From positions 1 through 35,160 of the IMG/VR virus record IMGVR_UViG_3300044632_001288: a DNA stretch of 35,160 bases, one strand, 5' to 3'. Each line of letters begins with the position of its first letter. Within the stretch, counting starts at the first letter, position 1. This stretch comes from a virus. The notes beneath the pieces were generated by a model. That model worked only from the letters and a program-made list of their open reading frames with translations, was not told where the DNA came from and ran no database searches. The position numbers and the translations under genes were made by a program. Below are positions 1 to 35,160 of this stretch, in pieces.

Positions 1-994
1 TTGCAAATTTTAACTGCTGTGATTCTTCCAGCAAAACACTATCTTTTTTATAAGTTACATATTCAATTTCAACAACTTCATTTTTATTTGGATGATTTTT
101 TATAAAATCTTCTATTTGGTATTCCAAATGTTTTTTATTCATCTCGTCAGTTGCTTTTGAAATAATTGCATCGACACCAACTTGTTCACCACATTTAGCC
201 AATGCTCTATTATCTCTAGGAAAACACGGTCCACCAAATCCAAATCCGGGTTTAATATATTTAGTTCCAATTCTAGAATCTGTTCCAACTGCCTGCAATA
301 CAACATTTGCATCACAACCAAATCTTGTTGCAATATCACCAACCATATTTGCGTAACTTATTTTTGTTGTTAAAAAACAATTTACAGCTAATTTGGTTAA
401 TTCAGCTTCTGTGCGTGACATTTTATTATATGTTGGTCTAGATTCTACCATATTTTCATATATTGATTGTATCAAATTTCCTGCATATTCATCAGCTTGA
501 CCTATTAACACATTATCACACAACAATTGGTCTTTAATGATAGAACCTTGAGCAATAAATTCTGGATTGTATGAAACATGGTAATTGCAATCAACAAGCT
601 TGGCATGAAGTGTGTCACAATATCCGGGAAACGTAGTGCAATTTATAATTATATCTTTTCTTTTTGATTGTTTCCCAAAAGATATAAGTTGTTTTGCAAT
701 ATTTTCAATTTGTGTATGATCATATTTAAAATCTGTCGTAGATGGAGTTGCAACAACAACAAATATTACATCATTTATTATTGCATCCGCAATACTGGTT
801 GAAAAATTTAATTTTGTAGATTTTTTTAAATAATCATTAACATATTGCTCTTCGCTACAAAACGTTTTTAAAATTAAGCTATTAACATAATTTTTATCTT
901 TGTCAATACCTAAAACATCATATCCTTTACGTTCAAGGTTTAAAGCTAGACACAACCCTAGCTTACCTACACCAATTATTGAAATATTTTTCAT
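1..994 (-). CDS. UDP-glucose/GDP-mannose dehydrogenase family protein (C-terminus cut by window edge)
   Basis: Translating from the ATG at 994 gives an open frame of 331 codons to the window edge. The N-terminus is MKNISIIGVGKLGLCLA, a Rossmann NAD-binding GxGxxG motif. Around residues 250-260 is GFGFGGPCFPRD, the catalytic-cysteine motif of the family (Cys257 by my count), followed by the start of the C-terminal domain (YVTYKKDSVLLEES). Members oxidise the C6 hydroxyl of a nucleotide sugar to a uronic acid using two NAD+. The GGPCFPRD form looks more like UDP-glucose dehydrogenase than the UDP-ManNAc dehydrogenase type (GGHCI), but the substrate is not certain. About 60-100 residues probably lie beyond the left edge. 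It is the last visible gene of the minus-strand glycan cassette and starts 1 nt after the NAD synthetase stop. Confidence 0.88.
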   Translation of the reverse strand, partial: MKNISIIGVGKLGLCLALNLERKGYDVLGIDKDKNYVNSLILKTFCSEEQYVNDYLKKSTKLNFSTSIADAIINDVIFVVVATPSTTDFKYDHTQIENIAKQLISFGKQSKRKDIIINCTTFPGYCDTLHAKLVDCNYHVSYNPEFIAQGSIIKDQLLCDNVLIGQADEYAGNLIQSIYENMVESRPTYNKMSRTEAELTKLAVNCFLTTKISYANMVGDIATRFGCDANVVLQAVGTDSRIGTKYIKPGFGFGGPCFPRDNRALAKCGEQVGVDAIISKATDEMNKKHLEYQIEDFIKNHPNKNEVVEIEYVTYKKDSVLLEESQQLKFA

Positions 995-995
995 A

Positions 996-1778
996 TTATT
1001 GTTTGTTATTTTTTAATTTATATACTGGAATAGAAATCATTTTATGTTTGTTTTTAGAATTATACATTTTATAAATTTTAATTACTTGTTTTTGCCTGTA
1101 TGTTAAAGATGATTCGGGAAAATTTATATTTTCCATTGCCCATTCTAATTCTTCGTAAGACGCACCAATTTGTTGTTCATCTGTACGATCATCATCCCAC
1201 AGCCCATCTGTAGGTGCTGCTGTAATAATTTCATTATAAACTCCCAAACATTTACCCAATTCTCTTACATCTGTTTTCGACAAATCTGCTATTGGTGAAA
1301 TATCTACTCCACCATCGCCATATTTAGTAAAAAATCCTACACCAAAATCCTCAACTTTATTTCCAGTTCCTACAACCAAACCCAGATGTTCTGTCGCAAC
1401 ATGATATAAAGCCATCATACGATGTCTTGATTTTGTATTGGCATTTGCCAATTTATTATCAATGTTTAATTGCGTTTTTATTGAATTAAAAAATTTATTA
1501 TAAGCGTCAGATAAATCTAATTTAATGTATTTTACATTTGAAAACTTTGAAGATAACCATTTACAATGTTTATCTGATAAATTTGTATTTTTTTCAGTAG
1601 ACAAAATTGGAATATTTAATATTATTACGGGCATCAATGTTTTTGCACATAGTGTAGAAACTACAGCAGAATCTATGCCTCCAGAAACACCAACAACAAA
1701 AGTTTTTAAATTGTTTTTTATAAGATATGTTTTTAACCACTCACTTATATCAGAAGCAATGTAATCATAATTTTTCAT
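996..1778 (-). CDS. nadE: NH3-dependent NAD+ synthetase
   Basis: Converts deamido-NAD (NaAD) plus ammonia and ATP to NAD+. The ATP-pyrophosphatase signature VSGGIDSA is near residues 31-38, and GTGNK followed by FFTKYGDGGVDISPIADL (near 138-163) is the classic NadE core. Length (260 aa) fits the short ammonia-dependent form without a glutaminase domain. I prefer the ATG at 1778. It overlaps the upstream stop as ATGA and has GGA about 7 nt upstream. The in-frame ATG at 1790 would add MDFI and has no clear ribosome binding site. It sits inside a glycan operon, next to an NAD-consuming dehydrogenase. A role in restoring NAD+ during infection is an inference. NadE-like enzymes occasionally occur in polysaccharide loci, so a pathway-specific amidation cannot be excluded. 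Confidence 0.9.
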   Translation of the reverse strand: MKNYDYIASDISEWLKTYLIKNNLKTFVVGVSGGIDSAVVSTLCAKTLMPVIILNIPILSTEKNTNLSDKHCKWLSSKFSNVKYIKLDLSDAYNKFFNSIKTQLNIDNKLANANTKSRHRMMALYHVATEHLGLVVGTGNKVEDFGVGFFTKYGDGGVDISPIADLSKTDVRELGKCLGVYNEIITAAPTDGLWDDDRTDEQQIGASYEELEWAMENINFPESSLTYRQKQVIKIYKMYNSKNKHKMISIPVYKLKNNKQ

Positions 1779-2635
1779 AATAAAATCCATTCTTTGGGGA
1801 AAAAACCATCACGTTCATGAGTAGTATAATCCAAATGATAATTTGATGGTGCTATTACTATTTTATTTGGGTTGGGGTTTACATAACCAGCCCACCAACC
1901 AAAAGTTGAACTATGCGAAAGAATGTTGTAATCACATGACATTATTCTGGAATAATCTGTTACCGGATTGTTTGATGCAGCAACTATAAAATTATCCGAT
2001 TTAAAATATCGTTGTGCCCATTCTATATCTTCTTTATCATCTCCTGTAGTACTTCCTCCAGTAAAAATTAAAAAAACAAAATCATCTTTTTTAGAAAAAT
2101 AATTTAAAGCTGAATGCAAATAACTTCCAAATTCACTAGATGGGTCAAACGGATTATCACGATATAAAGGAGTACTGGGAGTTGATCTATCACTTAAATC
2201 ACCTCGTCTAATATGAATGCTGATTGCTTTTCTTCCTTGTTTTATAGAATCAACATATTCTTTAGCACTTTTTAAATAATGTTCTTTTGGTATTAATTCT
2301 TTTTTAATATCATTTTCAATATTATTAAAATATTTTGTATTTTGAAAAAAACCAAATAAATTTGTACCATCTGTAACATTTAATATGTGATCGTAATAAT
2401 ATCCACTTGGTTCTGGTTCAAAAATTGTTTTATATATTAGATCTGTTCCAGATAATCTTTCACAATTTATTTGAAATTCATTTAATAAACAATTTTGACC
2501 GTGCCACGTTCTATTTTCTGTAAAAGGTATTTTTGGTGTTAAATTATATTTTTTTGCTAAACCTTTTAAAGTTGCATATTGATAAAATTGATTTCCAAGT
2601 CTACCCCATTCGCCCAATTTAGTAAATGTAATCAT
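1775..2635 (-). CDS. Glycosyltransferase family 11 (alpha-1,2-fucosyltransferase-like)
   Basis: The N-terminus contains GRLGNQFYQYA, the central part has HIRRGD (about residues 141-146), and the C-terminal part has SHSSTFGWWAGY (about 240-251). These are the three hallmark motifs of GT11 alpha-1,2-fucosyltransferases, where the Arg-rich HxRRGD motif binds GDP-fucose. Length of about 286 aa is normal for the family. I choose the ATG at 2635, which has GGGA five nt upstream and follows the previous stop by one base. A GTG 15 nt further up (2650) is possible but lacks this ribosome binding site. The acceptor sugar is unknown. It is co-transcribed with other glycosyltransferases and so probably helps build one oligosaccharide. 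Confidence 0.85.
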   Translation of the reverse strand: MITFTKLGEWGRLGNQFYQYATLKGLAKKYNLTPKIPFTENRTWHGQNCLLNEFQINCERLSGTDLIYKTIFEPEPSGYYYDHILNVTDGTNLFGFFQNTKYFNNIENDIKKELIPKEHYLKSAKEYVDSIKQGRKAISIHIRRGDLSDRSTPSTPLYRDNPFDPSSEFGSYLHSALNYFSKKDDFVFLIFTGGSTTGDDKEDIEWAQRYFKSDNFIVAASNNPVTDYSRIMSCDYNILSHSSTFGWWAGYVNPNPNKIVIAPSNYHLDYTTHERDGFFPKEWILL

Positions 2636-2636
2636 A

Positions 2637-3332
2637 TTATTCCCAAACACAAATTTTATTTAAATCTTCTGATCCATACAAATAACCACGCTTAAATCCT
2701 TCAAAACCAAGCCAAGGATTTAAAGTAGATCCAATATCCATATACGTGTTGTTTTTATTGTGTTGCCACATTTTATATGCCAATATATTACCAAAAGGCC
2801 CTGCGGCAAATAAATATAACTCACCTTGAGTGTTTAGTTCTTTTAATTCTTCAATTAAATCAAGATTCTCTACCCAAGCATTTACTTTGATTGGATAAAA
2901 TCGTTTTACATCAAAAGGCAATTTTGTTATATCAGATTTTTCATTTGCTATCAGATTAACAGTCCAATTTTTATATTCTGGAATAAAGTTATCTTTATAA
3001 AAGAGATAATTTGAGTTTACAAATATATTTGCATACGTAAGATTTTCCTCGTCTTGACCGGAAATAGTTTTCATTTGCTGATGTGCTTGTCCTTGGCAGC
3101 AAGGACAGCTAATTCCTACAAAATAATTTGGATCTTTGTAAACAAAAGATTCTCTCAAAAGTTGAATTGAGTTTAAGGTTTTTTCTGATGAATCTGCTTT
3201 AAACTCACCATTATATACTGGGAACTGATTCATTGCCATCCATTCGCCGTCAGCATATTTGCTAAATGCAAATGGTTTTTTGGAAATCAATCGTGCAAAT
3301 AGTTTTTCAATTTCAGGTTTAAATAATTTCAT
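2637..3332 (-). CDS. Putative GT-D-fold (DUF1792-like) glycosyltransferase
   Basis: The N-terminal segment FAFSKYADGEWMAMN resembles the (F/R)xxDGE motif of GT-D glycosyltransferases, in which the DGE acidic pair coordinates the nucleotide sugar. The C-terminal part AAGPFGNILAYKMWQ followed by MDIGSTLNPW resembles the GP(L/F)G...IDIG motif of the same group. A CPCCQ cluster near residue 87 is unusual. The 231-aa length is compatible. It overlaps the end of the epimerase gene by 14 nt and ends one base before the GT11 start, so it is translationally coupled on both sides. The assignment rests on motif memory only. The alternative is a hypothetical protein of the same cassette. Confidence 0.55.
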   Translation of the reverse strand: MKLFKPEIEKLFARLISKKPFAFSKYADGEWMAMNQFPVYNGEFKADSSEKTLNSIQLLRESFVYKDPNYFVGISCPCCQGQAHQQMKTISGQDEENLTYANIFVNSNYLFYKDNFIPEYKNWTVNLIANEKSDITKLPFDVKRFYPIKVNAWVENLDLIEELKELNTQGELYLFAAGPFGNILAYKMWQHNKNNTYMDIGSTLNPWLGFEGFKRGYLYGSEDLNKICVWE

Positions 3333-4314
3333 TTGTATATTGTTTCAACGTTTTAATAATTTTTTCCACGGCTTTACCGTCGCCATATGGACATGTTTCA
3401 CTTACTTCGTAGTATTTATCAAAGTCTTTGATACATTCTCTTATGCAAATTGGTTCAAATGCCAAAACAGAAAATGTCCCAAGACCTTCTTTTCTTTCTG
3501 TTTCTTTTCTCACAACTATTGTTCTTTTTTTAAAAAAAGATGCTTCTTCTTGAATTCCACCGCTGTCGGTTATGATAAACTTGGATTGTTTTAATAAATT
3601 TATCATGTTTGGATAAGTTTGCGGAGACATTACAGAAATATTTTTAAAATCGTTATCAACAGTTATAGATGGGTGTTTGATGTATACAAAATTTAAATGT
3701 TTAAAATTTAAAGCCACCTCATCTATTGCTTTTAATACTTTTTCAATTCTATCTTTATTTTCTCTTCTGTGTAGAGTAATAGGAATGGTATTTCCATAAA
3801 ATACATTTTCATTATCCAAATTATCCAAAACAGTATTACCAACAACATGAATTGTTCCGTTTACTTTTTCATTTTGTAATACCTGTTTATTTAATTCCGA
3901 AACACAAAAATGCATGTCAGCCATGTTGGAGATGCATTTTCTATATGTTTCTTCTGGATATGGATTTTCTTTATCCCAAGTTCTTAATCCAGCTTCTATG
4001 TGAATTATTTTTATTTTGTTGTGAAACGCATTTAAAGCTATACCAAAACTTGTTGCTGTATCACCTTGGACAATTACATATGTTGCATTTGATGCAAATA
4101 ATTTACTGTTTAAAGTTTGTTGAATAATTGAATTTAATCTATTATTGTCGCTGATGTGTATGTCTACCAATCTGTCAAAATAACAATCTTCAATTAATGT
4201 GGTGTGTTGATTTACTTTTACCAGTTCACATTCAAAATTTGCATTTTTCATTTCTGTATAAAGTTTATACAGTTTTATGTATTCTGGTCTAGTTCCATAA
4301 AAAATAGATATCAT
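3319..4314 (-). CDS. wecB: UDP-N-acetylglucosamine 2-epimerase (non-hydrolysing type)
   Basis: Interconverts UDP-GlcNAc and UDP-ManNAc. Family motifs in order: GTRPEYIK (7-14), VQGDTATS (82-89), IHIEAGLRTW (104-113), PEETYRKCISNMAD (about 120-133), VGNTVLDN (158-165), HRREN (182-186) and ITDSGGIQEE (248-257). These correspond to the UDP-binding and catalytic segments of the WecB family. At 331 aa it is somewhat shorter than the bacterial enzymes (about 370 aa), with the difference spread over loops, and no key motif is missing. The gene starts two bases after the GT2 stop. Together with the dehydrogenase at the left edge it suggests that a modified amino sugar or uronic acid is supplied to the glycosyltransferases here. 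Confidence 0.9.
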   Translation of the reverse strand: MISIFYGTRPEYIKLYKLYTEMKNANFECELVKVNQHTTLIEDCYFDRLVDIHISDNNRLNSIIQQTLNSKLFASNATYVIVQGDTATSFGIALNAFHNKIKIIHIEAGLRTWDKENPYPEETYRKCISNMADMHFCVSELNKQVLQNEKVNGTIHVVGNTVLDNLDNENVFYGNTIPITLHRRENKDRIEKVLKAIDEVALNFKHLNFVYIKHPSITVDNDFKNISVMSPQTYPNMINLLKQSKFIITDSGGIQEEASFFKKRTIVVRKETERKEGLGTFSVLAFEPICIRECIKDFDKYYEVSETCPYGDGKAVEKIIKTLKQYTNEII

Positions 4315-4315
4315 T

Positions 4316-5071
4316 TTATGCTCTTAATAATTTAAATCCACTGTCAACAGACTTTGAAAGTTCCATAGCCATCATTTGCCCACCAGATAAGCGCATATTA
4401 CCAAATTGGTATAAATTCATGGATATTCCTTCAGCACTATGTCCATAAGGTTCTCCCTTTATACTTCCCCACATTTCCATATCATTCGCTGGGTGTGGTG
4501 GAACATAAACACCTTGATTGGTGTATTTTTGTATCATTTTAGCAAAATGAATATCTTCACCTACAATTGGTATTTGATTTGTTGGTGGAAGTTCTCTCCA
4601 AAAAACAGAAAGAAGATCCCTGTGAAAAAACCAACAATGTCCTACTATATCAACTTTTTCAACTGTTTCATTTGGCTTACACCAACCTAAACGCTCTACT
4701 TTATTCCAAGTATAATACTTGTCACCAAAAATTACACCAACTGTGCCAAGCAAGCCCGGATGGGTTTTGTATGTGTTTAGGCAATTTTCAATCCATTTGG
4801 TTCCCGGTATCGTATCATCATCAAAAATTGCAATATAGTCTGATCGACAATTTAAAGCCAATGCAAATCTTGCCCATACACCTAAATTTTGATTACAGTC
4901 AACAAAAATAACATCATCTTTTTGAGACTGTTCTATGGGTTCAGAATCAGATTTATTTTGCCAAACAAATATTTCATTGATTGGTACTGATTGATTTTTT
5001 ATGGCTTGCTGTTGTTCAGCAAACCATCTTGTTCTACGATATGAATTTAAAACTATTGAAACGGTTTCCAT
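4316..5071 (-). CDS. Glycosyltransferase family 2-like
   Basis: Begins METVSIVLNSYRR, the beta-strand opening of GT-A family 2 enzymes. DYIAIFDDDTIPG with DDD at 84-86 is the metal and nucleotide-sugar binding DxD-type motif. GEDIHFAKM (about residue 170) matches the position of the ED(x)D catalytic-base motif. At 251 aa it consists of a single GT-A domain without membrane segments. Start ATG 5071 shares one base with the upstream GT32 stop (TAATG), so translation is coupled. The donor and acceptor are unknown. Confidence 0.8.
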   Translation of the reverse strand: METVSIVLNSYRRTRWFAEQQQAIKNQSVPINEIFVWQNKSDSEPIEQSQKDDVIFVDCNQNLGVWARFALALNCRSDYIAIFDDDTIPGTKWIENCLNTYKTHPGLLGTVGVIFGDKYYTWNKVERLGWCKPNETVEKVDIVGHCWFFHRDLLSVFWRELPPTNQIPIVGEDIHFAKMIQKYTNQGVYVPPHPANDMEMWGSIKGEPYGHSAEGISMNLYQFGNMRLSGGQMMAMELSKSVDSGFKLLRA

Positions 5072-5685
5072 TAATAATCAAAACCACTGTTTGGTGTGGT
5101 CCCCCAATATTGTTTTGCGTAAATTTTTCCTTCTCCTGAATACTCTATACCCGAATAATGTCTTGGTATAAAATACCAACTTGGATATACTGTGATAGGA
5201 TATTTTGTTCTGTAAACTGTATTTGTTAGTAACATAGGCCCAGTAATAGCCCAAGTTTCCAGTGGGTGATAATTCATATTTGGAAATTGGATTATTTGAT
5301 CCATTATCACATTCATCAATTGGCAATTTTTTTCACAAGCCAAATAACCATTTGCCATTAAGCCTGTTCGAACTTGTTCATTTTCCCAACAACAAAAAAC
5401 TTTATTATTTGTAAAAAAATCATCAAGTGAATTTACACATTCAGAGTCCGCATCAATAAAAAAACCACCTTCATCGTGCAAAATTTGATATCTTAAAATA
5501 TCAGCTTTTCCCGGAAGGGATGGGCATTCATCAAATTGCTTTTTGCACTTTAATTTTGGTAGGTTATCGTCTGTCCAAAGTTTATGTTGCCAAGATGGAT
5601 TTTTTTCAATCCATGTTTCAATAAACTTTGAAGGTCGTTTTGATTGGTCTCCCAACCAAATTTGGTGTATAATTTTTGGAATCAT
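5071..5685 (-). CDS. Glycosyltransferase family 32-like (DxD sugar-binding)
   Basis: Starts MIPKIIHQIWLG, the typical N-terminus of GT32/capsular-type glycosyltransferases (Pfam Gly_transf_sug). It carries GKADILRYQILHDEGGFFIDADSE (written here as overlapping pieces GKADILRYQ and GGFFIDADSE), where D78-A79-D80 is the DxD motif. At 204 aa it is a compact member. It is the first gene of the minus-strand glycan cassette. GAGA lies 6-10 nt before the start, and a candidate late promoter (AATAAATA) lies about 45 nt upstream, in the region shared with uvsY. Confidence 0.85.
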   Translation of the reverse strand: MIPKIIHQIWLGDQSKRPSKFIETWIEKNPSWQHKLWTDDNLPKLKCKKQFDECPSLPGKADILRYQILHDEGGFFIDADSECVNSLDDFFTNNKVFCCWENEQVRTGLMANGYLACEKNCQLMNVIMDQIIQFPNMNYHPLETWAITGPMLLTNTVYRTKYPITVYPSWYFIPRHYSGIEYSGEGKIYAKQYWGTTPNSGFDY

Positions 5686-5722
5686 AAGATCTCGCAGCTA
5701 TTATAGAGTATCAAAAACTAAA

Positions 5723-5742
5723 GTCAAATATATTTATTTGAC
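5723..5742. repeat. Perfect inverted repeat between divergent operons
   Basis: GTCAAATA (5723-5730) and TATTTGAC (5735-5742) are perfect reverse complements around a 4-nt centre. The element lies in the 92-nt gap between the glycan cassette (left) and uvsY (right). It overlaps both the candidate minus-strand AATAAATA promoter and the -35 hexamer of the candidate plus-strand promoter, so it is well placed to be an operator. No binding protein can be named. Confidence 0.6.
5731..5738 (-). promoter_or_regulatory. Candidate late promoter for the glycan cassette
   Basis: Reads AATAAATA on the minus strand, one mismatch from TATAAATA, with a predicted leader of roughly 40 nt to the GT32 start at 5685. 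It lies inside the inverted repeat. Confidence 0.35.
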
Positions 5743-5765
5743 TATTACTAAAGAGACTTTATATT
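5738..5765 (+). promoter_or_regulatory. Candidate sigma-70-like promoter for uvsY-uvsW
   Basis: TTGACT (5738-5743), a 16-nt spacer and TATATT (5760-5765) give one mismatch to each consensus hexamer. The predicted start is only about 6 nt before the uvsY ATG, so the leader would be very short. Confidence 0.4.
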
Positions 5766-5777
5766 ACATCTCAAAAG

Positions 5778-6215
5778 ATGAATATAGAGAACCTTAAAGA
5801 ACTTATTACTAAAGACTCTCAAATAGACTCTACAGAGTTAGGTATAGAGTCTCTTAAGATACCTCAAATACACGGAAAGTATCTTAATATTTTGACAGAT
5901 CTTAAACTTCTTTTGGCAAAACAACAAAATGACTTTGCCATCCATAAACTTCGTAGGTGGAAAATTTACACCGGAAAAGCTTCACAAGAAGAACTAGAAG
6001 AATGGAAAGAAGAACCATTTGATCTGGGAATTCTTAAAACAGATGTTGATAAATTTATGGACGCAGATCCAAAACTTATTGAGTTGAAATCAAAAATTGT
6101 TGTAAATGAAGTAAAAGTAAAAATGGTAGAAGAATTTTTAAAAGCACTTAATAATAGAAATTTTACTATTAAGTCTGCTATAGATTGGCAAAAAATGATG
6201 AATGGTATCGTATAA
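5778..6215 (+). CDS. uvsY: UvsY-like recombination mediator
   Basis: 145 aa, close to T4 UvsY (137 aa). In T4, UvsY loads the UvsX recombinase onto gp32-coated ssDNA. Features seen are an N-terminal acidic region, a central LHKLRRWK-type basic patch (residues AIHKLRRWKIYTGKAS, about 54-69) and a C-terminal helical region ending KSAIDWQKMMNG, all in the order expected for the UvsY family. The protein is charged and soluble with no cysteine. uvsW follows directly on the same strand, as a recombination-repair pair. Recognition is by pattern and neighbourhood. A direct alignment would settle it. Confidence 0.82.
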   Translation: MNIENLKELITKDSQIDSTELGIESLKIPQIHGKYLNILTDLKLLLAKQQNDFAIHKLRRWKIYTGKASQEELEEWKEEPFDLGILKTDVDKFMDADPKLIELKSKIVVNEVKVKMVEEFLKALNNRNFTIKSAIDWQKMMNGIV

Positions 6216-6222
6216 ATATTGA

Positions 6223-7719
6223 GTGGATATAGATGTTGAATCTATTGATGAAGTAAGATACTATGTAAAGACAGAAAAGGGATTAAAACAAGAATTGAGA
6301 GATTACTTCTCATTCATGGTCCCCGGAGCCCAGTATATGCCTATGTTCAAACGTAGGCTATGGGACGGAAAAATTCGTCTATACGATATACTTTCATCAA
6401 CACTTCCAAGAGGACTTAAGACATATCTTGAAAAGTTTTCCACAGATCGTGGCTACACCCTAAACGTAAAAGAAACCAAAAATCCTTTATGCATCACGGA
6501 CAAACAACTTCAGGTTTTTTACGAATCCTTGAAGGTTTCGGTTCGAAAACAGGCAGTGCAGATGCACGACCACCAAAAACAGGGTATCTTGCATGCATTG
6601 AACAATCATCGTTCGGTGCTGATATCACCAACTGGCTCAGGAAAAAGTCTTATTATATACGTCTTGGTTCGGTATCTGCAAAAGGTTATACCTACAGATC
6701 GCAAAATTTTAATTTTGGTTCCAACGGTCGGTCTAGTAAATCAGATGGAGTCTGACTTTTTTGATTACTCTGGACAAGACAAATCTTGGTCATGCAAAAA
6801 ATACATACACAAGATTACTGCTGGAGTTGAAAAAGAAACAAAACAACAGATAGTAGTCTCTACATGGCAATCAATTTATAAATTGCCAAAGCAATGGTTT
6901 GATCAATTTGATGCAGTATTCTTTGATGAATGTCATCAAGCAAAAGCCGAATCAATAAATTTTATTGGACAAAAGCTTTCAAAAGCTTGGTTTAGAATCG
7001 GCACAACGGGGACATTACAACAAACACAAGCACATAGATTGAGTATTGAGGGTATACTCGGTCCAGCTGTACAGTTTATACACACAAAAAACCTAATGAA
7101 TAAAGGTTTATTGGCAAAACTTGGTATAGATTGTGTAATTCTTAAATATAGTGACGAAGAAAAACAATTGTTGAAAAAACAAAAGTATATTGATGAAATA
7201 AAATGGATCGTCACAAATGAAAAACGAAACGAATTCATCAAACAACTCGCGCTCCGAACCAAAGGGAATACCCTTATCCTCTTTAATTACGTCGAAACAC
7301 ATGGAAAACCACTCGCAGCTATCTTGGAAGCAGCGGGAACGGATAGAAAAATTTATCTTATACACGGAAAAACAGAAGCTGATGCAAGAGAAAATATCAG
7401 AAGAATCATTGACAAAGAAAAAGACGCAATCCTTGTTGCGTCCTTTGGTACTACTTCTGCTGGTATCAATATCGTCAATCTTGATAATATCATATTTGCT
7501 TCTCCTACTAAATCAGTAATAAGATTATTGCAAAGCATTGGTCGTGGTTTGCGAGTCTCTGAAAGAAAAAAGACATTAAAAGTTTATGATATTGTAGATG
7601 ATCTTTCTTGGAAATCTCATAAGAACCATGTATTAAAACACTTTGAAGAACGATTAAAAATATACAAGAAAGAAAAATTTGATTTTAAAATATGTTCAAT
7701 GAGTTTTAACGACCTTTGA
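6223..7719 (+). CDS. uvsW: UvsW-like SF2 helicase
   Basis: 498 aa, the length of T4 UvsW, a RecG-like branch-migration helicase that unwinds R-loops and remodels forks. Residues 1-75 match the UvsW N-terminal domain (ELRDYFSF, RRLWDGKIRLYD). The helicase core follows: Walker A SPTGSGKS (135-142), DECH box (235-238), TGT (262-264) and motif VI QSIGRGLR (437-444). The start is GTG at 6223. The triplet just before it (6220-6222) is an in-frame TGA, so no longer version is possible, and there is no clear Shine-Dalgarno. Translation probably continues from uvsY, which ends 7 nt upstream. A TATAAATA octamer (6211-6218) overlaps the uvsY stop but is too close to the GTG to serve it. Confidence 0.93.
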   Translation: MDIDVESIDEVRYYVKTEKGLKQELRDYFSFMVPGAQYMPMFKRRLWDGKIRLYDILSSTLPRGLKTYLEKFSTDRGYTLNVKETKNPLCITDKQLQVFYESLKVSVRKQAVQMHDHQKQGILHALNNHRSVLISPTGSGKSLIIYVLVRYLQKVIPTDRKILILVPTVGLVNQMESDFFDYSGQDKSWSCKKYIHKITAGVEKETKQQIVVSTWQSIYKLPKQWFDQFDAVFFDECHQAKAESINFIGQKLSKAWFRIGTTGTLQQTQAHRLSIEGILGPAVQFIHTKNLMNKGLLAKLGIDCVILKYSDEEKQLLKKQKYIDEIKWIVTNEKRNEFIKQLALRTKGNTLILFNYVETHGKPLAAILEAAGTDRKIYLIHGKTEADARENIRRIIDKEKDAILVASFGTTSAGINIVNLDNIIFASPTKSVIRLLQSIGRGLRVSERKKTLKVYDIVDDLSWKSHKNHVLKHFEERLKIYKKEKFDFKICSMSFNDL

Positions 7720-7721
7720 AA

Positions 7722-7729
7722 GATAAATA
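7722..7729 (+). promoter_or_regulatory. Candidate late promoter
   Basis: GATAAATA, one mismatch from TATAAATA, just after the uvsW stop. The predicted start is near 7735, giving a roughly 16-nt leader that contains the GGAAGGGAGG ribosome binding site of the next gene. Confidence 0.5.
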
Positions 7730-7750
7730 TTATGGAAGGGAGGACATAAT

Positions 7751-8413
7751 ATGTCCGACACACTTCCTGAGAATGAATTCTCAGGCGCATTGCGAATTGT
7801 AAAGCTTACCTCCGGAGAAGAATTAATTGGAATGGTAAGCGAATATGCGCCAGATAAAATAAACATAAAACTACCAGCTCTTTTAGAAAATTATTATACA
7901 AGAGGGCAAAAAAATGAAATGGTAGAATATGTAAAACTTACAAATTATTTGTTAAATGTCAAAGGGTATGAAGTCAACCTTCCAAGATCTGTAATTGTTT
8001 ATATTGGTATACCGGCCATAGAATTAGAAAAAATGTATGAAGTATATTTTATGGCTATGCAGTCTGATTCAAAAACAATTATAAGTTCTGGGCCAGAAGA
8101 TGAAATTGGTTCTGAAAATGGTTTGCAACTTTTGAATGATTTGTTCAATAATCCAGATTTTGTAAATTTTGTAAATGATCTTATTGACAATTTTGAAGGT
8201 GTAGAAATTTTAGATGATTCTGATGATGAAGAATGGGACGATGTAGTTGCAGAATCGCCTATAAGCCCTCCGGAGGAAAAGCCGTCCGAAGATGCTCCTA
8301 AGAAGAAGAAACGCAAGGCGATGAAGCCTGAAACGAATAAGCTACCTTATAAACCGGAAGCCAACCCAAATACACCAGAGGGTTGGTCAGACAATCCCTT
8401 GGACTATATTTAA
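7751..8413 (+). CDS. Probable Sm-like phage protein with acidic and lysine-rich tail
   Basis: Residues about 12-45 (LRIVKLTSGEELIGMVSEY, then INIKLPALL) look like the first strands of an Sm/LSm-type barrel, as seen in small proteins found across marine T4-like phages. Residues about 195-210 of the structural numbering are preceded by an acidic run (DDSDDEEWDD) and then a basic run (PKKKKRK), followed by a Pro/Asn-rich end. The 220-aa product has no membrane segment. It has one of the strongest ribosome binding sites in the window (GGGAGG, 7 nt before ATG) and its own candidate late promoter. Its stop is two bases from the stop of the convergent tube-like gene. The function is unknown; an RNA- or DNA-binding role is inference. 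Confidence 0.55.
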   Translation: MSDTLPENEFSGALRIVKLTSGEELIGMVSEYAPDKINIKLPALLENYYTRGQKNEMVEYVKLTNYLLNVKGYEVNLPRSVIVYIGIPAIELEKMYEVYFMAMQSDSKTIISSGPEDEIGSENGLQLLNDLFNNPDFVNFVNDLIDNFEGVEILDDSDDEEWDDVVAESPISPPEEKPSEDAPKKKKRKAMKPETNKLPYKPEANPNTPEGWSDNPLDYI

Positions 8414-8415
8414 AC

Positions 8416-8952
8416 TTAATTTTTTAAATTTGATGGAACTGGGTCTTCTTGATCGCCAGCCCAAAGATCAAAATACGAATATTTAAATGTACAATTGGTT
8501 TTTTGAATTATTGCATCAGCACTATCTGCCTGAAATTGCATACCATTTAATTTTACTGGAATAATATAATTAAATTTTGCTCTTAAAATTTCACAGTTTG
8601 TTGTAGGATCATATAAAAACAAATTTGCCTCATGGTGCCAAGATTGATATAGAGCATTGTGTTCCGTATCATTTTTGATATTTGTAATATTGCGAATCCA
8701 CGAATAAATGCTCATCCAGTTTGTCAAATCCGAATCAACTATAAATTCAACATTTAAAGTTTCAAAATTTGCTACCATAGTTGGTACTGGAATTGTTGTA
8801 CCAAGTGTTGTGGGTTGCGGTTGATCGGGAACAGAAATACCCGGAAGATTTGCTCTCTGACACATCAGTTCCATCTGTTTGGTCCCACGACCAAATACCA
8901 GACGAAAATAACTGTTATACATCGGGTTAGTGTTTGATGAACATAAACTCAT
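8416..8952 (-). CDS. Tail-tube-fold protein downstream of gp23 (possible gp3-position gene)
   Basis: 178 aa. The segment NFETLNVEFIVDSDLTNWMSIYSWI and the closing FKYSYFDLW (quoted in parts: VEFIVDSDL, NWMSIYSWI) match the beta-strand/helix pattern of the tail-tube family seen in gp19-like and baseplate tube proteins. The length equals that of the two gp19 genes in this window, but the sequence is clearly diverged from them. The position directly after gp23 is where marine T4-like phages carry a tail-completion gene usually labelled gp3, which is a plausible alternative. It has its own late-type promoter 5 nt before the ATG and follows the gp23 terminator, so it is an independent transcription unit. 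Confidence 0.55.
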   Translation of the reverse strand: MSLCSSNTNPMYNSYFRLVFGRGTKQMELMCQRANLPGISVPDQPQPTTLGTTIPVPTMVANFETLNVEFIVDSDLTNWMSIYSWIRNITNIKNDTEHNALYQSWHHEANLFLYDPTTNCEILRAKFNYIIPVKLNGMQFQADSADAIIQKTNCTFKYSYFDLWAGDQEDPVPSNLKN

Positions 8953-8957
8953 AGAAA

Positions 8958-8965
8958 TATTTATG
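8958..8965 (-). promoter_or_regulatory. Late promoter CATAAATA, 5 nt before ATG
   Basis: CATAAATA on the minus strand, followed by TTTCT and the ATG at 8952. With a T4-like start about 6 nt after the octamer, transcription would begin at the A of the ATG (a leaderless mRNA). Confidence 0.6.
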
Positions 8966-8973
8966 GTAAAACA

Positions 8974-9001
8974 AAAACCTCCCGAGTGATCGGGAGGTTT
9001 T
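8974..9001 (-). terminator. Rho-independent terminator of the gp23 transcript
   Basis: Perfect 12-bp stem (8974-8985 with 8990-9001) with a 4-nt GTGA loop on the plus strand. On the minus strand it reads AAAACCTCCCGA, loop, TCGGGAGGTTTT followed by TGTTTT. It begins about 23 nt after the gp23 stop and precedes the promoter of the next minus-strand gene. Confidence 0.9.
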
Positions 9002-9024
9002 CGAAGTGTTAATTTAACCGTCTA

Positions 9025-10488
9025 TCAGATTGTGTTACCGTGGAGGTTTCTGATTGCTGTCAAACGGTAGTATTGGTTCAATCCTGCTGTGAGGTTTTGA
9101 CCATCTGGGCGGTTGGCAGAATCCAGAACGAATGGATTAGCAACTACACCATAGCGGGTCTTGAAGGCAATACGTGGTTGGAAAGTGTTTGGATCAACTG
9201 CACGTACCATTTGTAGCGGAACGTATGGGCAGTAGAACAATCCAGCATCGTATGGCGACTCACCCTTATAGCCTGCAACGAAGAAGTTAAATCCAACTGG
9301 GCTATATGGATCGATGTATACGCGGATCTTACCACTCAGAATACCAGCAAATGTGCTTTGTGTGTCATCAACATTGAGTTGAGGAGCAATTGCTGGGCTG
9401 AGGCTCATGAATCCAGACATGGCGAGGGCGGCTGCGGTATCGCTATCGCAGATTACAAAGTTGCCCTTACCACGGCGAGTTTCCTTGGCAATTTGGTTGC
9501 ATTCACGTTCGATTTGGAAGCTGAGGCCACGGAAACGTTCAGCAGACCAACGACCGTCTGAGTCATCATCAAGATCATATACACCACCACCTGAGGCGGC
9601 TGCGGTGAGATCTGGTTGTTGAGAACCATTTCTTGCAACAAAGTAAATTGTCTTGACGATTTCACGGTTGATTTCGGCAAGAATTTCTGTGCTGAGTAGG
9701 TTTGCCAATTCAGCTTCAGCATCTAGACCGTGAACAGCCTTGAGGTCTTGAGCCAATTCAACTGTGTAGTTGCTGCTCAGTGCACGTGTACGAGCTTCTA
9801 CAGCAACGCGGTCAATTGTGAACGACATTTGGTTCCAAGTGCCGTAATAAGCACTTCCGGGTGTCAGTAATCCACCGCTAAGTCCATTTGGATTGTTACC
9901 AATTCCTTCGCCATTAGCTGTAATGATACCTCTAAGTTGTCCAAGAATATTTGCGTTTGTTGGACGGATGCTGGCAGAGTTACCGTAATTCAAACCAAAT
10001 CCAGCAGAAAGACCATTGTAGCCAGTTGGCAAGGTCCAACCAGAGCCACCGTAAGATGGTTGTGGCTCTTGGAACATAGCTTCGGCATAACCGACTTGTC
10101 CGTAAGTTCTTCCAGTACCAGCATATTGGTAATTGGAACGCATGGCAAAGATGAGGCCGGTTGGAGCAGTCATTGGCTGAACGCCGCAGATGTCATAAGC
10201 CATCAAGTTTGGCATGGAACGGCGAACCAACGAAATTAGTACTGGATCATAACCAGCTACTTGTGGGTTCAAACCGTTGTTGGTGAAAGAAGTTGGCATT
10301 CCGAGGTTGCCGGATGACATGTCTTCTGTGAGGTGTTGGCTACGAAGAGCTTGTTCTTGGTTCTCCAAAAGAACTGCAGTAACTTTCTTACGGTAGTCAT
10401 CTTGGATAGAAGGAAGAGCATCGTGACCAAGCACTGGCTCCCACTTCTCGGTTAATACGTCATATGGTGTGTTGTCTGCGAATTGCAT
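9025..10488 (-). CDS. gp23: Major capsid protein gp23
   Basis: 487 aa (T4: 521). The block SLVRRSMPNLMAYDICGVQP followed by MTAPTGLIFAMR (about residues 86-117) is diagnostic of gp23, and the C-terminal PYVPLQMVRAVDP with FKTRYGVVANPF is also typical. Prohead cleavage by gp21 follows an (L/I)xE rule. LTE at 53-55, before DMSSGNLG, is the likely maturation site, releasing a short propeptide. The start ATG at 10488 has AGGAG 11 nt upstream and a late promoter (10516-10523). The base composition is visibly less AT-rich than its neighbours, consistent with codon choice for very high expression. A terminator follows the gene. Confidence 0.97.
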   Translation of the reverse strand: MQFADNTPYDVLTEKWEPVLGHDALPSIQDDYRKKVTAVLLENQEQALRSQHLTEDMSSGNLGMPTSFTNNGLNPQVAGYDPVLISLVRRSMPNLMAYDICGVQPMTAPTGLIFAMRSNYQYAGTGRTYGQVGYAEAMFQEPQPSYGGSGWTLPTGYNGLSAGFGLNYGNSASIRPTNANILGQLRGIITANGEGIGNNPNGLSGGLLTPGSAYYGTWNQMSFTIDRVAVEARTRALSSNYTVELAQDLKAVHGLDAEAELANLLSTEILAEINREIVKTIYFVARNGSQQPDLTAAASGGGVYDLDDDSDGRWSAERFRGLSFQIERECNQIAKETRRGKGNFVICDSDTAAALAMSGFMSLSPAIAPQLNVDDTQSTFAGILSGKIRVYIDPYSPVGFNFFVAGYKGESPYDAGLFYCPYVPLQMVRAVDPNTFQPRIAFKTRYGVVANPFVLDSANRPDGQNLTAGLNQYYRLTAIRNLHGNTI

Positions 10489-10515
10489 TTTTTAGTTATC
10501 TCCTGTGAGTAAAAT

Positions 10516-10523
10516 TATTTAGT
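10516..10523 (-). promoter_or_regulatory. Late promoter of gp23
   Basis: ACTAAATA on the minus strand in the 47-nt gap after gp22. The predicted leader of about 22 nt carries AGGAG. Confidence 0.6.
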
Positions 10524-10535
10524 AAAAATTGTTTT

Positions 10536-11582
10536 TTAGACTTTCTTGTTTAGTCTACCCAAGGCACCAACGTAACCTTCTACTAAGGTTGTTGGATTAC
10601 CCTTTACTGTTGAAAAAGTTTGTTCTGGATCTGGTGTGCGTGTTGGAACAGAAACTCTTGCTGTATCAATATAGTTTTCTTTGATTACAACTAGCTTATT
10701 TCGGTACTCTTCTGTGTCAGCAAAAGAAACGTTTTCCATCAAATTTTGAAGTTTAGAAATTTGTGTATCGGCCAAATTTTTAGTTTCGGCTACAAAAATT
10801 CCAGCACATTCTGTCAACTCAATTTGCTTGCGAAGAGCAATATTGGTGTTGAAAGATTCGTTTAGCTTCTCTTCAAGTTGACGGTTTTGTGCATAGAGCT
10901 CATCAAGAACATTATACTTCTCGTTTGGAACATCAATGTAGTGGTTCTCAAAGAGATTCTTTAGGCCGGTGATGAAGTTTTCTGCAATTTGTGTTTTGAT
11001 GCCTTGTTCAACAGAAACGGCGTTTTCTGTCATCCACTCTTCAACAACATAGTCCAGATAATCATCAACCTTCTCAACGAGAGATTCTGTGACGTTATCA
11101 AGATATGTCTTTACGTTACCATCGACATCTTCAACGATTGCGGCGACTGTGCGCTCAACTCGATCTGTGACTGCAGCTTCAAAAATTCCTTCAAGCTTTG
11201 CAACCAAATCTTCGGATGCATTATCCTCACCCAATAGTGAAATCAGAGCTGAACGGAATTGAGCACGTGTTTGCTCTTCGACTTCCTCAACGTCTGAATC
11301 TGGCTCAGGTGTCGATTCTTCCATTTCCTCTTCGGCTTCTTCATTCTCTGTTTCTTCTTGTGATTGTTGTGGTGCAGAAGAACGCATAGCATGCATTGCC
11401 ATGCTGCTAGGAACAACAGGTACTTGTTGTGGTGTTGTTACAGGAACGGCTGAAATTACTGGTGATGGGGTCATCGAACCTCGTCCACTAAGATCGAAGT
11501 CTGGCTTTCCATCAGAAATAGCGCCAAGACCCATGGCCTCGGCAGCAGCTTCAGAGATTGTATATTTTTTGTTGTTTTTCAT
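10536..11582 (-). CDS. gp22: Prohead scaffold protein gp22
   Basis: The internal scaffold around which gp23 assembles, later degraded by gp21. The block VVEEWMTENAVSVEQGIKTQ followed by IAENFITGLKNLFENHYIDVP (about residues 180-220) is the conserved core of the gp22 family. The N-terminal third is low-complexity, Pro/Ser-rich and then very acidic (EETENEEAEEEMEE). The C-terminal half is predicted helical and coiled. I place the start at the ATG 11582 with AGGA 10 nt upstream. The longer version would use a TTG at 11588 only 4 nt from the same ribosome binding site. About 348 aa against 269 in T4. It has its own TATAAATA promoter. Confidence 0.92.
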   Translation of the reverse strand: MKNNKKYTISEAAAEAMGLGAISDGKPDFDLSGRGSMTPSPVISAVPVTTPQQVPVVPSSMAMHAMRSSAPQQSQEETENEEAEEEMEESTPEPDSDVEEVEEQTRAQFRSALISLLGEDNASEDLVAKLEGIFEAAVTDRVERTVAAIVEDVDGNVKTYLDNVTESLVEKVDDYLDYVVEEWMTENAVSVEQGIKTQIAENFITGLKNLFENHYIDVPNEKYNVLDELYAQNRQLEEKLNESFNTNIALRKQIELTECAGIFVAETKNLADTQISKLQNLMENVSFADTEEYRNKLVVIKENYIDTARVSVPTRTPDPEQTFSTVKGNPTTLVEGYVGALGRLNKKV

Positions 11583-11609
11583 ATTCAAAGGATCCTTAAT
11601 TTGTAAAAT

Positions 11610-11617
11610 TATTTATA
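11610..11617 (-). promoter_or_regulatory. Late promoter of gp22 (perfect TATAAATA)
   Basis: Exact TATAAATA on the minus strand in the gap between the 233-aa gene and gp22. The predicted start near 11604 gives a leader of about 22 nt containing AAGGA. Confidence 0.75.
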
Positions 11618-11629
11618 TTAAATTGTTTC

Positions 11630-12331
11630 TCAAGGAATTAAACCTTGTTGTTTTGCTTTAGTTCTAACTTCTATAGCTTTCATTTGTTTGGACAAACGTT
11701 CTGTTTCGGCATCGTAGTCAGCTTGTTGTTTTTCTTGTGGGCTTATAATTTTGCTTGGTTTCTTTTCTGGAATTACAAATTTTGTCCACGGAGAACCTGC
11801 ACCCTGAGCGGCAAGTTCCATTTGGCTTTGGCCAATTTTTCCTAGTTGTGCCTCAATCCAAGTTTTGCCAGAAATTTCTTCAGCTTGTTTGCCTAGACTG
11901 GAAAGTGCCTTAGCCCCATATTTTCCAAGGGGGCCAGCTTTTCCAACAATAGAGCTTGCCGCTTTTCCTAAAACTCCCCCGGCCAAAGCACCAATCCCCG
12001 CTGCAGTTCCTGCGCCGACTAACTTTAGAAGAGGATTTGAGTCTTCAACTTCTTCGTCGTCGCTGCTTTCTTCTCTGGCATCACCCATCATTATCTCACC
12101 AAAACCGGGTTGCGATTCTGTTTTTTTCTTTCTGGATTTGCCTGAACCAAATCCACCTTCTGGTGTTTCATTTGGGGCTTTTGGATTTTTATTTTCAGGT
12201 TGCTCTAAAATATAGAGCTGTTCATAGGAATTTTTGTTCTTAAAAACTGAATCTTGGGGATTTCTTTCAATCTTGTTTTCTATCATCAAAACAAGATAAT
12301 TTTTGGTATCAGATGGAAATTTGTATGTCAT
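11630..12331 (-). CDS. Unknown protein between gp21 and gp22 (candidate internal head protein)
   Basis: 233 aa, not recognised. Residues 1-45 are mixed, 50-100 polar and charged with GFGSGKSRKKK, and 105-140 a Gly/Ala-rich segment (GAGTAAGIGALAGGVLGKAA) like a flexible or weakly membrane-active region. A charged helical C-terminus ends ERLSKQMKAIEVRTKAKQQ. It starts inside the gp21 stop (ATGA) and lies in the head-assembly block, so a prohead-core or internal virion role is likely by position. ILE at 41-43 and IPE near 190 fit the (L/I)xE rule of the gp21 protease and could be processing sites. T4 has no gene at this place. Confidence 0.6.
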   Translation of the reverse strand: MTYKFPSDTKNYLVLMIENKIERNPQDSVFKNKNSYEQLYILEQPENKNPKAPNETPEGGFGSGKSRKKKTESQPGFGEIMMGDAREESSDDEEVEDSNPLLKLVGAGTAAGIGALAGGVLGKAASSIVGKAGPLGKYGAKALSSLGKQAEEISGKTWIEAQLGKIGQSQMELAAQGAGSPWTKFVIPEKKPSKIISPQEKQQADYDAETERLSKQMKAIEVRTKAKQQGLIP

Positions 12332-12975
12332 GAAAGTTTATTGAAGAATTCTTCGAATACCTTTACGATGTTCTTATTAAGATCTCTTTTTGAGGAAGAT
12401 TTGATAAGCTTAACGGCTGAATCTTTTTGTCTTTCTGTCCAAATTCCATTTTCAAAAATCCATTCTCTACCTTCCATGATGCCGTTTACGAAAGCATTGG
12501 GGGCTGAAGGATCTGCAACAATATCGATTGCAGCAAGCATAAAGTCTTCTTGGACTTCTTGGAATCCATTACGGGACTTGAGCGAACCCATACCTCTTGT
12601 GGAAACTCCAAGCTGAGCGCCCTCGTCAATTAAATTCTTAACAATACGGCCCATTGGGGTATCCAATACCTTGGCTTTTCCGTATATGTTATTGCCATCT
12701 TCGTGAAGATCCTTAACAATGTGAGAAACACGGTCAAGGTTTACAGTTGGTCCTGTTGGATGGTTTAGTTCACCAAGAGCACGGCCCTTATTTACGTATT
12801 CATTGATATAACGGCCAGTTTCTTTAGCCAAAATGTTCTTTGGATAAATTCTTCCGTTGCGGTTTTTTTGTTCGGCTTGCATGAAAATGCCTTCGATGAA
12901 ATAATGTTTTTCACCGTTGCCGACATTCTCTTTGATATACTTGATATCTTCAGTTAGTTCTGTTATTAGTTTCAT
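12328..12975 (-). CDS. gp21: Prohead core protease gp21
   Basis: Serine protease that cleaves scaffold and capsid precursors after (L/I)xE during head maturation. YFIEGIFMQAEQKNRNGRIYP (in parts: FIEGIFMQAE, NRNGRIYP) opens the domain. GELNHP contains the catalytic His72, and GVSTRGMGSL contains the nucleophile Ser125. DIVADPSAPNAFV is also conserved. At 215 aa it is similar to T4 gp21 (212 aa). The ATG at 12975 overlaps the end of the small prohead gene by 26 nt. Confidence 0.95.
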   Translation of the reverse strand: MKLITELTEDIKYIKENVGNGEKHYFIEGIFMQAEQKNRNGRIYPKNILAKETGRYINEYVNKGRALGELNHPTGPTVNLDRVSHIVKDLHEDGNNIYGKAKVLDTPMGRIVKNLIDEGAQLGVSTRGMGSLKSRNGFQEVQEDFMLAAIDIVADPSAPNAFVNGIMEGREWIFENGIWTERQKDSAVKLIKSSSKRDLNKNIVKVFEEFFNKLS

Positions 12976-13129
12976 TGGTTGGTCTCATTAGGTTTTGAGC
13001 GACTGTCTTGTATTGCTCTTGCAACTTGCTGGCAACCTTTGTGTAAAGCGTTTGAGAAGCGGTTTCCTTAAAAGAAACTGCATTCTCTTCAATAGCACTT
13101 TTAATCAATTCGCGAATGTTGTTTTTCAT
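12950..13129 (-). CDS. 59-aa probable prohead core protein (gp67-like)
   Basis: Translating from the ATG at 13129 gives MKNNIRELIKSAIEENAV, then SFKETASQTLYTKVASKL, then QEQYKTVAQNLMRPTNETNN and RTN, then TGA. The pattern of a short helix, (D/N)AVxFK, then LxxKVxxKL and VAQNL matches the small prohead core proteins (gp67/gp68 type) that sit between gp20 and gp21 in T4-like phages, which interact with the scaffold. The start overlaps the upstream stop as ATGA. The end overlaps the gp21 start by 26 nt. The acidic C-terminal tail of T4 gp67 is absent. Confidence 0.72.
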   Translation of the reverse strand: MKNNIRELIKSAIEENAVSFKETASQTLYTKVASKLQEQYKTVAQNLMRPTNETNNRTN

Positions 13130-13539
13130 AGTATTCCTTTTGCTGATTTTGAAAATTCAATGTGTTGTTTGAAACTTGTTGAATTTTTAAAAATATCTTT
13201 GGCCATTTTCAATCTATTATTGGGATTTAATTGCTCAAACAATTTTTTAATGTTTTTAACATCAGATTCACTAATATTTATAACAGTATCGTCTTCAAAT
13301 TTATATTTTCCGGGTTTAAAGTGTTCCATAAATGTTACTAAAACGGGTATTCCACTTCGGTATGGAGTAATTTTTTCTGAAAACAACAATTTTTCTTTCA
13401 AAGAAACTGAAGCTTCGTTTATTGCAGCATTAAGTTTTAAAGATAAAGAATGAATAACATTATCTTTAAAGTAATCTTCGTCTTCACGAATCATACCATT
13501 TATACCGTTTTTAAGTAAAATTTTGGTAACGTTTTCCAT
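13126..13539 (-). CDS. 137-aa probable prohead core protein (gp68-position)
   Basis: Located between portal gp20 and the 59-aa gene, where T4 has 67 and 68. The length equals that of T4 gp68 (141 aa). Residues 20-50 (YFKDNVIHSLSLKLNAAINE) have the same layout as the 59-aa neighbour (FKETASQTLYTKVASKL), hinting at related helical core proteins. The C-terminal half is basic and helical. Sequence alone does not prove the assignment. It starts 11 nt after gp20 and is coupled to the next gene through ATGA. Confidence 0.55.
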   Translation of the reverse strand: MENVTKILLKNGINGMIREDEDYFKDNVIHSLSLKLNAAINEASVSLKEKLLFSEKITPYRSGIPVLVTFMEHFKPGKYKFEDDTVINISESDVKNIKKLFEQLNPNNRLKMAKDIFKNSTSFKQHIEFSKSAKGIL

Positions 13540-13550
13540 TATTACTCCGC

Positions 13551-15104
13551 TTATTCTTGAGGTCCCATTTGAGCCTGTTGTTGTGCCATCAAAGCCATTT
13601 GTTCGGCTTGCATTCTTTCTCTGTCTACTTCCATCTCTTTATCAATAGTCCGTACATCTTCGTCTGTTTGACGAAGAATATTTTTTCTGATAAATGCACT
13701 GGAAAAATATTTTCCAACATAAGGATCTACAATAGAAATCATCTTTAATCTTTCAGCTAAAATTTCTGCTTCTTTAAGATCCCAGAAATAATTATCTGTA
13801 TTGTATATAAAATTTATGTCAACTTTTAATTGTTGCCAATCTTCCTCGGTCATTACACCCTTAAGGAGCAATTGAACACGGAGGATATCCATGAATAACT
13901 TTGAGAAGTGATGTCTTAAACGTTCAATAAACTTATAAAATTTTACTTCTTCTCTGGTTATTTCAACAGATCTTCCCATATTAAAACCTGTCGATTCAGC
14001 TGTCAGGCGACTTATTGGAACGTTTAAAGAATTATAAAGCTTTTTCTTGAAGTAATCAACGTCTTCAATTTGTGACATGGCTTGACCACTTGGAAGAGTT
14101 GTAATTTCTGTTCCACGTGAACCTTCTCTTCTTGGCAACCAATAATCTTCCAAAACTGAAAGATGGTTTCTTTCATCGCGCACTTCACCTGTTGATTGGT
14201 TATAGATGAGTTTGTTTCTAAATCTACTCATCATATCACGCATATACTGTTCCGCCTTTTGCTTTGGAAGCTGTCCTACGTCAACGTAGAACACTCTGCG
14301 TTCAGGAGCGCGTGCAATACGGTAAACTAGAAGAGAATCTTCTAGTTGTCGAAGCATGTTTAATGGTCTGATTGCTTTGTGCAAATAACCCAAAACACGT
14401 TTTGTATTAAGATCAATAATTCCAGATGGAACATAAACAACGCTATCTGTAGATAGTTTAAGTCCACCCGGCCCGGTCATAATAAAAGTTTCTTTATCGT
14501 TATTTGTGTAAAGATAATATTCTTCAATATCATTAATCAATGAAATTGACTGGCCGTTAAGCTGTTCAGTTTCTTTTTTGATTTTTCTTACTTTTTTGAT
14601 CTTCATTGGATCAATAGGAACCAATTCCTTGATTCCTTCTGTTGGAAGATCCTTATCAATAACAATATTGTAGTAAACTTTTGAATCGATGTACCATCTT
14701 CTAAAAACTTCATATGATTTGTTGTTGAAGTCTAAAAGATTAATTACTCTCTCAAATTCTCGGTAAATTTTATTTTTAATTACATCAGATACAGGTAAAT
14801 TTGAAAGATCAAGCTTTACTGGTTTTCTGTCTGTTCCCGGAACAATTGAAGCGTTGATGATTTCATCAATAGCATTATCAACTTCTGGATATATCGACAT
14901 GTTTCTGTATTGAATTACTGATGCATTTTCATCTCGCATTGAAGATGCATAATCCAACGCAGTGCCAAAAAATCCTCCGGCTTCTACTGTTACTGTGCCA
15001 TCATAAACTTCAGGCGCAGTAAAAGATTGCAGGTTTTTTTCTAGCTTTTCCTGCTTGGTGGTTCTTTTTTTACCAAATTCAAATCCGAAGGCTTCTATTT
15101 CCAT
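13551..15104 (-). CDS. gp20: Portal protein gp20
   Basis: 517 aa (T4: 524). Forms the dodecameric portal at the unique head vertex, through which gp17 pumps DNA. The N-terminal block YRNMSIYPEVDNAIDEIINA is typical, as are LLVYRIARAPERRVFYVDVG, SRFRNKLIYN and EDYWLPRREGSRGTEITTLP (about residues 255-345), then LYNSLNVPISRL. The C-terminus is Met/Gln-rich (EQMALMAQQQAQMG). The ATG at 15104 has GAGG about 6-9 nt upstream and is 8 nt after the tail-tube gene. Confidence 0.96.
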   Translation of the reverse strand: MEIEAFGFEFGKKRTTKQEKLEKNLQSFTAPEVYDGTVTVEAGGFFGTALDYASSMRDENASVIQYRNMSIYPEVDNAIDEIINASIVPGTDRKPVKLDLSNLPVSDVIKNKIYREFERVINLLDFNNKSYEVFRRWYIDSKVYYNIVIDKDLPTEGIKELVPIDPMKIKKVRKIKKETEQLNGQSISLINDIEEYYLYTNNDKETFIMTGPGGLKLSTDSVVYVPSGIIDLNTKRVLGYLHKAIRPLNMLRQLEDSLLVYRIARAPERRVFYVDVGQLPKQKAEQYMRDMMSRFRNKLIYNQSTGEVRDERNHLSVLEDYWLPRREGSRGTEITTLPSGQAMSQIEDVDYFKKKLYNSLNVPISRLTAESTGFNMGRSVEITREEVKFYKFIERLRHHFSKLFMDILRVQLLLKGVMTEEDWQQLKVDINFIYNTDNYFWDLKEAEILAERLKMISIVDPYVGKYFSSAFIRKNILRQTDEDVRTIDKEMEVDRERMQAEQMALMAQQQAQMGPQE

Positions 15105-15112
15105 TTATTTCC

Positions 15113-15649
15113 TCACGTGTTTCTTGATGTAATATTTTTGATTTCAATGTAATCGTAAACAATAATTACATTGAATGAATTCAGTGTATTGGGCTGCAAC
15201 ATATTTAGTGACAATTGAGAAACAGATGCTGGCCAGCAACCTTGCAAAACAAATTCTTTTAAAGGATTAGCTTCATCACCATTCATGTTTAAATGTTTAA
15301 TTTTCCAGTTATATGCTTTATAATCCCTACCATCACTAATATCAAAAGATTGATTTGTTTCGTGATTGTTTATATCATTATGCCAATTTTGAAACATGTG
15401 CCATAAATTGTTTTGCTGTCCTGTATCATCAAGGACAGTAAAAGCCCAGTTTCCATAATCTCTTTCGCCCGGATAATGGTATTTTCTTCCAAAATAATCA
15501 TACGTAAGAGTTTTTGTGGTTAACTGAGGTATGATCGTAGATCTTACGTGAAATCTTGTAAATCTACCGCCTGTTGGCACAGTTCCCTCTATTAAAAATC
15601 TATTTCCACGGGTTCCACCTAAGAAATTTGTTTTAAATTCATTTAACAT
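15113..15649 (-). CDS. gp19: Tail tube protein gp19, second copy
   Basis: 178 aa. It shares with the neighbouring copy the pattern FLGGTRGNRF near the N-terminus, YPGERDYGNWAFTVLDD (about residues 60-76), NLWHMFQNWH, IKHLNMNGDE, QGCWPASVSQLSLNM and a closing FNVIIVYDYIEI. This matches the gp19 tail-tube family (T4: 163 aa), whose hexamers stack inside the sheath. Clear divergence from the other copy suggests the two have separate roles, for example one main tube and one minor or terminal ring. It directly abuts the first copy with no spacing. Confidence 0.85.
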   Translation of the reverse strand: MLNEFKTNFLGGTRGNRFLIEGTVPTGGRFTRFHVRSTIIPQLTTKTLTYDYFGRKYHYPGERDYGNWAFTVLDDTGQQNNLWHMFQNWHNDINNHETNQSFDISDGRDYKAYNWKIKHLNMNGDEANPLKEFVLQGCWPASVSQLSLNMLQPNTLNSFNVIIVYDYIEIKNITSRNT

Positions 15650-16180
15650 TTAGACTCCCCATATCTTTATGTTGTCAAATGTTAGTGTTACGCTAAAAGC
15701 AACAAAGTTGCTTTCTCCCATGTTTAGATTAATTTCTCCGACAACGCTTGGCCAGCATTTATAAAGACTGATTCTTCTAATTGGATCATCACCGTTTACA
15801 TCAAGATGTTGAATTTCCCATGTGGTCTGATACCGACTATATGAAAAGTCATTTCCCGTAACTTTGTGAGTAAAGTTACCATCCATCAATTCTTTCCATT
15901 TTTGAAAAGCCGACCACAAATTTTGCGTATTACCATCATCGTATATTCCAACAACCCACGGACTGTATTGGCGGTCTCCCGCAAAGTTAACAAGTCTCCC
16001 TCTATATGGAACACTTATTGAATTGATTTGAACAACAGGCAAAGAAGCGGAAATAATTTTAAATGTAGCATCATTTATGTTTACGCTGACACCTTGAGGC
16101 CAAATAGGTCTAACACGGAATCTGTTTGACCTTGTACCTCCGTTAAAATTATCTTTGAAAACGCTTATTGAGTTATTCAT
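15650..16180 (-). CDS. gp19: Tail tube protein gp19, first copy
   Basis: 176 aa. It has FNGGTRSNRFRVRPIWPQG, then VPYRGRLVNFAGDRQYSPW with VGIYDD, NLWSAFQKWKE, IQHLDVNGDD, YKCWPSVVGEINLNM and FSVTLTFDNIKIW. Strand order and the Gly-Asp-Arg xY..W block match gp19 of T4, including the CWPxxVGEI(N/Q)L segment (T4 GLWPTNVGELQL). It is the first tube gene after sheath gp18, the standard T4 position, and so the better candidate for the main tube protein. The start shares one base with the gp18 stop. Confidence 0.9.
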   Translation of the reverse strand: MNNSISVFKDNFNGGTRSNRFRVRPIWPQGVSVNINDATFKIISASLPVVQINSISVPYRGRLVNFAGDRQYSPWVVGIYDDGNTQNLWSAFQKWKELMDGNFTHKVTGNDFSYSRYQTTWEIQHLDVNGDDPIRRISLYKCWPSVVGEINLNMGESNFVAFSVTLTFDNIKIWGV

Positions 16181-17463
16181 TATTGTGTGTAGGTAACGCT
16201 AATTACGAAACTATCTGTTGTAAGTATTGGTTTAACTACAACTTCAACATTTAGTGTTGAAGAATTATCTTGGTTGTTTACGTTGTCACATATAATTTGT
16301 GTTTGTGTTGTATCAATAAATGGAGCATATGGATCAAGTGCTGTCTGTATCTCAGAAATTACTTGATTACGTGTAGTCTGATTATTGATATCAAAGACGT
16401 ATTTCAATGCAATCGTGTTAACATCTTTTGTAAGGTTTACACGCATTCTGGCTGGACCAACTCTGTCATTAACTCCAATTGCACTATTTGCTGTGGCACC
16501 AACCAAATCTGCCCCCAAGAACTTAGGATTGTAATTTACGAAGAAGTTGGCTCTATTTGTGCGAAGGGTATTTTTTAAAGACCCAGCCCAGTCAATTGGA
16601 TTTACGATATTTCCATTTATTACAGTTGCTCTGTCTAAACCAGCAACAGTCAAATAACTTTCATTTCTGTTTTTTGCTCTTGCAAAGAATCCAGCTACAT
16701 CATTTGTAGCTTCGATGGTGTAAGTTATTTTTGTATTTTCTTGAACTGAGCTAGTATCCAAATTTGTAAGAGTCTTAATTCCACATACATTGAATACTCT
16801 TCCAGCTACAGTTACACCCCTAGTATAAGCAGAACTTCCAAACAAAGTTGTAAAATTTGTTAGAGTATATCCACTACCAGTTATACCATCTGCTCCGGGA
16901 ATAGTTGGATAAATTCCCATTGTGTACGGTTGATCTATAAACCAAGAAGCTACATCAGAATTAAAAAATGGGTCAACCATCAAATCAAAATAATTTCCAC
17001 TATCTTCTGTGTAATCAGAGAATCCTAGTTGACTTCCTGCAATAACAAGAGTTCCACCGTATGCAAGATAATTTATTGCATGCAAAAATTGAGTTCCTGC
17101 TGCTTTGGGTGAAAGTTGAGTATCAATTACATTAAAAAATCCAAATGTTCCACCAGCAGCTGTGGCAGAAACTAAACATGCGGTAATACCATCTAGTTTG
17201 TTTAAATCACCGACTAAATCATAAGGATTTGTGTATACAATGTATTTGTCTGTTGTTGCGCCCTTGGGAGTTGTATATCTTGTGGATCTTGAATATACTA
17301 ACCATCCAAACAATCCACCCGGATCATTGTTTGCTGCACCGTTTGTTCCAGTAAAGGAGGGGGCGACGTAACCCGTACCCAATTTCATGGCTGTTAAAAA
17401 AGGAAAATTTAAATTTTCTTTTGTATATTGACTTGAGTTTACGAAAGAGCTGAGTGATGGCAT
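16180..17463 (-). CDS. gp18: Tail sheath protein gp18 (compact form)
   Basis: Position between gp17 and gp19 and its own perfect late promoter identify the contractile sheath. The C-terminal region (from about residue 340: NLTKDVNTIALKYVFDIN, then RNQVISEIQTALDPYAPF and the end VEVVVKPILTTDSFVISVTY) is the conserved sheath polymerisation domain. At 427 aa it is far shorter than T4 gp18 (659 aa) and marine T4-like sheaths (often longer), so the outer protruding domains appear reduced. A GTT/Asn-rich N-terminal arm begins MPSLSSFVNSSQYTKENLNF. The ribosome binding site is AAGGGA, 7 nt before ATG. Confidence 0.88.
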   Translation of the reverse strand: MPSLSSFVNSSQYTKENLNFPFLTAMKLGTGYVAPSFTGTNGAANNDPGGLFGWLVYSRSTRYTTPKGATTDKYIVYTNPYDLVGDLNKLDGITACLVSATAAGGTFGFFNVIDTQLSPKAAGTQFLHAINYLAYGGTLVIAGSQLGFSDYTEDSGNYFDLMVDPFFNSDVASWFIDQPYTMGIYPTIPGADGITGSGYTLTNFTTLFGSSAYTRGVTVAGRVFNVCGIKTLTNLDTSSVQENTKITYTIEATNDVAGFFARAKNRNESYLTVAGLDRATVINGNIVNPIDWAGSLKNTLRTNRANFFVNYNPKFLGADLVGATANSAIGVNDRVGPARMRVNLTKDVNTIALKYVFDINNQTTRNQVISEIQTALDPYAPFIDTTQTQIICDNVNNQDNSSTLNVEVVVKPILTTDSFVISVTYTQ

Positions 17464-17484
17464 TTTGTCCCTTTTTATATCAAA

Positions 17485-17492
17485 TATTTATA
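17485..17492 (-). promoter_or_regulatory. Late promoter of gp18 (perfect TATAAATA)
   Basis: Exact TATAAATA on the minus strand, just after the gp17 stop. The predicted leader of about 16 nt contains AAAGGGAC before the gp18 ATG. Confidence 0.8.
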
Positions 17493-17495
17493 ATT

Positions 17496-19151
17496 TTATG
17501 TTGGATACCAAATAACACCATCTTGCACAAATTCTTCATCATCGTCTTTATTTTGATCATTCATTGTTATTAAAATATTATCATCTTCGGGTTTTTGAGC
17601 ATCTTCATAATTAAATTTGGCACTTTCAATCAAATCTGCATAATATTCTTGTCTACTCAACCAAGCAAAAAACACCAAAGTCATCACCATATCATCATTG
17701 TGGCCCTCTTCTGCTTTGTATGTATTAGATCTAGAAACAAATGTTGTCAGTTCTGTGATAATTCTTTCATCATTTAATAAAATTTTATCCTCTTCTATTA
17801 GTCTTTTGAGAATTGCACATCCCAATTTTTTGGTTTGTGCAGTTGTTCTGAGACCCATTTCACTTTTTCCTTGGGCAAATCCCTGAGATAAAATTTGTCC
17901 TTTTCTGCCCATTATGCGTGTCATCAGCACATTTTCATATTCTAAGTCATTGTAAAGTATAGAAGAAACTTGACCACCTATATCATTTGTTTCAACTAAA
18001 ACATAAGCATTGTTATATTTTTCTCCTACTTTTTTAATAACATTCGGAAAGTTAAACGGACTTATAACATTATTTCTATACGATGCAACTATTTTATATG
18101 GCGCAGTTGTGCCGTCTATTACTGTAAAGGCAGAATAGTCCGATCCTTGACCTCTACAAACATCAGCTTGCAAAAAGTAAATTTTATCTTTTTCTGGTTG
18201 ATTGAATACTCTAAGACCTTCTGAATCTTCTTCCAAAGGTTGTTCTGGAGCCAAAACATTTAATTTTGATGAAGATATTAAAGTATTTGATGAACCTAAA
18301 AAGCTGCAACCATATTCTTGTTCAAACTGATCCGGACTGGTATTGGCTATTTGTTCGTCTGCCCATGCATCGTCTCTTAATTTTGGATTTCCCGGACTTA
18401 TCGGAGTATCTCTCCAACTAACGTCAACTGGAATAAATTTATTTTTTAACTTATGTCCTTCTTGCCGATTAGCATCGACCCAAAGTTTATGAAAATGGTT
18501 CATTCCATTAGGTGTAGAAACAATTACAAGTTTTGTTGTAGTACCAGCTGAAATGGTTGGATATGTCGCTGTATAGAACTCTTCAGCTACATGGCTTGGC
18601 AAGAAGGCGTACTCGTCAAGCAGCAATAGGTTATAAGAGCCACCACGGATCGCTGTAGAGGATGTAGCATCACACATGACTCTTGAACCGTTTTCTAATT
18701 TAAAGCTCGTCTTATTCCATTCTACTACTCCTTGCTGAAGAAAATGTGGTAAGTTTTCATATGCAAGTTGAAGTTTGGAAAAAAGTTCTTCTTTTGCGGT
18801 CTTTAACCGGTTTGCCAAAATTGCTACGTTAACGCTTTGGTTAAAAGTTATGTAATGGCAAATGTAGCTAGTTACACATGTGGATTTACCGCACTGACGG
18901 GGCCATTTTGAGATTGTAAATCTATTCTGATGGATTGCGTTTACAAATTTTTGCTGATATGGGTACAGATTAAAAGACACAACTCCTTTATCAAGTGTTT
19001 TTACTTTTACGTATTTTTCACAAAAGTAAACTGGATTGTTTGCACACTTAATGTATTCTTCTAACTGTTCTTTTGTATACTGTAACTCTATTCCCGGTAA
19101 CTTTAGATTGGGGTTATTCCGGTAGCCTTGGTTGGTGTTTTTGTTCATCAT
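17496..19151 (-). CDS. gp17: Terminase large subunit gp17
   Basis: ATPase motor and nuclease that packages DNA into proheads. The N-terminal ATPase has the adenine/Q motif NLYPYQQKF (61-69), a Walker A variant WPRQCGKST (83-91) and Walker B LLLLDEYAF (175-183). The C-terminal RNase-H-like nuclease has ADVCRGQGSDYSAF (329-342, acidic residues D330 and D338), VETND (near 386-390) and HNDDMVM (484-490). At 551 aa it is shorter than T4 (610). The start codons are tandem ATGs at 19151 and 19148, with GGAAG upstream. The gene overlaps the end of gp16 by 38 nt, as in T4. Confidence 0.97.
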   Translation of the reverse strand: MMNKNTNQGYRNNPNLKLPGIELQYTKEQLEEYIKCANNPVYFCEKYVKVKTLDKGVVSFNLYPYQQKFVNAIHQNRFTISKWPRQCGKSTCVTSYICHYITFNQSVNVAILANRLKTAKEELFSKLQLAYENLPHFLQQGVVEWNKTSFKLENGSRVMCDATSSTAIRGGSYNLLLLDEYAFLPSHVAEEFYTATYPTISAGTTTKLVIVSTPNGMNHFHKLWVDANRQEGHKLKNKFIPVDVSWRDTPISPGNPKLRDDAWADEQIANTSPDQFEQEYGCSFLGSSNTLISSSKLNVLAPEQPLEEDSEGLRVFNQPEKDKIYFLQADVCRGQGSDYSAFTVIDGTTAPYKIVASYRNNVISPFNFPNVIKKVGEKYNNAYVLVETNDIGGQVSSILYNDLEYENVLMTRIMGRKGQILSQGFAQGKSEMGLRTTAQTKKLGCAILKRLIEEDKILLNDERIITELTTFVSRSNTYKAEEGHNDDMVMTLVFFAWLSRQEYYADLIESAKFNYEDAQKPEDDNILITMNDQNKDDDEEFVQDGVIWYPT

Positions 19152-19578
19152 TTATCACTTCCGCTTCCACAACATCTTTGTTGGTGCTTCTTTCTTTATT
19201 TAAAAAGTTTTGTAAATCTTTTGTAGACCCAACAAATAAAGAATTATTTGTTTGTTTTACTTCCACTTTTGAGCCAGTTGTATCTTTAGCTTTTTTGTGT
19301 ACGTCCAAAACATTGTTGTTTAGTTCTGCCATGGTTTTTAATAATATTGCAACAACTTCAAAAGCTCTTGGACTATCAGATTGAGTTGCAACTTTAAGGG
19401 CACTCTCTAAAGCAACGTTTCCTGTACCAATCAAATCTTTTATATTTGATTGTACCAATTCATAGTCTTTTTGAAAATTTGCTGAATCAAATGTTCCACC
19501 GTGCAAATTTTGTTTTGGCTCCGGTGCTTCATTTAATGGCACAGAGAACAACTTGGCTAAATTTTTATTTACATTCAT
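19114..19578 (-). CDS. gp16: Terminase small subunit gp16
   Basis: 154 aa (T4: 164). Assigned from position directly before gp17, overlap with it, and a sequence pattern typical of gp16: an N-terminal (LAKLFSVPLNE) tail, a central helical pair (DYELVQSNIKDLIGTGNVAL and PRAFEVVAILLKTMAELNNNV), then a flexible charged C-terminus. gp16 forms a ring that recognises DNA ends and regulates gp17. It starts just after gp15. Confidence 0.88.
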   Translation of the reverse strand: MNVNKNLAKLFSVPLNEAPEPKQNLHGGTFDSANFQKDYELVQSNIKDLIGTGNVALESALKVATQSDSPRAFEVVAILLKTMAELNNNVLDVHKKAKDTTGSKVEVKQTNNSLFVGSTKDLQNFLNKERSTNKDVVEAEVINDEQKHQPRLPE

Positions 19579-19581
19579 GTG

Positions 19582-20241
19582 TTAATCAAAATCAATAATA
19601 TTATTTGGACTACTATCAATTGTGGTAGCTCCTGCAACAGCTCCGTAAATATACGATTTGGCTATAAAATTAAAAGTAGATATATGAATTCTTCTACTAT
19701 TTAAATCTCCCTCGTATCTGTCAGTAAGATTGTTTGATGTCATAATAATAGGAACATTTACTTGCTGACCTCCTTCATTCAACTGCATTGATATGATGTG
19801 ATCTGGAACAAAATAAGGCATTATCTGCTCAACTATTTGCATCATATCATCAACGTGTCTTGTATAAGCAAAAAGATTAAAGCTTATATTTACAGGTATT
19901 TCATTAGCAATCTGCTGTCCTGTATTTTGACATACTCCTTGATTTGAAGACAGATCAAGCTTGCTTGCAAATCTTGTCCTTCTTCTTGAAGGATCTGGAG
20001 AAATAGAATTCATTATAAAACTAATTCTAGGCAATTGATTTTCAATTCTAGTTCCTTCGGTAATAGAAGAAGGATTTAACAATCTTTGTATGAATTTTTC
20101 TTGCGATGAATATGTTACGGGAACACGCAATATTGTATTGGGTCCGCTCTCATTGTCATGAGAAACATATATGTTGCTAAAAAGAGTACCAAATCCAACA
20201 ATTAATCTCCGCAAGCTTTTATTATAATAATATCCAAACAT
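19582..20241 (-). CDS. gp15: Tail sheath stabiliser/completion protein gp15
   Basis: Caps the tail and joins it to the neck. It starts MFGYYYNKSLRRLIVGFGTL, close to the gp15 N-terminus. RVPVTYSSQEKF (about 40-51), the motif PRISFIMNSI and PVNISFNLFAYTRHVDDMMQ (about 117-136) are conserved. At 219 aa it is shorter than T4 (272 aa). The start shares one base with the gp14 stop. Confidence 0.92.
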   Translation of the reverse strand: MFGYYYNKSLRRLIVGFGTLFSNIYVSHDNESGPNTILRVPVTYSSQEKFIQRLLNPSSITEGTRIENQLPRISFIMNSISPDPSRRRTRFASKLDLSSNQGVCQNTGQQIANEIPVNISFNLFAYTRHVDDMMQIVEQIMPYFVPDHIISMQLNEGGQQVNVPIIMTSNNLTDRYEGDLNSRRIHISTFNFIAKSYIYGAVAGATTIDSSPNNIIDFD

Positions 20242-20909
20242 TAGTTTCCTTCCGTGCAGCCGTCTGCTGGGTTGTTTGCATCAAAGTCGTATAAGAAAGC
20301 CTCGTCATCAAGTATCTTGTTAATACCAGCTGTAGTGCCAAGATTATTGTTGAGGGGATCAAATGTAACTCCAGCAACGACTCCCGTACTTGTATAAGGT
20401 TTATTAATATCTGGATTGAAGGTATTGATCTTCTCGTAACTGTACGTAAAGAGTTCTGCAGTTATCTGGTATGAATAAAGTTTGCCTAGAGGATATAGAG
20501 GATTTTCATGCTCTACAAAGTTTATTTCAAAAAGAGATTTTGAAAGAGGAAAGTAAATTAAATCGCCTTCTCTTGGTCTAGTAATGCTAGAGTTGATATC
20601 GGTAACTTGTTCTTTGAACCTTTTTCTGGCCATCAACAGATTTATTTTATCTTTAATTTCGATTCCAAACTGTGTTATTACATCCGTACCTTCAAATCCT
20701 TTATAGGACATTATATACATTTCAATTGTATAAGTTTGATCAAACGATGTTGCTGGATCTTCACCAAAAAGACGGTCTATGTTAAAATAGTTTCTAGGAA
20801 CATAAATGCAGTCTTGACCAACTGTTTGGATAATTTCAACAGTAACATCTTCCAGCAATTTTTGTTCTGCTTGGAAAGATGATAAGTTAATATATGGATT
20901 TATCGCCAT
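20241..20909 (-). CDS. gp14: Neck protein gp14
   Basis: Connects packaged heads to tails together with gp13. Family features: QDCIYVPRNYFNIDRLFGED (32-51), the central EMYIMSYKGFEG, GDLIYFPLSKSLFEINFVEH (near 114-133) and LYPLGKLYSYQITAELFTYS. 222 aa against 256 in T4. It is two bases downstream of gp13 and overlaps gp15 by one base. Confidence 0.92.
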   Translation of the reverse strand: MAINPYINLSSFQAEQKLLEDVTVEIIQTVGQDCIYVPRNYFNIDRLFGEDPATSFDQTYTIEMYIMSYKGFEGTDVITQFGIEIKDKINLLMARKRFKEQVTDINSSITRPREGDLIYFPLSKSLFEINFVEHENPLYPLGKLYSYQITAELFTYSYEKINTFNPDINKPYTSTGVVAGVTFDPLNNNLGTTAGINKILDDEAFLYDFDANNPADGCTEGN

Positions 20910-20911
20910 TG

Positions 20912-21739
20912 TTATCCTATCATTGGGTCTACTGGCAACTCATAGTTCTTCATCAGTTGCGATTCAATCTCAGCTATTTCTCTTGCTGCTTCTTGCATTA
21001 TTGCGGGAGCGTTTAATGAGGCTCCACCGGGAAGCGGAACTCCGGTAAACTTCATCAAATTTTGCGCCCATTGTTTCTTTAATACTGCAGCAAAGTATTT
21101 TTTAAATATTCTATCTTGCCAAATTTTTGGATATTCATCTTCGCTTATTTTTACATATGCTTCTACCATCAAATAACGAGATGTGTCTAGCTTAGTGTGA
21201 TCCGTATCTAAAAACAAACGATCTGTAGTCTTGGTGTAGGTATAAGAAAGAGGATAGTTAAAAATGTCATTTACCAACTTAAGGTATGACATACCTTCCA
21301 TGTAAGCAGCCATGGGTCCATTGGAATAACCTGATTGATTAAAGTAAAGACCAAAGAAATCAAATAAAGTCATCTGATAGCGAAGATCAAACATATAATC
21401 ACCAACTTTATAGCTTGGTGCATAAACTTTAGAAATGGTTAAGATATCTGTAGCATTTGGCCAATATCCTGTGGTGCCATCTGGTGCAGTTCTTATTTGG
21501 GCACCCAATGCTGGACCAAATTGAGTAGTATCAAAATATTTTCTATTTACATCTTGCGATTGAACTTGATAAACGTATATTGCTCTTTGATTAAAATCAA
21601 AGTGCCTTTCCTGCATGTAAATTAAAGCTTCGTCCAAACGATCCTCTATTTGTTGGGGATCTACGTTTACTTGGACTACTGGTGCCCCCAAGGTGCGAAG
21701 GGTGTAATCTATGAATTCTTGTCGGGTGGTTATGGCCAT
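20912..21739 (-). CDS. gp13: Neck protein gp13
   Basis: Starts MAITTRQEFIDYTLRTLGAP followed by VVQVNVDPQQIEDRLDEAL, the diagnostic N-terminus of gp13 family neck proteins. Mid-region motifs such as GDYMFDLRYQMTLFDFFGLY and the C-terminal EIAEIESQLMKNYELPVDP are also shared with marine T4-like phages. 275 aa against 309 in T4. A CATAAATA late promoter lies immediately upstream, overlapping the end of the preceding gene, so the neck-to-sheath block can be transcribed separately from the baseplate genes. Confidence 0.92.
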   Translation of the reverse strand: MAITTRQEFIDYTLRTLGAPVVQVNVDPQQIEDRLDEALIYMQERHFDFNQRAIYVYQVQSQDVNRKYFDTTQFGPALGAQIRTAPDGTTGYWPNATDILTISKVYAPSYKVGDYMFDLRYQMTLFDFFGLYFNQSGYSNGPMAAYMEGMSYLKLVNDIFNYPLSYTYTKTTDRLFLDTDHTKLDTSRYLMVEAYVKISEDEYPKIWQDRIFKKYFAAVLKKQWAQNLMKFTGVPLPGGASLNAPAIMQEAAREIAEIESQLMKNYELPVDPMIG

Positions 21740-21747
21740 CTTAGAAA

Positions 21748-21755
21748 TATTTATG
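21748..21755 (-). promoter_or_regulatory. Late promoter of the gp13 operon
   Basis: CATAAATA on the minus strand, overlapping the stop codon of the Cys-rich gene and 8 nt before the gp13 ATG. The predicted leader is about 3 nt. Confidence 0.55.
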
Positions 21756-22197
21756 AATTATCTATTATTTTGTTTAAATCATTCACAAATTTTTCTTTTT
21801 GTTCGTTTCCGCCTATTGTGACGTTTATAAATTGTAATTTTTCTGGATCAAAGTTTTCTATCTGTTCTTTTCTAAACCGGGTTTCTATCGTATATGCATT
21901 GGGGTCATAATTTGAAAATCCGGGCATCTTTACTGGACAACTTAAAGTCGGATAGTCAAGTTTTGAATAATCATCCGAGTTTTTTATGAGCCAAGTATGT
22001 TTTTTATCTCCGCAACCACATTTACCACAGTAATGATTTCCCGGAGTAGAGCTATTTCTTAAAAACGGACATGGTTTAATATCTTCATAACCAAAACAAG
22101 ACAAAGCTCTTAATTGTTTTGTGGGTATATCAGTTTTTGTATTGTTTATTCCGCGTGATGCCAAAGATGCAGCAAACATCATCATTTTTTTAAACAT
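21751..22197 (-). CDS. Cys-rich, probably metal-binding protein of unknown function
   Basis: 148 aa. Six cysteines at 34, 43, 57, 60, 62 and 87 in the arrangement CFGYEDIKPCPF, HYCGKCGCGDKKHTW and LSCPVKMPGF, plus His56 and His67. This looks like a zinc or iron-sulphur site, more like a ribbon than a classical zinc finger. The N-terminus MFKKMMMFAASLASRG is weakly hydrophobic. The gene sits between the baseplate genes and gp13, in the late structural block. T4 has no equivalent. I recall similar small Cys-rich proteins near neck genes in marine T4-like phages but cannot name a function. Confidence 0.6.
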   Translation of the reverse strand: MFKKMMMFAASLASRGINNTKTDIPTKQLRALSCFGYEDIKPCPFLRNSSTPGNHYCGKCGCGDKKHTWLIKNSDDYSKLDYPTLSCPVKMPGFSNYDPNAYTIETRFRKEQIENFDPEKLQFINVTIGGNEQKEKFVNDLNKIIDNS

Positions 22198-22209
22198 AGG
22201 TCAAATGTA

Positions 22210-22842
22210 TTATAGTGTGGTGTAAATTATAGAAATTCCGGCAGGAACAGCATATGTTTCTAAAAAAGTTTTATATAACATTAATGTATCATAGTAAGAC
22301 GAATTTATTTTTATATTCATAACTGCAGCCGTAGAGGTGCTTACTAAAACAGAATCCCAAGGTATTCCCAACAAATTGCAAATCAAATACTTTATAGCTT
22401 CGGGAGTTCCCTTTACATTAAAGTAATTTGCATCGGCATTAATTGAAAATTTCTTAACATTTGGGATCAGAGATACAAAATTTTCTTGACTAAAATCTGC
22501 TCCGGGAAAATAAAAATCAAGATAAGCTTCTAAAAAAATTTCGTTGGCTAAGGGTATGGTTCTTAATTTTTCCCAATCTAACTGAGCACCATAACCATAT
22601 TCCAAAGAAAGCAACCACCGCATATAGTTTTTAATAATTTTTGTAACAAGTACATCAGAGCTTTCTTCGGCTGCTTTTACAATCCAAGATGGAAATAAAG
22701 ATTCGATTGTAAGTTTATCTGCAAGCCATTTTTGATTTTCAATGTCATAATAATCAGAATTGTATAATGTCTTTGCTCTTGAAATTAAAGCATTTATTTT
22801 TCCATCTACTGAAGCTGGTTGTGTACTAAAAAAGATTATCAT
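22210..22842 (-). CDS. Baseplate wedge protein, phage tail protein I-like (gp7-related?)
   Basis: It follows gp25 and gp6 in the order W-J-I of P2-type baseplates. The segment NYFNVKGTPEAIKYLICNLLGI (in parts: FNVKGTPEAIKY, ICNLLGI) resembles the KGT..al motif of tail protein I. The N-terminal LFPSWIVKAAEESSDVLVT and C-terminal YAVPAGISIIYTTL also fit a wedge protein of about 200 aa. T4's functional counterpart, gp7, is over 1000 aa. If this is the counterpart, the baseplate is simplified. It starts by ATGA overlap with gp6. Confidence 0.6.
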   Translation of the reverse strand: MIIFFSTQPASVDGKINALISRAKTLYNSDYYDIENQKWLADKLTIESLFPSWIVKAAEESSDVLVTKIIKNYMRWLLSLEYGYGAQLDWEKLRTIPLANEIFLEAYLDFYFPGADFSQENFVSLIPNVKKFSINADANYFNVKGTPEAIKYLICNLLGIPWDSVLVSTSTAAVMNIKINSSYYDTLMLYKTFLETYAVPAGISIIYTTL

Positions 22843-23915
22843 TGTTGGTAAATAACTGTTATACCGGCTGGTGTTAAATCTGAAAGATATGTAAGCAAAC
22901 TAGAAACATCAGTTGAAGAAAGACCAGAAACATAAACTTTAACTTCTCCCGGATACGATCCATTTGATACCGTTATCAATGATTCGGTGCTTGTTCCCGA
23001 TATCCCAGAACTCATTATTGCATTTTTGTAATCATTTAAAGTAACACAACGTTCTTGTCCGGTTGCTTTAAATAATAATTTTGCTCTTGCTTCTGCTACT
23101 GAAATTTGATCATAACCACCGCTGGGAAGAGCAAATGTTCCAAAAGTTACATCACTTCTTGAAGTTATAGTTGCACTATTTGCTACGCTTCCATTTGAAA
23201 GAATTGCCTGTATTAAAATATTACTATTTGTAGTGACTTCTCTTGATGAAGCAAAATTATTTGTTACCATATACCCTTGTGGGGAATTCATAACAGTAAA
23301 ATGCGTATTATTTCCAGTTGTTGTTGTGCTGGACTTATCTACCCGTGTCCACTTTATAACATTGTTGCTACCAATCTGGGTCTCGTACATATTGATTGTC
23401 GCAGGATCAACATTAAATGGAAGAATACAACTTTGGTTATCAAAGTTATAATTTGTAAAACTTACTACCTCAGTTCCGGAATATAATGTTATACTTTTTG
23501 ATGTATTTGGTAAAACTTGTTCAGTATTAAAGAAAAACACATCAGCACCATTGGTTGCTCTGGCCTTGAATGTCGTGTAATCTTCAAGCGTAACACCAGC
23601 AATAGTTACGGTTCTTTGAGCTTTTGCTGATTGTATTGGAGCAACTAAAACAGAAGAGTTAGAAGCTATTCCTAAAATAGACTCCATAACATTGGCGGTA
23701 GTTGCAAAGCTGTTAACAAATCCAAATTGTGCATATATACCGTTATATGCCGTTACCGTGGACAAAATATTTAAAAGAAGATTTACTGAACTAGCTTCAT
23801 TTCTAAAATCCAAGTCTTTTAAATCACTTTGTTGCTCTAAAAATGATATAAGTGAAGATTTAATATCATCAAAGTCCAAAGAAGCTACGTTTAAATTTGT
23901 TAGTTGATATGTCAT
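22839..23915 (-). CDS. gp6: Baseplate wedge protein gp6 (baseplate J family)
   Basis: It opens LTNLNVASLDFDDIKSSLIS then FLEQQSDLKDLDFRNEASSV and LLLNILSTVTAYNGIY, the standard gp6/gpJ N-terminus. The C-terminal half ALPSGGYDQISVAEARAKLL then RCVTLNDYKNAIM and the closing EVKVYVSGLS...GITVIYQ are the J-family core. 358 aa against 660 in T4, so only the core wedge is kept. It overlaps gp25 by 4 nt (ATGA) and the following gene by 4 nt, an unusually tight wedge operon. Confidence 0.92.
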   Translation of the reverse strand: MTYQLTNLNVASLDFDDIKSSLISFLEQQSDLKDLDFRNEASSVNLLLNILSTVTAYNGIYAQFGFVNSFATTANVMESILGIASNSSVLVAPIQSAKAQRTVTIAGVTLEDYTTFKARATNGADVFFFNTEQVLPNTSKSITLYSGTEVVSFTNYNFDNQSCILPFNVDPATINMYETQIGSNNVIKWTRVDKSSTTTTGNNTHFTVMNSPQGYMVTNNFASSREVTTNSNILIQAILSNGSVANSATITSRSDVTFGTFALPSGGYDQISVAEARAKLLFKATGQERCVTLNDYKNAIMSSGISGTSTESLITVSNGSYPGEVKVYVSGLSSTDVSSLLTYLSDLTPAGITVIYQQ

Positions 23916-24292
23916 ACTAATTCTACCTCAACAAAGCATGAAGCATTGTTTTGTGTTTTGATTCCATCAAATATGCTAAAATTAATTTGGAATGAAAGCT
24001 CTTCATTTTCTTGGGACAAAAGCTCAACTTTCACATCACTTATTTGTGGTATAGCAGCCTGAATATATGCTGCCAAGTTTAATTCTAAAAGACCGGCATC
24101 ATTTGTTCCAAAAATATAACTAAAGTAATCCGAACCCATGTTCATATCAGAAATGAGCTCTCCTTTTTGAGTCTTCATTATATGTTCAATGTATTGAGAA
24201 ATAGCATTAAACCCTGTCACAATACCAATGTCTTTTTTGGTCTGTGCAGTTTCTACTTTTTCTAATAAAATTGAAAAATCTCGTATAGCCAT
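23912..24292 (-). CDS. gp25: Baseplate wedge protein gp25 (gpW-like)
   Basis: 126 aa (T4: 132). The small, lysozyme-like-fold wedge protein that nucleates sheath assembly. It contains GFNAISQYIEHIMKTQKGEL and the conserved SDMNMGSDYFSYIFG (about 49-63; the family pattern is (P)xxGxxxxxxLFe), then DVKVELLSQENEELSFQINF. It precedes gp6 by an ATGA overlap. Its promoter is an ACTAAATA octamer filling nearly the whole 13-nt gap to the previous gene. Confidence 0.92.
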   Translation of the reverse strand: MAIRDFSILLEKVETAQTKKDIGIVTGFNAISQYIEHIMKTQKGELISDMNMGSDYFSYIFGTNDAGLLELNLAAYIQAAIPQISDVKVELLSQENEELSFQINFSIFDGIKTQNNASCFVEVELV

Positions 24293-24297
24293 CTAGT

Positions 24298-24305
24298 TAT
24301 TTAGT
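24298..24305 (-). promoter_or_regulatory. Late promoter of gp25, 5 nt before ATG
   Basis: ACTAAATA on the minus strand followed by ACTAG and the ATG at 24292. Transcription would begin at the initiator A, giving a leaderless mRNA. Confidence 0.55.
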
Positions 24306-25121
24306 TTAGGTATAATCAGCTGCGTATGTTCCGCCAGCTTGGATTGAAGATAGGTTTTCTGGTATTCTGGTTACAGAAAGAGCGGTTTCATGAGCTTGCG
24401 TCGTAACAACATGTTTTATTCCAATAATATAATAATAATTATTTAATGGCGATGATGTGCTTGAATACGGATATCCGCTAGCTGCATTAACATTAATATA
24501 TACAACTTGACCCAATTTTAATTTAAAATCGCCAGCAACAGTAAAGTCTGCTTTTTGACCATATTTTAAAGCATCTAAAAATTCAACTCTTTTAATTGGA
24601 GTTATTTTTGGAGTGTTCCAGAAAGTGGCCACATTTTGTCTTAGTTTTAAATAATTTACAAAGTTTGGACCAATATCAGGGCATGTGCAACTAAGAGAAG
24701 CTTCTGGAGTTCCCCAAAGACATCCAAGCCAGCTTGTAGCCAATTGTGAATTAATTTCTGCACACTCTACCGATGGCTTTTCCAAATACATGTCAACTGG
24801 AGTAAATGTATTTGTTAAGTTTGGATTGGGAGCAGTAGAACCAGTCCATAAAGTATAGTTGTATTTTTTAGTTCCGCCTGAAGCACCAGATCCACCTGAT
24901 GCACCAGAAGATCCTGAAACTCCACTCAAAAATCCAAGATAAGTTGCTATATCTTTTATTCCAGTAAAACGGTCAAAACATTCATCAATTGTGTTTGGTA
25001 TTCCAGTTACGCCTCTAGTTATAGAAGAATTTGCACAAATATATGTGTCTCTTGAGTTTAGACCATATAAAGCTTCTTGGCTATAATTTGTACCATAAGT
25101 TTTTATTTGATTTGTTGCCAT
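24306..25121 (-). CDS. Virion structural protein with collagen-like G-x-S linker (hub/baseplate type)
   Basis: 271 aa, not identified with certainty. Residues 66-84 form a G-x-(S/T) repeat tract (GVSGSSGASGGSGASGGT). The C-terminal part, FTVAGDFKLKLGQVVYINV and YYYIIGIKHVVTTQAHETAL (about 190-255), resembles the beta-rich C-terminal domain of phage baseplate hub proteins. There are several cysteines (CAEIN, CLWG, CTCPD). It lies just before gp25 in the operon and after the 667-aa protein that has the same linker type, so the two probably work in the same assembly. Confidence 0.55.
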   Translation of the reverse strand: MATNQIKTYGTNYSQEALYGLNSRDTYICANSSITRGVTGIPNTIDECFDRFTGIKDIATYLGFLSGVSGSSGASGGSGASGGTKKYNYTLWTGSTAPNPNLTNTFTPVDMYLEKPSVECAEINSQLATSWLGCLWGTPEASLSCTCPDIGPNFVNYLKLRQNVATFWNTPKITPIKRVEFLDALKYGQKADFTVAGDFKLKLGQVVYINVNAASGYPYSSTSSPLNNYYYIIGIKHVVTTQAHETALSVTRIPENLSSIQAGGTYAADYT

Positions 25122-25132
25122 GTTATTCTTCC

Positions 25133-27136
25133 TTAACCGGTATTTCCACCAGTATTGCCCCCGTTAGCTCCTCCGGTACTCCCAGTATTCCCGGAGCTGG
25201 GAATCGTACAGCAACCGTCAAACGCATTTTCTGCCGTAAAGTAGTAAACGTAATTATTGCCATCAGTATACTTACATAGCTTTACAATATGAAAAATATC
25301 TTCTCCGATAGAGAGTGTTGTAGCTTTTGCACCAATTGGTCTCAATTTAAATCCAGCTGGGGCACAGCTGCTTATATATCCAGTTGGGATATATCCAGTG
25401 GTCAAGCCTCGTTCATTCAAATTTATGGCCCATGTATCGTCTTGAGTATTAGAAGATTTTAATATATCAAATCCCCATTTTTCAACTTGATAGAATAAAT
25501 CTATTCCACAAGATCCACCCGATGCACCCGAACCACCAGAATTTCCTGTTCCACCCGATATACCAGAAGTAGATCCCGTTGTTCCTTCAAAAGACAATTT
25601 ATTCCATTTGTATCTGTATTTTTTTCCTACAGAGTTTCCTGCAGGACAATTGCTATCTTCCTCATAACGCAATAATGCTGCAAAGAAACACTCTTCTTCT
25701 TTTTTACCCATGCAACACAAAGAATACATTATAAAATTTTGCAATTCTATTCTTCTAATTTCTTCAAGTCTAGCTGCAGCACCAGATGCACCGACAAGAT
25801 TTTCAGCTAAAAATGCGTTGTATCTAATATTCATTACTTTTTGTAAATACGTATTTACACCCGGAACAAGTGCAGCTGAACCAACACTATCTGGATAATT
25901 TGGATGGACTTCCGTCATATCAAACATGTTTTTCCACATTTCTGTGTTATCAACAAATTGCATGTAACCAGATGAACCCATAAAATTCATCTTAGAGTAA
26001 ACATTTTGTGTTCCAAAGTTTTGTCCAATCAAACTATGATGTGATGCATCGTTAATAGCATCTAAACCATCATAATAACCCCAATGAGGTTCGTATACTA
26101 CTTGTTCTGCACCGGGAACAGCTATGCCAGTTCCATCTGTATCTATTAGTTCAATATTGTACTTTTGACCTTCGTCTTGAAATTGATACATTAACGATTT
26201 ATAGTTATATGAATCAATATCATCTGGAGAGGTTATTCCTGATGGAATTAGATCTAAAACTTTTGGAGTTTTCTTTATGTAATAATAGTTCTTTGATATA
26301 AATTGATACGCTGGATTGGTTGTGAAGAAATAAGCTTTTCTATAAACTTTTTTATCTGAAAGTTTTTGTATAACAGCATCACCATCAAGAATGCCTATTC
26401 GTCTGTAATCTGCATCCAACGTTGCTGCACTAGGATCATCTTGTGGATTTCTATGAAAATATTTAAAATTTACAGTTCCATCAAATTCAGTCCAAAACAT
26501 GTATTGTGGTACACCATATTGAACTCCAGCATGGACGGTACTCACTGCACTAGAAGCAAGATAATTTAAATAATCAATTGGGTTGTCTGCAACTGCTTCT
26601 TGTCTATCATAAAAAGTATTTAAAGGTCTATACAAAACATAATTTGATGTTGGGTCTGAATATCCCGAAGCTCCATTAAATGCTTTTTGTTTTACTAAAT
26701 TTACAAAGTCATTTACCAAATAAACATTTGGCTTTTTGATGTTTAAAATTGTATTTAAAGATGTTTTTTGTACAGCAGTATAGTATGGATTAGATATGTA
26801 AATTCCAACAAAGTTTTCTTCAGTATCAGATGCTGCGTTATTTAAATAGCTGACACTTGTTACTACGGTTGGCCATTTATTTCCATTAAAAAATTCTATT
26901 ACTACTTTATCAATATTATACTGTTTTATTCTTCCAACAATATCTTTTGTATCTCTTACTATGACAACACCACTGGGAAAAACATCGTTAATGTTTTCTA
27001 CCAATTCTAATCTTTCAAATTGGCATTCAGTATTTTGTATTAAAATATTAACAGATTCTGAGTTATAGCTACTTTGTAGATAAATGGCTTTAACCGTAGA
27101 ATAAGCTGGATTAAATTCACCTTGTGTATTTGGCAT
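25133..27136 (-). CDS. Large baseplate/hub-like virion protein with collagen-like linker
   Basis: 667 aa. The N-terminal block (ILIQNTECQFERLELVENIN, DVFPSGVVIVRDTKDIV) and long beta-rich body suggest a tail-hub (gp27-like) protein, but no decisive motif was recognised. Residues 518-542 form a G-x-(S/T) collagen-like tract (ISGGTGNSGGSGASGGS) and the last 20 residues are also Gly/Asn/Thr-rich. Cys pairs occur near the C-terminal domain (SLCCMGKKEEECF, FDGCCTIP). It sits between the gp53-like gene and the 271-aa gene. Large proteins at this place are known as VrlC-type in some marine T4-like phages; I cannot confirm homology. Confidence 0.6.
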   Translation of the reverse strand: MPNTQGEFNPAYSTVKAIYLQSSYNSESVNILIQNTECQFERLELVENINDVFPSGVVIVRDTKDIVGRIKQYNIDKVVIEFFNGNKWPTVVTSVSYLNNAASDTEENFVGIYISNPYYTAVQKTSLNTILNIKKPNVYLVNDFVNLVKQKAFNGASGYSDPTSNYVLYRPLNTFYDRQEAVADNPIDYLNYLASSAVSTVHAGVQYGVPQYMFWTEFDGTVNFKYFHRNPQDDPSAATLDADYRRIGILDGDAVIQKLSDKKVYRKAYFFTTNPAYQFISKNYYYIKKTPKVLDLIPSGITSPDDIDSYNYKSLMYQFQDEGQKYNIELIDTDGTGIAVPGAEQVVYEPHWGYYDGLDAINDASHHSLIGQNFGTQNVYSKMNFMGSSGYMQFVDNTEMWKNMFDMTEVHPNYPDSVGSAALVPGVNTYLQKVMNIRYNAFLAENLVGASGAAARLEEIRRIELQNFIMYSLCCMGKKEEECFFAALLRYEEDSNCPAGNSVGKKYRYKWNKLSFEGTTGSTSGISGGTGNSGGSGASGGSCGIDLFYQVEKWGFDILKSSNTQDDTWAINLNERGLTTGYIPTGYISSCAPAGFKLRPIGAKATTLSIGEDIFHIVKLCKYTDGNNYVYYFTAENAFDGCCTIPSSGNTGSTGGANGGNTGGNTG

Positions 27137-27137
27137 G

Positions 27138-27977
27138 TCAACTATATTTAACTGTTATAAATTGTGTTTTTAATGTACCTATTTCACTAGGAAGGAAGCA
27201 TAAAATGTTTTTTGATTTGTCTTCAACAACTTTTAATACACTTACGGGAATTGTTTGTGTAGGCTGAACAGGTACTGGCGCAGCCTTTTTTTGATCTGTT
27301 GTTGGTAAAGATGAATATGTATTTTTAAAAATAATTTTACCATCTTCTGGTTTTTTAATTTCTACAGTAGTGTCCAAGTATTTTTCTTTATTGCTAACAT
27401 AGGCATTGTTATAAACAGAATACCCAGTTGCTGTCGGATATATTACGGTTAACTGTTGGCCGGTAGAACCGGTCGGAGTCATGAATGAATACGTTGCACC
27501 TTTTTGGTCTTTTATTACCATATTTCCATCATAAAAAGATACAGATTCGATAATAGAAATTGGACCGTTTAAGTCAAAATTTCCAATATAACCAAAACTA
27601 GAACAAGAACCAGTATTTGCAATATATGGTGCAATTATACTTCCTTGGGGAAAAGCTATTCCCGTAGTACCACTTACATTTTGGACTGTTGCAAAATTTA
27701 TTTTATTTTCATTTGTTTTTGTAAACAAAACAGTATTGTCAGACAACAGATCAAATGGATTTATTTTTTTTGCAGCAAGTAAAAAAGCCCAAAAATTATT
27801 TAAATCTTGATATACATCGTAGCTGGCCTCTAGTAAAGTTGTTTTTGAATCTACCAAAACATTATCAGTGGAAAGAGATACAGCATCTGCATCTATATAA
27901 GTAAAAAAACTGGATATATTAAAATTTCCAATTGTTGATGCAAAAGATCTTTTTGGCAGGTTTTCAAAATACTTCAT
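27138..27977 (-). CDS. gp53: Probable baseplate wedge protein gp53
   Basis: 279 aa. It begins MKYFENLPKRSF, like the (Y/F)F..FP start of marine gp53 proteins. Residues 40-80 (LVDSKTTLLEASYDVYQDLN, NFWAFLLAAKKINPFDLL) match the gp53 pattern of a chain followed by a W-x-LLL...NPFD motif. It has a Pro/Lys-rich region near residues 225-245 (KKAAPVPVQPTQTIPVSV). The C-terminal domain is longer than in T4 gp53 (196 aa) and could be a LysM-like or other addition. gp53 strengthens wedge-wedge contacts. Homology is supported by motif and neighbourhood, not alignment. Confidence 0.6.
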   Translation of the reverse strand: MKYFENLPKRSFASTIGNFNISSFFTYIDADAVSLSTDNVLVDSKTTLLEASYDVYQDLNNFWAFLLAAKKINPFDLLSDNTVLFTKTNENKINFATVQNVSGTTGIAFPQGSIIAPYIANTGSCSSFGYIGNFDLNGPISIIESVSFYDGNMVIKDQKGATYSFMTPTGSTGQQLTVIYPTATGYSVYNNAYVSNKEKYLDTTVEIKKPEDGKIIFKNTYSSLPTTDQKKAAPVPVQPTQTIPVSVLKVVEDKSKNILCFLPSEIGTLKTQFITVKYS

Positions 27978-27982
27978 AAGAA

Positions 27983-28804
27983 TTATCCATTGTACCCAAA
28001 GTATCTATAAGAGATTTCAGACTTGGACCATGTTGCATTTGCTTCAGGAACATATGTTCCGGTTTCAAATTCGGTGAATACCAGACCCAACAAAGTTACA
28101 GACGATCCACCATTAGGTAAGTATCTCACAACAGTATCAGCGTCATCATTTTTCTTTACAATAACTGTATTTAAAACACAAACTAATGGTTCACCAAGCC
28201 AATTTGCAGTAAGGTTTGCATCTCCACCCAGAGCTACGCCATTTCCACGTGTTACAGCCAGAGCCCACAAATTTTGTGGATATGATCTTTCTGGCAAATT
28301 AGATGCAATAGTTGGATATGAAGATTTTCTAAAAGTTCCTACAATATTTTCAACGGCAATAGATTCGTCATTGCTTTTTGGAACTAAAACATATTGGAAA
28401 AAATATTGTTTTCTTCCTTCAGAAATCATTGTCATTTCTGCTATATTGCTAAAACGTCTGTAAGTAGATGTAGCAAACATTCTCTCATGATAAAACAAAG
28501 CGGGTTGCATAACTCTTGCCAGCATGTTTCCTGCACCCGATAAATTGACTCCACCGCTGTTTGCCAATCCAGCTCTAGATAATATTGGTCCAACTGGATT
28601 GTTGTTACTTTCACCATAATTGTGTTGAATTGTGTACCCCGGCTCTTTTGGCATTGGTAACTGAAGGTGGGCAAAAGAACGGTTTATAACTCCAGAACGA
28701 GTACGTTCGAAGTTTTTTAATGAATATGTGGCAGAATAAAAATTCATCCACAACGGCTGTTCTGCAGCATAAACACCAAATGGATATTTATAGGTCGATG
28801 GCAT
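27983..28804 (-). CDS. gp48: Probable baseplate tail-tube cap protein gp48
   Basis: 273 aa. First gene of the 20-kb minus-strand structural block. HLQLPMPKEPGYTIQHNYGE, SEGRKQYFFQYVLVPKSNDE and ENIVGTFRKSSYPTIASN resemble the gp48/gp54 baseplate tube group, with tube-type beta strands and the LVP(K/R)..(D/E)ES..I..I...F pattern. The C-terminus VTLLGLVFTEFETGTYVPEA is also tube-like. T4 gp48 is 364 aa. A TCTAAATA promoter lies upstream, and a second one on the opposite strand serves gp4. Confidence 0.6.
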   Translation of the reverse strand: MPSTYKYPFGVYAAEQPLWMNFYSATYSLKNFERTRSGVINRSFAHLQLPMPKEPGYTIQHNYGESNNNPVGPILSRAGLANSGGVNLSGAGNMLARVMQPALFYHERMFATSTYRRFSNIAEMTMISEGRKQYFFQYVLVPKSNDESIAVENIVGTFRKSSYPTIASNLPERSYPQNLWALAVTRGNGVALGGDANLTANWLGEPLVCVLNTVIVKKNDDADTVVRYLPNGGSSVTLLGLVFTEFETGTYVPEANATWSKSEISYRYFGYNG

Positions 28805-28813
28805 CTGTAAAAG

Positions 28814-28821
28814 TATTTAGA
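28814..28821 (-). promoter_or_regulatory. Late promoter of the large minus-strand structural block
   Basis: TCTAAATA on the minus strand, 9 nt before the gp48-like ATG at 28804. It faces away from the plus-strand promoter 10 nt to its right. Confidence 0.6.
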
Positions 28822-28829
28822 TAAAATTC

Positions 28830-28837
28830 GCTAAATA
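28830..28837 (+). promoter_or_regulatory. Late promoter of the gp4 operon, 5 nt before ATG
   Basis: GCTAAATA followed by ATTTT and the ATG at 28843. A start 6 nt after the octamer would be the initiator A, with no leader. Confidence 0.6.
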
Positions 28838-28842
28838 ATTTT

Positions 28843-29259
28843 ATGGCATACCGTACCAAATACATCCCAAAAAATAAGGAAAAGTATATTGGTGATGCTG
28901 CAAACATTACATGCCGTTCTTTATGGGAAAGAAATATTTGTAAATTTTGTGATGAAACTCCAAATATTGTAAAATGGTCTTCAGAAGAAATAGTAATACC
29001 TTATGAAAGCCCATTAGATAAAAAAATGCACAACTACTATCCAGATTTTTTAATACAGGTAAAAACTGGAGATTTGGTCAAAACTATGATGGTTGAAGTA
29101 AAACCAAAAAAACAAACTTATTTGAAGGAAAATGCTTCAAAGAAAGAAAAAATAACTTGGATAATTAACACAGCTAAATGGAAAGCTGCAGAAATTTATT
29201 GCAATAAACACAATATGGAATTTAAAATAGTAACAGAAAAAGAGATTTTCGCAAAATGA
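28843..29259 (+). CDS. gp4: Head completion nuclease gp4
   Basis: 138 aa (T4 gp4, also called gp50/65, is about 150). Acts in head completion and belongs to the TnsA-like/restriction-endonuclease fold. YRTKYIPKNKEKYIGDAANI, then CRSLWERNICKFCDE with Glu29, NYYPDF with Asp68 and MMVEVKPKKQT with Glu85-x-Lys87 give the E...D...ExK catalytic set. The C-terminus TAKWKAAEIYCNKHNMEFKI is conserved too. The gene ends with an ATGA overlap with the next gene, and its promoter leaves no room for a leader. Confidence 0.93.
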   Translation: MAYRTKYIPKNKEKYIGDAANITCRSLWERNICKFCDETPNIVKWSSEEIVIPYESPLDKKMHNYYPDFLIQVKTGDLVKTMMVEVKPKKQTYLKENASKKEKITWIINTAKWKAAEIYCNKHNMEFKIVTEKEIFAK

Positions 29260-29819
29260 CCAATTCTATCGTAAATATAAAAAATTACTTTGATAGACAC
29301 AAAGGACTTCAAAGAAACAACCGATACTCTTTATCCTTTGCTGGGTTGCCTACAACACTACCCCAGCTTCCCGAAGATGACATTCAGGCTTTTGCTGTAT
29401 CAATGGGTGCAAGAGCTATAGATTCGATTGCAGATAACTTGGCTGGTTATGGTTCAGGCCGTGCAGTTCCAAGATCGCAAAGATTTGTTCCCGGTGTTAT
29501 GTTAACATTTGCAATAACTAATGATAATTTTATTACAGACTTTTTTAATAACTGGTTTAACTTAATATACTCTGGCGGAAGAATAAAAGAATCATTGGAT
29601 TCACCATTCCAACTTTCATTTTATAATGATATTATATACAACTCACAATTAAAGGTAAAGCTGCTAGATCCAAATGGTAATGTTAATAGAGTTTATACTT
29701 TTTTTGAGATATATCCGCTAGAAGCTATACCAGTTGAATTAAATATGATAGAAACAAACAAGTACATGATTTATCAAGTATTATTAAATTACAGAGAATT
29801 TACATTTAAGGATTCATAA
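29256..29819 (+). CDS. Tail-tube-fold baseplate protein (gp54-like?)
   Basis: 187 aa. The start HKGLQRNNRYSLSFAGLP matches the QRNN(R/M)(Y/F)S.(.)F opening of gp54 and gp19-like tube proteins (T4 gp54: FQRNNMFSCVFA). AVPRSQRFVPGVMLTFAITN and DFFNNWFNLIYSGG (central) and LEAIPVELNMIETNKYMIYQ (C-terminal) fit a tube fold. T4 gp54 is longer (320 aa). It lies between gp4 and gp26, with 4-nt and 1-nt overlaps, in a tail-assembly operon. gp54-like tube initiator or a minor tube protein are the best options. Confidence 0.6.
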   Translation: MTNSIVNIKNYFDRHKGLQRNNRYSLSFAGLPTTLPQLPEDDIQAFAVSMGARAIDSIADNLAGYGSGRAVPRSQRFVPGVMLTFAITNDNFITDFFNNWFNLIYSGGRIKESLDSPFQLSFYNDIIYNSQLKVKLLDPNGNVNRVYTFFEIYPLEAIPVELNMIETNKYMIYQVLLNYREFTFKDS

Positions 29820-30484
29820 TGGACAATATAGTTGAATTTTTAAACGCTTCTATGCCAAAATACGAAACTGTTTTGCCTTTTTCTGGCAAAACTGTTTCTT
29901 TTTCTCCTTTTAAAGTAAAAGATGCAAAAAATATTGCAATTATTTTACAAGAAAACAATAAAAAACTTGCTCTCAAAGCAATGATTGACTTAATTAAGTC
30001 TTATTGTGAAGATTTTGATACTTCTGAGGCTTGTTTGGCCGATGCTGAATACTTATTTTTGCAAATAAGATCAAAAAGTGTTGATGAAGTTTTAAATTTG
30101 GTAAGAGATAATGAAAAAATACAAGTAAGTATATCAGAAATAAAGCCAAGAAATAAAATAAACACAGAATCTATCAATTTGGCATCTGGTATTGTACTTC
30201 ATCTAAAAACACCAACAGTAAAGGATCTTCTAAAACTCCAAACACTGGATAAAGAAGATCTAACAAAAGCATGCATAGAAAAAATTGCTATAAAAAATGA
30301 AGTATATAATGCAAATAAGTTTGTCCCAGAAGAAATAAAAAAAGTATTGGACAATCTACCACTATCGGTTATACCAAAACTAGATAAATTTTTAAAAGAC
30401 CAACCAGAACTATATTTAAAAATTCCCTTTGACTCGGGGGAAAAGGAGGTATCTGGTTTATTAAATTTTTTTATCTATCGGTAA
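29819..30484 (+). CDS. gp26: Baseplate hub/tail assembly chaperone gp26
   Basis: 221 aa (T4 gp26: 208), a member of the T4_baseplate-type family needed for hub assembly. It has an N-terminal MPKYETVLPFSGKTVSFSPF then KVKDAKNIAIILQENN (about 13-50), and the late block ASGIVLHLKTPTVKDLLKL (about 121-139), both typical. The gene is followed by a gp51-like frame shifted by -1. The last codons read L-N-F-F-I-Y-R-stop, and the two F codons are part of a T7 slippery run. A -1 frameshift there would extend the protein to about 286 aa. The start overlaps the previous stop by one base. Confidence 0.88.
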   Translation: MDNIVEFLNASMPKYETVLPFSGKTVSFSPFKVKDAKNIAIILQENNKKLALKAMIDLIKSYCEDFDTSEACLADAEYLFLQIRSKSVDEVLNLVRDNEKIQVSISEIKPRNKINTESINLASGIVLHLKTPTVKDLLKLQTLDKEDLTKACIEKIAIKNEVYNANKFVPEEIKKVLDNLPLSVIPKLDKFLKDQPELYLKIPFDSGEKEVSGLLNFFIYR

Positions 30485-30525
30485 AGTTTTTTGATTTGAG
30501 AAATTACTTTGTCACTAACTTTACC
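30466..30525 (+). promoter_or_regulatory. Programmed -1 ribosomal frameshift signal (slippery T TTT TTT plus stem-loop)
   Basis: 30466-30472 is seven T's read in the gp26 frame as aaT TTT TTT atc, an exact X XXY YYZ heptamer that can slip by -1 with full re-pairing. After a 7-nt spacer, GGTAAAGTT (30480-30488) pairs perfectly with AACTTTACC (30517-30525) over 9 bp around a 28-nt loop. The slip leads into the gp51 frame. The run of T's could also be an assembly error with one T missing. Confidence 0.75.
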
Positions 30526-30678
30526 TTGATAAACAATTTTGGATGGAGTCTTTTAGATATTGAAAACCAAATATACTGGGAACGGGATATTTATTTAAAA
30601 TTGGTTGCAGATTACGAAGAACAGAAAAAACAAAAACAAATGCAAAAAATGCATGGCTCGGAGTATTTTAACTTATGA
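30472..30678 (+). CDS. gp51: gp51-like tail/hub assembly domain, most likely made by -1 frameshift from gp26
   Basis: This frame is open from the TGA at 30430-30432 to the stop at 30676-30678. It contains no ATG except in its last codons, and only a TTG at 30496 without a Shine-Dalgarno. After the slip it would read YLSVKFFDLRNYF, then NNFGWSLLDIENQIYWERDI, then a charged coil (YEEQKKQKQMQKM). The (L/I)xDIE....(W)ER(D/E)IY pattern is that of short gp51-like and tail-chaperone C-terminal domains. T4 has 51 directly after 26. The fusion would be about 286 aa. Expression from the TTG as a separate 60-aa protein is the alternative. Confidence 0.7.
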   Translation, partial: YLSVKFFDLRNYFVTNFTLINNFGWSLLDIENQIYWERDIYLKLVADYEEQKKQKQMQKMHGSEYFNL

Positions 30679-31109
30679 ACGAAGAAAATAATAATTTTTC
30701 AATAGACATTCAGGCTGAAGTGAATTCGATGGGGAACACCCAAGAAGAGCTTACAGGCGAACCATCTACAATAGTAAATGTTCTTAAAGATATACCTTTG
30801 CCGGAAACATCTTTTTACACTGCTACGGACGTTGATACAGGTACTAGAGTTGCACCTCAAATAGCTATTATTGATAAAGACTTTAATATCAAGATGGATG
30901 CTGAAACAGCATATTCAAAAGCTGAAGAAACAGAAAAAAAATTAAAGGAAGTTAAAGATGGTATGTTGGATATGTATAATAATATGATGAATTCATGGTT
31001 GCCAAATAACAATAAAGATGAGTTTGAAGAAAGACCAACAACCGAGCCTCAAAATTTAATATTTGAAAATAGAAGAGATAGAATGAGTATGCCTCCAAAG
31101 TGGGCATAA
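30675..31109 (+). CDS. Small acidic protein of unknown function
   Basis: 144 aa, not recognised. The start ATG 30675 overlaps the gp51 stop as ATGA. The N-terminus is acidic (MNEENNNFSIDIQAEV), with a Pro/Thr-rich middle, a helical charged stretch AYSKAEETEKKLKEVKDGML (about residues 79-98) and an Arg-rich end (ENRRDRMSMPPKWA). No signal or membrane segment is seen. By position it is the last gene of the gp4-gp26-gp51 operon, and it ends at a bidirectional terminator. A tail-assembly role is inference from context. Confidence 0.6.
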   Translation: MNEENNNFSIDIQAEVNSMGNTQEELTGEPSTIVNVLKDIPLPETSFYTATDVDTGTRVAPQIAIIDKDFNIKMDAETAYSKAEETEKKLKEVKDGMLDMYNNMMNSWLPNNNKDEFEERPTTEPQNLIFENRRDRMSMPPKWA

Positions 31110-31113
31110 AATA

Positions 31114-31139
31114 AAAAAGGCCCCTTTCGGGGCCTTTTT
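31114..31139. terminator. Bidirectional rho-independent terminator
   Basis: AAAAAGGCCCC, a TTTC loop, then GGGGCCTTTTT: a perfect GC-rich stem flanked by A-tracts and T-tracts in both directions. It lies between the convergent plus-strand operon and gp32. The last T belongs to the gp32 stop codon. Confidence 0.93.
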
Positions 31140-31996
31140 CAATCCTTCTCCATCTCAGAGAAGTATTGCAGAGGATCCTTTTCCTCCACATCCTCAGTAA
31201 CCAAGTTTTCTTCCACATCATCTTCAATACTCTTGTTTTCTGTAAACTGAGCACGGATATCATCACCAACAGACTTCTTGTAACGAGCGTTCAGCTCATC
31301 AAAGCTCTTGAACTGACTCTTATCAATAAATGCCTTAAGAGGATATTGCTTCTTCCAAATTTCTTCAAGCTTCTTATCCTCACCACCGAATAGAGGTGCT
31401 GCTGCAGCAAATTCGCTACGGTCGTAATTTACGTAACCACCAACATTGCGAATCTTAATCTTAAAGTCTGCACCAGTCCAGAAATTGAATGGATCAACTG
31501 CAACTTCGTCTTGAAACTCTGGGTGGGCAAGACTCTGAATCTTTTGAAAGATCTTTGTACCGTATTGATAAAGGAAAACCTTTCCTTTATTTTCTGGGTT
31601 AGCAGGATCTTCAATGACTAAAATGTTGGAAATGTAAGTCAACTTACGCTTACGCTGACGAGCAATGTTCTTGTCGTCTTCAATTCCGCTATTCCACAGT
31701 TCTGTGTTTGCTGCACAGACGGGGCACTTCTCCCCAATCGTAGTTGGGCAGTTCTCATAGAACCAACCACCCTTGCCCTTAAACGTGTGGCTGTATACTG
31801 CCACGAATGGGCTGTCTTCACCATCAATCTCAGGAAGGAATCGGACAACCGCGTATCCGTTGCCAGCTTTATCGATACCCGGCTTCCAAAGCCGTTCATC
31901 TTTATAACCCTCCTTAGAAGTCATCTTATCAAGACGCTCTGTTAGGGCTGCGACTGAGTTCTTACTCTTCTTTTTAAAATCTGAAAAATTTGCCAT
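31139..31996 (-). CDS. gp32: Single-stranded DNA-binding protein gp32
   Basis: 285 aa (T4: 301). Coats ssDNA and organises replication, recombination and repair. The N-terminus MANFSDFKKKSKNSVAAL contains the KKKS(K/N) LAST-type cooperativity motif. The OB core includes YAVVRFLP and the zinc ligands His70, Cys83, Cys91 and Cys94 (YSHTF, ENCP, KCPVC), followed by KVFLYQYGTKIFQKI. The C-terminus is strongly acidic (ENKSIEDDVEENLVTEDVEE), as needed for partner binding. Codon use looks less AT-biased than in neighbours, consistent with high expression. GGGGA lies 9-13 nt before the ATG. gp33 is upstream, and a hairpin sits in the leader. Confidence 0.97.
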   Translation of the reverse strand: MANFSDFKKKSKNSVAALTERLDKMTSKEGYKDERLWKPGIDKAGNGYAVVRFLPEIDGEDSPFVAVYSHTFKGKGGWFYENCPTTIGEKCPVCAANTELWNSGIEDDKNIARQRKRKLTYISNILVIEDPANPENKGKVFLYQYGTKIFQKIQSLAHPEFQDEVAVDPFNFWTGADFKIKIRNVGGYVNYDRSEFAAAAPLFGGEDKKLEEIWKKQYPLKAFIDKSQFKSFDELNARYKKSVGDDIRAQFTENKSIEDDVEENLVTEDVEEKDPLQYFSEMEKD

Positions 31997-32031
31997 ATGT
32001 TTCTTTCCCCAAGGATCTACCTCGGCCTTAA

Positions 32032-32068
32032 TGACTGATGTATGTTACCTCAAACTCCAGATCAGTCA
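32032..32068 (-). promoter_or_regulatory. Hairpin in the gp32 leader (candidate autoregulatory operator)
   Basis: TGACTGAT (32032-32039) and ATCAGTCA (32061-32068) form a perfect 8-bp stem with a 21-nt loop, on the gp33-gp32 transcript. Its gp32-proximal edge is 36 nt from the gp32 ATG, which is about where T4 has the pseudoknot for gp32 translational autoregulation. I did not find an obvious pseudoknot partner. Confidence 0.5.
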
Positions 32069-32295
32069 ACTGGTAATTTGCGGGTTTTTGAATTTTTTAA
32101 TAAATGAAGATTGTGGGCTTCTTGTTCAATTTTTTCAATTAAAGGTTTTGTTAAAAGTTTTCCAGCTGCGGCTGGTTCTAAACCCATCTCTACTGAGAGT
32201 TCCAAAACACAATCCATAAAAGATAGATTTGTAGATTTTACTCTATCTAAAACTTTATTTGAAAACTTTTCTTTGGCTGCTTCATCTATATACAT
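32062..32295 (-). CDS. gp33: Late transcription co-activator gp33
   Basis: 77 aa (T4: 112). In T4, gp33 binds the RNA polymerase beta flap and links it to the sliding clamp for late promoter activation. LSFMDCVLELSVEMGLEPAA then GKLLTKPLIEKIEQEAHNLH, LLKNSKTRKLPVD gives the gp33 core with the LIEKIEQEA helix (T4: IIEKIQSEA). The T4 N-terminal part is missing, as in marine T4-like phages. The C-terminal tail differs from the clamp-binding end of T4 gp33, which would bear on how it contacts the clamp. It is upstream of gp32, with 65 nt between the two genes. Confidence 0.8.
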   Translation of the reverse strand: MYIDEAAKEKFSNKVLDRVKSTNLSFMDCVLELSVEMGLEPAAAGKLLTKPLIEKIEQEAHNLHLLKNSKTRKLPVD

Positions 32296-32341
32296 GGTAC
32301 TAATCTACTGTTAAAGGGACTAAAAGCAATAAATAAAAGTA

Positions 32342-32349
32342 TCTAAATA
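32342..32349 (+). promoter_or_regulatory. Late promoter of the virion-protein operon
   Basis: TCTAAATA, with a predicted leader of about 31 nt to the ATG at 32386 that contains AAGGAAG. Confidence 0.6.
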
Positions 32350-32359
32350 TTCCTAGAAC

Positions 32360-32367
32360 TATTTAGA
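32360..32367 (-). promoter_or_regulatory. Candidate minus-strand late promoter facing the previous one
   Basis: TCTAAATA on the minus strand, an exact inverted copy of 32342-32349 with 10 nt between them. It points toward gp33-gp32 with a leader of about 60 nt. Confidence 0.4.
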
Positions 32368-32385
32368 CTCATTTAAGGAAGAAAT

Positions 32386-33363
32386 ATGCCATCACCATCA
32401 CCGTTTGGTCCACAAGATGATAACGTAATTATTGAAACAGGCGGTTTGACATTCTTTGTCGCCACAGATTCTGTCGTATTTGCTGGTGTTACGGCACAGT
32501 TCCAATTACAAAAATTGGCATTTGGTCCTACTGGTTCTGCCCAAATTGTTGACTCCTCCAATGGTCTTCCTGTAAATGTTATTGCTGGTGGTATAACAGC
32601 CAATCTAGTTGGATTCTGTGGTGCGGTTCAAGGTATTGTTGGTGGAACACCGGTAACTGTTGATGGAACAGTTTATGTTACTGGTATAACAAGCGCACCA
32701 GCCTATGTTAGAACTGCTTCAGGTTATCAAGTAGAAATCACAGGTGGTGTACCACTAAACAAAACAAAAGATGCAATTTCTGTATTCGGGCCATCTGGAA
32801 GCACGTGGATTTACTCCAATTTAGTAAATTCATCTGGAACAGAAATTGGAAATTCTGCAAATCCAATGTTTGTTCAAATAAGTGGAGCAACAATCAATGC
32901 CCTTATCAATCCTATTGTGGGAGTAACAAATAGTGCTTTTTCTCCGTTGTTTATATCAGGTGTATGCGGAGCAACTGCAGTTTCAGTCAATGTCGGAAAT
33001 ACTGTTGGTGTAAATGATACCGCCATTCTTACGGGAATGACTGCAATTTACGGTCAACTTTTGTCATTAAATTTGGGATTGGCTACGGCAATGCCAACGG
33101 ATTTCAAAACCGGAAGAACATCTTCTACATATCCAGCAGTACAACAACTAGATTCTGGTTACACCTGTGGCAAGGGAGTTTCAATAAAGGCACTTTCAAC
33201 CAACACAGATTTTGTTTATATTGGTAATTCCGGTTCTTTCTCTGGAAGCGTAGGTCACGCTTTAGATCCCGGTGATAGTGTTTTCTTGACAATTAGTAAT
33301 TTAAATAAAGTTTACATTGTATCTGCAAGTTCTACACAGACAGTCACATACATAGCTTCATAA
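32386..33363 (+). CDS. Probable virion structural protein, beta-rich (unidentified)
   Basis: 325 aa, Gly/Ser/Thr/Val-rich with almost no charged clusters, the composition of phage surface proteins. The last 90 residues (SGYTCGKGVSIKALSTNTDF, VYIGNSGSFSGSVGHALDPG then DSVFLTISNLNKVYIVSASS) form a pattern common at the ends of phage virion or decoration proteins (GV.IKA...t..VYIG......G..L.PG.sv.l.i.n...vY). The N-terminal two thirds contain repeating V-G/T beta motifs. A late promoter and AAGGAAG ribosome binding site precede it. Function (head decoration, whisker or fibre) cannot be decided from the sequence. Confidence 0.65.
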   Translation: MPSPSPFGPQDDNVIIETGGLTFFVATDSVVFAGVTAQFQLQKLAFGPTGSAQIVDSSNGLPVNVIAGGITANLVGFCGAVQGIVGGTPVTVDGTVYVTGITSAPAYVRTASGYQVEITGGVPLNKTKDAISVFGPSGSTWIYSNLVNSSGTEIGNSANPMFVQISGATINALINPIVGVTNSAFSPLFISGVCGATAVSVNVGNTVGVNDTAILTGMTAIYGQLLSLNLGLATAMPTDFKTGRTSSTYPAVQQLDSGYTCGKGVSIKALSTNTDFVYIGNSGSFSGSVGHALDPGDSVFLTISNLNKVYIVSASSTQTVTYIAS

Positions 33364-33367
33364 AATA

Positions 33368-34663
33368 ATGTTTAATCCTACATTAAATAATGTAAGAAAT
33401 TATAAAAATTATGGTATTTCCGTATATGGAAATACCTATGATCCTGTATTCACAAAAGGTTGGTTAAATTCCAGACCAAATATTTCTATATCTGGAACAA
33501 CTTGTTATTTTGATTACTCAAATATTTTTGATACATCTGATAGAACTTTCTTAAAGAAGACTTTTGGTGTAATACCAGCAGGCACAACTTTTTATGTTTC
33601 AGATATACAATACTACGATGAAAATGCAAATTATCGAACCGTAGTAGGTGGAACATGTTTATTCAACTCCACATTTAATGATGGAAAAGTAATTATAGGA
33701 AATGTTGTAAGCGGATTTACATTTAATCAAAATTACAATTTCTTTAGTCAAGAAAATATTGTAACTGCTCCACAATACCAATTTTCTTACACCGGTTCTA
33801 CGGGCTTTAACTATATTTTAAATCAATTCCCAAATGTAAATCAAACCAATCTAAAAAGAATGGGATTTTTGGGAAATAAATTTAATTTTGAAGAATATGT
33901 TGAAATATCTGGAGCAACAGGATTGAATTACGGCAAGTTAAAAATAGATTCTGTAATAACTCTAAAAGATTCTCAAGAAGCATTATATTTAACTGGAACT
34001 GCCCAAAATCAAAATCTAACACAAACTGCAACTGAACTAAAAATGTTTATTCGCGGTGGCTCAGATGTTGATGAAATTCAAAAACCACAAAATGTTTTGG
34101 GAATTTACCGTATTCACAACTCTGATAACCAATTGGTAAATTGCTACGAAAACCAAAACGAATATCAAGTACATTTAAGAAAACAAACTTTGGGGTCTAC
34201 TTATAGTGGTTATTGGGTTCAATGCGAATCTTGTCCAACAACAGTATACGGAGAAGATGTAGCAGTTGAAGACTTTATATCAAACATGTTGTTTGATAAT
34301 ATGTTGTTTGTTTATATAAACACAACAGTCACAACATCATTCCCCGATTTTACTCCTGTATACAATAGAACTTTGTTAACACAAAGAAACTTTACGGGAA
34401 ATCCGCAAAATGCTTCTTCTCTCACATTCTCAATTAGAACAGGTCTAAAAATAGACTTGAGCCATTCATCTTTACAAAACTGGAACTTTGAAGTTTATAT
34501 TGATCCTGCATATACAGTTCCTCTTTCGGTTGGATTTGTAAAAACGGGAACTCCGGGTTTTAATAATGCTTTTGTTTTAGTACAAAGAAATGAAAATACC
34601 CCAAATCAACTTTATTGTAAATTTGTGGGTCCATCTGTTCTTCCACTAACTCTTAGTATATAA
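33368..34663 (+). CDS. Probable virion protein of unknown function
   Basis: 431 aa, not recognised. It is Asn/Phe/Tyr/Thr-rich and predicted mostly beta (NISISGTTCYFDYSN, QYQFSYTGSTGFNYILNQF, VYINTTVTTSFPDF). It begins MFNPTLNNVRNYKNYGISVY. Starts 4 nt after the previous stop with no Shine-Dalgarno, so it depends on coupling. It ends directly at a strong bidirectional terminator. The pair is late-transcribed, separate from the main structural block, so it probably encodes accessory surface or fibre components. Confidence 0.55.
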   Translation: MFNPTLNNVRNYKNYGISVYGNTYDPVFTKGWLNSRPNISISGTTCYFDYSNIFDTSDRTFLKKTFGVIPAGTTFYVSDIQYYDENANYRTVVGGTCLFNSTFNDGKVIIGNVVSGFTFNQNYNFFSQENIVTAPQYQFSYTGSTGFNYILNQFPNVNQTNLKRMGFLGNKFNFEEYVEISGATGLNYGKLKIDSVITLKDSQEALYLTGTAQNQNLTQTATELKMFIRGGSDVDEIQKPQNVLGIYRIHNSDNQLVNCYENQNEYQVHLRKQTLGSTYSGYWVQCESCPTTVYGEDVAVEDFISNMLFDNMLFVYINTTVTTSFPDFTPVYNRTLLTQRNFTGNPQNASSLTFSIRTGLKIDLSHSSLQNWNFEVYIDPAYTVPLSVGFVKTGTPGFNNAFVLVQRNENTPNQLYCKFVGPSVLPLTLSI

Positions 34664-34692
34664 AAAAAGCTCCGATTGCTCGGAGCTTTTTT
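34663..34692. terminator. Bidirectional rho-independent terminator
   Basis: AAAAAAGCTCCGA, a TTGC loop, then TCGGAGCTTTTTT: 13-bp perfect stem with A-tracts and T-tracts on both sides. It separates the plus-strand virion operon from the minus-strand winged-helix gene. Confidence 0.93.
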
Positions 34693-34712
34693 CTAACGTG
34701 TTTGATTATTAA

Positions 34713-34949
34713 TCAGCGCGAACGATTACGAGCAACACGATAATAAGAACGGCCATTGCGAGTCTCACGAACTACGGTGTAGTTCATATCAAAACGATCA
34801 AAAGCCTCACGGAGATCGTGCATGGTAGCACGCATGTTGCTGACTCGGAAACGCTTCCGAGCCTCACCTGCTGTTAGCGTAGAGCCGCCACGCATGTAAT
34901 CAAACACTCTTTGAATCTTAGTAGGACGATCAACTGTAGTAATTTCCAT
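34713..34949 (-). CDS. Small helix-turn-helix (winged) DNA-binding protein
   Basis: 78 aa, strongly basic. RPTKIQRVFDYMRGGSTLTA then GEARKRFRVSNMRATMHDLR form helix-turn-helix spacing, and YTVVRETRNGRSYYRVAR a C-terminal wing with paired beta strands, the pattern of small phage winged-helix proteins. Base composition is clearly higher in G+C than the adjacent AT-rich genes (many CGC, CGT, GAG codons). This suggests either high expression or separate origin. It has a good ribosome binding site (AAAGGA, 8 nt before ATG) and a sigma-70-type promoter, unlike the late genes around it. Probably an early-expressed regulator. A palindrome CTTATAAG (34963-34970) in the leader could be its own operator. 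Confidence 0.75.
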   Translation of the reverse strand: MEITTVDRPTKIQRVFDYMRGGSTLTAGEARKRFRVSNMRATMHDLREAFDRFDMNYTVVRETRNGRSYYRVARNRSR

Positions 34950-34978
34950 ATAAATTTCCTTTCTTATAAGAAGTTGTC

Positions 34979-35008
34979 ATAATATATCCCTTATACATCG
35001 TATGTCAA
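34979..35008 (-). promoter_or_regulatory. Sigma-70-like (early) promoter of the winged-helix gene
   Basis: TTGACA (on plus strand 35003-35008) is an exact -35. TATATT (34981-34986, spacer 16) or TATTAT (34979-34984, spacer 18) is the -10. It is the best host-type promoter in the window. Confidence 0.7.
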
Positions 35009-35015
35009 GTAATTC

Positions 35016-35023
35016 CCTAAATA
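35016..35023 (+). promoter_or_regulatory. Candidate late promoter of the right-edge gene
   Basis: CCTAAATA with a predicted leader of about 16 nt containing AGGAGG (35035-35040) before the ATG at 35045. It lies beside the early promoter of the divergent gene. Confidence 0.5.
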
Positions 35024-35044
35024 ATTCTGACTGAAGGAGGCTCT

Positions 35045-35160
35045 ATGGGACAGAACAATCATCAGTTCGTAAAATTTGTGAGGCAACATCTCGCAGAATA
35101 CGGTATGAAACTTATTATTGGCCGTGGAAAGCATGTAAATGTAGATGGTTTCCGTTGTTC
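35045..35160 (+). CDS. Start of an unidentified gene (cut by the right edge)
   Basis: ATG at 35045 with AGGAGG 5 nt upstream. 38 codons are visible: MGQNNHQFVKFVRQHLAEYG then MKLIIGRGKHVNVDGFRC. The HxFVKFVxxHLAEYGM..(I/V)..G..V.VDGF.C pattern is reminiscent of small marine-phage proteins, possibly metalloprotease-like, but too little is visible to assign a function. Confidence 0.6.
   Translation, partial: MGQNNHQFVKFVRQHLAEYGMKLIIGRGKHVNVDGFRC

Follow-up and report, generated by a model that had tools for sequence, protein, structure and literature searches.

Gene content of the island

The window, that is, the whole 35,160-nucleotide stretch of viral DNA analysed, comes from a marine T4-like myovirus, and its portal protein is ~49% identical to those of both cyanomyoviruses and Pelagibacter phage Mosig. 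The open-reading-frame (ORF) listing placed seven closely packed ORFs on the minus strand at positions 2–5685, with spacings, from left to right, of +1, −16, −14, −14, +1 and −1 nt, which confirmed both the seven-gene minus-strand sugar cassette set at 1–5685 by the original prediction and its tight packing of 1–16 nt. By rising coordinate, the genes encode a UDP-glucose 6-dehydrogenase-type nucleotide-sugar dehydrogenase (UGDH), an ammonia-type NAD+ synthetase (NadE), a GT11-family glycosyltransferase, a predicted GT-D-fold transferase, a UDP-GlcNAc 2-epimerase, a GT2-family glycosyltransferase and a GT32-like glycosyltransferase. Of the seven genes counted in that prediction, six had been named and were recovered here by profiles or fold; the seventh is NadE. 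The left end of the operon is the contig end, where UGDH is cut, and the island is incomplete. The 16-nt overlap between the GT11 and NadE genes is also found, by coordinates, in loci L008, L010, L014 and L016. A head-gene module lies near the island in the genome.

UGDH (2–994, minus strand; 331 residues, the C-terminus being lost at the contig end; phrog_9148) comprises the N-terminal and central UDPG_MGDP_dh domains and belongs to the nucleotide-sugar dehydrogenases, with a TIGR03026 score of 226.4 bits for a cut-off of 189.8. Residues C257, K201, N205 and D261, which we take to be catalytic, do not vary among the 28 phage homologues aligned, and the closest solved structures are UDP-glucose/GDP-mannose dehydrogenases. 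The substrate is not fixed because no equivalog cut-off was reached, the best models being AglM (166 bits vs 670) and TuaD (149 vs 700), with the UDP-ManNAc dehydrogenase models lower, at 85 and 54 bits.

The GT11 transferase (1775–2650, minus strand; 291 residues, GTG start) matched PF01531 (Glyco_transf_11) with 64.2 bits and the GT2 transferase (4316–5071, minus strand; 251 residues) PF00535 (Glycos_transf_2) with 37.2 bits, while the first operon gene (5071–5685, minus strand; 204 residues) encodes the GT32-like transferase, with a DXD sugar-binding region (PF04488, Gly_transf_sug, 41.5 bits). Across six relatives, the GT2 and GT32-like proteins are 74–96% and 79–93% identical, respectively. 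The product of 2637–3332 (minus strand; 231 residues) was initially assigned to no family in the first profile scans, and its match to the Pfam GT-D family PF08759 (E = 0.0011, 19.3 bits) lies below the gathering score of 27. Its AlphaFold model (mean pLDDT 88.7) had the DUF1792/GT-D structure 4phr as the best solved match (E = 4e-5, TM 0.60), and D28-G29-E30, presumably the acidic DxE motif of GT-D, is invariant in 11 of 11 homologues; by its predicted fold, the protein is a DUF1792-like GT-D transferase. The epimerase (3319–4314, minus strand; 331 residues; Epimerase_2), of the non-hydrolysing WecB family, passed the wecB model TIGR00236 marginally (210.4 bits vs a cut-off of 210.15), with R9, K14, D85, E107, E121 and H182 invariant in all nine homologues.

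Upstream of the operon, a putative sigma-70-type, host-type promoter site, TTGACT-16-TATAAT (5700–5727, minus strand; 11/12 consensus matches), faces uvsY and lies back to back with a uvsY promoter-like site (5738–5765, plus strand; 10/12 consensus matches). The four promoter-like sites in the region do not exceed the number in shuffles (2.5 ± 1.7); TTGAC and TATA(A/T)T of the island site, as well as GTCAA of the uvsY-site −35, are kept in six of six aligned phages.

A recombining core and a variable distal part

The genes had been described as a single cassette, but DNA comparisons indicate that the island is two modules, a recombining core (2637–5685, minus strand) and a swappable distal part. 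Locus L251, whose UvsW is only 47% identical, matches the window over 2642–5687 with 83.9% DNA identity and flanks without similarity, so that the match spans almost exactly the four genes GT32-GT2-epimerase-GT-D. With a near relative whose core is 80–94% identical, the similarity does not continue past the GT-D gene, which is thus the last core gene, and other genes lie beyond; the corresponding DNA boundary with L249 is at 2643. The same core occupies other genome places in L251, L259 and L260, and also in L007, with the epimerase moved. Beyond the core, the seven relatives with enough sequence have 11–12 further same-strand ORFs on the fetched stretch, mostly of glycan kinds (72 proteins, including ten FkbM methyltransferases, six SDR epimerases and four GT2 transferases). 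In the window, GT11, NadE and UGDH make up the distal module, which extends beyond the contig end.

Identity of NadE

NadE (996–1790, minus strand; 264 residues; PF02540, NAD_synthase) scored 184.9 bits against TIGR00552, with a curated cut-off of 63.65. The N-type ATP pyrophosphatase motif SGGxDS, which reads SGGIDS in the window (S36, G37, G38, D40 and S41), is present in all 80 cellular NadEs and in 113 of the 114 phage NadEs. Within the 114 UGDH-linked phage NadEs, 74 of 85 cell-invariant positions are kept at ≥90%, and Y22, R122, Y129, F153, E147, K156, D159, H249 and K250 are kept in 111–114 sequences. Positions 64, 75, 149, 165 and 217, by contrast, are relaxed in UGDH-linked NadEs. For mapping of the NaAD site, B. 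subtilis Y32, R137 and Y144, which we take to be substrate-contact residues, were placed by alignment, and the position of human Y525 was assumed from D530/C531 and a sequence motif. The role of human Y525 was taken from excerpts of PMC6946656. The residues so mapped, Y22, R122, Y129 and F153, are retained in the window; judged from them and from the profile match, a true NAD+ synthetase that uses NaAD is the most likely identity of the protein. Its best PDB match is 3fiu, presumably the NMN synthetase NadE* of Francisella. An NMN synthetase identity was considered on this account and lowered, given that Tyr22 is kept where 3fiu has Ser in the alignment, the use of this adenine-side Tyr as a discriminator being extrapolated from the single sequence of 3fiu.

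Cellular relatives from Flavobacteria, marine Euryarchaeota and Desulfobacterales are up to 56% identical and share the NadE subfamily and the invariant positions. In cells, NadE is single-copy, each of the 12 genomes tested that hold close cellular relatives having a single full-length NAD_synthase match, and, unlike around the phage genes, neither UGDH nor any other of the six remaining island genes was found in the 80 closest cellular NadE loci (best 80 of at least 579; at most 9 kb on either side, with several loci much shorter). In a tree of 186 of 206 sequences, used after a 90% identity filter, phage NadEs without nearby UGDH are interspersed among the UGDH-linked ones; one of them, in L078, has a NAMPT gene 2.6 kb away. 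The NAPRT/NAMPT family is absent from 10 of the 12 NadE-bearing phage records tested, which may be incomplete. A glutaminase partner was sought in Sf-FS3_225, labelled CN hydrolase in its record, and rejected, as it matched neither a Pfam family at 1e-3 nor a PDB entry at 0.01; its relatives were found in only two other loci.

The NadE–UGDH pair

NadE is tied specifically to UGDH and not to sugar islands in general. In viral scans that kept the best 80 of 417, at least 572, 385 and at least 571 relatives, and in which some loci are not independent and several contigs appear in more than one scan, UGDH was present in 64 of 80 NadE-anchored loci, 47 of these within 150 nt, with 44 and 20 in the two gene orders. 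Conversely, NadE occurred in 68 of 80 UGDH-anchored loci (adjacent in 54) and was missing from 12, and the 160 epimerase- or SDR-anchored loci had both genes in 20, UGDH alone in 19, NadE alone in none and neither in 121; many loci are short or truncated where their contig stops, as in L194 and L051, such that an apparent lack of NadE or UGDH may reflect a missing end. Among 78 diverse loci, chosen as UGDH-linked and without the window and the loci lacking UGDH, NadE and UGDH were found in 78 and 77, the informative part being the contrast with the next family, found in 57. Clustering at 80% identity yielded 85 clusters, 79 with UGDH and six without, a set biased towards the pair by the inclusion of UGDH-anchored loci.

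The pair is also present in the isolates P-TIM68, HTVC008M, S-SSM7, Bellamy, S-SCSM2R and Sf-FS3, in Bellamy with a methyltransferase between the two genes. As in the window, NadE and UGDH lie there in a same-strand glycan operon, but the transferases around them differ, and the core GT32-GT2-epimerase-GT-D was not seen in the annotations of the six isolates or, with phmmer, in L002–L005.

Comparison with known systems

Cyano- and pelagimyophages carry LPS/O-chain genes, including UDP-glucose 6-dehydrogenase and glycosyltransferases (excerpts of PMC7029224 and PMC9602691). These resemble the island in being glycosyltransferases and sugar-nucleotide enzymes, UGDH among them, of marine T4-like phages; unlike the island, the accounts in those excerpts are without a recombining four-gene core, a uvsY-linked promoter or a NadE–UGDH pair, and the word "NAD" does not occur in PMC7029224. 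Jumbo phages also encode NAD+ synthesis, but through NAPRTase and NMN adenylyltransferase, a different route, for which the excerpt of PMC7824862 gives no tie to sugar genes. Like bacterial O-antigen loci, the island combines a constant start and variable distal genes with aminotransferases, epimerases and methyltransferases; unlike in such loci, a flippase, a polymerase and an initiating transferase are not among the families listed for it (25 of 38 distal families shown, with the window cut), nor is a lipid-carrier transferase or a ligase. The literature search returned no paper on a phage NadE–UGDH pair and none combining "NAD synthetase", "UDP-glucose dehydrogenase" and "phage".

Discussion

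The locus is probably the proximal half of a surface-glycan island of a marine T4-like phage, one that supplies UDP-uronate and encodes an NAD+ synthetase of its own, and the prediction of a compact operon, carried by a phage, for supplying and transferring nucleotide sugars is supported. The conserved sigma-70-type promoter-like site would start the operon, with the core first and the variable module thereafter. From their families, the epimerase would produce UDP-ManNAc, UGDH would use two NAD+ per sugar to oxidise UDP-glucose to UDP-glucuronate, and the transferases would assemble a short oligosaccharide. The variability suggests that the glycan comes under selection, whether on host cells or on virions, as an O-chain/LPS-like modification or a virion decoration. 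Because distal genes swap between close relatives, a surface-exposed, antigen-like glycan is favoured, and new structures would arise through such swapping behind a constant start. NadE probably keeps NAD+ available to UGDH during infection, which would explain their co-occurrence. By itself, it should raise NAD+ little if NaAD is limiting, and most NadE-bearing phage records tested (10 of 12) are without NAPRT/NAMPT; moreover, UGDH recycles and does not consume NAD+, so that the need for a dedicated synthetase is not evident.

A repurposed NadE might instead adenylate and amidate the UGDH-made carboxylate to give a uronamide sugar, with the pair as a two-step pathway. This was our first choice from the gene order, and the residue comparison, the single-copy check in cells and the interspersed tree lowered it to an unlikely rival. 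In its favour, the link of NadE is specific to UGDH, whichever gene comes first, with no case of NadE beside other sugar genes only; NAPRT/NAMPT is absent in 10 of 12 records, and NaAD and UDP-uronate are both pyrophosphate-linked nucleotides with a carboxylate. ATP-dependent carboxylate amidation is, furthermore, the chemistry of NadE (excerpt of PMC3376133). Against this stand the mapped NaAD-site residues, kept in UGDH-linked NadEs as in housekeeping enzymes, and the interspersion in the same tree of NadEs without nearby UGDH, including that of L078. To our knowledge, the known uronamide enzymes are asparagine-synthase-like and not NadE. It is quite doubtful that phage NadE turns UDP-uronate into UDP-uronamide for amidated surface sugars, spread by a recombining phage glycan island; such a route via NadE was not found in the literature searched. 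We consider it improbable that NadE opposes NAD+-depleting host defences and lies in the glycan island only since cargo genes gather there: this role has been proposed for other phage NAD+ synthesis enzymes (excerpt of PMC7824862) and NAMPT is near NadE in L078, but the tie is to UGDH rather than to islands generally, with no NadE-only case in 160 loci, and the NAPRT/NAMPT gene is mostly missing. Epimerase and dehydrogenase may also act as a WecB/WecC pair leading to UDP-ManNAcA, a reading tried and set back because WecC-type models score under UDP-glucose-type ones on UGDH, most UGDH-bearing loci are without the epimerase, and UGDH occurs in only 16 of 80 epimerase-anchored loci.

As to where the glycan goes, the sequence does not discriminate between virion glycosylation and host-surface remodelling. 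A location on the virion (fibres or capsid) and not on the host surface is conceivable though on the unlikely side: the island is near the head-gene module, and several transferases without lipid-carrier enzymes suit short protein-linked glycans, but the same core occurs at other genome places, the promoter-like site is of host type in a scan for sigma-70-type sites, and published views favour a change of the host O-chain (excerpts of PMC7029224 and PMC7824862). The families found are of surface-glycan kinds, and no base hydroxymethylase or DNA glucosyltransferase is named among the 24 of 40 window ORFs scanned or in the family lists viewed (25 of 38 distal families). T4-like phages do sugar-modify DNA bases, but addition of sugars to phage DNA bases by this cassette is highly improbable, and DNA modification as its purpose found no support; the remark that the window lacks a DNA-base hydroxymethylating enzyme holds for those 24 ORFs.

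A sugar-gene island is a known kind of phage cargo, and the NadE–UGDH partnership inside it is unexplained. Beyond the original prediction, the analysis adds the NAD+ synthetase, the two-module structure and this specific partnership. Phage sugar genes are usually listed singly under auxiliary metabolism; in this phage they are arranged as an island, with a recombining start, a conserved promoter-like site and swappable ends, a layout that suggests how marine phages could quickly change a surface glycan. Either phages feed cofactor to one sugar enzyme, which ordinary NAD+ metabolism would not lead one to expect, or a sugar has become a new substrate of a housekeeping enzyme.

Sugar operon and identity of the phage

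The seven genes that the original prediction had described as a glycan cassette are real and closely packed, and have a G+C content of 30.2%, compared with 35.4% for the remainder of the window. Six were as named, including the GT-D fold, which required structure prediction for confirmation, whereas the seventh (996–1790), left unnamed, encodes an NAD+ synthetase (NadE). Next to the operon are uvsY and uvsW, together with T4-like genes of the head, portal, terminase and baseplate. At 35,160 bases, the window is shorter than any T4-like genome and is therefore a fragment. Its portal protein is ~49% identical to those of cyanomyoviruses and likewise to that of Pelagibacter phage Mosig, which identifies the phage as a marine T4-like myovirus. 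Large ORFs at 25133–27136, 32386–33363 and 33368–34663 had no PHROG or Pfam match.

A promoter-like site (TTGACT-16-TATAAT; 5727–5700, minus strand) lies ahead of the operon start, back to back with that of uvsY. The count of such sites in the region did not exceed that of shuffled sequence. Across six phages with the same arrangement, the window among them, two facing TTGAC boxes and a TATA(A/T)T box are conserved while the intervening bases vary. In a scan covering host-type sites, these conserved boxes point to host-type transcription of the island. The GTCAA...TTGAC inverted repeat common to both sites (within 5690–5770), found in 6/6 aligned phages, could alternatively be an operator.

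A mobile core and a variable end

Relatives retrieved via the epimerase show, by sequence comparison, an island made of two modules. The uvsY/uvsW-side location is common to the related loci L248, L249, L253, L255 and L258. L249 matches the window's DNA as far as 2643, where the GT-D gene stops, and carries different ORFs beyond that point; L251 shares only 2642–5687 (83.9% identity), its UvsW being 47% identical to that of the window and its neighbouring genes unlike the window's. In L253, L255 and L258, GT32 and GT2 are 74–96% identical to the window's, with the epimerase down to 51–62% and GT-D to 27–34%. The island thus has a constant, mobile start and a variability that grows with distance from it. 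Distal genes (72 proteins from seven relatives) encode methyltransferases, those of the FkbM family among them, as well as SDR epimerases, aminotransferases and transferases of various kinds.

Pairing of NadE with UGDH

NadE and the UDP-glucose 6-dehydrogenase-type enzyme (UGDH) lie in the distal module of the window. Among NadE-anchored viral loci (best 80 of 417), 64 carry UGDH on the same strand within ~8 kb, 47 of these pairs being ≤150 nt apart, with NadE first in 44 and UGDH first in 20. Conversely, NadE occurs in 68 of the UGDH-anchored loci (best 80 of at least 572), adjacent in 54. A third set of 160 loci, anchored on the epimerase (best 80 of 385) or a neighbouring SDR enzyme (best 80 of at least 571), comprised 20 with both genes, 19 with UGDH alone, none with NadE alone and 121 with neither (Fisher p = 5e-15, the loci not all being independent). 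The pair is also present in six isolate phages, and GT11 is the next commonest neighbour family (57/78 diverse loci).

Neither phmmer nor a UGDH profile showed a UGDH in reach of NadE in any of the closest cellular loci (best 80 of at least 579), and each of 12 cellular genomes tested held exactly one full-length NAD_synthase match, remaining matches being partial. In its cellular setting, this NadE subfamily resembles a housekeeping gene. On the tree, the NadEs of phages and those of cells mostly fall into groups of their own (4 label changes vs ~60 shuffled).

Several further genes were observed in phage sugar clusters. Half-length DegT-type aminotransferases (L007:3229–3846, L084:12804–13442; 205–212 aa) are 70% identical, and L189:2321–3385 combines a stretch of DegT type with an acetyltransferase domain. 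A highly conserved SDR enzyme of UGDH-bearing clusters (L043:5889–6929, L007:9875–10927, L084:15365–16498, L167:6971–8002; 66–87% identity) immediately neighbours UGDH in 3/4; from its motifs we take it to be GDP-mannose 3,5-epimerase-like, and all NCBIfam models scored below cut-off. One gene kind shares the NadE–UGDH run in L409:8764–9624 (isolate phage Sf-FS3), L212:9999–10844 and L242:10009–10902; its CN hydrolase label in Sf-FS3 found no backing from Pfam or PDB sequence searches.

Function of phage NadE

In 114 UGDH-linked phage NadEs, 74 of 85 cell-invariant positions are retained at ≥90%, including the ATP motif and mapped residues of the NaAD (substrate) site. Changes at the loosened positions (44, 62, 64, 75, 120, 149, 165, 210, 214, 217 and 218) are mostly conservative; position 64 is Ser in the window vs Gln in cells. 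UGDH-less phage NadEs have other genes in their vicinity (NAMPT in L078, an AAA_28 gene in L050) and are scattered among the rest in the tree, which together with the conserved positions favours the ordinary substrate. A NAPRT/NAMPT-type gene occurs in 2/12 NadE-bearing phage records, so a metabolic benefit of NadE alone is not evident, and the 10 records lacking one speak for amidation of uronate by NadE. Weighing residue conservation against this scarcity, the leading reading is that NadE would supply NAD+ to UGDH, with uronate amidation a serious rival.

Among loci with no UGDH in reach, L078 carries a nicotinamide phosphoribosyltransferase gene (3681–5300) 2.6 kb ahead of NadE (7857–8783), a candidate NAD+ synthesis cluster; NadE adjoins a Cpn60-like chaperonin gene in L069:5560–7953 and is close to DUF2201 genes in L056:5533–8735 and L082:129–2287. 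The NadE of L057:4121–5674 has a C-terminal extension of ~270 residues without Pfam match.

Target of the glycan

Of the purposes originally proposed, DNA modification found no support in the 24 of 40 window ORFs scanned, and virion glycosylation is a possible role. For related phages, two reports favour a change of the host O-chain against competing phages (PMC7029224; PMC7824862).

Follow-up and report, generated by a model that had tools for sequence, protein, structure and literature searches.

The window, by which we mean the whole stretch of DNA analysed, is a 35,160-nt fragment of an uncultured T4-like phage (IMGVR_UViG_3300044632_001288). It includes genes matching T4-type families for major head protein, scaffold, portal, terminase, prohead protease, neck and sheath-stabiliser. 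The region considered here comprises a tail tube-like gene, a gp26-like gene and a gp51-like reading frame (Table 1). The gp26-like protein belongs to the family PF12322, its score being 107.9 bits against a curated cut-off of 24.5. The gp51-like frame matches phrog_634, baseplate hub assembly catalyst (E 3.2e-13), and is kept in relatives. As the first-pass annotation had described, it lies in frame -1 relative to gp26, is open after the TGA at 30430-30432 and has ATG codons only near its 3' end.

The gene after gp51 (30675-31109) is about 141 to 236 aa long depending on the relative, and in every case it is followed by the ssDNA-binding protein gene, which is on the other strand. Matching against Pfam and PHROG gave no convincing family for it. 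Between these convergent hypothetical and ssDNA-binding protein genes there is a terminator-like, G+C-rich inverted repeat followed by Ts (31110-31139), and this repeat is the only near DNA match of the window to other phages.

Table 1. Features of the gp26-gp51 junction and its surroundings, with positions in the window.
Feature	Position	Strand	Evidence or remark
Tail tube-like gene	29256-29819	+	directly upstream of gp26; phrog_45 tail tube, E 2.1e-12
gp26-like gene, short form (TAC-N), 221 aa	29819-30484	+	PF12322 T4_baseplate, E 7.6e-31; phrog_150 baseplate hub, E 4.8e-31
Predicted frameshift product gp26-gp51 (TAC-NC), 286 aa	29819-30678	+	put together from its parts
-1 frame ORF; part after the slip is the gp51-like C-terminal extension (TAC-C)	30433-30678	+	stop 30676-30678
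Shine-Dalgarno-like AAGGAGGT within gp26, putative 5' stimulator	30443-30450	+	15-16 nt upstream of slip site
Slippery heptamer T TTT TTT, predicted -1 frameshift site	30466-30472	+	in phase; 48/48 clade junctions
Stem-loop, putative 3' stimulator	30480-30525	+	arms 30480-30488 and 30517-30525; perfect 9 bp
gp26 stop codon TAA, reached by non-shifting ribosomes	30482-30484	+	sequence

In the gp26 frame the site reads AAT TTT TTT ATC TAT CGG TAA, thus giving an in-phase X XXY YYZ pattern that lies three codons ahead of the gp26 stop, and the T run has exactly seven bases. The slippery heptamer, the 7-nt spacer (30473-30479) and the 9-bp stem reported earlier were all found in the sequence. A slip at this position would join 218 aa of gp26 to 68 aa of the -1 frame, with the junction NFF-YLS. 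Among the 11,067 codons of the window, 167 in-phase XXXYYYZ heptamers were counted, 26 of them of the T6N/A6N kind, and 2.3% of the 50-nt coding stretches of the window fold at least as well as the sequence downstream of the site. Since in-phase A/T-rich heptamers are common in the window, the evidence from this single sequence is moderate or suggestive, and the proof rests on conservation. Another candidate, AAATTTT at 30463, is also in phase but is not conserved in the relatives.

The relatives of the window were gathered by means of the neighbouring head-closure (gene 4-like) protein, which gave 78 IMG/VR loci with 48 distinct junctions. All 48 have T TTT TTT in phase and exactly seven Ts, and the run is kept down to locus L077, in which gp26 is 27% identical. 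A second, cyanophage-like clade has T TTT TTC at 77 of 77 distinct junctions, a count that leaves out one exception, locus L137. In the annotated isolates, representing seven or more host groups, T TTT TTN was in phase in 17 of 17 (P-SSM4, S-PRM1, DSL-LC03, DLP6, Mosig, Cr30, Ps15, P10VF, phiM12, OLIVR6, S-H34, nt-1, D527, S-CRM01, phiN3, S-MbCM25 and S-SSM4). T TTT TTC is present in the cyanophages and in the Pelagibacter, Stenotrophomonas, Agrobacterium and Vibrio phages, T TTT TTT in the Caulobacter and Sinorhizobium phages and T TTT TTG in Rhizobium phage P10VF; the final base is thus C, T or G while the slip pattern is constant. The gp51 frame is -1 at every junction compared.

Also the codon choice around the heptamer is restricted. 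The second Phe codon is TTC in 67 of 67 sequences of the cyanophage-like clade, compared with 25% of the Phe codons elsewhere in the gene, and every sequence of both clades has T as the last base of the codon preceding the Phe pair. The comparison of related junctions, proposed with the first-pass annotation as a check, found the run conserved in 100% of them and a gp51 start codon missing in many. On sequence grounds, this comparison across relatives is the decisive evidence for the slip site.

The Shine-Dalgarno-like AAGGAGGT had been missed in the first-pass annotation. Its codons occupy positions -7 and -6, and in the window clade AAG was used for 17 of 17 Lys (background 14%) and GAG for 28 of 29 Glu (background 11%). 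In the cyanophage-like clade GAG was used in 58 of 67 cases (background 30%) before Gly, producing GAGGN about 9-10 nt from the heptamer. The sequences in all these counts are related, so that the counts do not represent independent events. Judged from codon usage, the upstream SD-like codons are selected beyond the amino acids that they encode. The distance of 15-16 nt from the SD-like element to the heptamer in the window is longer than in the cyanophage-like clade, which is a point against the frameshift reading. Frameshifting to -1 in dnaX and in many insertion sequences is stimulated by SD-like elements (PMC5009743).

The stem of the window has a minimum free energy of -14.6 kcal/mol (z = -4.0). 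RNAalifold consensus folds found neither this stem nor that of the cyanophage-like clade (none in alignment A2, a different weak helix in alignment A1), and stem pairs were therefore counted directly. In the window clade, 93% of the cells of the main helix were paired in 30 relatives and four pairs had changed on both sides, which amounts to modest apparent covariation. The cyanophage-like clade has a different helix, formed by columns 13-22 with 34-43 of alignment A2, with 76% of the cells paired. Covariation is present in this helix as judged from the alignment: the pair 21-35 is UA in 27, GC in 11 and AU in 9 sequences, and column 21 corresponds to the third, synonymous position in an Ala codon. 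Sliding the partner reduced pairing in the helices of both clades.

The stem is weak in about a third of the window-clade sequences (L018, L020, L038, L045, L049, L068 and others). The question of its conservation, raised together with that of the heptamer, thus has a divided answer: it is present in the window's own subclade, some relatives with the heptamer have it only in weak form or not at all, and we therefore regard it as an accessory and not a universal part. Counted by presence, both kinds of putative stimulatory element were found, the SD-like one as a codon bias and the stem in the window and the greater part of its clade.

The alternative that survives best is that gp51 is a separate protein made by reinitiation, either from a -1 frame start served by the SD-like AAGGAGGT or by ribosomes terminating at the gp26 stop. 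Restarts can use a Shine-Dalgarno sequence just before the end of a gene (PMC5009743), gp51 is often annotated as its own gene, and part of the relatives have a suitable start: an ATG overlaps the gp26 stop at 8 of 48 junctions in the window clade, an ATG lies at +5 at 54 of 77 cyanophage-like junctions, and the Vibrio and Rhizobium phages have TAATG or TGATG at the junction. Against this, the window has no ATG or GTG in the gp51 frame before the TTG at 30496, itself not conserved, and many junctions lack a start codon. When the gp51 frame is followed to 40 nt beyond the gp26 stop, 38 of 48 window-clade junctions show no ATG and 23 of 48 none of ATG, GTG and TTG; the latter also holds for 19 of 77 junctions of the cyanophage-like clade, again up to +40. 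Reinitiation also leaves the invariant heptamer and the choice of TTC unexplained, and we consider it very unlikely as the general explanation, even though some lineages may make additional free gp51 in this way. Another start considered, the ATT at 30460 downstream of the SD-like element, is not conserved. In L018, L038, L043, L045, L049, L068 and L077 an ATG of the gp51 frame overlaps a TGA stop and the stem is weak; free gp51 might be made additionally in these.

Transcriptional slippage at the T run, adding a base to some of the mRNAs, would yield the same fusion with an identical peptide, and a homopolymer of seven Ts is a possible site for it. The bacterial runs with described slippage are, however, about 9 A or T long (PMC5009743), in most relatives outside the clade the run is of six Ts only, with C or G next, and the phase of the heptamer together with the SD-like element points to ribosomes; this explanation is even less probable than reinitiation. 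The least credible is a sequencing error or a decayed gene, with a true run of eight Ts and a single ORF: homopolymers are error-prone and L137 reads as one ORF, but exactly seven Ts in 48 distinct junctions from many assemblies, with T6C in 77, exclude a run of eight.

In L137 (1501-2394) and L194, gp26 and gp51 form one ORF in IMGVR_UViG_3300049043_000112, with a slip site two bases shorter than that of L145. Further genes within the same 20 kb of L137 are split between frames, so that indel errors are likely there and L137 is itself more likely to be the error. Because of these other frame breaks on the contig, its in-frame fusion was rejected as natural evidence. A second gp26 copy was looked for in connection with L137 and none was found, and the predicted model of the L137 fusion has low confidence in the tail.

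A -1 ribosomal slip at the T run, making a short and a long tail assembly chaperone with the help of probable stimulators, is thus very probably what the junction encodes. We infer the slipping and its rate: a fraction of the ribosomes on gp26 would slip back one base at the heptamer and continue in the -1 frame to 30678, so that one gene would give two proteins, a 221-aa short form and a minor 286-aa long form. The upstream SD-like element and the downstream stem-loop would probably raise the frequency of slipping. By analogy with lambda gpG/gpGT, the short and the long form probably work together as tail assembly chaperones, in which the shared part would hold the tape measure protein and the extension at the C-terminus would recruit a further tail or baseplate component. 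The G/GT-like analogy drawn at first was right in that the short and long proteins share their N-terminal part, as seen from the ORF structure and the matches to T4 gp26 and gp51.

The T4 proteins gp26 and gp51 have been listed as hub assembly chaperones (PMC3004832). An AlphaFold2 model of the window gp26 (pLDDT 88) has T4-like baseplate hub subunits as its nearest viral predicted structures, and one BFVD match, from Citrobacter phage Moon, is named tape measure chaperone (E 1.2e-5). A search of the PDB with the model gave no match at E <= 0.001, hence no solved chaperone structure. The tape measure gene is two genes downstream in the annotations of Cr30 and phiM12. It is not directly next in the window clade, which leaves the tape-measure part of the mechanism as one that we infer.

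The abstract of Vladimirov, Gautam and Davidson from 2022 reportedly states that frameshifting is conserved in several T4-like groups and that T4 uses genes 26 and 51. The PRFect paper (PMC10885494), in its passage on T4-like tail assembly chaperones, cites that work (Virology 2022, doi 10.1016/j.virol.2021.11.003) and notes that some T4-like phages instead have a short gene together with a longer fusion gene. The Adele phage paper (PMC12846349) cites it, at the place concerned, for poly-T slippery sequences in T4-like TAC-N genes. Whether such a frameshift had been described for T4-like phages was left undecided in the first-pass annotation; according to these citing papers, the principle was published in 2022. 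A literature search for an experimental test of the frameshift in T4-like phages found none in the collection searched. Among T4-like phages that do not belong to the T4 group the frameshift arrangement is widespread, and the window is a well-supported example of it; new here are the uncultured clade and the stimulatory elements, the coverage of the 2022 paper being known from the papers that cite it.

Sullivan et al. (2010; PMC3037559) reported that gp51 in cyanophages and vibriophages lacks approximately the first 200 residues of T4 gp51, and did not mention a frameshift. The frameshift explains these "missing" residues, because they correspond to the gp26 part. Marine T4-like phages are very abundant, and their gp51 is still either annotated as a gene of its own, a "baseplate hub assembly catalyst", or left unannotated. 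In phage records such as MH629685, KF156339, NC_020875 and OR003938 the gp51-like region is unannotated or a separate gene, and a joined CDS would be possible. The present record quantifies the selection on the slip site and its neighbours in an added, uncultured clade.

A conserved frameshift in the tail genes of dsDNA phages is said to have been described by Xu, Hendrix and Duda in 2004. The junction of the window resembles lambda gpG/gpGT in having a predicted -1 slip shortly before the first chaperone gene ends, a minor long form and ORFs that follow the tail tube gene. It differs in that sequence or solved-structure similarity was not detectable, the slip site is a poly-T run and the tape measure gene is not directly next in this clade. 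With E. coli dnaX it shares the 5' SD-like element, the heptamer and the 3' stem-loop (PMC5009743); the dnaX heptamer is A AAA AAG and the shift leads to a shorter product, whereas in the window phage it would lead to a longer one. The T4-like chaperones of Vladimirov et al. (2022), as cited in PMC10885494 and PMC12846349, likewise comprise this gene pair, with a short and a long form and poly-T slip sites.

As to T4 itself, the window gp26 belongs to the same Pfam and PHROG family as its T4 namesake, and the window gp51 matches phrog_634 as T4 gp51 does. Genes 26 and 51 had correctly been called separate in T4; that they are divergently transcribed and that gp51 contains a gp26-like part had been missed. 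T4 gp26 and gp51 are distantly similar to each other and both match PF12322 and phrog_150, while only gp51 also matches phrog_634 (aa 147-246). T4 gp51 is thus, by its family matches, a full-length gp26-like protein with a gp51-like tail. This relation is drawn from the Pfam and PHROG matches; profile A3 against the single T4 gp51 was weak, and alignment A4, in which gp26 and gp51 rows were mixed, was misaligned and left out. At the end of T4 gp26 the Phe-Phe pair is coded TTC TTT, and no in-phase heptamer was found at the gp26 end of T4, Aeromonas phage 31, Acinetobacter phage 3014, Klebsiella phage Roth67 or a Krischvirus. All five carry a full-length gp51, as do altogether over 1,300 phage records.

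The difference from the window is thus that T4 has two divergent separate genes, a gp51 that is the full-length long form and a gp26 without the heptamer. With gp26 and a full-length gp51 both present, T-even phages obtain the short and the long form from two genes, and phages with the cassette and phages with two genes form a clean natural comparison. A somewhat favoured scenario is that the SD-like element, T TTT TTN and a lineage-specific stem constitute an ancestral T4-like chaperone cassette, kept by selection while gp26 diverged to about 25% identity and the stems were rebuilt independently, and that the T-evens later switched to two divergent genes and lost the heptamer.
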